Shown here: positions 1 to 64,000 of the stretch, one piece after another
How positions within the stretch are numbered: the stretch's first letter is position 1
Layout: each line of letters starts with the position of its first letter
Assembly (NCBI RefSeq): GCF_003788585.1
Contig: NZ_AYKG01000034.1
Span: 62,001-126,000 of the forward strand
Length of the DNA: 64,000 nt
Direction of reading: 5' to 3'
Origin: Salinisphaera japonica YTM-1
GTDB taxonomy: Bacteria; Pseudomonadota; Gammaproteobacteria; Nevskiales; Salinisphaeraceae
Position numbers and translations under genes: made by a program
The notes under the pieces: generated by a model
Seen by the model: the letters and a program-made list of their open reading frames with translations, nothing else
Database searches by the model: none
Told to the model about the DNA's origin: nothing

Positions 1-1
1 C

Positions 2-130
2 ACGGTCAAGGGCAGTTTTGTCGGTATCAGCCTGCCGGGCTGGACCCTGATCGTGTTCGTCGCACTTGTACTCTTTGCCCTGGTCGGGCTGGCGCGCGGC
101 AAGCGCGAATCCGCACCGACCTCACGATAG
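2..130 (+). CDS. C-terminal end of a DsbB-like disulfide bond formation protein (partial)
   Basis: The window opens inside a gene; 42 codons remain before a TAG stop. The visible part reads ...KGSFVGISLPGWTLIVFVAL followed by more hydrophobic residues and a basic tail (RGKRES), i.e. one last transmembrane helix ending in the cytoplasm. The 'FxGxSxPxWTL' pattern before a final helix resembles the C terminus of DsbB, the inner-membrane quinone reductase that reoxidises DsbA. The cysteines that would prove this lie outside the window, so the identity is tentative. Confidence 0.5.
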   Translation, partial: TVKGSFVGISLPGWTLIVFVALVLFALVGLARGKRESAPTSR

Positions 131-152
131 ATCACTTAGTTAAAGGATGAGC

Positions 153-632
153 ATGCTTCCCGTTACCGATCTCTGCGACAAGTACAGCGACGATCTTCAG
201 ATTCTGGATCCGGTATTCACCGATTTCGGCGGCCGGCTGGATTTCGCCGGCCCCGTGTCCACGGTCAAATGCTTTGAGGACAATTCGCTCGTGCGTCTGG
301 CCCTGGAAGAGCCGGGCGAAAGCCGAGTGCTCGTGATCGACGGCGGGGGCTCCGAGCGGTGTGCGCTGCTGGGTGACAACCTGGCCCAGCTGGCCATCGA
401 CAACGAGTGGGCCGGCATTCTCGTATTTGGCTGTATTCGCGATTCGGCCGATATTTCGCAGATGGATGTGGCCGTGAAGGCGGTGAACACCCACCCGAAA
501 AAATCGTTCAAGAAGAATCAAGGCGAGCGCGACGTGCCGGTTCGGTTTGGCGGCGTCAACTTCATGCCGGGCGACTGGCTGTATGCCGATCTGGACGGCG
601 TGGTGCTGGCCGACGGTGAGCTGTCGCTCTGA
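153..632 (+). CDS. rraA: RraA, regulator of ribonuclease E activity
   Basis: The 159-residue protein aligns along its length with RraA as I know it: N-terminal LCDKYSDDLQ, then FGGRLDFAGP, TVKCFEDNSLV, the VLVIDGGGSERCALLGDNLA segment and the C-terminal FGGVNFMPGDWLYADLDGVVL. RraA binds RNase E and inhibits it, altering global mRNA turnover; the fold is shared with class II HMG/CHA aldolases. I prefer the ATG at 153 because the AAAGG at 142-146 lies six bases from it but directly abuts the other in-frame ATG at 147. The stop codon overlaps the proposed CTG start of the following glycosylase gene. Confidence 0.9.
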   Translation: MLPVTDLCDKYSDDLQILDPVFTDFGGRLDFAGPVSTVKCFEDNSLVRLALEEPGESRVLVIDGGGSERCALLGDNLAQLAIDNEWAGILVFGCIRDSADISQMDVAVKAVNTHPKKSFKKNQGERDVPVRFGGVNFMPGDWLYADLDGVVLADGELSL

Positions 633-1294
633 GGCCAAACCGGCCCGTTGATACACCACGACCGCGACGCGCGGATACACCGGCCGCCGGTTGCAGGCGT
701 TGCCCGCGTCTGGTTGCCCTCCGGCGTGAACTAGGCGCGACGTATCCGTCATACCACGGCGCTTCGGTCACGGCCGTGGGGCCGGTCGATGCCGCGTTGC
801 TGGTCGTCGGTCTGGCCCCGGGGCTGCACGGGGCCCACCGTACGGGGCGCCCATTCAGTGGTGATGACTCGGGCGGCCTGCTCTTCGAGATGCTGCATGC
901 CTATGGCTGGGCCAATCAGCCGGTTTCGACCGGGCCGGGCGATGGGCTGGTGCTCCAGAATTGTCGTATGACCAACGCCGTGAAGTGCCTGCCGCCGGAC
1001 AACCGGCCTCTGGGGCATGAGCGCCGCGCGTGTAGTGGCTTCTTGCGCGCCGAACTGCGCGGCCCGCGGGTGATCGTCGCCCTGGGCCGCCTGGCGCATG
1101 ACGCGGTGCTTGCAGCGTTATCAATCCGCATCGCGGCCTATCCGTTCGGCCATGCCTGCGAGCATCGCCTGGATGACCGGCGGGTGCTGATCGACTCGTA
1201 CCACTGCAGCCGCTATAACCTGAACACCCGGCGTCTGACCCGTGACGGGTTCGCCGCGGTATTTGCGCAGGCCCGGCGCCGACTCGTTGCCTAG
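629..1294 (+). CDS. Family-5 (UDGb-type) 4Fe-4S uracil-DNA glycosylase
   Basis: The body carries the UDG family 4/5 signature GLAPGLHGAHRTGRPFSGD, TNAVKCLPP, ERRAC and the C-terminal DSYHCSRYNLNTRRLT typical of UDGb. The enzyme removes uracil and deaminated purines from DNA. The first usable conventional start is the GTG at 776, but the same frame is open back to 620 and encodes CRRCPRLVALRREL (codons 692-733). This is the N-terminal CxxCPRL that, with the Cys of VKC and RRAC, binds the 4Fe-4S cluster. There is no ATG, GTG or TTG between the stop at 617 and this motif. A CTG at 629 overlaps the rraA stop (CTGA) and follows GGTGAG at 615-620, so I propose it as the start, giving 221 residues. 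The stop codon TAG (1292-1294) is created by the first two bases of the repeat that follows. Confidence 0.8.
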   Translation: MRPNRPVDTPRPRRADTPAAGCRRCPRLVALRRELGATYPSYHGASVTAVGPVDAALLVVGLAPGLHGAHRTGRPFSGDDSGGLLFEMLHAYGWANQPVSTGPGDGLVLQNCRMTNAVKCLPPDNRPLGHERRACSGFLRAELRGPRVIVALGRLAHDAVLAALSIRIAAYPFGHACEHRLDDRRVLIDSYHCSRYNLNTRRLTRDGFAAVFAQARRRLVA

Positions 1295-1561
1295 GGCGCG
1301 TCGTCATAAGATAAACCGGCGCACCGGCGGCCAAGCCGCGGCAAGACAAGGCATCGCGAGTGCAGCGTGGTTATTCCACGTAAACGGACGATAACGCAGG
1401 ATTGCCGGGGCTTGCCCACCGGCCCATTCGGGTTGCTCGCGCCGGACGCGCCATGCCGCGTTGCGGGCCTTGACCGTGGCTGGCCACGCTCGGCGGCCCG
1501 CGCCTTGCCTGACACGCCCGGCGCGGGCAATGCGACGGCATATCCTATGACGACACGCCCT
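1293..1561 (-). mobile_element. Structured repeat of about 270 bp, copy R1
   Basis: This 269-bp element starts AGGGCGCGTCGTCATAAGAT and ends with the near-complement (CCTATGACGACACGCCCT). Inside lie two long complementary arms, one with a CGTGG-TTATT-CCACG hairpin, separated by CCCATTCGGG. It is closely similar to R3 (60822) in the same orientation and to R2 (27090) inverted; the minus sign means inverted relative to R2, A and B. It sits between the uracil-DNA glycosylase and uvrC. Deleting AGGG...CCCT joins T(1292) to GG(1562), a TGG codon, so the glycosylase frame would continue 18 codons to TGA at 1615. No flanking duplication is seen. An uvrC reading frame can be extended through it, but it has no coding character. 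Confidence 0.85.
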
Positions 1562-1621
1562 GGGGGCACGCTGATCGCGCCGGCTCTTGTCTTGTCTGCG
1601 CGCCGCACACAGTTTGAGCCC

Positions 1622-3448
1622 ATGACCGAGCCCAACGATTTCGACCCGAACCGTTATGTCCGCCAGCTGACCAGCCGGCCGGGCGTCTATCGTATGTATG
1701 ACGCCGAGGGCGAAGTGCTATACGTCGGCAAGGCGAAAAACCTCAAGAAACGGGTGTCGAGCTATTTTCTGCGCGCTTCGGGCAACGCCAAGACCGAGGC
1801 GATGCTCGATCAGGTGGCCAATATCGAGGTCACCATCACGCATACCGAAGACGATGCGTTGTTGCTCGAGTCCACGCTCATCAAGAAGCATCGGCCGCGC
1901 TACAACATCGTTCTGCGCGACGACAAGAGCTACCCGTATCTGTTGCTCACCGGTGATAACGACTACCCGCGTGTGGTCTATCATCGCGGCGCCCAGAAGA
2001 AGAAAGGCCAGTATTTCGGCCCGTTCCCAAGCTCGGGTGCCGTCAAGAACACGGCCGATACGCTCATGCGGCTGTTCCAGCTGCGCAACTGTCGTGACAG
2101 CTACTTCGAGAATCGCTCGCGGCCGTGCCTTCAGTATCAGATCAAGCGCTGCAGCGCGCCGTGCGTGGGTTACATCAGTAAAGAAGACTATGCCCGCGAT
2201 GTGGCCGATGCGGCGTCCCTGCTGGAGGGCAAGAACGACAAGCTCATCGATCGGCTGGTCGGTGACATGGAAGCCGCCGCCGGGCGTCTGGATTTCGAGA
2301 CCGCCACACGGCTGCGCGAAAAAATCTCCGCCCTGCGGCGCCTGCAGGCGCAGAGCCAGAGCGTGGGCGGCAAGAGTGATTTCGATTTGATCTGCGGGGC
2401 CATCGATGGCGGCGTGGCGGCGATGGTGGTGGTGACCGTGCGGGGCGGTATCAATCTGGGCCATCGCAGTTTCTTTCCCAGCGCCCCGGCCGGCACCGAT
2501 ATCGCGGACGCCATGACAGCCTTCATCAGCCAGTATTATCTGGAACGCCCGGTGCCGCCCGAGCTGCTGGTTGATCCGTTACCCAGCGAGGACACGTCTC
2601 TGGCCGACAACCTGACCAACCGGGCCAAGCGGAAAGTGGCGATCAAGACCAACGTGCGCGGCGAGCGGCGGCGCTGGCTCGACAATACGCGTGCGACGCT
2701 GGCCCAGACCCTGTCGGCCCAGCTGGCCAGCCGCGCCGGCGTCGAAAAACGCCTGACTGCACTGGCCAACGCGTTGAAGCTGCCCGAGCCACCGATGCAG
2801 ATGGCCTGCTTCGATATCAGCCACACCCGCGGTGAGAAGACGGTGGCCTCTTGTGTGGTTTTTGAGGCCGGGGCGCCGAACAAATCCGCGTATCGTCGAT
2901 TCAATATCACCGATATCGAGCCCGGTGACGACTACGCTGCCATGCGCCAGGCGCTCACACGACGATTCAAGCGGGTGCAGGCCGGCGAGGCGAAACTACC
3001 CGATCTGCTGCTGATCGACGGCGGCAAGGGCCAGCTCGGCGTGGCCGAAAAAGTGCTCGACGAACTGGGCGTGGGCGGCGTTCAGCTGCTCGGCGTGGCC
3101 AAGGGCTCAACCCGCAAACCGGGGCTTGAGCAGTTGTTCTTGCCGGGCCATGACGCGCCTCTCATACTGCCGGCGGATTCCCCGGCGCTGCATCTGGTTC
3201 AGCAGATCCGCGACGAAGCCCACCGATTTGCTATTGCCGCGCATCGCGGGCAGCGTGGCAAGGCGCGTAGCACGTCCATGCTCGATGAAATCGAGGGCCT
3301 GGGGCCCAAGCGACGCAAGGCACTGCTCAAGGCCTTTGGCGGACCGAAGCAGGTCTCGCGTGCCGGCATCACGGATCTGGCGCGCGTCGAGGGTATCAGC
3401 GCAGCCCTTGCCCAGCGTATTTATGATCATTTCCACGACACGGCCTGA
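1622..3448 (+). CDS. uvrC: UvrC, excinuclease ABC subunit C
   Basis: The 608-residue protein has the UvrC architecture. An N-terminal GIY-YIG nuclease domain (SRPGVYRMYDAEGEVLYVGKAKNLKKR) makes the 3' incision. A cysteine-containing segment (RPCLQYQIKRCSAPC), a UVR domain around residues 205-235 and the RNase H-like domain (MACFDISHTRGE...LLLIDGGKGQL) for the 5' incision follow. Tandem helix-hairpin-helix motifs close it (LDEIEGLGPKRRKALLKAFGG). UvrC acts with UvrAB in nucleotide excision repair. I take the ATG at 1622, which gives the usual N terminus; the frame runs further upstream only through repeat R1. Followed after 33 bases by pgsA, as in many gammaproteobacteria. Confidence 0.97.
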   Translation: MTEPNDFDPNRYVRQLTSRPGVYRMYDAEGEVLYVGKAKNLKKRVSSYFLRASGNAKTEAMLDQVANIEVTITHTEDDALLLESTLIKKHRPRYNIVLRDDKSYPYLLLTGDNDYPRVVYHRGAQKKKGQYFGPFPSSGAVKNTADTLMRLFQLRNCRDSYFENRSRPCLQYQIKRCSAPCVGYISKEDYARDVADAASLLEGKNDKLIDRLVGDMEAAAGRLDFETATRLREKISALRRLQAQSQSVGGKSDFDLICGAIDGGVAAMVVVTVRGGINLGHRSFFPSAPAGTDIADAMTAFISQYYLERPVPPELLVDPLPSEDTSLADNLTNRAKRKVAIKTNVRGERRRWLDNTRATLAQTLSAQLASRAGVEKRLTALANALKLPEPPMQMACFDISHTRGEKTVASCVVFEAGAPNKSAYRRFNITDIEPGDDYAAMRQALTRRFKRVQAGEAKLPDLLLIDGGKGQLGVAEKVLDELGVGGVQLLGVAKGSTRKPGLEQLFLPGHDAPLILPADSPALHLVQQIRDEAHRFAIAAHRGQRGKARSTSMLDEIEGLGPKRRKALLKAFGGPKQVSRAGITDLARVEGISAALAQRIYDHFHDTA

Positions 3449-3481
3449 TCGGGTCGGTCACTTCATCACAAGAGGCGCGCC

Positions 3482-4048
3482 TTGAATCTGCCGACCTGGT
3501 TGACTCTGTTCCGACTGCTATTGATTCCTTTCGTCGTCGGACTGTTGTTCGTGCGCATGCCCGGGTTCAACAGCGTGGCGGCCGTGTTGTTCGGCATCGC
3601 CCTGGCCACCGACTGGCTCGACGGGCATCTGGCGCGGCGCTGGAACCAGACATCGGATTTCGGTGCGTTTCTGGATCCCGTGGCCGACAAACTCATCGTC
3701 TGTGGCGTGCTCGTTATGCTCACGTATCGGGTGCCGGAATTCTTCGTCGCACTGCCGGCCGCGATCATCGTCGGTCGCGAGCTTACGGTCTCGGCTCTTC
3801 GAGAATGGATGGCAGAGCTTGGTGAGCGCGGTATCGTTGCGGTTGGTTCGCTCGGCAAGTACAAGACGGCGGTTCAGATGCTGGCGATCTTTCTAATGCT
3901 TTTCGATCTGTTCGAACGTGGCACGATATTTTTCGTTGGCGTGGTGCTGCTCGTCATCTCATCGGCCATCACGCTCTGGTCCATGGTGCTGTATCTAAAA
4001 CAGGCCTGGCCACGGCTGACACGAGGGCAGGGTTCGATCGACGTCTAA
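3482..4048 (+). CDS. pgsA: PgsA, CDP-diacylglycerol-glycerol-3-phosphate 3-phosphatidyltransferase
   Basis: This is a 188-residue integral membrane protein with the complete CDP-alcohol phosphatidyltransferase motif DG-x2-AR-x8-G-x3-D-x3-D (DGHLARRWNQTSDFGAFLDP, then VAD). It makes phosphatidylglycerol phosphate, the committed step to phosphatidylglycerol and cardiolipin. The start is TTG at 3482, preceded by AAGAGG. N-terminal NLPTWLTLFRL is characteristic of the family. The uvrC-pgsA-tRNA order is the same as in Escherichia coli. Confidence 0.95.
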   Translation: MNLPTWLTLFRLLLIPFVVGLLFVRMPGFNSVAAVLFGIALATDWLDGHLARRWNQTSDFGAFLDPVADKLIVCGVLVMLTYRVPEFFVALPAAIIVGRELTVSALREWMAELGERGIVAVGSLGKYKTAVQMLAIFLMLFDLFERGTIFFVGVVLLVISSAITLWSMVLYLKQAWPRLTRGQGSIDV

Positions 4049-4123
4049 GAGCCATGGTTGCCGGCTATCGGACAAGGCCTGGCCGGCTTTTGTAAGTCGC
4101 TGAAAATTTTTCCGAATCAAGTC

Positions 4124-4151
4124 TTGACCGTTATCGCCAGATCTCTATAAT
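4124..4151 (+). promoter_or_regulatory. Sigma-70 promoter of the tRNA-Gly gene
   Basis: TTGACC (4124-4129) and a perfect TATAAT (4146-4151) are separated by 16 bases, followed by a GC-rich discriminator (GCGCAC) and the tRNA about 13 bases later. The strong -10 and GC-rich discriminator are usual for stable-RNA promoters under stringent control; the control itself is inferred. Confidence 0.8.
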
Positions 4152-4164
4152 GCGCACACACAAG

Positions 4165-4239
4165 GCGGGAATAGCTCAGTGGTAGAGCACAACCTTGCCA
4201 AGGTTGGGGTCGCGAGTTCGAATCTCGTTTCCCGCTCCA
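4165..4239 (+). tRNA. tRNA-Gly (GCC)
   Basis: A full cloverleaf is visible: acceptor GCGGGAA pairing with TTCCCGC, D-arm AGCTCAGTGGTAGAGC, anticodon loop with GCC in ACCTTGCCAAGGT, T-arm GTTCGAATC, and an encoded CCA. Same position after pgsA as glyW of E. coli. Confidence 0.97.
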
Positions 4240-4245
4240 AACGGC

Positions 4246-4277
4246 AAAGCCCTGGCCGCAACGGCCGGGGTTTTTCT
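4246..4277 (+). terminator. Rho-independent terminator between tRNA-Gly and tRNA-Cys
   Basis: CCCTGGCCG-CAA-CGGCCGGGG (one G-T pair) is followed by TTTTTCTTT. It could also act as the 3' boundary for processing of tRNA-Gly. Confidence 0.75.
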
Positions 4278-4314
4278 TTATCGAGGCAGTCTTGATAGAT
4301 TCTGCTTCGACACC

Positions 4315-4388
4315 GGCCAGGTGGCAGAGTGGTGATGCAGCGGCCTGCAAAGCCGCGTACCTCGGTTCGATTCCGGGCCTGGCCTCCA
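4315..4388 (+). tRNA. tRNA-Cys (GCA)
   Basis: Acceptor GGCCAGG pairs with CCTGGCC; the anticodon stem-loop is CGGCCTGCAAAGCCG with GCA; T-loop GGTTCGATTCC and encoded CCA are present. Corresponds in position to cysT. Confidence 0.96.
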
Positions 4389-4429
4389 TATTATCGTTGT
4401 CTTCCCCAGACACGAAGTACCGCCATCCT

Positions 4430-4516
4430 GCCCGGGTGGCGAAATTGGTAGACGCATGGGACTTAAAATCCCTTGGCCTTCGGGCCGTGCCGGTTCGAGT
4501 CCGGCCCCGGGCACCA
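4430..4516 (+). tRNA. tRNA-Leu (TAA)
   Basis: A class II tRNA of 87 bases with acceptor GCCCGGG/CCCGGGC, anticodon loop CTTAAAA (TAA), a long variable arm (TGGCCTTCGGGCCG), T-arm GGTTCGAGTCC and encoded CCA. Corresponds in position to leuZ. Confidence 0.96.
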
Positions 4517-4623
4517 TTATCTGATACGTGTCTGGTTCGCTCGATTGCGTGCTATCGGGCGTTGCCCTCACCCGGCAACGCGTTACACTCAGGTCACTCG
4601 TTTAAAAACACCGAATAAAAACG

Positions 4624-5511
4624 ATGGCAGGAGACAAGACGCTCGCGTTCGACCGGCTTCCCTCGGTTGCGCCGTATTATCTGCGTGCGGCCACAACGCT
4701 TTCAGGCGGCCTCGATGCCGGGCAGACCATTCCACGGATCGAGGCGCGTATCTCGAACCTGTCGATACGGGCCGAGCACTTGGCGCGTTATCGCAAGGTC
4801 TGTGGGTTTGCGCGGTCCCAGATGCTGCCCATCACGTACCCCCACGTGCTGGCTTTTCCGCTTCACATGGCCGTGCTCACGCACAAGGCATTTCCGCTGA
4901 AACTGCTGGGGCTCGTGCATGTTCGTAATCGCATCACGCAGCATCGCGCACTGGGCGTGGATGAAGCATTGGATCTAGTGATTTCAGTCGACGGGCACCG
5001 AGAAGCGGCCAAGGGTATCGAGTTCGATCTCGTCACCGAGGCGTTTGCCGCAGACGGTGAACCGGTCTGGCAAGCCAGCGGCACGATGCTCTCGCGCCAG
5101 AAGACCAGCGTGTCCGGTGATAACAAGAAAAAACACAGCGGCCCGCCGACGCTGGATTTCACCCCGGATGCTCAGAACGCCTGGTCGATCCCGGGGGATA
5201 TCGGTCGTCAATATGCCGGCGCGGCCGGCGACTACAACCCGATTCATCTGAGCCCGTATTCAGCCAAGCTTTTCGGCTTCAAGCGCGCAATCGCGCACGG
5301 CATGTGGACAAAGGCGCGCGCGGCCGCCGCATTGACCGATCAGATCGGCGAAGGCGCCGCCACAATCGATGTGGCATTCAAGAAACCGGTGTTTCTGCCC
5401 GCCAAGGCCGTGTTCTGTCAGGGCCCGCTCGACGGTGATCGGGCGTTCGCGCTGACGGACGAGTCGGGCGATGTTCATCATCTGACAGGTAGCCTTGCCA
5501 CCGGCGACTAA
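4624..5511 (+). CDS. MaoC-like acyl dehydratase (hot-dog fold)
   Basis: The 295-residue protein has two hot-dog-like halves. The C-terminal half carries the hydratase-2 motif: GDYNPIHLSPYSAKLFGFKR, then IAHGMW, with the Asp and His expected to activate water for hydration of an enoyl-CoA. The N-terminal half (residues about 20-150) lacks the motif, as in two-domain MaoC proteins. The likely substrate is a medium or long acyl-CoA, but the sequence does not fix it. It lies alone between the tRNA cluster and galU; the ATG at 4624 has no strong ribosome site. Confidence 0.8.
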   Translation: MAGDKTLAFDRLPSVAPYYLRAATTLSGGLDAGQTIPRIEARISNLSIRAEHLARYRKVCGFARSQMLPITYPHVLAFPLHMAVLTHKAFPLKLLGLVHVRNRITQHRALGVDEALDLVISVDGHREAAKGIEFDLVTEAFAADGEPVWQASGTMLSRQKTSVSGDNKKKHSGPPTLDFTPDAQNAWSIPGDIGRQYAGAAGDYNPIHLSPYSAKLFGFKRAIAHGMWTKARAAAALTDQIGEGAATIDVAFKKPVFLPAKAVFCQGPLDGDRAFALTDESGDVHHLTGSLATGD

Positions 5512-5568
5512 CGAAACTCGTTTGCCAGACGTTATTCTTCGCACACAGTCACTTTCGAAAGGCGGATC

Positions 5569-6471
5569 ATGAGAATCAAGAAAGCGGTATTCCCGGTCGC
5601 AGGGCTGGGAACGCGGTTTCTGCCGGCCACGAAGGCCAGCGCCAAGGAAATGCTACCGGTGGTCGACAAGCCGCTGATTCAATACGCGGTCAAGGAAGCG
5701 ATCGCCGCCGGCGCAGAAGAGATGGTGTTCATCACGAGCCACGCCAAGAACTCGATCATGGATCATTTTGATCGAGACTATGAGCTGGAGGCCGCGCTTG
5801 AAGCCAAGGGCAAGAAAGAGTTGCTTGATGCCGTGCATGATGTGCTGCCGCCGGGTGTGAGCTGTGTCTATATCCGCCAGCCCGAGCAGCTGGGCCTGGG
5901 CCATGCCATCAGCTGCGCGCTGCCTGCCGTTGGCGATCAGGACTTTGCCGTTATTCTCGCCGATGACCTGATCGCAGGCTCGTTCCAACCCTGCATGGCA
6001 CAGATGCACCGGGTGTATCAGGAATACGGCACAAGCGTTCTGGCGGTACAACGCGTGCCGTGGGAAGAAACCCATAAATACGGCATCGTCGAGTCCGAGC
6101 AGATCGGCCCCGGTCTGTCCGAGATTCGTGGCATAGTCGAGAAACCGAAGACAGAAGAAGCGCCTTCGAACCTGGCTGTCGTTGGACGTTATATATTAAC
6201 GCCGCGTATATTTAGGCTTATCGATCGAACGAAGCCTGGGGCAGGCAACGAGATTCAGCTGACCGATGCCATCGAGGCACTGATGGGCGAGCAGACCGTG
6301 CTGGCCTATGAGTTTGAAGGCACACGCTACGATTGCGGCAGCAAGTTCGGGTATTTGAAAGCCAACGTTGAGATGGGGCTGCAGCATCCAGAGATCGGTG
6401 GTGAGTTTCGATCCTATCTGCGCGGCCTGACAGACGGCTGGCTCGACGAGCCCAACAGCAAGATTGGTTGA
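5569..6471 (+). CDS. galU: GalU, UTP-glucose-1-phosphate uridylyltransferase
   Basis: The 300-residue protein begins with the nucleotidyltransferase motif VAGLGTRFLPATKASAKEML and continues with VVDKPLIQYAVKEA, LGLGHAISCA and FAVILADDLI, all diagnostic of bacterial GalU. It makes UDP-glucose for envelope glycans and osmolyte synthesis. GAAAGG lies upstream of the ATG. A perfect hairpin follows the stop codon. Confidence 0.95.
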   Translation: MRIKKAVFPVAGLGTRFLPATKASAKEMLPVVDKPLIQYAVKEAIAAGAEEMVFITSHAKNSIMDHFDRDYELEAALEAKGKKELLDAVHDVLPPGVSCVYIRQPEQLGLGHAISCALPAVGDQDFAVILADDLIAGSFQPCMAQMHRVYQEYGTSVLAVQRVPWEETHKYGIVESEQIGPGLSEIRGIVEKPKTEEAPSNLAVVGRYILTPRIFRLIDRTKPGAGNEIQLTDAIEALMGEQTVLAYEFEGTRYDCGSKFGYLKANVEMGLQHPEIGGEFRSYLRGLTDGWLDEPNSKIG

Positions 6472-6472
6472 A

Positions 6473-6514
6473 AACAGGCGCTGATCCGCGTCATATCGCG
6501 GTTCAGCGCCTGTT
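6473..6514. terminator. Long perfect hairpin after galU
   Basis: AACAGGCGCTGA and TCAGCGCCTGTT form a 12-bp perfect stem around an 18-base loop that itself contains CCGCG/CGCGG. There is no T-run, so it may be a processing or weak termination structure and not a classical intrinsic terminator. Confidence 0.45.
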
Positions 6515-6631
6515 GAGACACGTTAGTTTGTTATCATATCGGCCCGGTCGCGGGGTGTGATCGAACAACCTCGCGCTGACGAACGACCAGGAGATGAGTC
6601 CGGCATCTCGCCCTGGTAACAACCTGTATCT

Positions 6632-9550
6632 ATGAAAAGCGATCTGAACGACCAGTTCATCAGCACCTCGCCACTGTTCGGTGGTAACTCGGCGTATGTC
6701 GAGGATTACTACGAGCAGTATCTTCGCGATCCTGACTCGGTCGAGCCCAGCTGGCGCGAGTACTTCAAGAGCCTGAACGGCAGTGACGACAAGGATGTCG
6801 CACACGGCCCGATCCGCGATTCGTTCGTTGATCATCAGCCTTCGGCGGGACAGGGTGCGTCAACCAAGGCGGGCATGTCGTCTCGTGCGGCACAGAAACA
6901 GGCCGGCGTGCTGCAGTTGATCAGCCATTATCGCTCGCGCGGTCATCGCGTGGCCGATCTGGATCCGCTGGGCCTGTATAATCCGGCGCCGCTGCCGGAT
7001 CTGGAGCCCGCGTTCCATGGCCTGGCCGAAGCCGATATGGACAAGGTGTTCAACACCGGCTCGCTATATGCCCACGACGATGAGATGGCGCTGCGCGACA
7101 TCATCGATGTGTGCAAGCGGGTGTATACCGGCACCATCGGTACCGAGTACATGTACATCACCGATCCCGAGCAGAAGCGCTGGATTCAGCGTCGTCTCGA
7201 GGCCGGGGTTGAGCATCACGGGCTTGCCGAGAAAGAAAAGCTCGAGATCCTGCGTCAGCTGACCGCTGCCGAAGGGATCGAACGTTATCTGCACACGAAA
7301 TACGTCGGCCAGAAGCGTTTCTCGCTCGAGGGCGCAGACAGCATGATCCCGGCACTTGATGAGCTGATCCGCTCATCGGCGCGGCATCATGTCGACGAGG
7401 TCGTGATCGGCATGGCCCACCGTGGCCGGCTTAACGTGCTGGTCAATATCCTGGGCAAAGCCCCGGGCGAGCTCTTTGCCGAGTTCGAGGGCAAGTACGA
7501 TATCGAAGAGCTCGATATGTCGGGCGACGTTAAGTATCACCTTGGCTTTTCGACCGATATCGAGATCGAGGACGAGCGTGTCCATCTCGTGCTTGCCTTC
7601 AACCCTTCGCATCTCGAGGCCGTCAATCCGGTGGTCGAGGGCTCGGTCAAGGCACGTCAGACCCGGCGGCACGATGCCGCAGGTGAAACCGTTCTACCGG
7701 TGCTGATCCACGGCGACGCCTCGTTTGCCGGCCAGGGCGTGGTCATGGAGACCATGCAGCTGTCTCAGGCCGAAGGGTATGCCACGGGCGGCACGATCCA
7801 TCTGATCGTCAACAACCAGCTCGGGTTCACGATGCAGAACCCGATCACCGGCAAGCAGGGCGAGATCTCGCGTACGTCGCAGTACTGTACCGATATCGCC
7901 AAGATGCTCGAAGCGCCGGTGTTCCATGTCAACGGTGACGACCCGGAGGCCGTGGTCTTCGTCACGCGTCTGGCCATGGATTATCGGGAGGCGTTCGGCA
8001 AGGACGTCATCATCGACATGATCTGCTATCGCCGGCAGGGGCATAACGAAGCCGATGAGCCGGCCGTGACCCAGCCGCTGATGTATCAGAAGGTCAAACA
8101 GATGCAGACCACGCGGGTGCTCTATGCCAAGCATCTGCAAGATATCGGCCTGATCGACGGCGATCATGCCCAGGAACTGTTCGATGCCTATCGCGACGGT
8201 CTGGACGAAGGCAAGAACATCACCCGCACCACGCTGGGCCTGGTGGGTAACGAGCATACGGTCGACTGGGGTCGTTACAGCCGCGACAAATGGTCGAACG
8301 TGGTCGATACCTCGGTGCCGATCGAAACGCTTCAGCGTCTGTCCAGCCAGCTCTACGAGCAGTTCCCCGATGGCCTGGACCTGCACAAGCGGGTCGAGCG
8401 CATCGTCGGCGATCGGCAAAAGATGGCCGCCGGTGCAACGCGCATCGATTGGGGCTTTGCCGAGCATATGGCCTATGCCAGCCTGCTTGACGACGGTTTT
8501 GATGTCCGGCTGTCCGGCCAGGATTCCGGCCGTGGCACGTTCTTCCATCGCCACGCGGTGATCTACAACCAGCAGGATGGTACGGAATATATTCCGCTCA
8601 ACAACTGCTCCCGCGACGGCACGCGCTTCGACGTCAACGACACGCTGCTTTCAGAGATGGCGGTGCTGGGCTTCGAGTACGGCTACGCGACGGCTGATCC
8701 GCGCACCCTCACGATCTGGGAAGCGCAGTTCGGCGACTTCGTCAACGGCGCGCAGGTCATCATTGACCAGTTCATTTCCTCCGGCCGCGCCAAGTGGGGC
8801 CGGATGTGTGGTCTGGTGATGTTCTTGCCGCACGGCTATGAAGGCCAAGGCCCGGAGCATTCCTCGGCGCGCCTGGAGCGCTTCCTGCAGCTGTGTGCCG
8901 AGCGCCACATGCTGGTCTGTGTGCCTTCCACTCCGGCCCAGTGGTTTCATCTGCTGCGTCAGCAGATGGTGCGCAACCTGCGTATGCCGCTGGTGGTGCT
9001 CACGCCCAAGAGTCTATTGCGACATCGTCTGTCGACCTCGACGCTGGACGACCTGGCCGAGGGCCATTTCCAGTTCATCATCGATGAACCGGAAGACATC
9101 GACGCCGACAAGATCAAGCGTGTGGTCTTTTGTAGCGGCAAGGTCTATTACGACCTGCTGCAAGGCCGCGAGGATCGCGAGCTGGATGATGTCGCCATCG
9201 TGCGTATCGAGCAGCTCTATCCGTTCCCGGCCGAGGACTATGCCAAGGCGCTGGCGCGTTACAAGAACGCCGAGCAGGTGGTGTGGTGTCAGGAAGAGCC
9301 CGAGAACCAAGGCGCCTGGTACCAGATCAAGCATCGTCTGCAGGTGCCGCTGGCCGATCAGCACGAGTTGCTCTACGCCACGCGCCCGGGTGCGGCCACG
9401 ACCGCCGTGGGCTATCACAAGCTGCACGTCAAACAACAAGAAGCGGTCATTGAAGCCGGCCTGGTCGGCGGCGAGCATCTGATCGAAAAAGGCACGGTCA
9501 AGGCCGATCCCCGCGGCAAGAAAGCGGGTATCCGGCAAAAGCAATCGTAA
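6632..9550 (+). CDS. sucA: SucA, 2-oxoglutarate dehydrogenase E1 component
   Basis: A full-length 972-residue thiamin-diphosphate-dependent E1. The N terminus has the SucA-specific lipoyl-interaction segment ([19 protein letters not shown] and SWREYFKSL); [25 protein letters not shown] and [16 protein letters not shown] mark the active site; [21 protein letters not shown] follows; the C-terminal part has [21 protein letters not shown]-type residues ([17 protein letters not shown]). It decarboxylates 2-oxoglutarate and reductively succinylates SucB in the TCA cycle. First gene of a sucA-sucB-lpd operon; sucCD are not adjacent downstream, where kup lies instead. Confidence 0.97.
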
Positions 9551-9600
9551 GCGCCTCAACTCACTCGAATACGTCACGACAAGAGTCAGGAACTAAAAGC

Positions 9601-10950
9601 ATGGCCACAGAAGTCAAGGTCCCGGAGCTGCCCGAATCCGTCAGTGAAGCCACGGTCGGCGAGTGGCAGAAGAAACAGGGCGACGCCGTCGAGCGCGACG
9701 AGAATCTGCTCGATCTCGAAACCGACAAGGTCGTGCTGGAGGTGCCGGCTGTGGCTGCCGGCAAGCTGGTCGAGATCAAGGTCGAGGCCGGTGAGACCGT
9801 ACAGGCCGGCGACGTCCTGGCCGTCATCGAGGAAGGTGCGGCCGGCGATGCCGACGACGACGACAGCGACGAAGACGCTGACGCTGACGCTGACGCGGCC
9901 GACGATAAAGAAGAGAAAAAAGACGACAAGAAAAAAGACAAGAGCGACAGCGCGTCGGCCAAGCGTGATGACGGCGATGACGACAGCGACGACGATGCCG
10001 AAGAAGACGACGCCGATGCGGTAGCCAGCCCCGCGGCCAAGAAGCTGATGGCCGAAAACGATCTGGCCGCCGCTGATATCAAGGGCAGCGGCAAGGACGG
10101 GCGCATCACGAAAGCCGACGTGCAGTCGGCCGTGGAGTCAAAACCGGCCAAGAAGTCGGGCGACGACAAGAAAGCCGCCCAGAAGAAAGCGCCGGAAGAA
10201 GCCGATACCGGCCGTGCCGATCGCCAGGCTCTGGGCGATGTCGGCGGCGAGCGTGTCGAACAGCGCGTGCCGATGACGCGTATCCGTTCGCGTATCGCCG
10301 AGCGTCTGCTGGATGCCAGCCAGAACACGGCCATGTTGACCACCTTCAATGAGGTGGACATGAAAGCCGTGATGGAACTGCGCGGTCGCTACAAGGAAGC
10401 CTTCGAAAAAGAGCACGAAGTGCGCTTGGGCTTCATGTCGTTCTTCGTTAAGGCGGCCGTGGAAGCGCTCAAGCGTTTCCCGATCGTCAACGCCTCGATC
10501 GACGAAGGCGATATTGTCTATCACGGCTTCTATGATGTCGGTGTGGCCGTGTCCTCGCCGCGCGGGCTACTGGTGCCGGTGCTGCGCGATGCGGACCAGA
10601 TGTCCTATGCAACGGTCGAGTCCACGATCCGCGACCTGGGCAAACGGGCCCAGGACGGCAAGGTCACCATGGACGAAATGACCGGCGGCACGTTCACGAT
10701 CACCAACGGCGGCGTGTTCGGCTCGTTGCTGTCGACGCCGATCATCAATCCGCCGCAGTCGGCGATCCTGGGCATGCACGCCACCAACGACAAGCCGGTG
10801 GTGCGCGACGGTGAAATCGTCATCCGCCCGATCATGCAGTTGGCGCTTTCCTATGATCACCGCCTGGTCGACGGGCGTGACGCGGTTCTGTTCCTCAAAA
10901 CGATCAAGGATCTGCTCGAGGATCCGTCGCGGCTGCTGCTGCAGATCTAG
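9601..10950 (+). CDS. sucB: SucB, dihydrolipoyllysine succinyltransferase (E2), with very acidic linker
   Basis: Domains in order: a lipoyl domain (residues 1-76, lipoyl-lysine in [11 protein letters not shown]), an extended linker, an E1/E3-binding domain (about 142-178: [13 protein letters not shown]...[13 protein letters not shown]) and the catalytic acyltransferase domain, with active-site His in [12 protein letters not shown] near the C terminus. At 449 residues it is longer than the approximately 405 of E. coli SucB. The excess is the first linker, which is almost entirely Asp, Glu, Lys and Ser with runs such as [20 protein letters not shown]. Ordinary E2 linkers are rich in Ala and Pro. 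A GGAAC-like site precedes the ATG, 50 bases after sucA. Confidence 0.96.
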
Positions 10951-11015
10951 GCCCATCGACTGTCACGCGCCGGCTCCAAGCCGGCGCGATTCTTTAAGCT
11001 TTTCGAAGGAACATC

Positions 11016-12455
11016 ATGAGTTCATCCTACGATGTCATCGTGATCGGCGCCGGCCCGGCCGGTTACGTCTCCGCGATCCGTGCGGCACAGCTCGGCATGA
11101 ACACGCTGTGTGTCGATAACTGGTTGACCAAGGGCGATCGCCCGTCGCTTGGCGGCACCTGCCTCAATGCCGGCTGTATTCCCTCCAAGGCTTTGCTTGA
11201 ATCCAGCGAGCTCTACGAGCGCGCCCAGGGTGAGTTCAGCCAGCACGGCCTGTCGTTCGACAAGGTCGAGCTCGATATCGACCAGATGCAAAAGCGCAAG
11301 GCCGGCGTGGTCGGCGAGCTGACCGGTGGTATTGCCGGTTTGTTCAAGGCTAACGGCGTGGAATCGCTGGCCGGCACGGCCCAGGTCATTGATTCCGGCA
11401 AGGTGCACGTCAAGACCCAGGACGGCGAGGAGCAAGAGCTCACTGCCGACCACGTGATCATCGCGGCCGGCTCGGTGCCGGTCGAGCTGGATATCGCGCC
11501 GTTCGATAACGAATACATCCTGGATTCGTGGGGCGCGCTCGATATGGAGGCCGTGCCGGAGAAACTCGGCGTGATCGGTGCCGGCTATATCGGCGTCGAG
11601 CTCGGCAGTGTCTGGTCGCGCCTGGGGGCCGAGGTCACCATCCTCGAAGCCGTCGACGAGTTCATGCCGATCGCTGATCGCGATATCGCCAAGGAAGCGC
11701 TAAAGACATTCCGCAAGCAGGGCTTGAACGTCGAACTATCGGCGCGGGTAACGGCAACCCGCATCGAAGACGACAAAGTCGTCGTCGAGTACACCAAGAA
11801 CGATGAAACCCATACCGAAACCTTCGATCGCCTGATCGTGGCGGTCGGTCGTCGGCCGAACACGAAGAACATCTGTGCCAAAGACGCCCGTGTGGAGCTC
11901 GACGACAAGGGCTTCATTGACGTCGACGAGGCCTATCGCACGAGCCTGCCCGGCGTGTATGCCGTGGGCGATGTCATCGGCAACCCGATGCTTGCACACA
12001 AGGGCATGGAAGAGGGCGTGGTCGTGGCCGAGCTGCTCGACGGCCAGAAGCCGCACATGAATTACGATGTGATTCCTTCGGTGGTCTACACCGCGCCCGA
12101 GCTGGCCTGGGTTGGCAAGAGCGAGGCGCAGCTCAAGTCCGCTGGCGTTGACTATCGCGTCGGCCAGATCCCGTTCGCCTCGAACGGCCGGGCCAAGGCG
12201 ATGGCGCATCAGGGCGGCTTCGTGAAGATGATCGCCGATGCCAATACGGACGAGATCCTGGGCGTACACATGATCGGGCCGTATGTATCCGAGATGATTC
12301 AGGAAATCGTCGTGGCCATGGAATACAAGGCGGCCAGCGAGGATATCGCCCGGATCATCCATGGCCACCCGACGCTGGGCGAGGCGGTCCACGAAGCCGC
12401 GCTGGCGGTCTCCGGCCGGCCGATCCATTTCCCGCCCAAGAAAAAGAAGAAATAG
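11016..12455 (+). CDS. lpd: Lpd, dihydrolipoyl dehydrogenase (E3)
   Basis: The 479-residue flavoprotein has an FAD-binding IGAGPAGYVSAIRAAQLG, the redox-active disulfide GGTCLNAGCIPSKALL, an NAD-binding GAGYIGVELGSVWSRLG, the second FAD motif GVYAVGDV and the C-terminal HGHPTLGEAVHEAAL with the catalytic His-Glu. It reoxidises the lipoyl arm of SucB and probably serves other 2-oxoacid complexes. The C terminus ends in a run of lysines (PPKKKKK). RBS GAAGGA lies before the ATG; a strong terminator follows. Confidence 0.97.
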   Translation: MSSSYDVIVIGAGPAGYVSAIRAAQLGMNTLCVDNWLTKGDRPSLGGTCLNAGCIPSKALLESSELYERAQGEFSQHGLSFDKVELDIDQMQKRKAGVVGELTGGIAGLFKANGVESLAGTAQVIDSGKVHVKTQDGEEQELTADHVIIAAGSVPVELDIAPFDNEYILDSWGALDMEAVPEKLGVIGAGYIGVELGSVWSRLGAEVTILEAVDEFMPIADRDIAKEALKTFRKQGLNVELSARVTATRIEDDKVVVEYTKNDETHTETFDRLIVAVGRRPNTKNICAKDARVELDDKGFIDVDEAYRTSLPGVYAVGDVIGNPMLAHKGMEEGVVVAELLDGQKPHMNYDVIPSVVYTAPELAWVGKSEAQLKSAGVDYRVGQIPFASNGRAKAMAHQGGFVKMIADANTDEILGVHMIGPYVSEMIQEIVVAMEYKAASEDIARIIHGHPTLGEAVHEAALAVSGRPIHFPPKKKKK

Positions 12456-12475
12456 CCCGCACCGCGTAGCGGCGA

Positions 12476-12521
12476 CACAAAAACCCTCGACGGCAACTTG
12501 CCGCTCGAGGGTTTTTTGTGT
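12476..12521. terminator. Strong intrinsic terminator after lpd
   Basis: CACAAAAACCCTCGA and TCGAGGGTTTTTTGTG form a long stem flanked by A and T runs, with an inner CGGCAA/TTGCCG. It closes the sucA-sucB-lpd operon and separates it from kup. Confidence 0.9.
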
Positions 12522-12555
12522 CTTTATGAAGGTCATCGTAAGACGTATTGGCCCC

Positions 12556-14502
12556 ATGAACACGCCCGATCATCACGAGGACTCGCTGGCGAAACGGCCA
12601 CCAGACGACGCGGACGCTGCAAGCCATCATGACACGGCGGGTAAGAGCCGCCCCGCGCTGCCGGCGCTGAGCCTGGCCGCGCTCGGCATCGTCTACGGCG
12701 ATATCGGCACCAGCCCGATCTACGCGCTGCGTGAAGCGTTTTTCGCACATGCAGCCATCGACACGCGGGCCGCCAGTATCTACGGCGTGTTATCGCTGAT
12801 GTTCTGGTCGTTGATTATCGTGATTTCGATCAAGTATCTATCGGTGGTGATGCGAGCCTCAAATAACGGCGAGGGCGGCATCATCGCGTTGGTGGCTTTG
12901 CTTAACCCGTGGAAGACCGAACGTGGCAGTCGACGTTATCTGTTGATGTTGATGGGCCTGTTTGGCGCGGCGCTGCTTTACGGCGACGGGACGATCACGC
13001 CGGCGATCTCGGTGCTCAGTGCCATCGAAGGTCTGGAGGTGGCCACCCCGGCCTTCACCCCGTATATCGTGCCGATCACGATCGTGATTCTCGTCGGTCT
13101 GTTCTCGATCCAGCGCCAGGGCACGGCGCGTGTGGGTGCCTGGTTCGGGCCGGTGATGCTGGTGTGGTTCGCGACCCTGGCAATGCTCGGCATCAGCGGA
13201 ATCCTGCATCATCCGGCAATCCTGGCGGCAGTGAACCCGGCCTATGCCTGGACGTTCTTCGCAACCAACGGGTTTGCCGGGTTTCTCGTAATGGGCACGG
13301 TGTTCCTGGTGGTCACTGGCGGTGAAGCGCTCTATGCGGATATGGGTCATTTCGGGCTGGCGCCTATTCGCGCGGCCTGGTTCGTGGTGGTGCTTCCCGG
13401 TCTGTTGTTGAATTATTTCGGTCAGGGCGCGCTCATGCTGGCCCATCCGGACACCCAGCAGCCGTTCTATGCGCTGGCACCGGACTGGGCGCTCTTGCCG
13501 GTTGTGGGTATCGCTACGCTTGCGACGGTCATCGCATCGCAGGCGGGCATTTCCGGCGTGTTTTCATTGACGCGCCAAGCGATTCAGCTCGGCCAACTCC
13601 CGCGTATGCGGATCGTGCAGACCTCGCGTGAGTCGTACGGCCAGATCTATATCCCGGTGATCAATGTCCTGTTGATGATCGCCACCATCGGGCTGGTGAT
13701 CGGTTTTCAGCGCTCGGATCATCTGGCCTCGGCTTATGGCGTGGCCGTATCGCTGGATATGGTCATCACTACGATTCTGGCTTTCTTCGTGGCCTATCGC
13801 TGGGATTGGTTTCCCAAGCTGGCTGGCGTCGTGGCCGTGGGCCTGCTCGTGGTGGATGTCTCGTTCTTCGGGGCCAACGTCTTCAAGATCCCCGACGGCG
13901 GCTGGTATCCGTTGCTCATGGCCGGGCTGATTTTCTTCGTTATGGCCACCTGGCGTACGGGCCGCGCGATCGTGCGAGCGCGTCTTGATGCACAAAGTGA
14001 ACCCATCGAGCGCTTCATCGATAACCTGAGCCCGGATCTGGTGCGCATACCCGGAACGGCGGTATTCATGTCGGTATCCGGCCAGAAAACGCCGGCAATG
14101 CTGGCGCATCATCTCCGTTTGAACCGCTGCCTGCACGAACAAGCCCTGATCGTGACCGTTCACATCATGGACGTTCCTCGCGTTCCGGCAGCTGATCGTA
14201 TCCGTATCGCGGGCCTGGCGGACGGGTTCTATCGCATTGATCTTTACTACGGCTTCATTCAAGCAACTAACGTGCCGGTCGGGCTGCGGCTGTGCCAAGA
14301 ATTCGGCGTGGATATCGACCTAGAGGCCACGACATTCTATGTCGGCCGCGAGAGTCTGATCCCGGATAGCCAGGTGCCGGGCATGCCGGTCTGGCGTGAG
14401 CGCCTGTTCGCTTTCATGGCACGTAATGCCAACTCCGCCACGCAACAGTTTCATCTGCCGTCAGAGCGTGTGGTCGAGCTTGGTATCCAGATCCGGCTAT
14501 AG
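12556..14502 (+). CDS. kup: Kup, low-affinity potassium uptake transporter
   Basis: The 648-residue protein has the KUP/HAK/KT signature LAALGIVYGDIGTSPIYALREAF, then GEGGIIALVALL, LLYGDGTITPAISVLSAIEGLE and GGEALYADMGHFG, with about 12 membrane helices and a cytoplasmic C-terminal domain from about residue 480. Kup imports K+ by proton symport. I chose the ATG at 12556, which leaves a hydrophilic N-terminal tail of about 35 residues; an in-frame ATG at 12526 would add 10 more but lies directly against the terminator. Potassium uptake would fit a salt-adapted lifestyle. Confidence 0.93.
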   Translation: MNTPDHHEDSLAKRPPDDADAASHHDTAGKSRPALPALSLAALGIVYGDIGTSPIYALREAFFAHAAIDTRAASIYGVLSLMFWSLIIVISIKYLSVVMRASNNGEGGIIALVALLNPWKTERGSRRYLLMLMGLFGAALLYGDGTITPAISVLSAIEGLEVATPAFTPYIVPITIVILVGLFSIQRQGTARVGAWFGPVMLVWFATLAMLGISGILHHPAILAAVNPAYAWTFFATNGFAGFLVMGTVFLVVTGGEALYADMGHFGLAPIRAAWFVVVLPGLLLNYFGQGALMLAHPDTQQPFYALAPDWALLPVVGIATLATVIASQAGISGVFSLTRQAIQLGQLPRMRIVQTSRESYGQIYIPVINVLLMIATIGLVIGFQRSDHLASAYGVAVSLDMVITTILAFFVAYRWDWFPKLAGVVAVGLLVVDVSFFGANVFKIPDGGWYPLLMAGLIFFVMATWRTGRAIVRARLDAQSEPIERFIDNLSPDLVRIPGTAVFMSVSGQKTPAMLAHHLRLNRCLHEQALIVTVHIMDVPRVPAADRIRIAGLADGFYRIDLYYGFIQATNVPVGLRLCQEFGVDIDLEATTFYVGRESLIPDSQVPGMPVWRERLFAFMARNANSATQQFHLPSERVVELGIQIRL

Positions 14503-14551
14503 CCTGCTACGGCTGGTAAACTAACGATCATGCTTGGAACATGAGGCAGTT

Positions 14552-15304
14552 ATGGCAGGGCATAGCAAATGGGCCAATATCCAGCACCGGAAAAAGGCCC
14601 AGGACAAGAAACGCGCCAAGGTGTTCACGCGCCTGATTCGTGAGATCACGGTCGCGGCCCGCATGGGCGGCTCGGACCCTAACGATAATCCGCGTTTGCG
14701 CCTGGCCTGGGACAAGGCCCTGGCTGCCAACATGCCCAAGGACAACATCGAGCGTGCAGCCAAGCGCGGCGCGGGCGAGGACGGGGCCGACAACTACGAA
14801 GAGATCCGCTACGAAGGCTATGGCCCGCAGGGCGCGGCCATCATGGTCGACTGCATGACGGACAACCGTAATCGCACGGTCTCTGAAATCCGCTATGTCT
14901 TCTCGCGTAACGGCGGCAACATGGGCGCGGATGGCTCGGTGGCCTATCTGTTCGATCGCAAGGGGATTCTGTTGTTCTCGCCCGAGGTCGATGATGAACA
15001 TGTGTTGGCCCCGGCACTGGAAGCCGGTGCGGAAGATCTGGTCGAGTATGAAGACGGCTCTTTCGAGGTGCTGACCGCCCCGGACGATTATCCCGAGGTG
15101 CGTCGCGCGGTCGAAGAGGCGGGCTACGAGCCTGCCCAGGGTGACGTGACCATGCGTCCGGCGACCACCGTCGAGTTGTCGGGCGAGGCGGCCCAGACCT
15201 GCTTGAAACTCATCGATGCGCTCGAGGACCTCGACGACGTACAGGATGTCTATACCAACGTCGAGTTCGATGAAGCCACGTTGTCCGAAAACGAGGCGGC
15301 ATAA
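14552..15304 (+). CDS. yebC: YebC/PmpR-family protein (TACO1 family)
   Basis: The canonical start MAGHSKWANIQHRKKAQDKKRAK fixes the ATG at 14552, with GAGG five bases upstream; an in-frame TTG at 14534 is not needed. Also visible are ARMGGSDPNDNPRLRLAWDKA, NMPKDNIERAAKRG and GYGPQGAAIMVDCMTDNRNRTV. The 250-residue family binds DNA in some reports and acts on translation of difficult sequences (relation to TACO1) in others. It precedes ruvC by three bases, the usual order in gammaproteobacteria. Confidence 0.95.
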   Translation: MAGHSKWANIQHRKKAQDKKRAKVFTRLIREITVAARMGGSDPNDNPRLRLAWDKALAANMPKDNIERAAKRGAGEDGADNYEEIRYEGYGPQGAAIMVDCMTDNRNRTVSEIRYVFSRNGGNMGADGSVAYLFDRKGILLFSPEVDDEHVLAPALEAGAEDLVEYEDGSFEVLTAPDDYPEVRRAVEEAGYEPAQGDVTMRPATTVELSGEAAQTCLKLIDALEDLDDVQDVYTNVEFDEATLSENEAA

Positions 15305-15307
15305 CGC

Positions 15308-15844
15308 GTGTCGAACCCGCGCTCTGTCACCGTGCCGCGTATTCTGGGTATTGATCCGGGCTCCACGATCATGGGCTTTGCCGTGGTCGACGGCGGCGCT
15401 CGCCCGGCACAGTGTGTCATCGACTGTCTGCGCCTGCCCAAGACCGATTTCCCGACCCGGCTGGGCCTGATCTTCGAGCGGCTCACGGCCGTGATCGCCG
15501 AATGGCAGCCGGATGAAATGGCGATCGAGAACGTGTTCGTATCGCGTAACGCGGCATCGGCGCTCAAGCTCGGCCAGGCACGCGGCGCGGCGATCTGTGC
15601 CGGCGCGGCGGCCGGCCTGCCGGTGGCCGAATACACGCCCTCGCAGATCAAACAGGCCGTGGTCGGACGCGGCAGCGCCGACAAGACACAGATCCAGCAC
15701 ATGGTGGCCATGCTGCTCGCCGTGCCGGGCAAATTACAGGCCGATGCCGCAGATGCGGCCGCCGTGGCACTCTGTCATGCCCATACCGCCCATACGGCCG
15801 GGCGTCTTCAGCAGGGCACACAGCGCAGCAGGGCACGCGCATGA
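15308..15844 (+). CDS. ruvC: RuvC, Holliday junction resolvase
   Basis: The 178-residue protein starts with GTG. Acidic catalytic residues of the RNase H fold are visible: Asp in LGIDPGSTIMGFAVVD, Glu in MAIENVFVSRN, and the C-terminal pair in DAADAAAVALCH. It cuts Holliday junctions symmetrically in the complex with RuvAB. Its stop overlaps the ruvA start as ATGA. Confidence 0.96.
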   Translation: MSNPRSVTVPRILGIDPGSTIMGFAVVDGGARPAQCVIDCLRLPKTDFPTRLGLIFERLTAVIAEWQPDEMAIENVFVSRNAASALKLGQARGAAICAGAAAGLPVAEYTPSQIKQAVVGRGSADKTQIQHMVAMLLAVPGKLQADAADAAAVALCHAHTAHTAGRLQQGTQRSRARA

Positions 15845-16455
15845 TCGGGCGTCTTCGCGGTCAGCTGATCGAAAAACAGCCGCCACGTCTGGTTATCGAG
15901 GTGGCCGGTGTGGGCTATGAGGTCGAGGCCCCCATGTCGACCTGTTTCGGCCTGTCCAGCACTCAGGGCGAGATCACGCTGCTGACGCAGATGGTCGTGC
16001 GCGAAGACGCCATGCTGCTGTATGGCTTTGCCACCGAGCAGGAACGACAGCTTTTTCGCGAGCTGATCAAGGTCTCGGGTATAGGTGCCAAACTGGCTCT
16101 GACGATACTTTCGGGCATGAGCGTGGCGGATTTTGTGGCCACCATCGAGGCAGACGACGCGGCCCGCCTGACGGGTCTGCCCGGCGTGGGCAAGAAAACG
16201 GCGGCGCGCCTGATCATCGAGATGCGGGACAAGCTTTCGGGTACAGCGATCGCGCCCACGCTGGGCACGGCCAGTACACAGGCGACGGCGGGCGGCGACG
16301 GAACATCCGCAGATGCCACCGGCGTTGCGCGCCAGGCGCTCGTGGCTCTGGGCTACAAGCCCGCCGAGGCCGATCGGCTGCTGCGCGGCCTGTCCAGCGA
16401 GACCGAGGACAGCGAAACCCTGATTCGCGAAGCGCTCAAGCGCGCGGTCCGTTGA
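15841..16455 (+). CDS. ruvA: RuvA, Holliday junction branch migration protein
   Basis: The 204-residue protein opens with [12 protein letters not shown] and has the OB-fold domain, the two helix-hairpin-helix motifs ([19 protein letters not shown] and [20 protein letters not shown]) and a C-terminal domain III ([19 protein letters not shown]) that contacts RuvB. It recognises four-way junctions. ATGA overlap with ruvC indicates translational coupling. Confidence 0.97.
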
Positions 16456-16459
16456 GCCG

Positions 16460-17539
16460 ATGAGCACCCCCTCCGACGGCATTGACGAAGGCGAACGACT
16501 GATTGCCGGCGCGGCCCGCCCCGAAGAGGGACGTTTCGATCGCGCACTGCGGCCTACGCGGCTGGCTGACTATGTGGGCCAGCCCGAGGTCTGTGAGCAG
16601 CTCGATATCTTCGTCTCCGCGGCACGCAATCGTGCCGAAGCGCTCGATCATGTCCTGATCTTCGGCCCGCCGGGGCTGGGCAAGACCACCATGGCGCAGG
16701 TCATCGCCAACGAGATGAACGTGGGGTTTCGCCAGACCTCGGGCCCGGTACTGGAGCGCCCCGGCGACCTGGCCGCGCTGTTGACCAATCTCGAGGCCAA
16801 CGACGTACTGTTCATCGACGAGATCCATCGCTTGTCGCCCGTCGTCGAGGAGGTGCTCTATCCCGCGCTCGAGGATTACCAGATCGATATCGTCATCGGT
16901 GAAGGCCCGGCCGCCCGTTCGATCAAGCTCGATCTGCCGGCTTTCACATTGGTGGGGGCCACCACGCGCGCCGGGGCGCTGACCTCGCCACTGCGGGATC
17001 GGTTCGGCATCGTTCAGCGCCTGGAATTCTATTCCCAGGCCGATCTGGCCTCGATCGTGACCCGCTCGGCGGGCATTCTGGGTATCGAAATCGAGGCCGC
17101 CGGTGCCGACGAAATCGCGCGCCGTGCCCGAGGGACGCCGCGCGTGGCCAATCGGCTGCTGCGCCGGGTGCGTGACTATGCCGAAGTGCGTGCCGATGGC
17201 CGCATCGCCGGCCAGGTCGCCGCCCGGGCCATGGATATGCTGCGCGTGGACGACAACGGCTTCGACATGATGGATCGCAAGCTGCTCGAAGCGCTCATCC
17301 ACAAGTTCGAGGGCGGCCCGGTGGGTGTCGAAAGCCTGGCCGCAGCGATCGGCGAGGCCCGCGAGACGATCGAAGACGTCATCGAGCCGTATCTCATCCA
17401 ACAGGGCTTCATGATGCGCACGCCGCGCGGGCGCATGGCCATGCCGCTGACTTATCGTTATTACGGCCTGACGACGCCCGCGCCGGGTCAGGTCGATGCG
17501 CCGGATCTGTTCGTGGGCGACGACGACCGAAGTGAGTGA
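16460..17539 (+). CDS. ruvB: RuvB, Holliday junction branch migration ATPase
   Basis: The 359-residue AAA+ motor begins [14 protein letters not shown] and has Walker [10 protein letters not shown], Walker B LFIDEIHR, sensor 1 GATTRAG and arginine finger DRFG, with a C-terminal winged helix ([13 protein letters not shown]). It pumps DNA through the RuvA-bound junction. Third gene of ruvCAB; the 3' end overlaps ybgC by eight bases. Confidence 0.97.
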
Positions 17540-17921
17540 TCGCTACCCGCTACGTGTCTATTACGAGGACACCGACGCCACCGGCGTGGTCTATCACGCC
17601 AATTACCTGAAATACTTCGAGCGGGCTCGCACCGAGTGGCTGGAAGCTCGCGGGCTCGATCATATGGGCCTGGCGCGCGATCATAAGATCGTTTTCACCC
17701 TGGCCGATCTGCGGCTGGCCTTCAAACGGCCGGCGCGGCTGGACGATCGTCTTGTCGTCGTGACCACGGCTTTGGAACCCGGGCGCGTGCGCATGGTCTT
17801 TAAACAAGAGATATGGCGTGATAATAGCTGTCTGATTCAGGGCGAATTCACGGTTGCCTGTGTCAATATCACGACCTTCAGGCCGGCACGCCTGCCACTT
17901 GTGATGACCGAGGAGCGCTAG
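17532..17921 (+). CDS. ybgC: YbgC, Tol-Pal-associated acyl-CoA thioesterase
   Basis: The 129-residue hot-dog thioesterase has the 4-hydroxybenzoyl-CoA thioesterase motif [24 protein letters not shown], with the catalytic Asp in EDTDA. I use the GTG at 17532, which gives the usual N terminus ([15 protein letters not shown]); an ORF start at 17496 would lie inside ruvB. It heads the tol-pal cluster in most Gammaproteobacteria and is linked to phospholipid metabolism at the division site. Confidence 0.92.
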
Positions 17922-18677
17922 ATGAATCTTGCTGCTGACATGAGCCTGTGGGGGCTCGTGATGCAGGCCAGTACGCTGGTCAAGGCCGTCATGTTGCTGT
18001 TGCTGCTGGCGTCGGTTGTGTCCTGGGCGGTGATATTCGCCAAACAGCGGCGTATCAAGCGCGTGGTCAAGGAAATGAACCGGTTCGAGGACCGGTTCTG
18101 GTCCGGCGGCAACGTGCGTGATATCTACGAGGACGTGCATCGGCATCACAACACGCCGGAAGGCATGCCCGCGTTATTCATCGCCGGCTACGATGAGCTC
18201 AAGCGACGCCGGGATGCCGGCGACACGGCACGGGCCGAAATCGTGCCCTCGGTCCAGCGCGCCATGCGCGTGGCCGACTCGCGCGAGTTCGAAAAACTCG
18301 AAGCGGGCCTGGCGTTTCTGGCCACTGTGGGCTCGATCAGCCCGTACGTGGGCCTGTTTGGCACAGTGTGGGGTATCATGAGCGCCTTCATCGGCCTGGG
18401 CAACGTACAGCAGGCCAGCCTGGCGATGGTCGCCCCCGGCATCGCCGAGGCCTTGATTGCGACGGCCATGGGGCTGTTCGCCGCCATCCCGGCCGTGGTC
18501 GGCTACAACTATTTCAGCAATCGCCTGGATTTCATCGATAACCGCTTCGATACGTTCATGGACGAAATGGCCGGCATCGTCGAACGTGGCGTCCAATCGG
18601 CCAACCCGATGCCCAAATCGCGCGACAAACAGGCCAGCGAACCCGCCGAGCCGGCCCGTACCGCGCCCGAACTGTAA
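17922..18677 (+). CDS. tolQ: TolQ, inner-membrane motor subunit of Tol-Pal
   Basis: The 251-residue protein has three membrane helices: residues about 20-42, and the pair around VGSISPYVGLFGTVWGIMSAF and EALIATAMGLFAAIPAVVGYNYF. These carry the ExbB/TolQ/MotA conserved glycines and threonine of the proton channel. With TolR it uses the proton motive force to energise TolA during outer-membrane constriction. It starts immediately after the ybgC stop. Confidence 0.97.
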   Translation: MNLAADMSLWGLVMQASTLVKAVMLLLLLASVVSWAVIFAKQRRIKRVVKEMNRFEDRFWSGGNVRDIYEDVHRHHNTPEGMPALFIAGYDELKRRRDAGDTARAEIVPSVQRAMRVADSREFEKLEAGLAFLATVGSISPYVGLFGTVWGIMSAFIGLGNVQQASLAMVAPGIAEALIATAMGLFAAIPAVVGYNYFSNRLDFIDNRFDTFMDEMAGIVERGVQSANPMPKSRDKQASEPAEPARTAPEL

Positions 18678-18686
18678 GGGGGCGCC

Positions 18687-19142
18687 ATGGGAAGCCGTTC
18701 GAGAAAACGCCAGGGCCGTCGACGCTTGGCCAGCGAAATCAATGTCGTGCCCTATATCGACGTCATGCTGGTGTTGCTCATCATTTTCATGGTGACCGCA
18801 CCGCTGCTGACCACCGGGGTCAACGTGGATCTGCCCAAGGCGCCGGCCCAGGTGCTGGATATGGCCGAGGACAAGCCGGTCGTGTTGACCGTGACCGCCG
18901 ACGGGGACTATTCGCTTAACGTAGGCCCATCGCCGGATGAGCCGCTATCGGCGGATCGCATCATCACGATCGTGGGCCAGGTCATCGCCGCCCGGCCCGA
19001 GGCGCCGGTGGCGGTTCGCGGCGACGGGCAGGGTAACTACGCCGATGTGGTGCGTGGCATGGTCATGCTGCAACAGGCCGGGGCCGAAAAGGTCGGCCTG
19101 ATCACGGACAACGTCGATGCCTCGGATAACGGGTCACGTTGA
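18687..19142 (+). CDS. tolR: TolR, inner-membrane motor subunit of Tol-Pal
   Basis: The 151-residue ExbD/TolR protein has a short basic N terminus (SRSRKRQGRRRLASEINVVP), one membrane helix bearing the essential Asp (YIDVMLVLLIIFMVTAPLL) and a periplasmic domain. GGGGGC precedes the ATG. Its stop overlaps the tolA start by one base. Confidence 0.96.
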   Translation: MGSRSRKRQGRRRLASEINVVPYIDVMLVLLIIFMVTAPLLTTGVNVDLPKAPAQVLDMAEDKPVVLTVTADGDYSLNVGPSPDEPLSADRIITIVGQVIAARPEAPVAVRGDGQGNYADVVRGMVMLQQAGAEKVGLITDNVDASDNGSR

Positions 19143-20407
19143 TGCTGGATCTGCTCGAAAAGATCGGCGAACACTGGCGAGCGGTACTGCTGGCCGTGCT
19201 CGTGCACGGCGCACTGGCGGCGGGTCTGTTGTTCAGCCTGGATTTTCTGCAGCCGGCCAGTCGGGGCAACCAGGGCGAGTCGATCGTCGAGGCCAGCGTG
19301 ATGTCCTCGGAAGACATCGATGCCATGGCGGCACAAAACAACGCCGAGTCCACACCGCCGACAAGCCAGCCCGAACCCAGTACGCCGCCGGCTAGCGCAC
19401 CGACCGAAGCCGCCAAGCAACAACAGGCCAAGCGCGAGCAAGCAGAGGCAGAGGCCCAGCGCGCCGAGCGTCAGGCACAGGCCGAAGCCGCCAAGCGCGA
19501 ACGCGCCGAGCAGGCAGCAGCTGACAAAGCCCGCGCGCAGGAAAAAGCGCAGGCTGAGGCAAAACGTGAGGCGGCCGAGAAGGCTCGCCAGAAGCGCCAA
19601 GCCGAGGCAAAACAGGAACGAGAGGCCGAGGCCAGGCAAGAGGCCAAGGCCGAGCAAGAAAAAGCCCGGGCGGCCAAGGAAAAAGCGGCTAAAGAAAAAG
19701 CCCAGGCAGAAGCCCAGGAAAAAGCCAAGGCCGAACAGGCAGAAGCGAAAGCTGAAAAAGAGCGCGCCGCGGAAGCGGCCGAAGCCAAGGCAAAGGCCCA
19801 GAAACAGGCCCAAGCCAAACGCCAGGCGGCCGCTGAAGCAGCGGCGCAAAAAGAAAAAGAGCAGGCTGAAAAAGCGGCGCGGGAAAAAGCAGAGGCCGAA
19901 CGTAAGGCGCGCGAACAGGCCGAGGCCAAAGCCAAAGCCCAGGCAGAAGCAAAAGCCAAGGCAAAAGCAGAAGCCGCCGCCAAGGCTAAGGCAGAGGCCC
20001 AGGCGAAAGCCAAGGCAGAAGCCGAGGCCGCGCGCCGGGCCCGGGAAGAGGCAGCCCGCAAGGCCGCGGCCCAGTCACAGCTGGAGAAAGCCATGGCAGA
20101 GGAATCTGCCGGGCGCCAGGCGGCCGCGGACCAGCGTGCGCTGGCCGGCTATATCCAAGCCATTCGTAACAAGGTCGAGGCCAACTGGATCCGCCCGCCC
20201 GGGGCAACGGATGTAACCTGCAAGGTACACGTCAAACAACTGCCGGGCGGTCAGGTGGCCAACGTGCGTGTGGTCAGCTCCTGTGGCGGCCCGGCACTGG
20301 ATCGCTCGGTCGAGCAGGCGATCTACAAGTCGGATCCCTTGCCATCACCGCCATCAGGTAATCTCTTCCAATCGGATATCGAATTCACGTTCAGGCCGGA
20401 CTCATGA
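19142..20407 (+). CDS. tolA: TolA, periplasm-spanning Tol-Pal protein
   Basis: TolA (421 residues) has an N-terminal anchor helix (residues about 14-36), a long alanine/lysine/glutamate-rich helical domain (about 85-310) with repeats of the type AKAQAEAK, and a C-terminal globular domain (LAGYIQAIRNKVEANWIRPP ... CKVHVKQLPGGQV). The helical domain spans the periplasm; the last domain binds Pal and TolB. The ATG at 19142 is preferred over an overlapping TTG at 19139. Confidence 0.95.
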   Translation: MLDLLEKIGEHWRAVLLAVLVHGALAAGLLFSLDFLQPASRGNQGESIVEASVMSSEDIDAMAAQNNAESTPPTSQPEPSTPPASAPTEAAKQQQAKREQAEAEAQRAERQAQAEAAKRERAEQAAADKARAQEKAQAEAKREAAEKARQKRQAEAKQEREAEARQEAKAEQEKARAAKEKAAKEKAQAEAQEKAKAEQAEAKAEKERAAEAAEAKAKAQKQAQAKRQAAAEAAAQKEKEQAEKAAREKAEAERKAREQAEAKAKAQAEAKAKAKAEAAAKAKAEAQAKAKAEAEAARRAREEAARKAAAQSQLEKAMAEESAGRQAAADQRALAGYIQAIRNKVEANWIRPPGATDVTCKVHVKQLPGGQVANVRVVSSCGGPALDRSVEQAIYKSDPLPSPPSGNLFQSDIEFTFRPDS

Positions 20408-21717
20408 TCAAAACCAAACGAACATCCTGGCTCGCACGCTTTTGTCTGATCGCGGTGGCGGCGTGTATGGCGCTACCGGCCCAAGCTGCGCTTGAGGTCG
20501 ATATCACCCAGAGCTCGGACCAGGCGATTCCGATCGCGATCGCGCCGTTCAAGGCCAACGGCCAGCGTCTGCCGGTCGATATTTCAGATATCGCCAGTCG
20601 TGATCTGGCCTCGACCGGCCTGTTCCGAACCTTTGACCGTGCCAACATGACCGAGTCGCCGGCCACGCCGGAGGACGTCAACTATCAGAGCTGGGCGGCG
20701 CAGGGCGTGGACAACCTGGTGATTGGCTCGGCGGCGCGTAATGCGGCCGGCGGCTATCGCATCACGTTCTATCTGGTGGATGTCGCACGCCAGCAGGCGG
20801 TCACGAGCTTTCAGATCAATGCCGGCGGCAACCAGCTGCGCGATGCCGGGCATACGATCGCCAACCTGATCTACGAGCGTTTCGTTGGCAAGAAAGGTTA
20901 TTTCCTGTCGAACATCGCTTATGTGACGGTCACTGGCAACACCGCCAATAACCGCACCTTCCGCTTGGTGGTCGCCGATTACGACGGCAGCCAGCCCTCG
21001 ACGATCTATTCCTCGAAGGACCCGGTGATGTCGCCGGCCTGGTCACCCAGCGGTGATCGAATCGCGTATGTCGCCTTCGATGTCTACAAGGGCACGAGCA
21101 GCGTGCGTATCCAGAACCTGTCCAGCGGGCAGGCACGCACGATTTCGGCCGGCCATGGCGTCAACGGCGCACCGGCATGGTCACCGAACGGTCAGGAGAT
21201 CGCGTTCGCAAAATCCGCCGACGGGGATACCGATCTGTTCGTCTACAACCTGGCGACCGGCCAGACACGACAGCTCACGCGCAGTGGGGCGATCGACACC
21301 GAGCCGTCCTGGTCGCCGAACGGCCGCGAGATCGTGTTCACCTCGGATCGTGGCGGGCAGCCGCAGCTGTATCGAATGAACGCCGAAGGCGGTGGTATCC
21401 AGCGTCTGACTTATGACGGCAGCAGCAATCAACGCGCCGATTTCGCCCCGGATGGCAAGTCGATCACTTATGTACAGAAGAGCGGCAACGGCTTTCGTAT
21501 TGCCGTGATGGATCTCGAGACCAATAATGTACGTATCGTGAGCGATGGGCCACAGGACGACAGTCCGGCCTTTGCCCCGAACGGGCAGGCCGTGCTCTAT
21601 GCCCGCCAGAGTGGGCGTAACGCGCTGTCGCTGGTATCGCTGGATGGCAACGCCAAATCCACGCTCTCGCAGGCCGGTGAAGTGCGCGAGCCGGCCTGGG
21701 GCCCGCTGGGCTATTGA
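20404..21717 (+). CDS. tolB: TolB, periplasmic beta-propeller of Tol-Pal
   Basis: The 437-residue protein has a signal peptide (SWLARFCLIAVAACMALPAQAA, cleaved near residue 28), an N-terminal TolB domain (residues about 30-170) and a six-bladed propeller with repeats such as SPAWSPSGDRIAYVA, APAWSPNGQEIAFAK and EPSWSPNGREIVFTS. It exchanges between Pal and TolA. The start overlaps the tolA stop as ATGA. Confidence 0.97.
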   Translation: MIKTKRTSWLARFCLIAVAACMALPAQAALEVDITQSSDQAIPIAIAPFKANGQRLPVDISDIASRDLASTGLFRTFDRANMTESPATPEDVNYQSWAAQGVDNLVIGSAARNAAGGYRITFYLVDVARQQAVTSFQINAGGNQLRDAGHTIANLIYERFVGKKGYFLSNIAYVTVTGNTANNRTFRLVVADYDGSQPSTIYSSKDPVMSPAWSPSGDRIAYVAFDVYKGTSSVRIQNLSSGQARTISAGHGVNGAPAWSPNGQEIAFAKSADGDTDLFVYNLATGQTRQLTRSGAIDTEPSWSPNGREIVFTSDRGGQPQLYRMNAEGGGIQRLTYDGSSNQRADFAPDGKSITYVQKSGNGFRIAVMDLETNNVRIVSDGPQDDSPAFAPNGQAVLYARQSGRNALSLVSLDGNAKSTLSQAGEVREPAWGPLGY

Positions 21718-21786
21718 TCCGTTTCAAATTTTCCACCAACAAAACCATTCCGATTCGTCGGCATGAACAAATCAAAGGAGCTTCTC

Positions 21787-22371
21787 ATGGGTCATATTTC
21801 TTTCGGTAGTCGGCGTCAGGTACTGCTGGCCGCCACGCTGGTCGCCGCAGCCTTGTCACTCACCGCCTGTGGCGGTAACAAGAACGTACGCGGCGACGCG
21901 CCGGGCATGCCGCAGGCGGGCATGAACGATCAAGGTCAGGGCCAGGGCATGGGTTCGGGCCGGGATATCGATGTGCGTGGCCTTGAGGGGATTCCGGCCG
22001 AGGATCGTCATCTGTTCACCGACCCGAACAACCCGCTGTCGACGCGCACGGTCTATTTCGATCTCGACAGCAGCGCCATCCCGTCGCGCTTTTCCCAAGC
22101 AATTCAGGCGCACGGCCAGTATCTGGCCAACCACCCGAACGTAAACCTGCGCTTGGAAGGCAACACGGACGAACGCGGCACCCGTGAATACAATGTCGCC
22201 CTGGGCGAGCGTCGTGCCGATTCTGTCAAGCAGGCCGTCGTGCTTTCCGGGGCCAGTGCCGGTCAGGTCACGACTATCTCCTACGGCGAAGAACGCCCGG
22301 CTGTTCTGGGCCAGGACGCAGAGTCCTTGAACAAGAACCGTCGCGTCGACTTCATCTACACCAATAACTAA
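21787..22371 (+). CDS. pal: Pal, peptidoglycan-associated lipoprotein
   Basis: The ATG at 21787 follows AAAGGAG; an earlier in-frame ATG at 21763 has no such site. The 194-residue precursor has a lipobox LTAC (Cys about residue 29), a flexible linker, and an OmpA-like peptidoglycan-binding domain with VYFDLDSSAIPSRF, LRLEGNTDERGTREYNVALGERRA and NRRVDFIY. It anchors the outer membrane to peptidoglycan. Ends by overlapping cpoB by one base. Confidence 0.97.
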   Translation: MGHISFGSRRQVLLAATLVAAALSLTACGGNKNVRGDAPGMPQAGMNDQGQGQGMGSGRDIDVRGLEGIPAEDRHLFTDPNNPLSTRTVYFDLDSSAIPSRFSQAIQAHGQYLANHPNVNLRLEGNTDERGTREYNVALGERRADSVKQAVVLSGASAGQVTTISYGEERPAVLGQDAESLNKNRRVDFIYTNN

Positions 22372-23102
22372 TGATCGCCCCCATGCGCGCAACCATTCGC
22401 AATACGTTGGTCGCGGCAGCGTTGGTCGCACCGTTGGGCGCCGCTCAGGCGGCCCCGACGATGCAGCTTGCCCAGAACAATACCGGTCCTAATCTGTTCG
22501 CGCTGTATCAGCAGATACAACAACTGCAGCAACAGGTCCGAAATCTGAACGGGCAGGTCGATACGCTGCAGTATCAGCTGGATCAGCAAAAACAGGGCCA
22601 GCGAGACCTCTACCAGGATATCGACAAGCGCTTGGCCAAGCTCGAATCCGGGGCGGCCGGTAGAGCGGGTTCTTCCTCGGATGGCGCGCCCAGGGGTGCC
22701 GGCGGCCAGACCGGCCCGGTCGATCCGGCCGTGCAGTCGGCCTATATGGCCGGCTTTAACAAGCTCAAGGACGGGGATTACCCCGCGGCCATCGATGCCT
22801 TCAAAGCGTTCGTGGCTGAACATCCCGAAACCGCGTTGACGCCCAATGCGTGGTACTGGATGGGCGAGGCCTATTACGTACAGCAGAAACCGGATGCGGC
22901 CCGGCAATCGTTCGAGACCGTGGTTAATCGGTTTTCGGCATCGCCCAAGGTGGCAGATTCGTTGTACAAGATCGGGCTGATTCAGGCGTCCAGCGGCAAC
23001 GACGACAATGCACAGGCCACGTTTGAGCGCGTCATTTCCCAATACCCCGACAGCGATGCCGCTAACCAGGCGAAGTCCCAGCTGTCCGGCGATAACGGCT
23101 AG
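22371..23102 (+). CDS. cpoB: CpoB/YbgF, Tol-Pal-associated periplasmic coordinator
   Basis: The 243-residue protein has a signal peptide (to about AQAAP), a glutamine-rich trimerising coiled coil (LYQQIQQLQQQVRNLNGQVD) and three C-terminal TPR repeats (from about residue 125). CpoB couples Tol function to PBP1B-dependent septal peptidoglycan synthesis. The ATG at 22371 shares its A with the pal stop; a second ATG at 22383 (MRATIRN) is possible. Confidence 0.93.
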   Translation: MIAPMRATIRNTLVAAALVAPLGAAQAAPTMQLAQNNTGPNLFALYQQIQQLQQQVRNLNGQVDTLQYQLDQQKQGQRDLYQDIDKRLAKLESGAAGRAGSSSDGAPRGAGGQTGPVDPAVQSAYMAGFNKLKDGDYPAAIDAFKAFVAEHPETALTPNAWYWMGEAYYVQQKPDAARQSFETVVNRFSASPKVADSLYKIGLIQASSGNDDNAQATFERVISQYPDSDAANQAKSQLSGDNG

Positions 23103-23105
23103 CTC

Positions 23106-23819
23106 GTGTCTGACGTCATGGATCGCGCGAGCGCTCGTCGGTTAGACGGGATCAGCGACAGCCGATGGGCCGAGCGAATCGATGCCCTGCGTATCACCGA
23201 AATTTTCTGTTCGCTCCAGGGGGAGGCCAACGATGCCGGGCGTGTCTGTACGTTCGTACGGCTGACCGGCTGCCCGCTGCGGTGTCACTACTGTGATACG
23301 GCCTATGCCTTTCAAGGCGGGGAGTGGCAGAAGATCGATGCCATCATCGAGCAGATCAAAGCATTTGGCGCGCATCACGTATGTGTCACCGGCGGCGAGC
23401 CGTTGGCCCAGCCGAACGCCGTGCCACTGATTGCCCGTCTGTGCGATGCGGGGTATGCGGTATCGGTGGAAACCGCCGGTGCGCTGGATATCCGCCCGGT
23501 CGATACTCGCGCCTCACGCGTGGTGGATATCAAAACGCCGGCCTCGGGTGAAGCCACGCGGAATCGGTGGGACAATATCGAGGTGCTGACCGGCCACGAT
23601 CAGCTCAAGTTCGTGATCTGTTCTCGGGCTGACTATGAGTGGGCCCGGGCACGGCTTGGCGAGATCGACGTGCCAGCCGGCTGTACGGTCTGGTTTTCGC
23701 CCTCTGCCGGCGAGATCACGGCGCGGGGATTGGCCGACTGGATTGTCGCCGACCGGCTGCCCGTCAAGTTTCAAATGCAGCTACACAAGCTGTTGTGGGG
23801 CGATGCGCCAGGCTATTAG
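23106..23819 (+). CDS. queE: QueE, 7-carboxy-7-deazaguanine synthase
   Basis: The 237-residue radical-SAM enzyme carries the short Cx3Cx2C cluster motif in TGCPLRCHYCDTAYAF and the SAM-binding TGGEPLAQ. It converts 6-carboxytetrahydropterin into 7-carboxy-7-deazaguanine for queuosine. GTG at 23106, three bases after cpoB; an ATG at 23118 is an alternative. Its placement right after cpoB suggests cotranscription with the tol-pal operon. Confidence 0.93.
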   Translation: MSDVMDRASARRLDGISDSRWAERIDALRITEIFCSLQGEANDAGRVCTFVRLTGCPLRCHYCDTAYAFQGGEWQKIDAIIEQIKAFGAHHVCVTGGEPLAQPNAVPLIARLCDAGYAVSVETAGALDIRPVDTRASRVVDIKTPASGEATRNRWDNIEVLTGHDQLKFVICSRADYEWARARLGEIDVPAGCTVWFSPSAGEITARGLADWIVADRLPVKFQMQLHKLLWGDAPGY

Positions 23820-23862
23820 CGCCACCGCGTAACAACGGATCTAAAAACACCCAGCAAGCAAG

Positions 23863-24555
23863 GTGAGTGTGTCGCAACCAACCGATAAAGCCGCGGTCGT
23901 TCTGTTGTCCGGTGGGCTGGATTCAACAACATGCCTTGCCGAGGCCAAAGCCGCCGGTCATGCTCTCTATGCCGTCAGCTTTGACTACGGCCAGCGACAT
24001 ACTGCGGAGCTCAGCGCGGCGCGATCAATCGCCGCTAGCGCTGGTGTGGTCGAGCACAAGGTCGTGACCATCGATTTCGATGGCATGGGCGGCTCGGCGT
24101 TGACCGATGCCTCGATCGCCGTGCCCGAAACACCGGGCCAGGGCATTCCGAGCACCTACGTGCCGGCCCGGAATACGCTGTTCCTCTCGGTGGCGCTCGG
24201 GTGGGCCGAGATACTCGAGGCCGGCTCGATCTATATCGGTGTTAACGCCGTGGATTATTCCGGCTACCCGGACTGTCGGCCCGAGTTTATCGAGGCGTTC
24301 GAATCACTCGGCCGTCTGGCGACAAAGACCGGCGTCGAAGGTCGGCCGATCGAGATCCGGGCGCCGCTCATGCATCGAACCAAGGCCGAGATCATTCGTC
24401 GCGGGCATGAACTCGGTGTCGACTACAGCCAGACCATAAGCTGTTATCAGGCCGATGAGCACGGCCGCGCCTGTGGCGTATGCGATGCCTGTCGTCTGCG
24501 CGCAGCCGGTTTTGCCGAGGCCGGCGTACCGGACCCGACGCGCTATATCGGTTAG
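23863..24555 (+). CDS. queC: QueC, 7-cyano-7-deazaguanine (preQ0) synthase
   Basis: The 230-residue ATP-dependent amidotransferase-like enzyme has the PP-loop [14 protein letters not shown], the [17 protein letters not shown]-type motif ([20 protein letters not shown]) and a C-terminal zinc site ([21 protein letters not shown]). It turns the QueE product into preQ0. Start GTG at 23863 with AAGG overlapping; GTG at 23869 is also possible. Confidence 0.95.
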
Positions 24556-24587
24556 TCATAAACCACGGATGGCCGGATCGCGCGCAC

Positions 24588-24616
24588 AAAAAAGCCGGCA
24601 CGAAGCCGGCTTTTTC
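24588..24616. terminator. Bidirectional terminator between queC and tRNA-Lys
   Basis: AAAAAAGCCGGC-ACGA-AGCCGGCTTTTT-type hairpin with A-run on one side and T-run on the other, placed between convergent queC and tRNA-Lys. Confidence 0.85.
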
Positions 24617-24621
24617 TTGTC

Positions 24622-24697
24622 TGGTGGGTCGTGCAGGATTCGAACCTGCGACCAATTGATTAAAAGTCAACTGCTCTACCAACTGAGCTAACGACCC
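24622..24697 (-). tRNA. tRNA-Lys (TTT)
   Basis: Read on the minus strand: acceptor GGGTCGT/ACGACCC, D-arm AGCTCAGTTGGTAGAGC, anticodon loop ACTTTTAAT (TTT), T-arm GGTTCGAATCC and an encoded CCA at the low-coordinate end. Confidence 0.97.
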
Positions 24698-24710
24698 CGA
24701 GAGATCGCGT

Positions 24711-24738
24711 ATAATACCGGATTCACAGGGAATTACCA
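24711..24738 (-). promoter_or_regulatory. Promoter of tRNA-Lys
   Basis: On the minus strand TGGTAA (24733-24738) and TATTAT (24711-24716) are 16 bases apart, with a GC-rich discriminator before the tRNA. The -10 is good, the -35 weak. Confidence 0.5.
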
Positions 24739-24783
24739 GACCGCGCGCCGATTTTTTCGACGCGGGCTACGCATCTTCCGGTA

Positions 24784-25305
24784 TCAGCCGTTACCCGAGT
24801 GTTCGACCAGCTCGATCCAGTAGCCGTCCGGGTCTTTTACGAAGGCGATGTTGCTCATGCGACCGTCTTCAGGACGTTTCTGGAAGGTGACGGCGTTGTC
24901 GTCCATCCACTGACAGGCCGCAGCCAGATCGGGCACGGTGAAGCAGATATGGCCGAAGCCCTGTGGCTCGTCGTTGCCGTTGTGGTAGGAGGCGTTCGGG
25001 TCTTTTTCCGTGCCCCAGTTGTGGGTCAGCTCCAGCACGGCCGGGATACGGCTCATGAACTTGGCGCGCTCTGCTTCGTCGGCGGGTACGTCATAACCGT
25101 CAGTACGTGCCAAGAAATACAGCGTGAACTGGGCGTCCGGGTTTTCTTTCTGGCGTAGCAGGCGCATGCCGAAGACCTTGGTATAGAAGGCCAGGGATTT
25201 CTCGGGATCGACCACGCGAATCATCGTGTGGTTGAACACGAAACCGCCTGTCTGTTCTGGCTGCTCGGCATGCACGCCGGGCGCGTCTTCTGTATTGAAA
25301 GCCAT
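24784..25305 (-). CDS. gloA: GloA, lactoylglutathione lyase (glyoxalase I)
   Basis: The 173-residue protein contains FNHTMIRVVDPEKSLAFYTKVFGM, LELTHNWGTE, GFGHICFTVPD and YWIELVEHSG, placing metal ligands His, Glu, His and Glu as in glyoxalase I. It converts the hemithioacetal of methylglyoxal and glutathione to S-lactoylglutathione. It is of the longer type resembling Pseudomonas and eukaryotic forms. It is transcribed away from the acetolactate synthase gene, with a 140-bp divergent intergenic region. Confidence 0.93.
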   Translation of the reverse strand: MAFNTEDAPGVHAEQPEQTGGFVFNHTMIRVVDPEKSLAFYTKVFGMRLLRQKENPDAQFTLYFLARTDGYDVPADEAERAKFMSRIPAVLELTHNWGTEKDPNASYHNGNDEPQGFGHICFTVPDLAAACQWMDDNAVTFQKRPEDGRMSNIAFVKDPDGYWIELVEHSGNG

Positions 25306-25444
25306 GTTTGATCTGCCTGGTGCGTCGAAACGTGACCCTATGATGCCTCATGCATCGATCGTGACAAACCGCTACGGTGCTCGTACCCGACGCCAACAGG
25401 GCCTACACTGGCTCGGTACTACGACCCAAGCAGGATGATCATCC

Positions 25445-27091
25445 GTGAAAGCTGCCGATCTGTTCGTTAAGTGTCTGGAAGAAGAGGGCGTGGAGTATGT
25501 CTTCGGTGTGCCGGGGGAGGAGAACCTTGACCTCATCGAGTCGATGCGCACCAGCAGCATCCAGCTGGTGGTCACACGCCACGAGCAGCACGCTGCGTTT
25601 ATGGCGGCCACCTATGGCCGCCTGACGGGGCGGGCCGGCGTATGTCTGTCCACACTTGGCCCCGGGGCCACCAATTTGATGACCGGCGTTGCCTATGCCC
25701 AGCTGGGTGGCATGCCGCTATTGGCAATCACCGGCCAGAAAGCGCTGCGTGATAATCGACAGGGCAAGTTTCAGCTCATCGACATCGTCGATACGTTTCG
25801 GCCGGTGACGAAGTGGAACATGTCGTTGGCCGACAGCGGCGTCATTCCCCGCAGTATCCGCCACGCGTTCAAGACCGCGGAGGCCGAGCGGCCCGGGGCC
25901 GTCCATATCGAGTTGCCGGAGGATATCGCCGGCGAGACGATCGAGCCGAGTGTGCCACAGCGTCGGCTTACGCTGCGCCGGCCCAACGCCGATGAGCGGG
26001 CGCTGGATCGCGCGGCCGAGATGATTCGCAACGCACGCCAGCCCGTGATCGTCTACTCGGCCGGGGCCAATCGAAAACGGGTCACCACTCAGCTCTCCGC
26101 GCTGTGTGAAGCTACCGGGCTATATGCCATCGGCACCCAGATGGGCAAGGGCGTGATCGCCGACGATCACCCGCAGAGCCTATTCGCCATGGGCATCCAC
26201 AAGCACGACTATGTGCACACGGCGATCGACGAGGCCGATCTTGTGCTGACCGTGGGCTATGACGTGGTCGAGTATCCGCCGTCGGTCTGGAACGGCGAGA
26301 AGGACAAAGACATCGTGCATATCGATTTCGTGCCGGCCGATCCGGACGAATACTACAGCCCGGCGCACGAGGTCATCGGCGATATCTCCAATACGCTCAA
26401 GGCCTTGTCGCAGCGGTTGCACGATGTGCGTTTCGACGACCCGCGGATGACACGGCTCCACGACTATGTGGCGGAAAAACTCCATGTGTCGGAGTCCGAA
26501 TACAGTTTTCCGCCCAAGCCGCAACGAATCGTCGAACAGGTGCGCGGCGTGATGGGGCGCGAAGACATCATCAGCCTGGATAACGGCATCTATAAGATAT
26601 GGTTTGCCCGTATGTATCCGGCCTATGCCAACAACACGGTATTGCTGGATAACGCCCTGGCCAGCATGGGCGCCGGCCTGGCTGCGGCCATGGCCGCCAA
26701 GATGGTGCACCCACAGCAGCGCGTCATGGCCATCTGTGGCGACGGTGGTTTCATGATGAACAGCCAGGACATGGAAACCGCGGTACGGCTGGGCCTCGAT
26801 CTCGTGATTCTGCTGATCCGCGACGACGGGTATGGCTTCATTCGCTGGAAACAGGCCGGTGATGACTTCCCGGATTTCGGCATGGATTTCGGCAATCCGG
26901 ATTTCGTGGCCTATGCCGAGGCCTACGGGGCCAAGGGCTTGCGCCACACCGCGGATAACAACCTGTCCGAGGTGCTCGAACAGGCCTATCAGCTGGGCGG
27001 CGTGGTGCTGGTGGATTGCGTGATCGACTACAGCGCCAATACAGAGCTGGACGTCGAACACCATGTGCCGGCCGATGTATTGAACGGCTAG
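25445..27091 (+). CDS. Acetolactate synthase-type ThDP enzyme (AlsS-like, catabolic class)
   Basis: The 548-residue protein has the AHAS/ALS fold: pyrimidine domain with catalytic Glu in TRHEQHAAFMA, then LSTLGPGATNLMTGVAYA and ITGQK; central FAD-type domain; and C-terminal ThDP motif beginning GDGGFMMNSQDMETAVRLGL and ending in RDDGYGFIRWKQ. Full domain order and AADLFVKCLEEEGVEYVFGVPGEEN resemble catabolic AlsS more than IlvB/IlvI, and no small regulatory subunit or acetolactate decarboxylase is adjacent. The usual Asn-Asn/Asn-Asp pair of the ThDP motif is replaced by Asp-Asp, so the substrate could differ. The stop codon TAG is shared with repeat R2. Confidence 0.8.
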   Translation: MKAADLFVKCLEEEGVEYVFGVPGEENLDLIESMRTSSIQLVVTRHEQHAAFMAATYGRLTGRAGVCLSTLGPGATNLMTGVAYAQLGGMPLLAITGQKALRDNRQGKFQLIDIVDTFRPVTKWNMSLADSGVIPRSIRHAFKTAEAERPGAVHIELPEDIAGETIEPSVPQRRLTLRRPNADERALDRAAEMIRNARQPVIVYSAGANRKRVTTQLSALCEATGLYAIGTQMGKGVIADDHPQSLFAMGIHKHDYVHTAIDEADLVLTVGYDVVEYPPSVWNGEKDKDIVHIDFVPADPDEYYSPAHEVIGDISNTLKALSQRLHDVRFDDPRMTRLHDYVAEKLHVSESEYSFPPKPQRIVEQVRGVMGREDIISLDNGIYKIWFARMYPAYANNTVLLDNALASMGAGLAAAMAAKMVHPQQRVMAICGDGGFMMNSQDMETAVRLGLDLVILLIRDDGYGFIRWKQAGDDFPDFGMDFGNPDFVAYAEAYGAKGLRHTADNNLSEVLEQAYQLGGVVLVDCVIDYSANTELDVEHHVPADVLNG

Positions 27092-27373
27092 GGCGTGTCG
27101 TCATAAGATATCGCGTCGCATTGCTCGCGCCGGGCGTGTCAGGCAAGGCGCGGGCCGCCGAGCGTGGCCGGTCACGGTCAAGGTCCGTAACGCGGCATGG
27201 CGCGTTCGGCGCGAGCAACCCCGTAGGGGCCGGTGGCCAAGCCGCGGCACTACGGCGCCATAGTCGATTTTTGGGGGCTCGCTTACGTGGAATGACCACG
27301 CTGCACGCGCGATGCCTTGTCTTGCCGTGGCTTGGCCGGCGGTGCGCCGCCTTATCTTATGACGACACGCCCT
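27090..27373 (+). mobile_element. Structured repeat of about 270 bp, copy R2 (284 bp)
   Basis: Starts AGGGCGTGTCGTCATAAGAT and ends with ATCTTATGACGACACGCCCT, a perfect 20-bp inverted pair. Two internal arms: ATTGCTCGCGCCG.../...GGCGCGAGCAA and GGTGGCCAAGCC.../...GGCTTGGCCGGC; the central hairpin here is CCCCGTAGGGG, whereas R1 and R3 (in this orientation) have CCCGAATGGG, so the stem is kept while bases differ. It is about 15 bp longer than R1/R3 in the second arm. The element is inserted inside the stop codon of the preceding gene: ...GGC T^AG; the element's own AG rebuilds TAG. Confidence 0.85.
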
Positions 27374-27441
27374 AGCGCGAACCCACGGCGAGCCTGCGCG
27401 CTGGGCTTGATGCACTCAATGCCGTATCATGCGCGCTCGAA

Positions 27442-27528
27442 GCCGCCGTGGTGGAATGGGTAGACACGCTAGGTTTAGGTCCTAGTGGCCGCGAGGCCGT
27501 GGGGGTTCAAGTCCCTCCGGCGGCACCA
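27442..27528 (+). tRNA. tRNA-Leu (TAG)
   Basis: Class II tRNA: acceptor GCCGCCG/CGGCGGC, anticodon stem-loop CTAGGTTTAGGTCCTAG with TAG, long variable arm (TGGCCGCGAGGCCG), T-arm GGTTCAAGTCC and encoded CCA. Confidence 0.96.
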
Positions 27529-27535
27529 GATCTCG

Positions 27536-27566
27536 AAAAAGCCCCTGTTTTTACAGGGGCTTTTTT
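27536..27566. terminator. Bidirectional terminator, tRNA-Leu / response regulator
   Basis: AAAAAGCCCCTG-TTTTTA-CAGGGGCTTTTTT. The stop codon of the convergent response-regulator gene (27551-27553) lies in the loop, so that gene's 3' end is inside its terminator. Confidence 0.88.
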
Positions 27567-28294
27567 GTGGGCGCGGCCCAGTCAGCCAGCCGGCGGAGCA
27601 GTGCGGCGTCGAGCAGCGCATAGCGAAACGCCGGCCGGCCGGCCGCGCCGTAAGAAAAGGTTTCGCCAAGCGCCTGCTTGTCGACGAGGTAGCGCAGATA
27701 TTTGCGGGCCGACACGCGTGAAATATCGGCATGATCGGCAACAACTTCGGTCGATAACGCGTGATCGGCGCTCGATGCGGCGGCGTGAACCGCTTCGATC
27801 ACGCTCGCCAGCGTTGTTTGGGTCAAGCCCTTGGGCAGACGCTCAATTGAGCGGGCCGCCGGATGCGGCGTACGAAACAAGGCATCGAGCGTGTCTTGAT
27901 CCACGGAGCGATCGGCCCGGGCCAACGTGCGACGACGGCGCTGGCAGGCCGTGATCGCCTCGATGAAGCGCTCGATCGAAAACGGCTTGACCAGGTAATC
28001 TCGGACACCGAGTTGATGCGCGCGGCGCACCATATCGGCTTCATTGGCGGCTGTGAGGAGTATCACGTCGGTATCGGGGCGATGGATCTGCAGCCACTCG
28101 GCTAGATCGAGGCCATGGCGGCGCCCGAGATAGATATCCAGCAGCACCAGATCAACGCGCTCGCGTTCGAGCACGGCACGCGCGCTGACGACATCACGAC
28201 ATTGGCCGATCAGGGTGCAATCCGCCATCCGGGCGAGGTAACCCGCATTCAAGCGCGCGACCATCGGATCATCTTCGACGATGAGTACGTTCAT
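27551..28294 (-). CDS. DcuR/CitB-family response regulator
   Basis: The 247-residue protein has a receiver domain (acidic pair EDD at 7-9, phosphoacceptor Asp in LVLLDIYLG, Thr in LLTAA, Lys in YLVKPF) and a C-terminal helix-turn-helix (VVADHADISRVSARKYLRYLVDK...GRPAFRYAL) characteristic of the regulators of citrate, malate and fumarate metabolism. Its start overlaps the stop of the sensor kinase gene (ATGA). The divergent transporter gene at 30114 is the obvious target. Confidence 0.9.
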   Translation of the reverse strand: MNVLIVEDDPMVARLNAGYLARMADCTLIGQCRDVVSARAVLERERVDLVLLDIYLGRRHGLDLAEWLQIHRPDTDVILLTAANEADMVRRAHQLGVRDYLVKPFSIERFIEAITACQRRRRTLARADRSVDQDTLDALFRTPHPAARSIERLPKGLTQTTLASVIEAVHAAASSADHALSTEVVADHADISRVSARKYLRYLVDKQALGETFSYGAAGRPAFRYALLDAALLRRLADWAAPTKKPL

Positions 28295-29928
28295 GCCTGT
28301 GCCTCGAACACCATGCTGGCCTCGACAAGTGTGCCGGCGCCCGGCGTTGAATAGATACGCAGTGGCTGGCCCATATCCGCCAGTCGGCGGGCCACCAGCG
28401 ACAGCCCGAGTCCGCGCTGGCCGCCCTTGGTGGTAAATCCCTGGATCGTGGCCCGCTCGGTTTGCGCCGGAGTCATGCCGCAGCCGTTGTCGCTGACGGA
28501 CAGGCTGAGAATATCCCCTTCCCAGGCCAGTGCCACGACCACGCCGGGCTCGCGTGCCGGCGCCATGCCGGCCAGGGCGTCGAGCGCGTTATCGATAAGA
28601 TTACCCAGAACGCCCACGGCGGCCTGAACATCGGCAGTATTCGCGGCGACCGGGATGACCGGCTCGATCTCGAGACTGAGTGTGGTATTGGTTTCGCGTG
28701 CCTCTGCCTGCTTGGCGATCAAGAAACCGCCCAGCACCGGATCCGCGATATGTGTAGCCAGCTCACTCCCCGATAAGACAGGTGAGTCGATCAAGTCCGC
28801 CAAAAAGCGTTTTATAGCCGGCGTATCGCCCAGCTCGGCCAGGCCCAGCACCACATGCCACTGGTTCTTTGTCTCATGCTGGCTGGCGCGCAATGCATCG
28901 GCATAGCGGCGTACGCCCGTCAGCTCTTCGCCCAGGCGCTGAAGCTCTTGCGTATCGCGAAATGAAATCACCGCGCCGAGCGGTCCCTGCGCACCTTCTA
29001 CGGTACGCAGGCTGCCCCGGAAATAACGCCCGGCGATACACAGCGGTCGATCAATACGTTCGTCAGTATCCGCGTTATCGCTGCCGATCATCGGGTTATC
29101 CAGCCGATCGCCAACGCCCGGCCTGGCCGTGTTATCACTTCTGAGCAGCCGCCTGGCCGCGGGATTGATCAAGCGCACCCGACGATCCATGCCCACCAGA
29201 ATCAAGCCTTCGTGGATGCTGTCCAGCACCGCCTGATGCTCGGCTGACAGTCTCGCGATGTCGATGGGTTCCATGGCGTGAAGCTGGCGCTTGATACGAC
29301 GCGCCAGCAAAAACGCGCCGAGCGCGCCAACAAGACCGATCAGTGCCAGGCCGGCCAACAATGTCATGCGCGAGGCGGCATAAACCGGGGTCAAGGCGGC
29401 CAGGCGCACGCCGACGGATACCGCGCCGATCACGTCATCACCCTGGTTTTTAACCGGCGCGAAGCCGCGAACACTGCGCCCCAGTGTGCCCATGGCAACC
29501 GAGGTATAGGTCTTGCCCGATAATGCGTCGCGCTCGTCGTCGCCGCGAAAATGATGGTTGATACGTGCGGCGGTCGGATGGGTCAGACGAATGGCGTGGC
29601 GGTCCATAACGACGATGAAATCCACGCCGCTGGCCCGGCGCAAGGCCTCGATACGGGTCTGTAGCGAAGAGTCGGGCGTGTAGGGCCTGGCCTGGGCGAT
29701 CGTGCGCTTCACGCCGGGCCACTCGGCGACCGCCTGTGCCGTGTTCACCACTCGGCGGCCCTGGGCATGCTCGATGCCGTGCCATAGCTGGTGGCTGAAT
29801 AATCCCCAGGCCATCATCAGCGTCGCAGCTACGAGCGCCGAGGCCCAGATCACGATCACCGAGGCCAGCGGCCAGGCACGCGACCGGTCATTCGTATTCA
29901 GCGAATTGTCGTACGACCAAGGTGTCAT
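28291..29928 (-). CDS. DcuS/CitA-family sensor histidine kinase
   Basis: Two membrane helices (residues about 20-45 and 185-205) bracket a periplasmic PAS-like sensor domain with GKTYTSVAMGTLGRSVRGFAPVKNQGDDVIGAVSVGV, typical for C4-dicarboxylate/citrate sensors. A cytoplasmic PAS (EGLILVGMDRRVRLINPAARRLL), the phosphoacceptor helix (LRASQHETKNQWHVVLGLAELG) and an HATPase domain (GNLIDNALDAL, VSDNGCGM, KGGQRGLGLSL) follow. It is expected to sense an external carboxylate and phosphorylate the adjacent regulator. ATG at 29928 chosen; GTG codons just upstream are possible starts. No clear ribosome site. Confidence 0.88.
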   Translation of the reverse strand: MTPWSYDNSLNTNDRSRAWPLASVIVIWASALVAATLMMAWGLFSHQLWHGIEHAQGRRVVNTAQAVAEWPGVKRTIAQARPYTPDSSLQTRIEALRRASGVDFIVVMDRHAIRLTHPTAARINHHFRGDDERDALSGKTYTSVAMGTLGRSVRGFAPVKNQGDDVIGAVSVGVRLAALTPVYAASRMTLLAGLALIGLVGALGAFLLARRIKRQLHAMEPIDIARLSAEHQAVLDSIHEGLILVGMDRRVRLINPAARRLLRSDNTARPGVGDRLDNPMIGSDNADTDERIDRPLCIAGRYFRGSLRTVEGAQGPLGAVISFRDTQELQRLGEELTGVRRYADALRASQHETKNQWHVVLGLAELGDTPAIKRFLADLIDSPVLSGSELATHIADPVLGGFLIAKQAEARETNTTLSLEIEPVIPVAANTADVQAAVGVLGNLIDNALDALAGMAPAREPGVVVALAWEGDILSLSVSDNGCGMTPAQTERATIQGFTTKGGQRGLGLSLVARRLADMGQPLRIYSTPGAGTLVEASMVFEAQA

Positions 29929-30113
29929 TTGCACCACGACTCAGACGAATTTCGATGCCGAAACCCGTTTTATTTAATTACAAAACCGCTCAGCGGCTGC
30001 GTGTTTCTGCATAAGCGGTTAAGTATGGTGGCTTGCAGCCGATCGTGCCGAGTGCGCCCCCAAGCCGGCGGCGCCCGAGCCCGCGCGATACGACAAGACG
30101 GAGAATGCCTGTC

Positions 30114-31439
30114 ATGAGCGATACGTCCCAGTCCCGTGCGACCAATGATCCCGACACCGGGCTGTTATCGATGCGCCCGCATATATTCTTCATGCCGTGG
30201 CCGGTGTTCGGGATCGCGCTACTGGCACTGATCGTGGCTACCGCGACCGGCACGTTGCCCTCGGGCATGATCGGCGCGTTTCTGGTCATCATGCTTCTGG
30301 GCGAAGGGCTCGGTTTTGTCGGCGACCGTCTGCCGATAGTGCGTACCTACCTCGGCGGCGGGGCGATTCTGTCGATATTCGGGGCAGCGACCATCGTGTA
30401 TTTCGGCTGGTTGCCGGGCCCGGTCATCGACAACGTCGAAACGTTCATGACCAGCGGCGGTTTTCTGAATTTTTATATCGCTGCGCTGATCACCGGGAGC
30501 ATCCTGGGCATGCCGGCCGAGATCCTGGTGAAGGTCGGCAAACGTTTTGCGTTGCCCTTGATCAGCGCCGTCGTCATGGCCTGTCTTCTGGCCATGCTCG
30601 TGGGCGCGATGCTCGGGTTTTCGCCGGTTGAAGCCGTGACCGTGATCACCTTGCCGATCATGGGCGGCGGCATGGGCGCCGGCGCTGTGCCGATGAGCCA
30701 GATTTACGAGCAGATGCTCGGCAAACCCGCCAGCTATTATATTTCGATCCTTGTGCCAGCGCTGGCACTGGGCAATGTCTTCGCCATCATCATCGCCGGC
30801 CTGCTCAACGGCCTTGGTAAACGCGTGCCGTCGCTGACCGGCGACGGACAGATGATGCCCGGCGTGGAAATCGCCACCCGCGAGCAGACGCCCGCTTTCG
30901 ATCAGCTGGGCGTCGGCCTGGTCGCCGCTCTGGTGTTCTATGTCGGCGGCCAGATGCTTGGCGGCGTGATTCCGCTGCATCCTTATGCCCTGATGATTCT
31001 GCTCGTGGCGGGCATCAAGATCGCCGGCATCATGCCGCAGCAGATCAGCGACGCGGCCGCCCAGTGGTTCGAGTTCGTGGCCAAGAACTGGACCATGGCA
31101 TTGCTGTTCGGCATTGGCGTGGCTTATACCGATCTCGGCCAGGTCATCGATGCCGTGAGTTTCACCTATGTGATGATCGTATTCGCCGTGGTGGCCGGTG
31201 CCGGCCTGGGCGCGGGGCTGGTCGGAAAGCTGATGGGCTTTTACCCCATCGAGGCCGCGATTACCGCAGGCCTGTGCATGGCCAACATGGGCGGCACGGG
31301 CGACGTGGCCGTGCTGTCGGCCGCCAATCGCATGCAGCTGATGCCCTTTGCCCAGATCTCGTCGCGGCTTGGCGGCGCGCTGATTCTTCTGATTGCCGGG
31401 ATCCTCGTGCCAATGCTCGGCGGCGGCTCGGTGAATTAA
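30114..31439 (+). CDS. 2-hydroxycarboxylate transporter family protein (CitS/MaeN-like)
   Basis: This 441-residue membrane protein has the 2HCT landmarks: FFMPWPVFGIALLAL, then the re-entrant-loop motif PIMGGGMGAGAVPMSQIYEQ, and the second one in the C-terminal half (CMANMGGTGDVAVLSAANRMQLMPFAQISSRLGGAL). The family imports citrate, malate or lactate with Na+ or H+. A GGAG ten bases before the ATG at 30114 favours that start over ATG 30105. Divergent from the DcuSR/CitAB-type pair, with an AT-rich spacer (TTTTATTTAATTACAAAA at 29969-29986) that could hold the regulator's sites. Confidence 0.9.
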   Translation: MSDTSQSRATNDPDTGLLSMRPHIFFMPWPVFGIALLALIVATATGTLPSGMIGAFLVIMLLGEGLGFVGDRLPIVRTYLGGGAILSIFGAATIVYFGWLPGPVIDNVETFMTSGGFLNFYIAALITGSILGMPAEILVKVGKRFALPLISAVVMACLLAMLVGAMLGFSPVEAVTVITLPIMGGGMGAGAVPMSQIYEQMLGKPASYYISILVPALALGNVFAIIIAGLLNGLGKRVPSLTGDGQMMPGVEIATREQTPAFDQLGVGLVAALVFYVGGQMLGGVIPLHPYALMILLVAGIKIAGIMPQQISDAAAQWFEFVAKNWTMALLFGIGVAYTDLGQVIDAVSFTYVMIVFAVVAGAGLGAGLVGKLMGFYPIEAAITAGLCMANMGGTGDVAVLSAANRMQLMPFAQISSRLGGALILLIAGILVPMLGGGSVN

Positions 31440-31489
31440 CCGTCCGCCGATGCCCGTGACTGGATCATCGGTCATTAGAAGACCATCCT

Positions 31490-31688
31490 GTCCGCAAATG
31501 AACGCCAATAACCGGGAATAAAGAAGACGACATCCGCCGATTACACAGATGACGCAGATTGGCTTACGGGTGCGATAGCTCACGAGTCATCGTTGCTCGC
31601 CGGCCGATTTATTTAGCGGTTTTTAATCTGGGAAATCTGTGGATAACCGTCTGTATTCATTCGCGTTTATTCGCGTTCATTTGCGGAC
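31490..31688. repeat. Palindromic-ended intergenic repeat, single copy
   Basis: GTCCGCAAATGAACGC (31490-31505) is matched by its complement GCGTTCATTTGCGGAC (31673-31688). Inner inverted blocks include ACAGATGACGCAGATT against AATCTGGGAAATCTGTGG. The stretch has no gene and fills most of the space between the 2HCT gene and the DUF2442 gene (31440-31805). It shares phrases with the tandem repeats at 46503-47090 (ATCTGYGGATAA, CTGTATT, GCGTTYATT), so it belongs to the same loose family. Confidence 0.65.
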
Positions 31689-31805
31689 GATATAAAAAGA
31701 ACTGATCTCGTGGCGCGAGTTGCTTTCTTTCAATCTGCGGATACCCGCTCGTAACCATTCACGCATTGCTACGCAATGTCGTAAAGGTTGCCGTGCCTGG
31801 TCGGG

Positions 31806-32072
31806 TTATGGGTTGCAAGCGACGTTTGGGAACCTTCCGGGATGCTCGATGATGTTCTGCGTAAGGTCAACATCGAGCTCGGGCCAGTAGAAATGGCCCG
31901 GAGATTGCTCCTCCACATTCACGATGGCACTGACCGGCTTCTCCTTGAACCAGGGGAAATCGTCGTATGGCATGAAAAATTCACGGTCGTGCGCCAGAAG
32001 CCATACGCCATGTGCAGAGATATTGGTCACCTCAACTGCCGAAGTGTTGTTTCCAAGCGCTGATAAGCTCAT
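31806..32072 (-). CDS. DUF2442 domain protein
   Basis: The 88-residue protein has the DUF2442 layout: AVEVTNISAHGVWLLAHDREFFMPYDDFPWFKEKPVSAI followed by FYWPELDVDLTQNII. In many genomes DUF2442 genes follow DUF4160 genes in two-gene units sometimes listed as candidate toxin-antitoxin pairs. Here it overlaps the 3' end of the DUF4160 gene by 41 bases. Function is not established. Confidence 0.8.
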   Translation of the reverse strand: MSLSALGNNTSAVEVTNISAHGVWLLAHDREFFMPYDDFPWFKEKPVSAIVNVEEQSPGHFYWPELDVDLTQNIIEHPGRFPNVACNP

Positions 32073-32271
32073 CGCGGTGATCCTCTACCAGTGATTCGAT
32101 TTCTTTCAACTGCTGTCGGTTGTAACCATGATTTTGGGCAAGCTCGATATCTGGCTCCAGCCAGAATTTAGTCTCCCCATCACCTGAGACTATATGAACA
32201 TGCATGCGAGATTCTTCTCGCGAAAAGAAAAAGAAGCGATACCCTTTCTCTCTGAATACGGTAGGGCTCAT
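32032..32271 (-). CDS. DUF4160 domain protein
   Basis: The 79-residue protein reads MSPTVFREKGYRFFFFSREESRMHVHIVSGDGETKFWLEP, the DUF4160 hallmark, with conserved HVH and a helical C terminus (LKEIESLVEDHRDELISAWKQHFG). First gene of the pair with the DUF2442 gene. Both are lower in GC than their neighbours, which would suit acquired DNA, and both sit beside a palindromic repeat. Confidence 0.8.
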   Translation of the reverse strand: MSPTVFREKGYRFFFFSREESRMHVHIVSGDGETKFWLEPDIELAQNHGYNRQQLKEIESLVEDHRDELISAWKQHFGS

Positions 32272-32311
32272 CCATATTCCTCGCGCATAACCAAATCCAA
32301 GCCTTTATAAT

Positions 32312-33004
32312 CTACGAGGCTTGTCGGTGCCCGGCAGCACTTTCCAGCTGATACCCGATGCCGTGGACGGTACGAATCATCTTGCGTGCTGTCGGACGTT
32401 CGAGCAGTTGGCGTAGCCGGTGGATATGGCCGCGCAGTGCGGCATCGGATTCCGGCGGCTGGTCGTTCCAGATCTGTTTTTCGATCTGTGTGCGTGTCAC
32501 GACACCGGGAAACGCGCGAACCAGAAGTTCGAGAATACGAAAGCTGATCGGGGCCAGCTCGACCGGGATCTGGCCGCAGTAGACGCTCTGTCGTTCCAGA
32601 TCCAGATGCAGATCGCCGGCCGACAGTTGGGCCATCGGATCACCGCATTCCTGGACGAGCTTTTGCAAGGCCCCGAGAACGCCGTCCATATCAGATCGCT
32701 GTCGGTAGATGACCGTTTCCAACCCTTCGCCGTGCCAGCGCGACAACATATCGGGCGAGTTGGCCATGGCCAGCACGGGTGTGGCCCGTCGTGCGGCCTC
32801 GCGTAGTCGGTCGGTGAAACCGCCCGGATCGCCGCATCGCGGCAACGTAGCGTCCAGCACGATGGCATCGTAACGGTTCATCTCACAGAGGCGGATTGCC
32901 AGCGGGCCATCGTCGGCGAAATCCGGTTCTTCACCGGCTTGTTCCAGTGCATCGCCGATTTCAACGGCCAGGGTCGGGTCGTCTTCGATGATCAGTACAT
33001 GCAT
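32312..33004 (-). CDS. OmpR/PhoB-type response regulator with atypical receiver (orphan)
   Basis: The 230-residue protein has a CheY-like receiver (residues 1-118) and an OmpR winged helix (about 128-222: LELLVRAFPGVVTRTQIEKQIWND...LRGHIHRLRQLLE...IRTVHGIGYQLE). The acidic pair (E7, D8, D9) and Asp51 (VLDATLP) are present. The conserved Thr/Ser after beta-4 reads MAN and the conserved Lys-Pro after beta-5 is YRQ. Losing the Lys usually weakens phosphorylation-dependent switching. No histidine kinase is adjacent. Confidence 0.85.
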   Translation of the reverse strand: MHVLIIEDDPTLAVEIGDALEQAGEEPDFADDGPLAIRLCEMNRYDAIVLDATLPRCGDPGGFTDRLREAARRATPVLAMANSPDMLSRWHGEGLETVIYRQRSDMDGVLGALQKLVQECGDPMAQLSAGDLHLDLERQSVYCGQIPVELAPISFRILELLVRAFPGVVTRTQIEKQIWNDQPPESDAALRGHIHRLRQLLERPTARKMIRTVHGIGYQLESAAGHRQAS

Positions 33005-33148
33005 GAGCGTGTCGGGTCCGTGGCGTCGGGCTATCTAACTCATTGGTTTCATTCATGAGACAGCACCTGACTTCAAAGGTTTAACCCAACCGGGAAAAAA
33101 TTCGTCACCGCGGTTTGCGACATTCGTCGACGACAATTTATTCGGGCA

Positions 33149-33178
33149 CAAAAAAAGACGGCCCGAAGGCCGTCTTTA
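33149..33178 (-). terminator. Terminator of the aldehyde oxidoreductase operon
   Basis: AAAGACGGCC-CGAA-GGCCGTCTTT with flanking A-run (T-run on the minus strand), 30 bases past the stop of the molybdenum subunit gene. Confidence 0.85.
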
Positions 33179-33207
33179 TCGTGTTGCCCTATGAGATGGC
33201 GCGATGA

Positions 33208-35412
33208 TCAGGCGCTCATCAGATCCTCGATACGGATCGGCAGGTCACGAACCCGCTTGCCGGTGGCGTGATACACGGCGTTGGCCACTGCCGCAGCCAT
33301 GCCGGTGATACCGATTTCGCCGATGCCACGGATCCCCAGATCGTTGAACTTGTAATCCGGATAATCCAGAAGCAGCACGTTGACGTCTTCGGGGTAGTCG
33401 GCGTGCGTGGGTACCAGGTACTCGGCATAGTTGTTGTTCACCGGCATGCCCGAGCGATGGTCGTACTCGGTCTGCTCAAACAACGCCATGCCGATACCCA
33501 TGGCGATTGCGCCTTCGACCTGATTCGAGGCCGTCTTGGTGTTGACGATCTGTCCGCAGTCGATGGCGCTGACCACGCGGTTCACGCGCAGACGTGAAAT
33601 GCCCGGATCCCAGCCGATCTCGACGAAGTGCGCGCCAAAGGAGCGGAAGGAGTACTCGTCGCCGGTCGCACCCGTTGTATAAGCCTCGCCGAAGGCTTCG
33701 GCGACCTTGCGCTTCTGCAGGATCTGCACGAAATCGACCGATTGACCGCCCTTGAGCGAAAGCTTGCCGTCGGCCAGCGACAGATCGTCTGTCTTGGCAT
33801 CGGCGAACACCGCGTCTTCCTCGACCGCATAACCCTTGAGCTGGTCCGCGGCTTTCTTGGCAGCGGCGTGGATGGCCGGCAACGCCGAGGCAGAGGCCCA
33901 AGAACCACCCGATAACGGCCCGCTCGGGTAGGCGCTATCGCCCAGCTCGACGTGAATCTTGTCCAGCGGCAGGCCGAGCACGTCGGCGGCTGTCTGGGCC
34001 ACGATCGTGTAGGTGCCGGTGCCGATGTCCTGGGTGGCACAGGAAACAAAGGCCGTGCCGTCGGCGCGCAGGGCAACACGTGCGTTGCAATCGCGCTTCA
34101 AGGCTTCCCAGTTACAGGCGGCCATGCCCCAGCCGAGAATTTCGGTGCCGTTCTTCATCGACCCGATTTCAGGGGTACGCTTGTCCCAGCCGAATTCTTT
34201 CGCGCCTTTTTCGTAGCACTCCATCAGGTGGATGCTGGAAAACGGCAGGCTCTTGGAGCCGTCGGTTTCGGTGTAATTGGCCTTGCGCAGGGCCAGCGGA
34301 TCCATGCCGATCTTTTCGGCCAGCTCGTCTATGGCCGATTCCAGGGCGAACAGCCCAGGGGCCGCGCCCGGCGCGCGCATGGAGGTTGGCGTGCCCTGGT
34401 TGACCTGGGCCGTGGCGTGGGTGACCCGTACGTTGGAACAGTCGTAAAGGCTTTTGGTCACGCTGCCGCAGGTTTCAACGTAGTTGCCCACGAACGAGGT
34501 CGAGTTGACCGAGTCATGAACGATCGCCTGCAGCTTGCCGTTGGCATCGGCCCCGAGCTTGAGGTTCTGATGCGTGGCCGGGCGATGGCCGGTGGTGGTG
34601 AACATCTGCGCGCGCGGCACCACGAGCTGCACGGGCCGGCCCAGCTCGCGCGAGGCTGCCGTTGCGGCCACGGCGTGCGGCCAGATCCATAGCTTGCTGC
34701 CGAAGCCGGAGCCGATATACGGCGCCCGGGCATCAATGCGTGCCGGGTTGATACCGAACACCGCGGCGATCGTGTTCTTTGCGAAGACCACGCCCTGGCT
34801 GGCTTCATAGAACGTCAGATTGCCGTTGTTCCAATCGGCCGTCGTGGCGTGCATTTCCATCGGGTTGTGGGTTTCCACTGGGGTGGTGTAGGTCACATCC
34901 ACCTGATGGGCCGCACTGGCAAAGGCCGAGTCGGCATCGCCACGGGTATGGCGGCTGCTCTTGGCCTGCTTGGGATCGCCGTTTTTCAAGGCGGCGGTCA
35001 GGCTGGTGACCGGCTTGGATTCTTGATAGGTCACATCGACGAAATGCGCCGCGTCGCGGGCGTTTTCGAAGGTGTCGGCCACCACGAGGGCCACGAACTG
35101 GCCGCCGTAATAGACGTTGTTGTCCTCGAAGGGCAGGCGCGCCTCATCGACCTTGTTCTGCTGGGCGAAGTTCGACGGGCTGCGGTGCAGCTTCGGGAAG
35201 TTGTCGTGATGGAAAATTTCGATCACGCCGGGCTGTTTCTTGGCCTTTTCGACGTCGATCGATGCAATCTTGCCCGAGGCGATGTTCGAGAACACGCCGT
35301 AGGCATAAGTCAGATTGGCCGGATAATGGTCGGCGGCATAACGCGCACGGCCCGATAGCTTGTCCGGACCGTCGATACGCGGCTTGGCCGCGCCGATGAT
35401 GTCATTGCTCAT
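33208..35412 (-). CDS. paoC: Aldehyde oxidoreductase molybdenum-binding subunit (PaoC-like)
   Basis: The 734-residue xanthine oxidase family large subunit has the N-terminal domain (GAAKPRIDGPDKLSGRARYAAD) and molybdopterin-binding segments (YIGSGFGSKLWIWPHAVAA, MRAPGAAPGLFALESAIDELA, CATQDIGTGTYTIVAQ, LSGGSWASASALPA). The catalytic Glu lies in RGIGEIGITGMAAAVANAVY near the C terminus. Length and motifs match PaoC, the subunit oxidising aldehydes with a cytosine-dinucleotide molybdenum cofactor. Last gene of paoABC, 15 bases after paoB. Confidence 0.88.
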   Translation of the reverse strand: MSNDIIGAAKPRIDGPDKLSGRARYAADHYPANLTYAYGVFSNIASGKIASIDVEKAKKQPGVIEIFHHDNFPKLHRSPSNFAQQNKVDEARLPFEDNNVYYGGQFVALVVADTFENARDAAHFVDVTYQESKPVTSLTAALKNGDPKQAKSSRHTRGDADSAFASAAHQVDVTYTTPVETHNPMEMHATTADWNNGNLTFYEASQGVVFAKNTIAAVFGINPARIDARAPYIGSGFGSKLWIWPHAVAATAASRELGRPVQLVVPRAQMFTTTGHRPATHQNLKLGADANGKLQAIVHDSVNSTSFVGNYVETCGSVTKSLYDCSNVRVTHATAQVNQGTPTSMRAPGAAPGLFALESAIDELAEKIGMDPLALRKANYTETDGSKSLPFSSIHLMECYEKGAKEFGWDKRTPEIGSMKNGTEILGWGMAACNWEALKRDCNARVALRADGTAFVSCATQDIGTGTYTIVAQTAADVLGLPLDKIHVELGDSAYPSGPLSGGSWASASALPAIHAAAKKAADQLKGYAVEEDAVFADAKTDDLSLADGKLSLKGGQSVDFVQILQKRKVAEAFGEAYTTGATGDEYSFRSFGAHFVEIGWDPGISRLRVNRVVSAIDCGQIVNTKTASNQVEGAIAMGIGMALFEQTEYDHRSGMPVNNNYAEYLVPTHADYPEDVNVLLLDYPDYKFNDLGIRGIGEIGITGMAAAVANAVYHATGKRVRDLPIRIEDLMSA

Positions 35413-35427
35413 GAAGCTCGCTCCGAA

Positions 35428-36411
35428 TTAAGCCGTAACGGTTTGCAGGCTGCGTACGACGGCCTGCTTGCCAAGCGGCACCTTGAACGCGTTGTCGTCG
35501 GTGGGCTTGGCGTTGGCGAAGAGGATATCGGCTGCCTTGGCGAAGTTTTCTTCGGTGGCCGGCTTGCCGGTCAGCGATTTTTCCGCCTCGGCGGCACGCC
35601 ACGGCTTGGTGCCGACACCGCCCATGGCGATACGCGCATCACGCACGACGTCGCCGTCCATGGCCACGATCACGGCCGAGGACGCCAGGGCGAACTGATA
35701 GGAGGCACGATCGCGCAGTTTCAGATAGTGCGACTTGCCGCCCTTGATCGGTGCGTTGAGCGTGACGTGGGTGATCATCTCGTCGGCTTCCAGCGCGTGC
35801 TCAAGATGCGGCGTATCACCCGGCAGCAGATGGAAATCGAGAAAATCGATATCACGTTTGCCGTTCGGGCCTTCCACGTTGACCACGCCGCCGATGGCGG
35901 CCATGGCCACGCACATATCCGAGGGGTGGGCCACAACACAGTGCTCGGAGGTGCCCAGTACGGCGAATACGCTGCGTGCGTGACCGCCAATCGCTGAACA
36001 CCCGGAACCCGGCTCGCGCTTGTTGCAGGGGGCTGCCGTATCACGGAAATAAGCACAACGCGCCCGTTGCATCACATTGCCACCGGTCGTGGCTTTGTTG
36101 CGGATCGAGGTCGAGGCACCGGAAAGCAGCGCGTCGGAGAGCACGGTGTAGTGCTCTTTCACGATCGGGTGATAGGCCAGATCCGTATTGGTCACGTTGG
36201 TGCCGATGCGCAGGCGCCCGTCGTCGAGCTGCTCGACGGTGTCGTAGCCGGTCTTGCGTACGTCGACCACATGGCCGGGGCGCATGACTTCGAGCTTGGC
36301 CAGGTCGAGCAGCGTGGTGCCGCCCGAAATATAGGCCGAATCGGCGCCCTTGGCGTGTGAGGCCACGGCCGCACCCACGCTGTCGGCTTGCATGTAAGAG
36401 AAATCGCGCAT
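35428..36411 (-). CDS. paoB: Aldehyde oxidoreductase FAD-binding subunit (PaoB-like)
   Basis: The 327-residue protein has the FAD-binding motif AYISGGTTLLDLAKLEVM and GTNVTNTDLAYHP. It also has the extra 4Fe-4S insertion typical of PaoB in QRARCAYFRDTAAPCNKREP followed by GSGCSAIGG, with cysteines spaced as in the E. coli protein. This insert separates PaoB from ordinary xanthine dehydrogenase FAD subunits. It passes electrons between the molybdenum site, the 2Fe-2S centres and FAD. Four bases from paoA. Confidence 0.88.
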   Translation of the reverse strand: MRDFSYMQADSVGAAVASHAKGADSAYISGGTTLLDLAKLEVMRPGHVVDVRKTGYDTVEQLDDGRLRIGTNVTNTDLAYHPIVKEHYTVLSDALLSGASTSIRNKATTGGNVMQRARCAYFRDTAAPCNKREPGSGCSAIGGHARSVFAVLGTSEHCVVAHPSDMCVAMAAIGGVVNVEGPNGKRDIDFLDFHLLPGDTPHLEHALEADEMITHVTLNAPIKGGKSHYLKLRDRASYQFALASSAVIVAMDGDVVRDARIAMGGVGTKPWRAAEAEKSLTGKPATEENFAKAADILFANAKPTDDNAFKVPLGKQAVVRSLQTVTA

Positions 36412-36414
36412 GGA

Positions 36415-37098
36415 TTAAGCCTCCGAAACCTTGCCGCGTGCGTCCTGGATCGCCGCCACGATGTTCTTGTAGGCGCCACAGCGGCACAGGTTGCCGCTCA
36501 TGGCCTGGCGCAGCTCGTCGCCGGAATTGCCGATGCGATCGTCCTTGAGGATATAGCTGGCCGCCATCATCTGGCCGGGCGTGCAGTAACCACACTGGTA
36601 GCCGTCGTTTTCCAGAAACGCCTGCTGCAACGGGCCCAGATCTTTTTCACTGTCCAGGCCTTCCACGGTGGTGATCTCGTCACCTTCGTGCATCACCGCA
36701 AGGCTCAAACAGGAGTTGATGACCTCGCCGTTGACGTGCACGTTGCAAGCGCCGCACTGGCCGTGATCACAGCCTTTCTTGGTGCCCGGCATGTCCAGGC
36801 GATGACGAATGACGTCCAGCAGCACGGCGTTGGGCGTGACGTCGACCTGTTTCATCTCGCCGTTGATCTTGAACGACACCCGCTGCATGCCCTCGGCGGG
36901 CGCATCGGTATCGGCTTCCTTGACCTTGTCGCCGGCTGCAAAGGCTGCACCGCCAAAGCCCGTGGATGCGGCACCGGCGGCCAGACCCGACAAGCCGATA
37001 TTGCGCATGAAGCGCCGGCGTGAGGGCGAATGCTCGCTGGCATTCGACCGGGGTGTATCGGCCCCGGTGTCACGATCGAAATCTTGATCGTCTTTCAT
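36415..37098 (-). CDS. paoA: Aldehyde oxidoreductase 2Fe-2S subunit with Tat signal (PaoA-like)
   Basis: The 227-residue protein starts with a twin-arginine signal (SRRRFMRNIGLSGLAAGAAS), then two 2Fe-2S domains: CDHGQCGACNVHVNGE, and the all-helical domain with CGYCTPGQMMAASYIL and GNLCRCGAYKNI. The Tat signal implies the folded PaoABC trimer is exported to the periplasm, as in E. coli, where it detoxifies aromatic aldehydes. A 189-bp leader separates it from mocA upstream and should hold the operon promoter. Confidence 0.9.
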   Translation of the reverse strand: MKDDQDFDRDTGADTPRSNASEHSPSRRRFMRNIGLSGLAAGAASTGFGGAAFAAGDKVKEADTDAPAEGMQRVSFKINGEMKQVDVTPNAVLLDVIRHRLDMPGTKKGCDHGQCGACNVHVNGEVINSCLSLAVMHEGDEITTVEGLDSEKDLGPLQQAFLENDGYQCGYCTPGQMMAASYILKDDRIGNSGDELRQAMSGNLCRCGAYKNIVAAIQDARGKVSEA

Positions 37099-37287
37099 CG
37101 ATTACGTCTCCATGACGCGGTGATCACACCGCTTTGAAGTCAAGCAGTCGGATTACTGTAAGGCTACGCTTATCGTCGGCGCGATTCGCGTCAATAAACG
37201 CGGCGCGGTTCGTTATGTAGTTATGTTAACAACGGCCGGGCGAGACTTGTATTGCACACAATTGGCTCAGGCGCGGTTCCTTCGATA

Positions 37288-37866
37288 TCAGATGAGACTG
37301 CGTATCATCTGGCGTGTATCGACGTCGAGGATCGCGCGCGTGGGCACCTCGATGACACAGGTGGTTTCGCGACAGGCCTTTGCCGTGCGCGCCAGCCGGC
37401 CCGGCTTGGCGTGGGCTGCGATCGCGCTGCGCCGCAGGCGCACCGGGTGCCCGGGGCGGTGCCCGGCGCCAACGCGCGCAACGGGCCAGCCGGCACGCAC
37501 GGCACGCGCCAGCACGCGGTCTTGACGAGCAACGATATTCGGCATGTCGGCGAGATACACCGTGACCACGCTATCCAGGCGCGGGGCGGCGTCGAGTGCT
37601 GTATCCAGGGAGGCCGCCATGCCGGCGCGTGGATGACGGTTGCGCGCAATCTTGAGGCGCGGGTGGGTAAGCACCCCGTGACGTGCCAGGGCGGCCGCGA
37701 TGCGGTGGGCCTCGTGCCCGAGCACGAGCGTGACCGGTCCACGCGTGGCAGCCAGTACCCGCGAGACGCTGACCACGATCAACGGCCGCCCGGCCACCGG
37801 GGCGAGTAGTTTGTTGGCCAGGCCGAAGCGCCTGGATCGTCCGGCGGCCACGATCAGGGCATTCAC
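37288..37866 (-). CDS. mocA: MocA-like molybdenum cofactor cytidylyltransferase
   Basis: The 192-residue protein has the nucleotidyltransferase motif LIVAAGRSRRFGLANKLLAPVAGRPLI, a VTVYLADMP segment for metal and nucleotide, and GHRPGHPVRLRR. MocA adds CMP to molybdopterin to make the MCD form used by PaoC-type enzymes. Placed between xdhC and paoABC on the same strand; starts by overlapping the xdhC stop (ATGA). The MobA paralogue would add GMP, but context favours MocA. Confidence 0.8.
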   Translation of the reverse strand: MNALIVAAGRSRRFGLANKLLAPVAGRPLIVVSVSRVLAATRGPVTLVLGHEAHRIAAALARHGVLTHPRLKIARNRHPRAGMAASLDTALDAAPRLDSVVTVYLADMPNIVARQDRVLARAVRAGWPVARVGAGHRPGHPVRLRRSAIAAHAKPGRLARTAKACRETTCVIEVPTRAILDVDTRQMIRSLI

Positions 37867-38849
37867 GCCGGATGAGCGCGCGGCCGGGCCGCGATGATGG
37901 CGGCCGTGATCGAGAGCGCGATTTCTCGTGGGTTGATCGCGCCGATATCCAGGCCTGCGGGCATATCGATACGTGCCAGATCGGTCTCGTCATAGCCCTG
38001 CGCGGCCAGCCGCTGGCGGCGTTCGTCGGCCTTGCGGCGGCTGCCGAGCACGCCCAGCCGGAAGGCCGATGAGGCCAGGCCGTGTTTGAGCACGGCTTCA
38101 TCGTCATCGATATCGTGGGTGAGGCTGTAGAGCGCGCTGGTCGCGTCGAGCGCCAGGTCCGCCAGTGCAGCCGACAGGATTCGTGTGTCGTAGAAAGCCA
38201 GGCGCAGCCCCGGCGGCGGCGCACTCGGCCCATACGGTCGAATCAGGCCGACTTCCATACCCAGCTGGTGGGCCGCCTGGGCCACGGCCAGCGTTACCGG
38301 GTCGCTGCCGACCAGCACCACGCGGACCGGCGGGGCATAGTGCTGGCGAAATACGTTCGTTGGTGGCGGGGTGGTTGTCGCTGCTGGCAGGCACGCCGCG
38401 CCGGTCTCACGGTCGATATCGACCCACAAATCACGCCGGGCGTGACGGGCGGCTTGGCGTTCGGCGACGTGGGCGGCCAGGTCATCGATTCGGCGCACGA
38501 GGATGCCGATCCGGCCGCCACAGGTCAGCTGTACGTCGAGCACCGGGCTGCCCGCGCCATAATCCAGCAGCCGCGGCGTGCCGCTCGTGATGACATCCGC
38601 GGCCTCGGCGGCGACTGCACCCTCGACACAGCCGCCCGAGACATAGCCGGCCACGCGCCCATCCGGGGTAATGGCCATTTCGCTGCCCAGCGGGCGGGGC
38701 GATGAGCCCACGATGTCCACGAGCGTGGCCAGGGCAATACGGCCATAGTCGGTCTGCCACTCGGTCAATGTCGGCAACAGATCATCGAGTAGGCCATAGA
38801 CTGGCCAGGCCGGCCAGTCGACGCGCGTGGGGGCGTTCAGATCACTCAT
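37863..38849 (-). CDS. XdhC/CoxF-family molybdenum hydroxylase maturation factor
   Basis: The 328-residue protein has the XdhC N-terminal domain (LATLVDIVGSSPRPLGSEMAI...GYVSGGCVEGAVAAEA, LTCGGRIGILV) and the C-terminal Rossmann-like domain (VRVVLVGSDPVTLAVAQAAHQLG; VLGSRRKADERRQRLAAQG). XdhC proteins bind and help sulfurate the cofactor before insertion. The true start is the ATG at 38849 overlapping the stop of gph; an upstream ATG at 38888 lies inside gph. It serves paoABC downstream. Confidence 0.88.
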   Translation of the reverse strand: MSDLNAPTRVDWPAWPVYGLLDDLLPTLTEWQTDYGRIALATLVDIVGSSPRPLGSEMAITPDGRVAGYVSGGCVEGAVAAEAADVITSGTPRLLDYGAGSPVLDVQLTCGGRIGILVRRIDDLAAHVAERQAARHARRDLWVDIDRETGAACLPAATTTPPPTNVFRQHYAPPVRVVLVGSDPVTLAVAQAAHQLGMEVGLIRPYGPSAPPPGLRLAFYDTRILSAALADLALDATSALYSLTHDIDDDEAVLKHGLASSAFRLGVLGSRRKADERRQRLAAQGYDETDLARIDMPAGLDIGAINPREIALSITAAIIAARPRAHPA

Positions 38850-39556
38850 AAACCCTCGGCGGTGCGGGCATCGGCCAGGCGTTGACACACGTCCGGCCAG
38901 TCATGCCAGTGATGCAAGACGGCTTCGGGGGCGAACTCGGAAACATCGGCGTGGGCATAGCCAAACGATACCAGCACGACCGGCAGCCCGGCCGCGCGGG
39001 CGACATCGCGATCCACGGCCATATCACCGATATAGAGCGTGGTATTCCGATCGGCGTCCAATGCCGACAGGCAGGCCAGGAGCGGGGCCGGATCGGGTTT
39101 GAGCGCGTAGGTGCCGGCGCCGATGAGCACATCGATCTGTGCGGCCAGGCCCAATTCAGCAAGTACGCGCTCGGCCACCGGCTGTGGCTTGTTCGTACAG
39201 ATGCCCAGGCGATGGCCGCGGGCCCGTGCCTGCGCGAGCATTTCGCGCGCGCCGGGGTAGCACTGCGTATGCGAGGCGGGTGCGGCATGATAATGCGCGT
39301 TGAAATCATCGACGTAACCGGCCAGGGCTGCCGAATCCGCCACGATATCGCGGGCAGCCAGCACGCGTTCGATCAGGCGGGCGGCTCCGTCGCCGATATA
39401 GTCACGGATCTCGGCGCTGTCGATAGCGATATCGTGATCGGCCAGCGCGCGCTGGACAGCTGCGGCGATATCCGGCGCGCTGTCGACCAGGGTGCCGTCC
39501 AGATCGAAGATCAAGGCCGTGGGCCAGTGGCCGCGGGCGGTTTTCACGGTTGTCAT
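38846..39556 (-). CDS. gph: HAD-family phosphoglycolate phosphatase-like protein
   Basis: The 236-residue HAD hydrolase has nucleophile motif LIFDLDGTLVDSAPD, motif II (LGICTNKPQ), Lys motif III (ALKPDPAPLL) and motif IV (YIGDMAVDRDVARAAGLPVVLVSFGYAH). These match Gph, which dephosphorylates 2-phosphoglycolate from DNA repair. Start ATG 39556 is chosen over a longer frame that would run into the divergent MATE gene. Four-base overlap with xdhC; whether it also serves cofactor metabolism is open. Confidence 0.82.
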   Translation of the reverse strand: MTTVKTARGHWPTALIFDLDGTLVDSAPDIAAAVQRALADHDIAIDSAEIRDYIGDGAARLIERVLAARDIVADSAALAGYVDDFNAHYHAAPASHTQCYPGAREMLAQARARGHRLGICTNKPQPVAERVLAELGLAAQIDVLIGAGTYALKPDPAPLLACLSALDADRNTTLYIGDMAVDRDVARAAGLPVVLVSFGYAHADVSEFAPEAVLHHWHDWPDVCQRLADARTAEGL

Positions 39557-39660
39557 TCGTTTGTCGCAGCTTGCGAACCAGGCCGATAGTGTAAGACGCA
39601 TCGAGGCCGAATCGGTAAGCGTAGAATCACGCCCATCGTTTCTTGCCAAGGTGCGCGCTC

Positions 39661-41013
39661 TTGTCGGAATCCGCGTCCGATTATTCTTACGGCTCATTGC
39701 GTCGACAGTTGTTTCATCAGACCTGGCCCATGGCGATCGGCGTTCTGTCGTTGCTCGGGTTTCAACTGGTGGACGCGGCTTTCGTATCGCACCTGGGCAC
39801 GCAGCCATTGGCGGCCCAGTCGTTCACGTTTCCGGTCACGTTCTTGATGATCGGCATTCAGGTGGGTCTGGGCATCGCGATCGCCGCCCTCATCTCCCGG
39901 GCGATCGGCGCCGGTGAGATCGAGCGCTCGCGGCGATTGGGCTCGTTGGTGCTGTTCGGCGGCACCGCGGCGCTCGGTGTGCTGGCCGTCATCCTCTGGT
40001 TTGCGCGAGGGCTGTTGTTCTCCCAGCTCGGCGCCAACGCGGAAACGCTGGATCTGATCAGCCCGTACTGGGCTGTCCAGTTGCCGGCCAATTGGCTGGG
40101 CGCGATGCTGTATTTCGGCTACACCCTGTTTCGTGCCCACAACAACACCAAGGTGCCGGGCACGCTCATGGTGCTCACGAGCCTGCTGAACCTGGCGCTG
40201 GATCCCGTGTTCATCTTCGGTTTCGGCCCGGTGCCGTCGTTCGGGCTACAAGGGGCAGCGATCGCCACCGTGATCGCGTTTTTCATCGGCTTGGTGATTC
40301 TGTGCCTGCGCCTGTCCCGCGAGAACTGGCTCTCACTCACTGAGCTCGGCCCGGAAATCCAGCGCTCGACCGGGCCATTTGCCACCATCGCCGGCCCGGC
40401 GATGATCAGCCAGCTCATGCCGCCGCTGGCGGCGATGGCCGCGACCGGGCTCATCGCCTCGCTGGGCGATCAGGCCGTGGCGGCCTGGGGCCTGCAGAGC
40501 CGGCTCGAAACCATGTCGTTGATGGTCGTGCTGGGGCTGACCATGTCGTTGCCGCCCTGGCTGGGGCATTGCTACGGCGCGGGCAACTGGCAACGGATTC
40601 GCGCACTGACCTATATCGCGTTTCAGGCCGCGCTGGTCTGGCAGTTGGCGTTTGGCATCGTCATGGCGCTTGCCGCACCATGGGTTGCCCAGGGCCTGGC
40701 AGGGGCGGCGGCGGTACAGGACGGGCTGGTCTCGTTGATCCGGTTCATGTTGCCGAGCTATGCGCTGCTGGGCATCTGCATGCTGGTGGTTTCGGCCTCC
40801 AACGCGTTGAACTGGCCGTTTCGGGCGATGCTGATCTCGTTTGCGCGGCTGTTCGTGTGTTACTTGCCCTGTGTTGCGCTTGGCGTGTGGTACGGCACGA
40901 TGACCTCGATCGCGATCGGCGCGCTGGCCGGTAATATTCTGGCGGGCCTGATGGCCTGGATCACCTTTCGTGTGAGCCTGGCGCGGATCGATGAGGCCGC
41001 GGCCGCGGCATGA
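39661..41013 (+). CDS. MATE family efflux transporter
   Basis: About 450 residues with 12 predicted membrane helices in two six-helix halves (QTWPMAIGVLSLLGFQLVDAAFVSHLG in the first, AGPAMISQLMPPLAAMAATGLIASLGD in the second), the pseudo-symmetry of MATE exporters. It presumably expels cationic drugs or metabolites using Na+ or H+. I use TTG at 39661 (LSESASDYSYG) because AAGGTG lies nine bases upstream; TTG at 39643 is the other option. No ATG is available before the first helix. Overlaps the next gene as ATGA. Confidence 0.85.
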   Translation: MSESASDYSYGSLRRQLFHQTWPMAIGVLSLLGFQLVDAAFVSHLGTQPLAAQSFTFPVTFLMIGIQVGLGIAIAALISRAIGAGEIERSRRLGSLVLFGGTAALGVLAVILWFARGLLFSQLGANAETLDLISPYWAVQLPANWLGAMLYFGYTLFRAHNNTKVPGTLMVLTSLLNLALDPVFIFGFGPVPSFGLQGAAIATVIAFFIGLVILCLRLSRENWLSLTELGPEIQRSTGPFATIAGPAMISQLMPPLAAMAATGLIASLGDQAVAAWGLQSRLETMSLMVVLGLTMSLPPWLGHCYGAGNWQRIRALTYIAFQAALVWQLAFGIVMALAAPWVAQGLAGAAAVQDGLVSLIRFMLPSYALLGICMLVVSASNALNWPFRAMLISFARLFVCYLPCVALGVWYGTMTSIAIGALAGNILAGLMAWITFRVSLARIDEAAAAA

Positions 41014-41711
41014 GCGACGGTATCGACGAGCCCGCGCCGTCGCCCTTGCCGCGGCGTCACGCCACGCGTCTGCGCCATTACTGGCGCAGCCAGGGCTGGG
41101 CGCACCACGACAATATCGATATCGACCTGTTGCGCTGGGGGCTGATCGTCGAGCGTATCGGGCGCGATACGGCCAGCGTTTTCGAGCTGAGCGGGGCCGG
41201 GCGCGACGCGCTGGCCCAGGGGCTGGTGGCCAATCGCGCGGCACGCCAGGCCCACGCCGCGGCCGTGCATGCCGCGGCCCGCCACCTGGCCGCGGCCGGG
41301 CGCCTGGTGTTCACTGAGCTGTCGATCCGCACGGTTCACGAGGGCAGGTGGCGCAGCTGCAAGCCGGATGTGTTCTCGCTCGTGCGCGGTCTGCGGGCCG
41401 ATCATCTGGCCCCCCAGGTTCACGAGATCAAGGTCAGCCGGGCCGATCTGCTGGGCGAGCTGCGTAACGCCAAGATCGAGCGTTATCGCGAACTGGCGGC
41501 CAGTATCTATTTCGTGCTGGCCGACGGGGTGGCCAGCGTGTCGGAAATCCCGGCCGATTACGGCGTCATGTTCTATGACCCGGCGCAGGGCCTGCGTATC
41601 GCCCGTATCGCGCCCATGGGCGAGTACACCCTGGAAACCCGGCACTGGATGGCATTGGCCAAGGCCCGTCCGTTCGCCGCGGAACACGAATCTGGCCAGC
41701 TGGCGTTCTGA
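41010..41711 (+). CDS. Uncharacterised protein, predicted PD-(D/E)XK nuclease-like fold (MmcB-like)
   Basis: This 233-residue protein has a possible winged-helix N-terminal half (residues about 35-95: LLRWGLIVERIGRDTASVFELSGAGRDAL). The C-terminal half contains CKPDVFSLV (Asp120), QVHEIKVSRADLLGEL (Glu139, Lys141) and AASIYFVLADGVASVSEIPADYGVMFYD. The D...ExK spacing and the following strand pattern are those of PD-(D/E)XK nucleases, and the layout resembles MmcB-type proteins linked to DNA repair. Translationally coupled to the MATE gene. Function is a prediction only. Confidence 0.6.
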   Translation: MSDGIDEPAPSPLPRRHATRLRHYWRSQGWAHHDNIDIDLLRWGLIVERIGRDTASVFELSGAGRDALAQGLVANRAARQAHAAAVHAAARHLAAAGRLVFTELSIRTVHEGRWRSCKPDVFSLVRGLRADHLAPQVHEIKVSRADLLGELRNAKIERYRELAASIYFVLADGVASVSEIPADYGVMFYDPAQGLRIARIAPMGEYTLETRHWMALAKARPFAAEHESGQLAF

Positions 41712-41757
41712 CTGGCTTACCATGCGTGCTGACTCGTGTTTTTCGGGAGAGCGTTGC

Positions 41758-42360
41758 ATGTCCGGGTATCGATCGATGCAGTGGCCGCTTTTAATGGCGT
41801 TATCGCTTGTCTTGCTGCTGGCCGGCTGTGGTATCAACCAGATTCCACAGAAAGAGCAGGCGGTGAACGCCACCTGGGCTCAGGTCCAGAATGAATATCA
41901 GCGCCGGGCTGATCTCGTGCCCAACCTGGTGGCTACGGTCAAAGGCTATGCCAAGCAGGAGCAGGAGACGCTGACCTCGGTGACCGAAGCTCGGGCCAAG
42001 GCAACATCGATCAACGTCGATGCCTCCACGCTCGACGATCCGAAGAAGATGCAGGATTACATCGCCGCGCAGGACCGGCTTGGCGGTGCCCTGTCGCGTT
42101 TGCTGGCGGTTTCCGAGCGTTATCCGCAGCTCAAATCCAATCAGAATTTCCTGACGCTGCAATCACAGCTGGAAGGTACAGAAAACCGGATCGCCGTGGC
42201 CCGGCGGGATTATATCCAGGCCGTGCAGGCCTATAACACCGAATTGGCGACGTTCCCGGGCCGGTTCTGGCACTGGATCATGTATAGCGACAAGGAACCC
42301 CACGCGAACTTCCGGGCCACCACGCCGAACGCCGAACAAGCCCCCACGGTCCAGTTCTGA
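41758..42360 (+). CDS. lemA: LemA family lipoprotein
   Basis: The 200-residue precursor has a signal peptide ending in lipobox LAGC (Cys about 23), then the LemA-family helical domain: NATWAQVQNEYQRRADLVPNLVATVKGYAKQEQETL, a GALSRLLAVSERYPQLKSNQNFLTLQSQLEGTENRI segment and YNTELATFPGRFW. Only the part from the ATG at 41758 (GGGAGA upstream) is real; the frame further upstream lies inside the nuclease-like gene. It forms a cluster with two TPM-domain genes. Confidence 0.92.
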   Translation: MSGYRSMQWPLLMALSLVLLLAGCGINQIPQKEQAVNATWAQVQNEYQRRADLVPNLVATVKGYAKQEQETLTSVTEARAKATSINVDASTLDDPKKMQDYIAAQDRLGGALSRLLAVSERYPQLKSNQNFLTLQSQLEGTENRIAVARRDYIQAVQAYNTELATFPGRFWHWIMYSDKEPHANFRATTPNAEQAPTVQF

Positions 42361-43154
42361 TGACGCCTCTGCGCAACGTTGTCGCCCTGCTGTTGCTGCT
42401 GCTGGCCGCCGCCGGCGCCCAGGCCGCGCCCGAGTTCCCCGAGCTGACCGGGCGTGTGGTCGATCAGGCCGATATGCTGTCCGAGACGAACGAGCGCCAG
42501 CTCACGCGGTTGTCGGCCGGCCTGGAAAAAGCCACCAGCGACCAGCTCGTGGTTGTCACCCTGGCCGATATCGGCGATACGCCGATCGAGACCTATGGCT
42601 ATCAGCTGGGCCGGGCCTGGGGCATCGGCCAGAAAGGCGCGCCCAGCGATCAGACCAAGGACAACGGCGTATTGCTGATCATCGCGCAAGCGCAGCGCGC
42701 CATTCGTATCGAGGTGGGGTATGGCCTGGAGGGCACGCTGACCGATGCCCGCGCGGCGGCCATCATCCGGCGCATCATCGAGCCGGCCTTCAAGCAGGGC
42801 GATTTCGATCAGGGCGTGCTCGCCGGAGCGGCCGCCATCGTCAAGACGCTGGGTGTGGATCCGGGTGAGGCCGCCGGGCAAGCCCTGACACAGGCCGATG
42901 AGCGCGGGCGCGACGATCCGTCGATGATGCATACGCTGATGTTCGTGGGCCTGATGGTGGCGATTATCGCGCTGTTCGGCGGCGGCGGGGGTGGCGGTTT
43001 CGGCCGGCGTGGTCGGCGCGGGCGCGGCATGCCCTGGTTCATCCCTATGGGGGGTGGCTTTGGCGGCGGCACCGGCGGTGGTTTCGGTGGCGGTGGTGGA
43101 TTCTCCGGCGGTGGCGGCGGCTTCGGCGGCGGCGGGGCGTCCGGTGGCTGGTGA
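42360..43154 (+). CDS. TPM-domain membrane protein with Gly-rich tail (YgcG-type)
   Basis: The 264-residue protein has a signal peptide (LLLLLAAAGAQAA), a TPM domain (residues about 25-150: LTGRVVDQADMLSETNERQL...DQLVVVTLADIGDTPIETYGYQLG...NGVLLIIAQAQRAIRIEVGYGLEG), one membrane helix (about 190-208) and a C-terminal tail of Gly, Phe and Ser. Paralogues in other genomes end in the same way. It overlaps lemA by one base; LemA-TPM pairs are common and thought to act at the envelope. Confidence 0.88.
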   Translation: MTPLRNVVALLLLLLAAAGAQAAPEFPELTGRVVDQADMLSETNERQLTRLSAGLEKATSDQLVVVTLADIGDTPIETYGYQLGRAWGIGQKGAPSDQTKDNGVLLIIAQAQRAIRIEVGYGLEGTLTDARAAAIIRRIIEPAFKQGDFDQGVLAGAAAIVKTLGVDPGEAAGQALTQADERGRDDPSMMHTLMFVGLMVAIIALFGGGGGGGFGRRGRRGRGMPWFIPMGGGFGGGTGGGFGGGGGFSGGGGGFGGGGASGGW

Positions 43155-43179
43155 GACTTTTAAGACAAGGACACAAGCG

Positions 43180-43797
43180 ATGACTCTGTTCGACAAGACC
43201 GCACGCGAGCGCATCGCGGCCACCGTGACCGAAATCGAGCGCCACACCGATGCCGAGGTGGTCACCGTGGTGGCCGCCAGTGCCGACGATTATCGCTGGA
43301 TCGGGCTGTTCTGGGCCGCGCTTGTCGCGCTGATCGGCCCGGGCATCGTGGCTTTTTTCATCGGCGGGCTGGACGGACGCACGTTGCTGCTCACCCAGTG
43401 GCTGGTTTTCGTGATCGCCGGGCTGGTCTTTCGCAACCCTCGGGTCGCGCCGCGCCTGGTGCCCAAACGCCTGCGCCACGAGCGCGCAGCATTACTGGCC
43501 CGGGAACAGTTTCTGGCCCAGAACCTGCACCGTACCGACGATGCCACGGGCATGCTGATCTTCGTGGCCGAGGCCGAGCACTACGTCGAGATCCTGGTCG
43601 ATCACGGTATCGCCGAGCGTATCGACGACACGGTGTTCGCCGAACTGATCGCGACGTTCACGCAGCGCGTGGCCAGGAACGAGACCGCCGAGGGCTTCAT
43701 CGAATGTATCCAGGCCTGTGGCACGCATCTGGCCCGGGCCGTGCCGGCAACACATGAGCGCAACGAGCTGTCGGATCGCCTGGTCGTGCTCGACTAA
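43180..43797 (+). CDS. Second TPM-domain protein with two membrane helices
   Basis: The 205-residue protein begins TLFDKTARERIAATVTEIERHTDAEVVTVVAA, the start of a TPM domain. Two membrane helices interrupt it (about residues 40-85), and the rest of the TPM domain follows (DATGMLIFVAEAEHYVEILVDHGIAERID). AAGG lies nine bases before the ATG at 43180; the longer frame upstream overlaps the previous gene. Third member of the lemA cluster. Confidence 0.85.
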   Translation: MTLFDKTARERIAATVTEIERHTDAEVVTVVAASADDYRWIGLFWAALVALIGPGIVAFFIGGLDGRTLLLTQWLVFVIAGLVFRNPRVAPRLVPKRLRHERAALLAREQFLAQNLHRTDDATGMLIFVAEAEHYVEILVDHGIAERIDDTVFAELIATFTQRVARNETAEGFIECIQACGTHLARAVPATHERNELSDRLVVLD

Positions 43798-43869
43798 TTC
43801 ACGAGATGGACCGCCGGGGGCCGTGCGCATAGAATCCCCGGTTTTTCCACGGGCCTGCAGGGGGCAAGG

Positions 43870-44361
43870 ATGGAATCAAAAAGTCCGCTGATCGGTGTGA
43901 TCATGGGCAGTTCCTCGGACTGGGACACCATGCGCGCGGCGCGCGAAATCCTCGAGCGCTTCGATATCGAGCACGAGTGCGAGATCGTCTCCGCACATCG
44001 CACGCCCGACAAGATGCGCGACTACGCGCTCAGCGCCGAGTCGCGCGGCCTGGAGGCCATCATCGCCGGTGCTGGCGGGGCAGCCCACCTGCCGGGCATG
44101 GTGGCCGCGCAGACGCTCGTCCCGGTATTGGGTGTGCCGGTGAAAAGCCGGGCCCTCAGCGGGCTGGATTCGCTGCTGTCGATCGTGCAGATGCCGGGCG
44201 GCGTGCCCACGGCCACGTTTGCTATCGGTGAGTCCGGTGCGCGTAACGCGGCCCTGTTTGCGATCGCCCAGCTAGCGACCACTCGGCCCGAATTGCGCCA
44301 GCGTCTGCAGGCGTTTCGCGACGAACAAGCGGCCAAGGTCGAGGGCCAGACGCTGTCATGA
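43870..44361 (+). CDS. purE: PurE, N5-carboxyaminoimidazole ribonucleotide mutase
   Basis: The 163-residue protein has [42 protein letters not shown] and [33 protein letters not shown], all class I PurE signatures. It isomerises N5-CAIR to CAIR in purine synthesis. AAGG lies before the ATG; overlaps purK by ATGA. Confidence 0.97.
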
Positions 44362-45512
44362 ACGAACAAGACGACGGACGTATTCTGGCCCCCGGCGCCA
44401 CCATCGGCGTGTTGGGCAGCGGCCAGCTCGGGCGCATGCTGGGTCTGTCCGCACGGCGCATGGGCTATCGCGTGGCGACTTTTTCGCCGGGCCGGGAAAC
44501 CCCGATGGGCCAGATCGCGGACCACGAAACGGTTACCGACTATCTCGATCTCGACGCCGTGGCGCGCTTCGCGCAGCAGGTCGACGTGGTGACCTTCGAG
44601 TTCGAGAACGTGCCGTTCGAGGCCGCCGAAACTGCCGCGCGGTACGTGCCGGTACGCCCTAGAGGCCAGGTGCTGCATATCGCCCAGCACCGGCGACGCG
44701 AGAAGGATTTCCTGCACGCGGCGGGTTTCCCCACCGCGCCTTTCGAGCACGTGCCCGACTACGCCAGCCTGGCCCCGGCCATTGAGCGCCTGGGCACGCC
44801 TTGCGTGCTCAAGACGGCCGGCTTTGGCTATGACGGCAAGGGCCAGATGGTCATCCACGCGCCCGATCAGGCCCAGGCCGCCTGGCAGGCGATCGGCGAG
44901 GGCGAGGCCGTGCTCGAAGGCTTTTTCGATTTCGCCTGCGAGGTATCGGTGGTCGCGGCTCGCGGCGTGGACGGTGCCTTCACGCACTATGGTGTAACCG
45001 AAAACCGGCACGCCGATCATATTCTGGATGTTTCGATTGCCGACGGCATCACCGACCCGGCGATTCGGGACGCCGCCATCGAGATCGCGGCCGGCGTGTT
45101 GGAAGCGCTCGATGTGGTGGGCGTGCTGTGCGTGGAATTCTTCGTGGGCCACAACGGCGAGCTGGTGGTCAACGAACTGGCCCCGCGGCCCCACAATTCC
45201 GGGCATTTTTCCTTCGACGCCTGCGTGACCGGTCAGTTCGAACAACAGCTTCGCACCGTATGCGGCCTGCCCCTGGGCTCGACGCGGCGCCTGGCCCCCT
45301 CGGCCATGGTCAATCTGTTGGGCGATCTCTGGGCCAACGGCGAGCCCGACTGGGCCAGCGTTCTGGCTGATCCGGATCTCAAACTGCATCTTTACGGCAA
45401 GACCAGCCCGCGGCCCGGCCGCAAGATGGGACACATGACGGTCTTCGGTAAAGACAGCGAGGATGCCGCGCAACGCGCGATTGCCGCACGCCAGCGTCTG
45501 GCCGGGGGCTAG
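44358..45512 (+). CDS. purK: PurK, N5-carboxyaminoimidazole ribonucleotide synthase
   Basis: The 384-residue ATP-grasp enzyme has [59 protein letters not shown] and [25 protein letters not shown]. It carboxylates AIR with bicarbonate and ATP, feeding PurE. Coupled to purE. Confidence 0.97.
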
Positions 45513-45578
45513 ACACCGCGCGTTCATGAAAGCGTGTTAGGTTCGGGTTACTACAAATCACACGAGATAAGTCAAATC

Positions 45579-46403
45579 ATGCGTAACCTGATTTTGCACA
45601 AGAACATTGCAGTCGCCTGCGGTATCGCGCTGACCACGGCCGCGACGGCCATGCCCGCGTTTGCGGCCGACAACGACACGCAGCATCTGCGCGGCGAAAT
45701 CACGTCGGTGTCCAAGAACAGCTTCAAGTTGCAGGCCAAGGATGGCACCACGCACAAGATCAAGCTGTCCGGCGATACCGGTATTGCCACGGCCATGCCC
45801 GGTGATCTGAACAATATCGAGAAGGGCACCTTCATCGGCACGGCCAACGTCGAGCAAGACGGTGGCAACACCGCGCTTGAGATGGTCATCTTCCCGCCGT
45901 CGATGAAAGGCATGGGCCTGGGTGATTACGGCTGGGATCTCTCGCCCTCGATGGTGAACAAGGACGCCAAGACCGCCAAGGACTCGGACAAGCAGTCCGG
46001 CGGCTCGATGACGGCCGGTTCCAGCATGACCAACGGCACTGTCACCGCCAAGTCGGAAGGTTCGATGAGCGCCGGCTCGAGCATGACCAACGGCACCGTG
46101 ACGTCCAAGAGCAGTGGCTCGGATAGCAGCGGTTCCATGACGGCCGGTTCGAGCATGACCAACGGTACGGTCACGCAGTCGTCCAACGATAGCGAAAAGA
46201 TGACGCTGACCGTCGATTACGGCGAGGGCAGCAAGACCATCGTCGTGCCCAAGGACGTGCCCACGGTCAAGGTGGCACCGGGCAAGGTCTCCGACCTGAA
46301 GACCGGCGAACACGCCTTTGCGATCGTCTCCAGCAACGGCAAGAAAGGCTATACCGCCAAAAAGGTCATCGTGGGCCAGAACGGCACCGTTCCCCCGATG
46401 TGA
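45579..46403 (+). CDS. Secreted repeat-containing protein (DUF5666-like)
   Basis: The 274-residue precursor has a signal peptide (to about MPAFAADN). An OB-like domain follows (HLRGEITSVSKNSFKLQAKDGTTHKIKL...TFIGTANVEQDGG), then the phrase LEMVIFPPSMKGMGLGDYGWD, found in proteins often mislabelled as metal ABC transporter permeases. Three copies of SMTAGSSMTNGTVT or a close variant (46006, 46063 and 46132) come next, then a C-terminal beta-rich segment. No enzymatic motif is seen. The ATG at 45579 is chosen because it starts the signal peptide. Confidence 0.7.
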   Translation: MRNLILHKNIAVACGIALTTAATAMPAFAADNDTQHLRGEITSVSKNSFKLQAKDGTTHKIKLSGDTGIATAMPGDLNNIEKGTFIGTANVEQDGGNTALEMVIFPPSMKGMGLGDYGWDLSPSMVNKDAKTAKDSDKQSGGSMTAGSSMTNGTVTAKSEGSMSAGSSMTNGTVTSKSSGSDSSGSMTAGSSMTNGTVTQSSNDSEKMTLTVDYGEGSKTIVVPKDVPTVKVAPGKVSDLKTGEHAFAIVSSNGKKGYTAKKVIVGQNGTVPPM

Positions 46404-46434
46404 AACCGCTGCGAATCAGCTGATTCGTTAAGCT

Positions 46435-46466
46435 AAAAAAGACGACGCCCCGGCGTCGTCTTTTTT
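46435..46466. terminator. Terminator after the secreted repeat protein
   Basis: AAAAAAGACGACGCC-CC-GGCGTCGTCTTTTTT. A 16-bp palindrome CGAATCAGCTGATTCG lies just before it at 46412. Confidence 0.88.
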
Positions 46467-46502
46467 ATGTCCGCGAGAAAAATCAGCGGGCGCGATAAGA
46501 AA

Positions 46503-46740
46503 ACAGAAGACAATCCGCAGATGGGCGCAGATCACGCCGATGTGGACTTGGCGTTTCGTTGGGATCATGGCCGAGTGGACGATAAGGGGCCATCGACGCG
46601 CCATAAAATGAATACAGAGCAATGCGTGGAAGTAAAATGCTGTATTCAGCGAACGGCTGAACGCGCACTCAGCCGCTACGCGCGGCGGACCACAAATCCC
46701 ATATCTGCGTCCGTCTGCGGATAAATGCCTGTATTCATTT
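46503..46740. repeat. Tandem intergenic repeat, unit 1
   Basis: Starts ACAGAAGACAATCCGCAGAT and ends near ATCTGCGTCCGTCTGCGGAT, an inverted pair. The inner part contains TTGGGATCATGGCCGAGTGG and TTCAGCGAACGGCTGAACGC. Unit 2 starts 310 bp later and is similar throughout. No convincing gene is present between 46404 and 47100. Confidence 0.7.
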
Positions 46741-46812
46741 GCGGTTATTGGCGTCCATTCGCGGACGATGTTTATCGAACCAGGCGCCAAACCTTCTGCG
46801 CGGTAGCTCAAG

Positions 46813-47090
46813 ACAGAAGACAATCCGCAGATGGACGCAGATGACGCCGATGTGGAGTTGGCGTTTCGCTGGGATCATGGCCGAGTGGACGACACGCGGC
46901 TGTCGACGCCGCGAGGAAAATAGATGCGGGGCAATGCTTGGAAGCAGGATGCTGTATCCCGCCAATTTCAATATTCAGCGAACGGCCGATCATGCATTCA
47001 GCCGTTATGCGCGGCCGACCACCACTCCCATATCTGCGTCATCTGTGTCCATCTGCGGATAACCGTCTGTATTGATTAGCGTGAATCCGG
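46813..47090. repeat. Tandem intergenic repeat, unit 2
   Basis: Begins ACAGAAGACAATCCGCAGAT again, runs through CTGGGATCATGGCCGAGTGG and ATTCAGCGAACGGCCGATCA, and ends in ATCTGTGTCCATCTGCGGAT. By eye it is about four-fifths identical to unit 1, with a short insertion. Ends abut the amidase gene stop. Confidence 0.7.
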
Positions 47091-47100
47091 GAATGAACAC

Positions 47101-47967
47101 TCAGCGATATTGATCATCGAGCGCCCAGAGTCGGGCCTGGGTCTCGGCGTCGAGATAGCCGTTGTAGTCGCTCGGTCGGAAATGCATCTGGAACGCCCGC
47201 AGCACCCGTTTTGTCTGGGCATCCATCGTGCCGGTGGCGGATATGTCGTAGCCGTAGTGGGCCAGCTTGACTTGGGTCTGGTACAGACTCGGCGGGTTGG
47301 TGACAAACCGGCGTTGATATTGCGCCACCAGGTTGGCGTCGGGCCAGGCGCCGACGCCGGCGGCGTGCAGACGCTGCCAGGGAAACAACGGGCCGGGATC
47401 GATCTTGCGCCCGGGAGCGATATCGGAATGGCCCACGACGTTGGCCGGGGCGATGTCATAGCGGGCCACGATATCGCGGGCCAGGGCGATGACCGCGTCG
47501 ATCTGGCCGTCGGCGAAGGGATACCACTGCACCAGGCGGTTGGTATCCACCGGGCCTTGGTTGACGATTTCGATACCGATGGAGGTGTCGTTGATCTGCT
47601 CGCGGCCGTTCCAGTGACTCACCCCGGCCTGCCAGGCTCGCTCGGCCTCGGGTACAAGCTGGTAGACCACCGGCTCGCCGCTTTGCCGTGGCGGCTGCGG
47701 GGTGACCAGATAGTGCGTGCTCACGTTGGGCCCGGTCAGCACGTTGAAGGCGCGCTGTGTGTCGCCCCCGGTGTAGTGGATCACCAGAAACCGAACCCGA
47801 TGATTATAGGCCTGTGCGTTGGCACTCTGATCCGCCCAGTAGCCACCGCGCTCTTTCAGCGTGGCCGGCGCGCCACAGCCGGCCAGCGTGGCCAGCGCCA
47901 GGAGCGCCGTGACGAGATAGAGGCCGCGTCGGCGGGCGCGTGCAACGTGTGGCGTGGGCTGTGTCAT
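47101..47967 (-). CDS. amiD: AmiD-like N-acetylmuramoyl-L-alanine amidase, lipoprotein
   Basis: The 288-residue precursor has a signal with lipobox LAGC (Cys about 31), an amidase_2 domain with zinc ligands in FLVIHYTGGD, SIGIEIVNQ (Glu) and VVGHSDIAPGRKIDPGPLFPW, and a C-terminal peptidoglycan-binding helical domain (KLAHYGYDISATGTMDAQTKRVLRAFQMHFRP). E. coli AmiD is an outer-membrane lipoprotein that cleaves the stem peptide from MurNAc, including anhydro-muropeptides. Start ATG 47967; the longer frame upstream lies in the thioesterase gene. Confidence 0.88.
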   Translation of the reverse strand: MTQPTPHVARARRRGLYLVTALLALATLAGCGAPATLKERGGYWADQSANAQAYNHRVRFLVIHYTGGDTQRAFNVLTGPNVSTHYLVTPQPPRQSGEPVVYQLVPEAERAWQAGVSHWNGREQINDTSIGIEIVNQGPVDTNRLVQWYPFADGQIDAVIALARDIVARYDIAPANVVGHSDIAPGRKIDPGPLFPWQRLHAAGVGAWPDANLVAQYQRRFVTNPPSLYQTQVKLAHYGYDISATGTMDAQTKRVLRAFQMHFRPSDYNGYLDAETQARLWALDDQYR

Positions 47968-47998
47968 GCAGATCGGGCTCGTCGAGGTTGGGAAACGC

Positions 47999-48400
47999 TC
48001 AGGATTGATCCAGCGTATCCGGTCGTTTGTCGAGATACGTGATTTCGGTCTTGCCGTGCGGTACAGGATGCCCATCTTCGTCCATGGCGACGAAGACCAG
48101 CTCGTCGATGGTGAGTATCGACTTGCGCGTGATCATGTTGCGCACCTCGGCTCGCATGGTCAGCGAGGTGCGTCCGAAGCGGGTGGCCACGATGCCAAGC
48201 TCGATGATGTCGGACTGACGCGCCGAAGACACGAAATTGATTTCCGAGATGTACTTGGTGACGATACGCGGGTTCTCGAGCTGCACGATGGCATAGATCG
48301 CGGCTTCTTCATCGATCCAGCGCAACAGGCTGCCGCCGAACAGCGTGCCGTTGGGGTTGAGATCCTCCGGCGATATCCATTTGCGAGTATGGAAATTCAT
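47999..48400 (-). CDS. YciA-type acyl-CoA thioesterase
   Basis: The 133-residue hot-dog protein reads RKWISPEDLNPNGTLFGGSLLRWIDEEAAIYA, with the Asn and Asp of the BFIT/YciA thioesterase active site, then INFVSSARQSDIIELGIVATRFGRTSLTMRAEVRN. It would hydrolyse acyl-CoAs; the substrate is not evident. Start ATG 48400 rather than the upstream frame, which runs under hrpA on the other strand. The gene is divergent from hrpA. Confidence 0.85.
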   Translation of the reverse strand: MNFHTRKWISPEDLNPNGTLFGGSLLRWIDEEAAIYAIVQLENPRIVTKYISEINFVSSARQSDIIELGIVATRFGRTSLTMRAEVRNMITRKSILTIDELVFVAMDEDGHPVPHGKTEITYLDKRPDTLDQS

Positions 48401-48479
48401 GACGGGTCCTGTTACTGGGCTACTCAAGATTAAAGCAGCTGTGTGCTGCGTCACAGTCTCATCGACACCGAGGTATTGA

Positions 48480-51400
48480 TTGCGCCAGACAGAGCCCGCC
48501 GCCGAGGCCTTGATCGAACACGCCCAGACGCGTGATGCCCATCGGCTAGAACAACGTCTTAAAAAGACGCGTGACGCCGCACAGCGCGAGACCGTCACCG
48601 CGGATATTGCTGCAAGTGCCGCCCGAACCGAGTCACGCCTGGCCGCGCGTCCCGATATCGCGCTGGCCGAGGGCCTGCCGGTCACTGAACGGGCCGATGA
48701 AATCCGTGAGGCCCTGGAACAACACCAGGTCGTGGTCGTCTGCGGCGAAACCGGCTCTGGCAAGACCACCCAGCTGCCCAAGATCTGCATGCAGGCCGGG
48801 CTGGGGGCACGCGGGCGCATCGGCCACACCCAGCCGCGCCGGCTGGCCGCACGCAGCGTGGGCCAGCGGATCGCTGAAGAGACCGGCACGGCCTTCGGTG
48901 ATCTGGTGGGTTTTCAGACCCGCTTCGACAGCCAGGTCTCCGAGGCCAGCCAGATCAAGCTGATGACCGACGGTATTCTGCTGGCCGAGACGGCGCGTGA
49001 TCGTTATCTCAACCAGTACGACACGATCATCATCGACGAGGCCCACGAGCGCACGCTCAACGTCGATTTCCTGCTGGGCTATCTCAAGCGTGTGCTGGAG
49101 AAACGCGGCGATCTGCGCGTGATCGTGACCTCGGCGACGATTGATCCCGAGCGTTTTGCCGAGTTCTTTGCCGATGCCCCGATCATCAACGTCGAAGGCC
49201 GTGGCTATCCGGTGACGGTGCGCTACCGGCCGCCGGAAACCGACGATACGCCGGGCGCGATCGAGGGCGCGGTTCGTGAGCTCTGGCGAGAAGGTCCAGG
49301 CGACGTGTTGGTCTTTCTACCCGGTGAGCGTGATATTCGCGACGCCGAACAGCATCTGGCCAAAGCGCTGGCCGGTGGCAAGTGGCCGGCCGAGGTGGTC
49401 CCGCTCTATGCCCGGCTGACGCGCGCGGCCCAGAACAGGATCTTTTCGCCGTCCAAGGGTTATCGCGTGGTGTTGGCGACCAACGTGGCCGAAACCTCGC
49501 TGACCGTACCGGGTATTCGCTACGTGGTGGATACGGGCCTGGCACGCATCAGCCGGTACTCGACCGCGGCCAAGGTACAACGCCTGCCCATCGAGCCGGT
49601 ATCGCAGGCCTCGTGCAATCAGCGCGCCGGACGCTGCGGGCGTGTCGCCCCGGGGATCTGTGTTCGGCTGTTCGATGAAGACGATTTTCTCGGTCGGCCG
49701 GAATTCACCGACCCGGAGATCCGGCGCACGAATTTGGCCAACGTGCTGCTGACGATGGCCGACCTGAAGCTCGGCGATATCGAGGCCTTTCCGTTCATCG
49801 ATCCGCCCGAGCGGCGCTATATCAACGACGGCCGCACGCTGCTGACCCAGCTCCAGGCGCTGGACAATAAACGCATCACCAAGCTCGGCCGGCAGCTGGC
49901 CCGCCTGCCGCTGGATCCGCGTGTGGGGCGCATGCTGGTGGCCGGTCACCGCTACGGGGTGCCCGTTGCCCTGCGCGTGATCGCCGCGGGGTTGACGATC
50001 CAGGACCCGCGCGAGCGCCCGTCAGCCCATCGCCAAGCCGCCGACGAAGCCCACAAGCCGTTCATCGATACGGCGTCCGATTTCATCAGCCTGCTCAAAC
50101 TCTGGGACGCCTTTGGCGAGGCACGCCACGAGCTGTCCTCGAACAAGCTGCGCCAGTGGTGCAAGACCCGCTTCATCAACTTCATGCGCATGCGCGAATG
50201 GGAGGATCTGGTACGCCAGCTCCGGCGCATCGGCCATGACATGGGCCTGGACGGTGACCCGGCGCGTGGACGCCTGGCCGAGGCCGACCCCGTGGCCGTG
50301 CACAAAGCACTCTTGCCCGGCCTGCTCGATCATATCGGCCAGCTCGACGCGCCGGCCGATGACGGCAAGGGCGGGGCCAGGTCGCGCAAGAAAAAAGCGG
50401 CGGAATATCAGGGCCCCCGTGGGCGCAAGTTTCGTATCTTTCCGGGCTCCGGGCTTTCCAAGCGCCAGCCGCAATGGATCGTGGCCGGCGAGCTGCTGGA
50501 AACCAGCGCGCTCTATGCCCATACGGTCGCCGGTGTGGATCCGACATGGATCGAGGAGGCGGCCGCGCATCTGCTCACGCGAGAGCACTACGAGCCGCAC
50601 TGGGAGAAAAAACGCGGCCAGGTGGCCGCCCGAGAGCGGGTCAAGCTCTTCGGGCTGACCGTGGCCGACGGCCGCAAGGTCGATTTTTCACGTATCGACC
50701 CGGTCGCGGCGCGCGCGATATTCGTTCGCGACGGCCTGGTGGCCTTTGCCGTGGCCGATAAGCGGGGGCGCCTGCCGGAGTTTCTGGCCTATAACCAGGC
50801 CGTGGTCGAAGAGATCGAGGCGCGTGAGGCCAGGTTTCGACGCCGCGATCTGCTGGTCGACGAGGCGACCCAGGCCGCCTTCTATGAGCTGCGTCTGGAT
50901 GACTGGGTCACCGATCGCAAGACACTGGATCAGTGGCTGAAGACGAACGAGGCGCGGGCGCTTTACTTCGACGAGGACGAGCTGCTGCGCTCGGCCGGCG
51001 TGGAGCTCGAGGAAGCCGCTTATCCCGAGTCCATGACCCTGGGCGATCTGCCGGTCGCACTCGATTATGCCTTCGAGCCGGGCACGGCCGCCGACGGCGT
51101 AACGGCGCGGATACCGCTGGCCGCGCTCAACCAGATGTCGGCCGAACGCGCCGAGTGGCTCGTGCCGGGGCTGCTGGAAGAAAAATTCCGCGAATATCTC
51201 AAGGCGCTGCCCAAGAAATGGCGCAAGTCGGTGGTGCCGGCGCCCGATTTTGCGCGGGCCGCGGCCGAGCGTGCGGAATTCGGCCAGGGCGAGCCGCGCG
51301 AGGCCCTGCGCGAGGCCATCAAGGCGATGACCGGCGTGCTGATTCCGGCCGATGCCTGGGACGACTTCGCACCGAGCGCGCATCTGCGCATGCGGTTTGA

Positions 51401-52433
51401 AATCATCGACGATGAAGGCAACGCCATCGCCGCCGGGCGCGATATCGACGCGCTACGCGGCGAACTGGCCGAGCGTGCGCACGAGGCCGTGAATACGGCG
51501 ATGTCGCATGACATGCGTCAGGACGGCCTGACGGATTGGCCCGACGCCGAACTGGCCGAACCGGTCACGATTCGGCATGCCGGGGTATCGATCGAGGCGT
51601 ATCCGGCGCTGGTCGATCGCGGCACACACGTCGATCTGTGCCTGATGGACGATGCCGAGCAGGCCGGGGCGGCCCATCGTCTGGGCACGCGCCGGCTTGT
51701 GCGGCTCAATCTTGGCCGGCCGGGGCGCCTGATCAAGCGTGACCTGCCCGGGCTCAAGAAACACGCGGTGGGCACGCTCGAGGCGCCGCCGGCGACAGCC
51801 GGTGTGTCCGCGGACGTGATCGCCGCCCAGCAGGCTGATCCCGAAGGCGCGCTGGTCGCCGAGCTGCTCAACGCGCTGATCGAGGCGCGTATGACGGCAC
51901 CAATCACCCGCCAGGCGAGCTTCGCACAGACACTGGAAACCATCCGCAGCAACATCATGGCCGATGCGGTGGCCTTGTGGGCCGCGCTCGGCCCGGCGCT
52001 GGATCGGCTGGTGATGATCCGCAAACGCTTGTCCAAGAATATTGGCCTCGACTGGATGGCCGCCGTGGAGGACATGCGTGATCAGATCGCGCATCTCGTG
52101 CACGTGGGGTTTCTATCCAGTGCGCCGGATCCCGGTGCCCGCGCGGCCGCGCTCGAGCGTTACATGGCCGCCATCGAGGCGCGCCTGGACAAGCTGGCTC
52201 GCGACGGCGCGGCCGAGGACAAGCGGCGCATGCAACAGATCGCCCCCTACTGGGGGGGTTACAAGACCGCGGCCGATAAAGCCGCACGGCGCGGCCCGCT
52301 CGGCGAGCCGTTGATCACCCTGCGCTGGATGATCGAGGAATACCGTGTGCAGGTGTTTGCTCAGCAACTCGGCACCGATATGAAAGTCTCGAGCAAGCGG
52401 CTGGACGAGCAGCTGGCTAGGGCGCGCGGTTAG
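48480..52433 (+). CDS. hrpA: HrpA, DEAH-box ATP-dependent RNA helicase
   Basis: The 1317-residue protein has motif [16 protein letters not shown], Ia [32 protein letters not shown] (DEAH), [31 protein letters not shown] and [14 protein letters not shown]. The helicase-associated and OB domains and the long C-terminal DUF3418 (from about residue 690) follow. HrpA rescues stalled ribosomes and processes some mRNAs. It starts with TTG at 48480, preceded by GAGG six bases upstream; the family length (about 1300) agrees with this start. Confidence 0.95.
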
Positions 52434-52439
52434 GCCTGG

Positions 52440-53033
52440 CTAAAACCAGACCGCGTTACTTGTCAGCTGATAGACGAACAGCGCGATGGCCTCGTGGCGA
52501 CGGCGCTCGGGCGTCGTGGGCTCATGATTGGGCAGGCTGCAGAACGACACGGGCGCGCAAAGCTCGCGTGCCGTGGCCATGGCACGCGTCATGTGCCAGC
52601 TGTCGGTGATCAGCGCCACGCGCTTGGCCCCGGCCTTGCGCAGCAGCGGACAGCTGTAGGCGAGATTATCCGCGGTCGAGGTGGCCCGGCGTTCTATCTT
52701 GAAGATGTCGGCAGGCACGTTCAGCTGCCCCTGGGCCGCGCGAGCCAGGCCTTCGGCGCTATCACCGCCGGCGCCCGCGCCGCTGATGAATATCGTGGGC
52801 AGGTGCTGATCCCGCCAGGCGGCGACCGCGACCCGTGTTCGCCGCAGTCGTGGTGCCCCCGACAGCACCAGCGCGGCATCGGCCTGCCAGTTCGGCCCGG
52901 TAACACAGGGCTGCGGCGTGCGCCCGATCTGCCAGTAGTCGTAACCGGCCAAGACGACCAGGGTGGCACTCATTAGCCCGAGGCCGAGGGCCATCCAGCG
53001 CAGTCCGGTTCGAATCGAGGATGCTGGGCTCAA
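52440..53033 (-). CDS. YdcF/ElyC family (DUF218) membrane protein
   Basis: The 197-residue protein has an N-terminal membrane helix (residues about 13-32) and a DUF218 domain: ADAALVLSGAPRLRRTRVAVAAW, TIFISGAGAGGD, ERRATSTADNLAYSCPLLRKAG and VALITDSWHMTRAMATARE, with the conserved His-Met-Xaa-Arg. DUF218 members include ElyC (peptidoglycan/lipid carrier) and SanA, but the activity is unknown. It converges on hrpA with only six bases between stops. Confidence 0.8.
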   Translation of the reverse strand: MSPASSIRTGLRWMALGLGLMSATLVVLAGYDYWQIGRTPQPCVTGPNWQADAALVLSGAPRLRRTRVAVAAWRDQHLPTIFISGAGAGGDSAEGLARAAQGQLNVPADIFKIERRATSTADNLAYSCPLLRKAGAKRVALITDSWHMTRAMATARELCAPVSFCSLPNHEPTTPERRRHEAIALFVYQLTSNAVWF

Positions 53034-53300
53034 ATCAGGCTACAAACGAATAATGTCCGTCCATGATAGCCACATCCTGACCAGGCGGCGGACGAACCGT
53101 GCGTACGGCTGTCGCGAGCGCTGCCGGCGGCCTGATTCCTGTACCGATTGTCGAGAATGACATTGCAGCCCGGCAGGTGCTCGGGCGAGAATCGCGTGAC
53201 ACGCTCGGTCCACATCGTTGCCAAACGGCGTGGCCTGACTGGCCTGTCATGCGTGGCGCTGGTGACGAGGCATCTTTTCGTTGGAAGGGGACAAAGCAAC

Positions 53301-53831
53301 ATGACGAACGTTTTTCGGTTTTCCACGGTGGCGCTGGTCGTCGCGATGTTCATGGGCCAGGCCGCGCCGGCGCTGGCACAGTCGAACGGCTCCAACGGTG
53401 CGGATGACGTCAAGATCACGCACTACAACGACTGGGAAGTGCGCTGCCCGAAATCCGGGCCGGCCCAGGATGATTGCGAGATGACGCAGCTCATCAACGG
53501 GCCGGACGGCAACAAGCCGATCATGCGCGTGGTCATGGGTTATCCGCCGCAGATCGATACCGCGGCCATGATCTTCATCCTGCCGCTGGGCACGCGCCTG
53601 GCCCCGGGCGTACAGCTCTCGATCGACGGCGATCAGCCGCGGCGTTTCCCGTTCCAGATCTGTCTGGAGCAGGGTTGTCGTGCCGATTTCCCGATCGAGA
53701 ACGATCTGCTGGCCAAGATGAAGCGCGGCACCAAGGCCAACGTGACGATCGTGGGCCCCAAGGGTGATCAGATTGATCTGGCGATCTCGTTGTCGGGCTT
53801 CACCGATGCGAACAGCGCCATCGCGAAATAA
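53301..53831 (+). CDS. Invasion-associated locus B (IalB) family protein
   Basis: The 176-residue precursor has a signal peptide ending ALAQS and the IalB domain: YNDWEVRCPKSGPAQDDCEMTQLI and ICLEQGCRADFPIENDLLAKMKRG, with four conserved cysteines likely forming two disulfides. Family members occur in many non-pathogens; function is unknown. GAAGGGG lies before the ATG at 53301, and the longer reading frame upstream is not supported. The 53034-53300 stretch has no clear gene. Confidence 0.85.
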   Translation: MTNVFRFSTVALVVAMFMGQAAPALAQSNGSNGADDVKITHYNDWEVRCPKSGPAQDDCEMTQLINGPDGNKPIMRVVMGYPPQIDTAAMIFILPLGTRLAPGVQLSIDGDQPRRFPFQICLEQGCRADFPIENDLLAKMKRGTKANVTIVGPKGDQIDLAISLSGFTDANSAIAK

Positions 53832-53839
53832 TTTCGAAA

Positions 53840-54448
53840 CTACTGCCGCTCCGCCACGCGCGGGGCCGGCGGGCGGTTTTCGATAGCGCGCAGCAGGTCG
53901 TCGAGTATGGGCCCGACGGCCCGCTCGAACTGTGCCCGTTGCGCGATGACCGTGTCTGCCAAGGGCACGAGATCGACCGGGCGCCGTAGCCGCTGCTCGA
54001 CGTGCGCCAAGGCACGCGTCATGCCCGAGGCTTGGGTGTAGCCCGTCAGCAGACGCGCGAAACGAGCGTGTGCCGGGGCCTCACGTCCCAGTGCCGCGGT
54101 CGGCCATTCCTGCCCCACCTGCATAGACAGTCGCGTGGCAAACGCTTCGAACGGCTCGGCGTTGAACGCACGCCACGTACGCGCCAAGGCGTGGTCTAGC
54201 CCGATATCCACCACGATGCCGGCATACCGTCGATGGCGCCCCGCGAACAGCCCGCGAAGCTCGCAATGCAACGGGTGATCGTCGGCGAGACGATCGATGC
54301 GTCGATGAATGACGATGCCGTTGGCAACCGTTTGGCCCAGCGATGATGTGGCCGGGTCAATACGGCCCTTGATCTCATCGCCCAACAGTTGGCCGGCCGC
54401 GGACGTCTGGCTTTTATAGGCCAGCCACAGATGGGCCAGCCAGTTCAT
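53840..54448 (-). CDS. acpH: AcpH-like acyl carrier protein phosphodiesterase
   Basis: The 202-residue protein starts MNWLAHLWLAY and continues GQLLGDEIKGRI, GIVIHRRIDRLADDHP and GIVVDIGLDHALARTW, the HD-like histidine and aspartate pattern of the DUF479/AcpH family that removes phosphopantetheine from holo-ACP. It is convergent with the IalB gene (8 bases between stops). Confidence 0.85.
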   Translation of the reverse strand: MNWLAHLWLAYKSQTSAAGQLLGDEIKGRIDPATSSLGQTVANGIVIHRRIDRLADDHPLHCELRGLFAGRHRRYAGIVVDIGLDHALARTWRAFNAEPFEAFATRLSMQVGQEWPTAALGREAPAHARFARLLTGYTQASGMTRALAHVEQRLRRPVDLVPLADTVIAQRAQFERAVGPILDDLLRAIENRPPAPRVAERQ

Positions 54449-54474
54449 GGCGCGACTATAAGCAAGGGCATCGG

Positions 54475-55194
54475 TTAGTGCTGGGCGCTGTCGGCAAACT
54501 GATCGGCAAGATCACCCAGATCACGGGCGTGCCAATCGTTCATGTCGGGCGGGCTGGCTTGTTTGGGGGCGTTACGACCGAACTCGTCGCGACGCTCGAT
54601 GTAAGCGGTTTGAAGGCCGTGTGAGCGCGCCGCATCCAGATCGCTCTGATGCGTGGCCACCATGCAGACCTCGGCCGGCGCGCAGCCGAACAGCTCGGCC
54701 ACGCCAAGATAATTGGCCGGGTGCGGCTTGAAATGACCGAACAGCTCGGCCGATAACACCGTATCCCATTGCAGGCCGGCACGCCGCGCCTGATCGACGA
54801 GCAGGCTGACGTTGCCGTTGGATAGCGTGACGCATATGACGTGCTCGCGCAGCCGTGCGATGGCCGGTGGCGCATCGGGCCAGGCTGCCAGGCGATGCCA
54901 GACGCGATTGAAATCCGCGCGCTCGTCCTCGGACCAGGCGGTGAGGCCGTATTGGTCGAGTAGCGGCTCCAGCAGCCGTCGATGCAGAGCATCGATGGGC
55001 TGCCAGGGCCATTCGCCGCGCGCCACGCGCGCCATGGCCGGCTTGTAGCCGGCCCGCCAATCGCGCGCGAACGCGTCGCCGTCGATGGCCGGTGCGCGTT
55101 CAGCCAGTTCGGCGACCACGCTACCGTGCCAGTCGGCAACGGTACCGAAGACGTCGAAGGCCAGAACGCGCGGCAGGCGGCAGCGCTGGATCAT
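54475..55194 (-). CDS. Type II haloacid dehalogenase-like protein
   Basis: The 239-residue HAD protein has LAFDVFGTVADWHGSV (nucleophile Asp), ICVTLSNGNVSLLVDQARRAGL, FKPHPANYLGVAELFG (Lys) and CMVATHQSDLDAARSHGLQTAYIER, which match L-2-haloacid dehalogenases closely. They turn S-2-haloacids to R-2-hydroxyacids. Its ATG overlaps the carbonic anhydrase stop, an unusual pairing. The true substrate is not shown by the sequence. Confidence 0.85.
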   Translation of the reverse strand: MIQRCRLPRVLAFDVFGTVADWHGSVVAELAERAPAIDGDAFARDWRAGYKPAMARVARGEWPWQPIDALHRRLLEPLLDQYGLTAWSEDERADFNRVWHRLAAWPDAPPAIARLREHVICVTLSNGNVSLLVDQARRAGLQWDTVLSAELFGHFKPHPANYLGVAELFGCAPAEVCMVATHQSDLDAARSHGLQTAYIERRDEFGRNAPKQASPPDMNDWHARDLGDLADQFADSAQH

Positions 55195-55790
55195 GCCTTG
55201 AAGAAATCCACTTCGCCGGTTTCGATCGCGTACTCGGCGCCGACAATTTTCAGGCCTTCATTGTTGGCCAGATCATCAAGCACCTTGGAACGCTCGCGCA
55301 TCAGGCGCATGGATTGCTCCACGTTGGCGCGCACGGCGGTCTCGGCCAGGGCTTTCTCGTCGTTGGCCAGCTCACCGGTCATCAACTCGTGCACGCACGG
55401 GCTGATCTCGTTGACCAGTGACTTCAGGTTGTCCGAATGATCGCCGCCCGGGTTCATCAGCTCACCCACGGTGGCACCAACGGCGCCGCACTGGGTATGA
55501 CCCAGAACCACGACAAGACGCGTCCCCAGGTTCGCGGCCGCGTATTCGATGCTGCCGAGCTGGGTCTGGCCCACGATGTTGCCGGCCACGCGAATGATGA
55601 ACAGATCGCCCGGCTCGGCGTCGAAAAGCAGCTCGGCCGGAACACGCGCATCCGAACAGCCCACGACGATAGCGTATGGTTTGTGGGTTTCGGTGGGGGC
55701 GTGACGGCGCGACTGTTCGCTGTCCTTGTTGGCGACGAAAGCGGCATTGCCTTTCTTCAGGCGATCAAGGGCTTGGTCAGCGGTATCCAT
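55191..55790 (-). CDS. can: Beta-class carbonic anhydrase
   Basis: The 199-residue protein has CSDARVPAELLFDAEPGDLFIIRVAGN and VLGHTQCGAVGATVGE, giving the zinc ligands Cys, Asp, His, Cys of beta carbonic anhydrases. It interconverts CO2 and bicarbonate and could supply PurK and other carboxylases. First gene of a two-gene unit with the HAD gene. Confidence 0.93.
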   Translation of the reverse strand: MDTADQALDRLKKGNAAFVANKDSEQSRRHAPTETHKPYAIVVGCSDARVPAELLFDAEPGDLFIIRVAGNIVGQTQLGSIEYAAANLGTRLVVVLGHTQCGAVGATVGELMNPGGDHSDNLKSLVNEISPCVHELMTGELANDEKALAETAVRANVEQSMRLMRERSKVLDDLANNEGLKIVGAEYAIETGEVDFFKA

Positions 55791-55832
55791 GCTGGGTCTC
55801 CGTTGGGTGAATCATTGCAAATAGATTGGGCG

Positions 55833-56300
55833 TCACAGGTCCAGATCGTCCAGACCGGGGTGATCGGCCGGTCGTGGGCCGGCCGGCCATAGAAACAGCC
55901 GTTGGCTGGTCGGTATCGCGACATCGTTGATGCTGGCTTCTCGACGGGCCATGCGCCCGTCTGGGGCAAAGCGCCACATCTCGTTGCCATGGGCGCGATA
56001 CCACTGATCGTCGCTCGTGCGATATTCGTAGGCGAAACGCACCGCGATCCGATCATCGGCAAACGCCCAGAGCGACTTGATCAGACGATAGTCGAGCTCG
56101 AGCGCCCATTTGTCGCGCAGAAACGCCACGATATCCTCGCGGCCGTGAAGAAAGTGATCCCGGTTGCGCCAGCGGCTATCGGGCGTATAGGCCAGCGATA
56201 CGCGGTCGGCGTCACGCGTGTTCCACGCGTCTTCGGCGGCGCGAACCTTGGCCGTGGCTGTCTCGAACGAAAACGGCGGCAGCGGCGGTTTTTCACTCAT
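55833..56300 (-). CDS. DUF1348 (SnoaL-like, NTF2 fold) protein
   Basis: The 155-residue protein reads [40 protein letters not shown] and [27 protein letters not shown], the DUF1348 signature of the NTF2-like superfamily. No catalytic role is known. I prefer ATG 56300 over TTG 56306. Confidence 0.85.
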
Positions 56301-56401
56301 GGGCAACGTGTGTCTCGGCTATGTATCGAAGATTAGCAAGCCACGCGTTTTCTGGCTCATGCAATCATTTCGCCGGGGTCTGATCCGGCTGTCCCGGGCA
56401 T

Positions 56402-56434
56402 GAAAAAGCCGCGATTCACCGAACCGCGGCTCTT
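56402..56434 (-). terminator. Terminator of the acetate permease gene
   Basis: On the minus strand AGCCGCGG-TTCGGTGAAT-CGCGGCTTTTTC, about 60 bases beyond the stop of the GPR1/YaaH gene. Confidence 0.75.
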
Positions 56435-56495
56435 GTCATTGGCCGCTAACGCGCATGGCAAACGGCAATGAGATCGATAAACCGGTCAGCCTTGA

Positions 56496-57080
56496 TCACC
56501 GCGCGCCCAGCGGTATGACCGGTCGGCCGAAGGTGGCGTTGGTCACTTCGCCAAAGCTGGTATACATCGCCGATCCACCACATACGATGCCCAAATAGCC
56601 GCCCAGCATATGCAGCGTGGGCATGCTCGCGGCCGCGCCAATGCCCAGCAAAAAGAACGTCACCCACAGCGTGAGAAACACGAACCAGAGGGCCTTGTTC
56701 AACTTGAACGTGGCGATCCACATATAGAACGTGAACACGCCCCAGAGAATAAGCGCGATACCGATCGTCGAGCCCGCCTCGGACAGATCCAGCAGACCGT
56801 TGTCGCCCATCAGCAGCATGAGGGCGAACCACCACCAGAATGCCCCGAAGCTCAGGAACGCAACCAGCCCGAAAGTGTTACCGGTCCGGTACTCGAGCAG
56901 GCCGGCGATCAGCTGAATCAGCCCGCCGTAGGCCAGTGCCAGCGGGATCACGACCGGCTCGCCGCCGGCCGGCAGCAGGCCGGCGTTGATCAGGCTCAGA
57001 AGCACCGTCGTCAATCCGAACCCCACGAGCCCGAGCGGGCCCGGATTGGCAAGCGCCGGGGCCTGTTCTTGTGCGGCCAT
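56496..57080 (-). CDS. satP: GPR1/FUN34/YaaH family acetate transporter (SatP-like)
   Basis: The 194-residue protein has six membrane helices and the family motif NPGPLGLVGFGLTT near its N terminus (usually NPAPLGL), followed by YGGLIQLIAGLLEYRTGNTFG, FGAFWWWFALM and TFKLNKALWFVFLTLW. These transporters move acetate and succinate with protons. AGGAGAT precedes the ATG at 57080. It is divergent from a sodium/solute symporter gene, also of a type that includes acetate permeases. Confidence 0.9.
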   Translation of the reverse strand: MAAQEQAPALANPGPLGLVGFGLTTVLLSLINAGLLPAGGEPVVIPLALAYGGLIQLIAGLLEYRTGNTFGLVAFLSFGAFWWWFALMLLMGDNGLLDLSEAGSTIGIALILWGVFTFYMWIATFKLNKALWFVFLTLWVTFFLLGIGAAASMPTLHMLGGYLGIVCGGSAMYTSFGEVTNATFGRPVIPLGAR

Positions 57081-57410
57081 AGTATCTCCTTTAAGAATAT
57101 CGTTATCGAAATGCTTGTAATACGCAGGTGACAATATCAACGCTTGGCCCACTGGCTAGCTGTACTTTCGTTGTAGGCGATTAAGTTGCGTGCGTTATAA
57201 CGTCGCTTTAACGCTACTTGCTGCGTCGTCAACCGCGTGTCGGCCAGTCGTAAAGGATGAAGTCGCTTGGGCCGCCGGTGGTCTATCGGTCATGACCCAG
57301 CCTTCCGGCCGTGTTGTAAATCGAGTGTTATCTACACCTGATCGCGTCGAAGTTCGATAGCCTTGACCGAGTGTTGTCGTGAAACGATCCGCAGGGGATA
57401 AGGCTATTTC
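57081..57410. promoter_or_regulatory. Divergent intergenic region satP / symporter
   Basis: This 330-bp stretch has no gene. It contains a perfect palindrome CGTTATAACG (57193-57202) that could be an operator and a TTGACC hexamer (57363-57368) facing the symporter. I see no clear -10 for either direction. Confidence 0.4.
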
Positions 57411-59242
57411 ATGAGCTGGCTCGATTATCTGGTCATCGTCGTCTATATCGGCGGGTTTCTATGGCTGGGCCAGCGGCTCAAGGCACATGCCTCGGGCACG
57501 CAATATTTCCTGGGCGATCGGTCGTTCGGGTGGTTTGTGCTCAGCCTCTCGGCGGCGGCAACACAGCTGTCGTCGGCCAGTTTCATCTCGGCTCCGGCGT
57601 TCGTTGGCGCGAAAGCCGCTGGCGGCCTGGTCTGGTTAACCTACGAATTCGCGGTGCCGCTGGCGATGATCTTTCTGATCGTGGCCTTCTTCCCCACGCT
57701 GTACGGCGCTGGCGTGGTCAGTATTTATGCCTTTCTTGAGCAGCGCTTCGCCCGCAGCACGCGGCTGTTGTTGTCGGCGGTGTTCCAGCTGTCGCGTGCC
57801 TTTGCCACTAGGGTCTGTTGAGGTTTCATACGAGCCCGCGTTGGCGTCCGCAAATCGTGTCCTGCAAGGCGCGAGTTGCCGCATCGTGGCGTGCCACGAT
57901 CAAGACTCGCAACGCCGTAGGTCGCGATTTGCGGCCCAACCCTTCGGGACAAGCGCTGCTTTACGGCAATACAGCGTTCTAGCCCACTGGCGCAGAACGA
58001 CTGCGCGGCGCGGGCTACGCCTCGTCTTGCCGCAAAACAGCGCTTGGCGCGGGCTCGTATGAAACCTCAACAGACCCTGGCGTGATGATGTATGCCGTGG
58101 CCCTGATTCTGACCCATGCGGTTGGTTTGTCGTTGACGGCCACGATTCTGATTATTGGTGTGGTCACGCTGGCCTATTGTTATCTCGGCGGGATGAAGGC
58201 CGTGGTCTATGGCGATGCGATCCAGATGGGACTGTTGCTGGTGGGCCTGGTCATCTGTCTCGTGGTCGGGCTCGATCGACTCGGCGGCTGGCACGCGTTT
58301 ACCGCAAACGTCGATCCGGCGCGCCTGGTGGCCGTGGATTACAGCGGCTTCGGGCTCGGCGACGATAACGGTTTCGGGTTCTGGCCGATGCTCATCGGCG
58401 GGCTTTTTCTCTATTGTGCTTACTACGGGGCGGATCAGTCGCAGGCACAGCGCCTGCTTTCGGCGCGTGACAGCACCACCGTACGGCGTACGCTGCTGGC
58501 CAACGGGCTCATACGTTTCCCGATCACGGCCTGTTACTGCTTGATGGGCCTGGTGCTGGGCACGCTGGCCCAGCAGGGCAGTGGGCCGGTCGCCGAGGCC
58601 ATCGCCGGTGAGCCGGATCTGTTGGTGCCGATGTTCATTCGCAACGGCCTGCCCGCCGGGCTGACCGGTTTATTGATCGTGGCGATCTTTTCTGCGGCCA
58701 TGTCGTCGGTGAGCTCGGCGATCAACTCGCTGTCGGCCGCGTCCGTCGAGGATTTCATCGTGGGCGGGCGTGACGTCAGCGACGGCGCCTATATGCGGGC
58801 TTCACACGCGGCCACGCTGTTCTGGGGCATCGTCTGCCTTGGCCTGGCGTTCGTCACGGGCCATCTGGCGGCAACGCTGATCGAGGCGATCAACAAGATC
58901 GGCTCGGTCTTTTTCGGGCCGCTGTTAGCAACGTTCGTCTCGGCCATTTTATGGCCGCGTATCGATGCCCGCGGGGCCAACGCCGGGCTTGTCGCCGGGG
59001 TGGCGGTCAACGTCGCGCTCTGGCTGTTTGTACCCGCGTTGTTCTGGTTCTGGTGGAACGTCACGGGCGCGCTGGCCTGCTGGGCCATTGCCGGTTTGAC
59101 CAGCCGCGCCGGCCCCCGGGCACACGCCCCGCGTACCGCGGCAACGCTGGATTGGCACTGGCCGTCGGTGACGCTACTCGCCGCTTGGTTCGTGGCGATC
59201 GTGGCCTTTGCCAGCGCGTTGCCGCTGATGCTTCGTGGCTAG
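57411..59242 (+). pseudogene. Sodium/solute symporter (SSS family) split by repeat A
   Basis: The first part (57411-57809, 133 codons) and the second (58079-59242) are halves of one SSS protein. Joined directly, they read ...LSRAFAT|GVMMYAVALIL..., as expected across this helix, and total 520 residues with about 13 helices. Other family motifs: LSLSAAATQLSSASFISAPA, YCYLGGMKAVVYGDAIQMG and FSAAMSSVSSAINSLSA. Repeat A lies exactly between codons ACT and GGC. It puts TGA three codons into the element, so the second part is translatable only from an unsupported internal GTG (58082). The substrate is not evident; an acetate, proline or other small-solute role is possible. Confidence 0.85.
57810..58078 (+). 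mobile_element. Structured repeat of about 270 bp, copy A, inside the symporter
   Basis: The 269-bp element starts AGGGTCTGTTGAGGTTTCAT and its last 31 bases are the exact complement of the first 31. Inside, arm 1 is CCGCAAATCG...CGATTTGCGG capped by ATCGTGGC-GT-GCCACGAT; then the centre CCCTTCGGG; then arm 2 CAAGCGCTGCTTTACGGCAA...TTGCCGCAAAACAGCGCTTG with inner TAGCCC/GGGCTA. Flanks are CACT and GGCG; there is no repeat of target bases. The core AGGCAAGGCGCG-type phrase and GTCTTGCCG are shared with R1-R3. Confidence 0.9.
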
Positions 59243-59264
59243 GCGGCTTGGCTGGTCGGCCTGG

Positions 59265-59567
59265 CTAGTTTCGCTCGAAGAAACGCACCGTCGGCGGGGC
59301 GGCCAACATGGGGCCGGTGGCGTCCTTGAACGGGGCGTAATGGGGCATCTGGGTATGGGTATCGAAGGCTGCGCGATCGGTATAGGCTTCATGAAGCACA
59401 ACGAGACAGTCGTCATCGGGCGTGGTCAGCACATCAAATTGATGACAGCCCGGTTCATTGGCAAGCGAAGCGCTGGCGTCTTCGTGGGCGTGGCTGAGAA
59501 AGGCGGCCTGCTGGCCTTCCTTGAGTCGGAACTCGGCAATAACGATAAAACGGGCGGTTTCACTCAT
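59265..59567 (-). CDS. Antibiotic biosynthesis monooxygenase (ABM) domain protein
   Basis: This 100-residue ferredoxin-like protein reads ARFIVIAEFRLKEGQQAAFLSHAHEDASASLANEPGCHQFDVL and LVVLHEAYTDRAAFDTHTQMPHYAPF, the ABM/YgiN pattern (quinol or small-molecule oxygenase-like). The ATG at 59567 is used. It is convergent with the symporter and divergent from the alcohol dehydrogenase. Confidence 0.88.
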   Translation of the reverse strand: MSETARFIVIAEFRLKEGQQAAFLSHAHEDASASLANEPGCHQFDVLTTPDDDCLVVLHEAYTDRAAFDTHTQMPHYAPFKDATGPMLAAPPTVRFFERN

Positions 59568-59647
59568 GACGATTCTCGCGAACGGCAATTGAACAACAAG
59601 GCCCGGCACGAGCCGGGCATCCATGCATGATGAAGGAGGAAAGCCGT

Positions 59648-60823
59648 ATGCCCAACAATATCCTGCTGCCCCGGATCAACGAGATCGGCGCCGGATCCAT
59701 CGATCGCGTGGCGGACGTGCTGGCCGCGCTCGGTGTGTCTCGCCCGTTGATCGTGACTGACGCCATGATGGGCGAGTTGGGCTATGTCGATCGTCTGACC
59801 CAGCGTCTGCGCCAGGCGGGCATCGCATTCGGCGTGTTTGATGAAACAGTGCCCGAGCCCACCGAAATATCGATCAAGGCCGGCGTGGCGGCGATGCAGG
59901 CCGGCGCCGATGACGGCCAGCCCTACGACAGTCTGATCGCTCTGGGTGGCGGCAGCCCGATCGATTCGGCCAAGGCCATCGGCGTGCTCGGCCATTTCGG
60001 CGGCGAGATACGCGACTACAAGTTTCCCAATCAGGCCAGCGAGGTCGGCCTGCCGGTCATCGCGATTCCCACGACCGCGGGCACCGGCTCCGAGGCCACG
60101 CGGTTCACCATCATCACCGACGATGCCGTCGACGAGAAGATGCTGTGCGTGGGCATTGGCTTCATGCCGACCGCGGCCATTCTCGATTATGAGCTGACGC
60201 TAAGCGTGCCGGCCCGTGTAACCGCGGATACCGGCATCGATGCGCTCACCCACGCCATGGAGGCTTACGTCAGCAAGAAGGCCAATCCGTATTCCGACCA
60301 ACAGGCCTTGGCGGCCATGCGGCTGATCGGCCCGAACCTGCGGCGCGTGTTTCACGAACCGACAGATCGCCGTGCGCGCGAGGCGATGATGCTGGGCTCG
60401 TATCTGGCCGGGGTGGCATTTTCCAACGCCTCGGTCGCGCTCGTGCACGGCATGTCGCGCCCGATCGGCGCGGCGTTCCATGTGCCCCACGGCATGTCCA
60501 ACGCCATGCTCTTGCCCGCAGTGACCGAGTACTCTATCCCAGCCGCGCCGGCGCGTTATGCCGACTGTGCGCGCGCCATCGGTATCGCCAATCCGGCCAA
60601 TACGGATCTGGCCGCGGTCAATCTGTTAGACAAAGAGCTGCGCGCGTTGAATGCCGAACTCGGTGTGCCGTCACCGGGCGATTTTGGTATCGCCCGCGAT
60701 GCCTGGACCGCCCAGCTGGCCACGATGGCCGAACAGGCCCTGGCGTCGGGCTCACCGGGCAACAACCCCCGCGTGCCTGACGCCGAGCAGATCGTGGCTC
60801 TCTACGAAACCTGCTGGTTCTAG
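59648..60823 (+). CDS. Iron-containing alcohol dehydrogenase
   Basis: The 391-residue protein has the NAD-binding GGGSPIDSAKAIGVL, the TTAGTGSEATRFTII segment, and metal ligands in DTGIDALTHAMEAYVSKKANPYSD (Asp, His) and VHGMSRPIGAAFHVPHGMSNAMLLP (His, His). It belongs to the group III Fe-dependent dehydrogenases. A strong AGGAGGAAA precedes the ATG at 59648. The stop TAG is completed by the first two bases of repeat R3; without the repeat it would be TAA. Confidence 0.93.
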   Translation: MPNNILLPRINEIGAGSIDRVADVLAALGVSRPLIVTDAMMGELGYVDRLTQRLRQAGIAFGVFDETVPEPTEISIKAGVAAMQAGADDGQPYDSLIALGGGSPIDSAKAIGVLGHFGGEIRDYKFPNQASEVGLPVIAIPTTAGTGSEATRFTIITDDAVDEKMLCVGIGFMPTAAILDYELTLSVPARVTADTGIDALTHAMEAYVSKKANPYSDQQALAAMRLIGPNLRRVFHEPTDRRAREAMMLGSYLAGVAFSNASVALVHGMSRPIGAAFHVPHGMSNAMLLPAVTEYSIPAAPARYADCARAIGIANPANTDLAAVNLLDKELRALNAELGVPSPGDFGIARDAWTAQLATMAEQALASGSPGNNPRVPDAEQIVALYETCWF

Positions 60824-61090
60824 GGCGTGTTGTCATAAGATAAGGCGGCGCACCGGCGGCCAAGCCGCGGCAAGACAAGGCATCGCGCGTGCAGCGTGGT
60901 TATTCCACGTAAACGAGCGATAACGCAGGATTGCCGGGGCTTGGCCACCGGCCCATTCGGGTTGCTCGCGCCGGACGCGCCATGCGGCGTTACGGACCTT
61001 GACCGTGGCGGGCCACGCTCGGCGGCCCCCGCCTTGCCTGACACGCCCGGCGCGAGCAATGCGACGTCATATCTCATGACGACACGCCCT
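60822..61090 (-). mobile_element. Structured repeat of about 270 bp, copy R3, between convergent stop codons
   Basis: The 269-bp element starts AGGGCGTGTTGTCATAAGAT and ends ATCTCATGACGACACGCCCT. It is very similar to R1, with the same arms (CCGGCGGCCAAGCC...GGCTTGGCCACCGG; TTGCTCGCGCCGG...CCGGCGCGAGCAA) and central CCCATTCGGG. Flanks TTCT and AATA join to TTC TAA TAA on the plus strand and, read in reverse, to TAT TAG. The insertion therefore lies inside the stop codons of both the alcohol dehydrogenase and the glycerophosphodiesterase, and the AG at each element end gives each gene a TAG. Orientation as R1. Confidence 0.9.
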
Positions 61091-62273
61091 AATAACCCAA
61101 CTGTTCGAGACGGGCGTCCACGGCCGTTGGTGTGGGCGCGCCGGTAAAGTCCAGCAGCGCGGTGGGGTCGTTGGTGAAGATGCCATCGACTCCGCGGTTG
61201 AGATAGCGCCGGAAATCGACTGCGTCATCCAGCGTATAGACATGCACGAGCAGGCCACGCCGATGTGCACGCTCGATCATCGAATCGTCGGCCAGATCGG
61301 CATAGCTATAGACCGGATCGAGATCGTCGCGGGCCGCCGATGGCCCGACGCCGATCGCCCCCTGGTCGCGAGCAAAATCGAGAAACGTATTGTAGGCCTC
61401 GGGTGAGGCGGGCCGGCGGCGTGCCTGAAAAGCCGCATCGCTTTCGTCTTCGCGCTGCTGGATCGTCGGGTCAGCCGTGATCGAGCCATCACCGCCCAGA
61501 AACAACAGCAGAATCTTCGGCGTATCGGGCATTTCGGCGTGCAGCTGCACGAGGCTGTCTTTCGAGAAGGTCTGCAGAATCACGCGGCCCGGGGAATACC
61601 CGACGTCGATGTCACCGTCGAAACCGGTCGGTGCCTGGCGTGCCTGCTTGCCAATCCAGTCGTGTTCACGCAGATAAGCGGCCAGCTCGGCTTCAATACC
61701 CGCAAACAGGGCCGGCGATTTGGTCTCCAGATACAGGCCGGGCTGGTTGTCGCCGGCTTCGGCGATCTGGCGCAGCTCGTCGAGCGTCAGGATCTTCAAG
61801 CCAGCATAGCTATCGCGGGCACGCTCGGGAAACGCCTCGTTGAACCAGCTGCCGGCGTCCAGACGTTTCAATTCGGCCAGCGTGAAGGTATTGACCGGAT
61901 CATCAGCACGATCCGGAAACACGGCTTCGATATTGGTCGTGCGGCGCAGGTTGGTGTCGTGGAGCGCGATGAGCGTGCCGTCGCGAGTGCGCTGCAGATC
62001 GGCCTCGAGATAATCCGCGCCCTGGTCGCGTGCCAGCAGATAAGCCGGGCGGGTCTCCTCGGGCGCATGCAGAGAGGCGCCACGATGGGCGATCACCGCC
62101 GGATAAGGAATCATGTAGCGATCAGCCAGTTGCTCACCGATCGAGGCCGGGCTGTTATCGCCTTCAGTATGCGTATTCACTTGAACATTGCTCGAGTCGG
62201 AACAGGCCGCAGCAACGAGACACAGGCCGGCTGCCAGCGCAAAACGCGGCCAGGCGGTTATTGGATACGACAT
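61089..62273 (-). CDS. glpQ: Glycerophosphodiester phosphodiesterase, lipoprotein (GlpQ-like)
   Basis: The 394-residue precursor has a signal with lipobox VAAAC (Cys about 24). The GDPD TIM-barrel domain starts VIAHRGASLHAPEETRPAYLLARDQGADYLEADLQRTRDGTLIALHD, with the catalytic His-Arg, Glu-Asp and His, and runs on to LVHVYTLDDAVDFRRYLNRGVDGIFTNDP. It releases glycerol-3-phosphate from deacylated phospholipids in the periplasm. Its TAG stop is completed by repeat R3. Confidence 0.92.
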   Translation of the reverse strand: MSYPITAWPRFALAAGLCLVAAACSDSSNVQVNTHTEGDNSPASIGEQLADRYMIPYPAVIAHRGASLHAPEETRPAYLLARDQGADYLEADLQRTRDGTLIALHDTNLRRTTNIEAVFPDRADDPVNTFTLAELKRLDAGSWFNEAFPERARDSYAGLKILTLDELRQIAEAGDNQPGLYLETKSPALFAGIEAELAAYLREHDWIGKQARQAPTGFDGDIDVGYSPGRVILQTFSKDSLVQLHAEMPDTPKILLLFLGGDGSITADPTIQQREDESDAAFQARRRPASPEAYNTFLDFARDQGAIGVGPSAARDDLDPVYSYADLADDSMIERAHRRGLLVHVYTLDDAVDFRRYLNRGVDGIFTNDPTALLDFTGAPTPTAVDARLEQLGY

Positions 62274-62335
62274 GGACGATCGCGTAGAAAAATACTCGCT
62301 CGATCATAACCGTCCATCCGCCGTATCGTGCGCTG

Positions 62336-62810
62336 CTATTTGAGCTCGCTGTCGAGTTTCAGGACACGATCGCCGTCATCCTGCTCGATGAGATAGGCCG
62401 GGTTGTCATCATCGCCGTGGCGCGTGATTTCGCTGCCTTGCAGGGTTTTAGTCACGCTTTCGGTATAGATCTGTACGATCTTGCCGCTGCCTTCACCGCC
62501 GCCATAGGGCCTGTTGCCGTTTCGTACGAGCGCCGCGTTGGCGCCCAAAATCTGGCCAGGCAAGGCGCGAGCCGCCGGTCGTGGCGTGCCACGATCAAGG
62601 TGAGCAACGCTGCATGGCCAGATTTTGGGCCCAACCCTTCGGGACAAGCGCTGTTTTACGGCAATACAGCGTTCTAGCACGCTAGCGTAGAACGACTGCG
62701 CGGCGCGTGCTACGCCTCGTCTTGCCGTAAAACAGCGCTTGGCGCGGACTCGTACGAAACGGCAACAGGCCCTGGTTCCAGCGAGCGGTTTCACCCACCT
62801 GTCGTGCCAT
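62336..62810 (-). pseudogene. DUF2945 (Tudor-like) protein gene split by repeat B
   Basis: From the ATG at 62810 (GGAG upstream) the frame reads MARQVGETARWN and then enters repeat B. After the repeat the rest reads GGGEGSGKIVQIYTESV...KTLQGSEITRHGDDDNPAYLIEQDDGDRVLKL. Removing exactly 62506-62773 joins AAC C^AT GGC and gives a 68-residue DUF2945 protein (RWNHGGGEGSGK), the normal length. This family is known as hypervirulence-associated Tudor-like proteins, with unknown function. With the repeat in place the two halves are in different frames. Last gene of a group with the DUF4168 and DUF3015 genes. Confidence 0.85.
62506..62773 (+). mobile_element. Structured repeat of about 270 bp, copy B, inside the DUF2945 gene
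   Basis: The 268-bp element starts AGGGCCTGTTGCCGTTTCGT and ends with ACGAAACGGCAACAGGCCCT. Arm 1 is GCCCAAAATCTGGCCA...TGGCCAGATTTTGGGC around TCGTGGC-GT-GCCACGA; the centre is CCCTTCGGG; arm 2 is CAAGCGCTGTTTTACGGCAA, exactly matched by its complement, around TAGCACGC/GCGTGCTA. It has the layout and orientation of copy A but different stem bases. Flanks CCAT and GGTT; no target duplication. Confidence 0.9.
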
Positions 62811-63216
62811 CGTCAGCTCCTTGTTCGTTGTCAGTGGCCGGCGCGCTTGGCGCATCGGCGGCGCGCGGGGCCATGTGGTGTTGAATACGCCGCGTCAGCG
62901 TCGGGTTGTCTTGTGCCTGCGTGGCGATTGCGTTGTAGGTGGTCGGCGTCAGCCCGTGATCGGTCACGGCCTTGACCAGCGCCCGCTCTTCCTTGACCGA
63001 CAACGGTTCGCGTCGGTCTGCGGGCGCATTGTCGATACGCTGATCCCAAGCCTCGACTGCGGCCAGGACATCGGCCTGTGCCGCAGCGAAGGCCTCGAGC
63101 TGCGCATCGGAATAGCCTGGCTCTTCAGTCTGTGCCGACACGCCATGACAGGCGCCAAGCAGGATGAGCGCCAGCCCGATCGCGCCCTGTCGCGGGTGAG
63201 ACAGGCTAGCCGGCAT
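62791..63216 (-). CDS. DUF4168 domain exported protein
   Basis: The 141-residue precursor has an N-terminal hydrophobic signal with possible lipobox LGAC or cleavage after VSA. The DUF4168 domain follows: YSDAQLEAFAAAQADVLAAVEAW...EERALVKAVTDHGLTPTTYNAIATQAQDNPTLTRRI. It may be helical and periplasmic; no function is established. It overlaps the DUF3015-like gene by 11 bases and the DUF2945 gene by 20. Confidence 0.8.
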   Translation of the reverse strand: MPASLSHPRQGAIGLALILLGACHGVSAQTEEPGYSDAQLEAFAAAQADVLAAVEAWDQRIDNAPADRREPLSVKEERALVKAVTDHGLTPTTYNAIATQAQDNPTLTRRIQHHMAPRAADAPSAPATDNEQGADDGTTGG

Positions 63217-63640
63217 GGCGCTCGATTCGGCTGACCAATTGATCGGTACTCGTGCCCGGCGAGAACAGTTCGGCGTAGTTGGCCTGCATCCAGGCGCCGA
63301 GTTCGGCGCTTTGTGTGTTCTGGGGGCCGGCGTCGGCCATCAGGCGGGCCAGGGCATCGATATGTTCGCCGCCGCCGGCCGCTGCCTCACGCTGCAGGGC
63401 CAGGTGCTGGTTTTCCACAAAGGCGCGTGTGCGCGCCGAAGTGGCTTCTTCGGGCTTGCCGGACGAGACATTGGTACTCGAGCGGCTGGATACCGAGACC
63501 CCGTGCGAGACCGTGTGCACGGCATCGGCCGTGGTGTTGGTGGTGCTGACCACGGCAGAACAGCCGGTCACGGCCAGCGCAAACAGGCCGAGCGCGCTCG
63601 TGGCGGCGCTGCGGTGAATCAGTGCAGAGAATTCGGGCAT
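63206..63640 (-). CDS. DUF3015-like lipoprotein
   Basis: The 144-residue precursor has lipobox VTGC (Cys about 27), a Ser/Thr-rich stretch, and a helical part AFVENQHLALQREAAAGGGEHIDALARLM followed by LGAWMQANYAELF, which resembles DUF3015 proteins. The function is unknown. First of three overlapping small genes. Confidence 0.65.
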   Translation of the reverse strand: MPEFSALIHRSAATSALGLFALAVTGCSAVVSTTNTTADAVHTVSHGVSVSSRSSTNVSSGKPEEATSARTRAFVENQHLALQREAAAGGGEHIDALARLMADAGPQNTQSAELGAWMQANYAELFSPGTSTDQLVSRIERHAG

Positions 63641-63730
63641 GAATGATGACTCTTGTTGGGTAAGCGCTCATCAAGCGAAGAGCGATGAACCCGCCGGACA
63701 CGTGGTACCCGGCGGGCGCAGGTCTTGTGC

Positions 63731-64000
63731 TCAGGCCGTTTCGTCCATGATCTTGTCCAGCGTGATCGGCAGATCACGAATACGTTTGCCGGTCGCATGG
63801 TAGACGGCGTTGGCCACGGCAGCCTGAACACCGGTCAGCCCGATTTCGCCGATCCCGCGGGCCCCCAGCTCGTTCAAGTGATAATCCGGGTGGTTCAACA
63901 GGATCACGTCCAGCTCGGGCATGTCGGCGTTGACCGGCACCAGATACTCGGCGTAGTTGTTGTTGACCGGACGCCCCGTGCGCTCGTCGTACTCGGTGGC
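63731..64000 (-). CDS. C-terminal part of a second aldehyde oxidoreductase molybdenum subunit (partial)
   Basis: The 89 residues visible begin TEYDERTGRPVNNNYAEYLVP and include LNELGARGIGEIGLTGVQAAVANAVYHATGKRIRDLPI, i.e. the catalytic-Glu region GEIG of the xanthine oxidase family. They parallel the same part of the PaoC-like protein at 33208 residue by residue with several changes. The 5' part lies beyond the window edge, so a second PaoABC-type locus is likely there. Confidence 0.88.
   Translation of the reverse strand, partial: ATEYDERTGRPVNNNYAEYLVPVNADMPELDVILLNHPDYHLNELGARGIGEIGLTGVQAAVANAVYHATGKRIRDLPITLDKIMDETA

Follow-up and report, generated by a model that had tools for sequence, protein, structure and literature searches.

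RUP of Streptococcus pneumoniae is a non-coding repeat with inverted ends, a TA target and a high copy number, and IS630-Spn1 has been suggested to mobilise it in trans (PMC2229807). The same characters are found in an element that interrupts a sodium:solute symporter gene of Salinisphaera japonica YTM-1. As described in that source, RUP measures 107 bp and has ends that reportedly resemble those of its IS, whereas the Salinisphaera element measures 267 bp and a matching IS was not found in the genus. Unlike RUP, it contains two inverted structured arms and has class-wide relatives. The Correia or NEMIS repeats of Neisseria share inverted ends of about 24 bp, TA termini, a stable stem-loop and gene fusions with the element (PMC2229807). 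Their length is given as about 107-155 bp, while the Salinisphaera element forms a long stem that branches into two arms and a mini-hairpin. ERIC/IRU/RU-1 sequences are likewise TA-flanked dispersed repeats with a stem, and are described as being transcribed with neighbouring genes (PMC2229807). ERIC is 127 bp long (PMC2759123), and its comparison with the element is one of description. Two long inverted-repeat arms with a linker are shared with CIR of Caulobacter and Brucella (PMC2229807). In that account, CIR is without terminal inverted repeats, whereas the arms of the Salinisphaera element are enclosed by them and are inverted copies of each other. ISY100 and other IS630 elements share the TA duplication, and the IS630 copy of S. 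japonica also lies in CTAG. These are autonomous and carry a transposase gene, which the element lacks. In vitro, the IS630-type ISY100 yielded a normal TA duplication in 34 of 39 insertions, and a title in the reference list of the same paper states that an IS630 transposon prefers TA within CTAG (PMC2170065).

Interruption of the symporter gene

Coordinates (Table 1) refer to the window, the 64,000-nt stretch of contig NZ_AYKG01000034.1 that was analysed. Joining the flanks without the insert restores an open frame of 520 codons for a sodium:solute symporter. The insert occupies 57810-58078, 269 bp placed after codon 133, and a stop inside it ends the 5′ frame at 57819-57821. On each of the two gene fragments, the superfamily model TIGR00813 scores under its cut-off. 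The original prediction of a precise interruption by a repeat was right in coordinates, length, codon position and restored frame, and also in the perfect stem, as the arms match each other over 31 bases at 100%. Its treatment of the insert as a 269-bp unit holds for the length, but the element itself, which is non-coding, spans 267 bp, and the other 2 bp are one copy of a duplication. A 111-codon ORF overlapping the left part of the element gave no Pfam match. The 30-base end pattern, allowing up to three mismatches, occurs in the window only at both ends of the symporter insert.

Table 1. Features of the interrupted gene, the insert and further element copies in the window.
Feature	Position	Strand	Evidence or remark
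Family B copy, architecture as in family A, different ends	1294..1560	-	immediately follows the TAG stop of a 172-codon ORF
Family B copy, 282 bp	27091..27372	+	immediately follows the TAG stop of a 548-codon ORF
Symporter, 5′ part, codons 1-133	57411..57809	+	Pfam SSF PF00474, E 8.6e-12 on 57411-57821; tblastn against 80 fetched loci
Left copy of target-site duplication, TA	57809..57810	.	48 of 63 elements are TA/TA
Left arm, perfect 31-bp inverted repeat, includes A of the left TA	57810..57840	+	self match 100%; pattern matches
Structured element, probable MITE, family A copy, 267 bp	57811..58077	+	
Arm module P2 with central mini-hairpin	57836..57948	+	model R1, 111.8 bits, E 3e-22; among the 27 training rows
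Arm module P3, inverted diverged copy of P2	57940..58052	-	R1 on the opposite strand, 49.0 bits, E 2.6e-8; not in training
Right arm, perfect 31-bp inverted repeat	58048..58078	-	self match; pattern matches
Right copy of target-site duplication, now TG	58078..58079	.	
Symporter, 3′ part, codons 134-520 and stop	58079..59242	+	Pfam SSF, E 9.9e-26, and TIGR00813, E 3.1e-44, on 58082-59239
Family B copy	60823..61089	-	exactly between the converging TAG stops of Fe-ADH (398 codons) and GDPD (394 codons) genes
Second family A copy, 266 bp, TA left and TG right	62507..62772	+	interrupts a small minus-strand Hva1_TUDOR-domain gene

The architecture of family A consists of terminal inverted repeats around an inverted pair of structured arms and a mini-hairpin. 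R1, a covariance model of one arm, was built from 27 elements of families A and B and of three other genera. It matches all five elements of the window twice, once per strand, from which it follows that the element consists of two copies of one module in inverted orientation. The P2 arms of three of the five had been used in training; their second arms (24.3 to 59.9 bits) and the other two elements had not. Folded as RNA, the insert reached -179.1 kcal/mol against a mean of -105.4 in 200 shuffles (z -14.6).

The insert is read, with a probability of about 0.88, as a non-autonomous MITE of the IS630/Tc1-mariner type in a CTAG-type site of the symporter gene. An IS630-type transposase would mobilise such an element in trans by cut-and-paste. 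It would have integrated at the CTAG-type site over codons 133-134, duplicating TA. That the interruption is an ordinary MITE insertion is well supported. Since the 269 nt shift the frame and bring in a stop after a few codons, the symporter gene has very probably lost its function.

A different account assumes that the insert is removed at the RNA level, by self-splicing or otherwise, or skipped in translation, so that the symporter is still made. The long stem, which brings both flanks together, and the otherwise open symporter frame would suit it. However, translational bypass needs matching take-off and landing codons, and here the take-off codon is ACT while CCT stands before the landing point. 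The 269 nt also change the frame, and bypassing had correctly been called unlikely. No intron or ribozyme family reached the Rfam gathering score in the window, where only five tRNAs did so. Below this score, the matches were weak (E 0.058 or worse) and concerned eukaryotic microRNA and other families. Moreover, the insert is a TA-flanked mobile repeat present at many other places, and its stem would more likely be a substrate of RNase III, as proposed for NEMIS (PMC2229807). Removal at the RNA level, raised as conceivable in the original prediction, thus found no support, and continued production of the symporter in this way is extremely improbable. Loss of the MITE by slippage is possible in principle, with hardly any direct repeat available because the flanks now read TA and TG.

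The symporter gene was found at E 1e-60 or better in three of the 14 Salinisphaera genomes, that of S. japonica included. The nearest matches by identity are Salinisphaera records (75 and 82%). Relatives whose alignment or DNA spans the junction have no element there. Compared with Salinisphaera sp. UBA1666, dN/dS was 0.05 for the 5′ part and 0.14 for the 3′ part, for which UBA1666 provides 300 codons. The corresponding values against Salinisphaera sp. Q1T1-3 were 0.07 and 0.22. UBA1666 and Q1T1-3 compared with each other gave 0.16 and 0.18, similar to the values against the interrupted gene; with dS between 0.87 and 1.78, all these ratios are rough. They show no relaxed selection at the scale of species divergence, which fits a recent insertion and gives no date. 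The earlier suggestion of a recent event is therefore kept as plausible on account of the open frame and the low dN/dS, although the duplicated TA has probably already mutated once.

That mutation concerns the native junction, which had been proposed as AFAT/GVMMY. Salinisphaera sp. Q1T1-3 and four Kushneria carry the junction codons ACC AGY (Thr-Ser), and a CTAG target in the symporter gene of the window would read ACT AGC. In view of these codons and the CTAG type of the site, and because TG/TG flanks have never been seen among the elements, codon 134 was probably AGC (Ser) and the junction AFAT/SVMMY. The right TA would later have become TG by an A-to-G change. Counting against a native Ser, the nearest relative UBA1666 (a MAG, G010) has ACG GGC (Thr-Gly), which makes the proposed Gly junction the less probable alternative. 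About ten bases past the site of the element, the UBA1666 symporter (L038:3950-3970) is without one base, representing a frameshift or a MAG/assembly error.

Ends, target and candidate transposase

Sixty-three distinct elements with both ends were collected, 43 from the S. japonica genome and 20 from other Salinisphaera. TA occurs on both sides in 48, on one side only in 13 and on neither side in two; TG on both sides occurs in none of the 63. In one of the one-sided cases (L171), an extra G displaces the left TA by one base. The 15 elements without TA/TA count against the reading as a MITE. With strands folded, the targets of the 48 TA/TA elements are CTAG (29), CTAA (10), TTAA (4), CTAC (3), GTAC (1) and ATAG (1), whereas 2% of the NTAN tetramers of the window are CTAG. 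The ends of family A are mostly GGGNCTGTTG. At non-CTAG targets, the left G and the right C of the element are unchanged, showing that the duplication is TA and that the element runs GGG...CCC.

Elements of the IS5 family produce a 4-bp duplication. An IS5-type element with a duplicated CTAG could be proposed, as CTAG is readable at both ends of many copies. At non-CTAG targets, however, the outer bases are unequal while G and C stay constant (L002, L003, L007, L027), so that only TA is duplicated, and an IS5-type origin is very improbable.

It is likewise unlikely, though less so, that the element owns A...T ends and inserts without any duplication, with CT/GG as target in the symporter gene. 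Both family A copies in the window are flanked by TA and TG, and the GGC (Gly) codon at the symporter junction of G010 would fit a non-TA target. Among one-sided departures of the flanks, the outer base was changed in nine cases and the inner in three. This difference is not significant (two-sided binomial about 0.15), and the three copies lost the inner base instead. For TA targets, insertion without duplication predicts the same flanks, hence most copies cannot discriminate. The biochemistry reported for ISY100 derives the TA from the target (PMC2170065).

Two explanations for features of the flanks were rejected. Vsr repair was considered as the cause of the frequent changes from TA to TG or CA; Vsr was not found in the S. 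japonica genome and was found in two of the 14 genomes. A preference of family A for stop codons showed no clear enrichment, as an ORF of at least 100 codons ends at 17 of 60 TAG-adjacent family A sides versus seven of 38 other CTAG strand-sites in the window.

A single DDE_3 match was obtained in the S. japonica genome, an IS630-family transposase (NF033545, E 9.8e-85). The 1.14-kb IS has the ends GTGTCCTGTAAC, which are unlike those of family A, and the target CTAG with TA on both sides. This copy (L035:60-1202) is inserted in a CTAG adjoining a family A element at the start of contig C9. DDE_3 was found in five of the 14 Salinisphaera genomes, versus the element in all 14, and R1 gave no match in 14 loci around DDE_3 genes. 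In the genome G008, for which 100 of 103 end matches were listed, 34 of 37 nearest inward pairs have a spacing of 84-309 bp; the remaining pairs are separated by 3505, 13770 and 62547 bp. The 3505-bp stretch, the sole pair at IS distance, contains genes for a peptidase M13 and a VTT-domain protein and no transposase. Among 100 of the 154 end matches in the S. japonica genome, read by eye, no pair stands at IS distance. Across the genus, the searches turned up no IS whose ends match those of family A. The clearest link from the core to IS630 ends is an element of G020 (L243), from another family of the order, whose ends GTGTCCCTTAACAGAAGTTCGT agree by eye with those of the S. japonica IS630 at 19 of 22 positions. 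The label "IS630-type" thus rests on the target and the duplication of the element, and its parent IS is putative.

Copies in the genome and the genus

The S. japonica genome assembly comprises 3.26 Mb in 69 contigs. With 40 of 109 candidates scored, a search of it yielded at least 40 separate element places with E-values of 3e-62 or better; shorter and inverted matches of secondary rank came in addition. The end pattern matched 85 plus 69 times (154 in total), and a reversed control pattern 0 times. Many of the 100 listed pattern matches lie within 200 bases of a contig end, and contig ends are often located inside or beside elements of family A or B. The assembly evidently breaks at such copies, and copy numbers are minima. 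A slightly looser end pattern matched the one-contig genome G008 55 plus 48 times. Element matches were obtained in all 14 Salinisphaera genomes searched (S. japonica plus 13) and, in the same search, in 20 of 41 genomes including S. japonica. A plasmid search gave no match.

The second family A copy of the window lies in a Hva1_TUDOR-domain gene, homologues of which are without the element in G010 and G011. For further copies in the S. japonica genome, 16 sites with a spanning ORF were considered, and 20 of 30 listed pieces were scanned with Pfam, covering both sides at seven sites and one side at seven more. No family was found on both sides of any site. At L022:1786-2121, a family A copy closes a 112-codon P-II (GlnB-like) gene, with the TAG stop regenerated. 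At L025:1770-1985, a ParE-like domain begins at profile position 26 right after a family A element, and the parE-like gene may be truncated.

Family B has the ends GGGCGTGTCGTCATAAGATA, which are unlike those of family A, and an arm homologous to that of A. In 19 distinct S. japonica elements with both ends (21 loci), the flanks were TA/TA in seven, TA/TG in five, TA/CA in three and others in four. Each of the three family B copies in the window borders on the TAG stop with which a long ORF ends. These stops are regenerated on insertion because the element starts with G after TA (60821-61091). A tRNA gene (27442-27525) is located about 70 bp from one family B element.

Conservation of the fold and class-wide relatives

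The alignment within the genus comprised the 41 of the 63 elements that are 262-270 bp long and left out 22 of other lengths. The consensus has 96 pairs, 23 of them with changes on both sides. None of 500 shuffles reached the observed value on any of five measures, and slid versions gave four to seven two-sided pairs; the structure was derived from the same alignment on which it was tested, which favours it. Parsimony yielded 60 double events, 28 of them on terminal branches. A first strand count gave 65 G.U versus 24 A.C events. On pairs common to the folds of both strands, it fell to 34 versus 21, which is not significant. The consensus energy was better for the forward strand (-141 versus -120), while single-copy energies favoured this strand in 33 of 63 elements, hardly any difference. 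Selection for an RNA from one strand was rejected, as the initial excess of G.U shrank in this way and came to 144 versus 117 cells class-wide.

At a threshold of E 1e-4, R1 had matches in 79 of 369 gammaproteobacterial genomes, representing 63 of 272 genera; 55 of the 79 reached E 1e-8 or better. Ten candidates were scored per genome under stricter filters, and the E-values are rough. Two of the 79 (G000 and G003) are Salinisphaera and were in the training set. The best-scoring loci, one per genome, were examined for 30 genomes. Inverted ends agreeing in at least 16 of 18 positions were present at the expected place in 28 of the 30, whereas the best of 83 control grids placed in these loci scored 15 of 18 (0 of 83 as good). 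The two exceptions were L223 (11/18) and L235 (14/18). TA/TA flanks were read in 15 of the 29 loci with an end match of at least 14/18; the choice of ends gives TA a bonus and does not always take the outermost end. The ends vary across the class, with GGGCCTGTTAACACT in several loci and GTGTACTGTTTCAC, GGGAATCTCTGCACG, AGAGCCTATCCGTG and GTACTCCGTCCAGG in others.

An alignment across the class contained 31 elements, namely 25 from the 30 loci, two from the window and four from the family and order. L214 and L215 (Salinisphaera) as well as L223, L227 and L242 (length) were left out. Under strong weighting of covariation, the consensus has 108 pairs, with 86.2% of cells pairing and two-sided changes in 93 of the 108; this structure also derives from the alignment itself, and standard parameters gave a sparser one. 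The covariation score was 0.596, compared with 0.175 in shuffled and 0.10-0.16 in slid alignments. The motifs CAAGGCGC and CAAC.C are nearly constant. The near equality of G.U and A.C cells, without a clear strand preference, speaks for a structure at the DNA level, or for correction of palindromes, rather than for an RNA read from one strand, and the fold is presumably maintained at the DNA level.

Palindrome correction could by itself leave a fold without function. Shared descent, together with palindromes whose halves stay complementary through template switching or through conversion between the arms, would then produce the observed pairing. The nearly equal class-wide cells, the loss of significance of the strand bias on shared pairs, as expected of a DNA-level process, and the joint change of both arms of the end repeat within one genus are in line with such a process. 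Repair of pairing alone does not explain why the two motifs, situated outside the end repeats, are almost constant across the class, and a functionless fold is doubtful, with odds nearer to one in three than to even. A more far-reaching interpretation, at somewhat less than even odds, is an undescribed non-coding mobile family of class-wide distribution, whose core of inverted folded arms would have spread with different IS630-type ends. Its fold, probably a DNA hairpin or cruciform, would serve the element, e.g. by recruiting transposase or host factors, and would be more than the debris of a deleted IS.

Rfam gave no match at gathering score on the elements in 20 loci. Off the elements, two tRNA and two TwoAYGGAY matches were recorded in the same loci (L226 and L237). 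The titles and abstract beginnings searched contained no description of the element family or of Salinisphaera MITEs, in a coverage outside which most subscription papers fall. A broken symporter gene is by itself ordinary, and the element is of more interest than the gene. Should the family prove as wide as the model implies, Gammaproteobacteria carry a common repeat, so far unnamed, by which genes are interrupted and assemblies broken, and in which a complex fold has been kept while the ends diverged. Such a family offers a direct way to test whether structure, not sequence, allows an element without genes to persist, and which transposases serve it.

Other repeats were observed in the window. 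At 46500-47040 lie two direct repeats, one of 100 nt (90%) and one of 69 nt (86%), at a spacing of about 310-330 bp. A stretch of 146 nt is repeated at 75% at 33235-33380 and 63764-63909, possibly as paralogous coding sequence.
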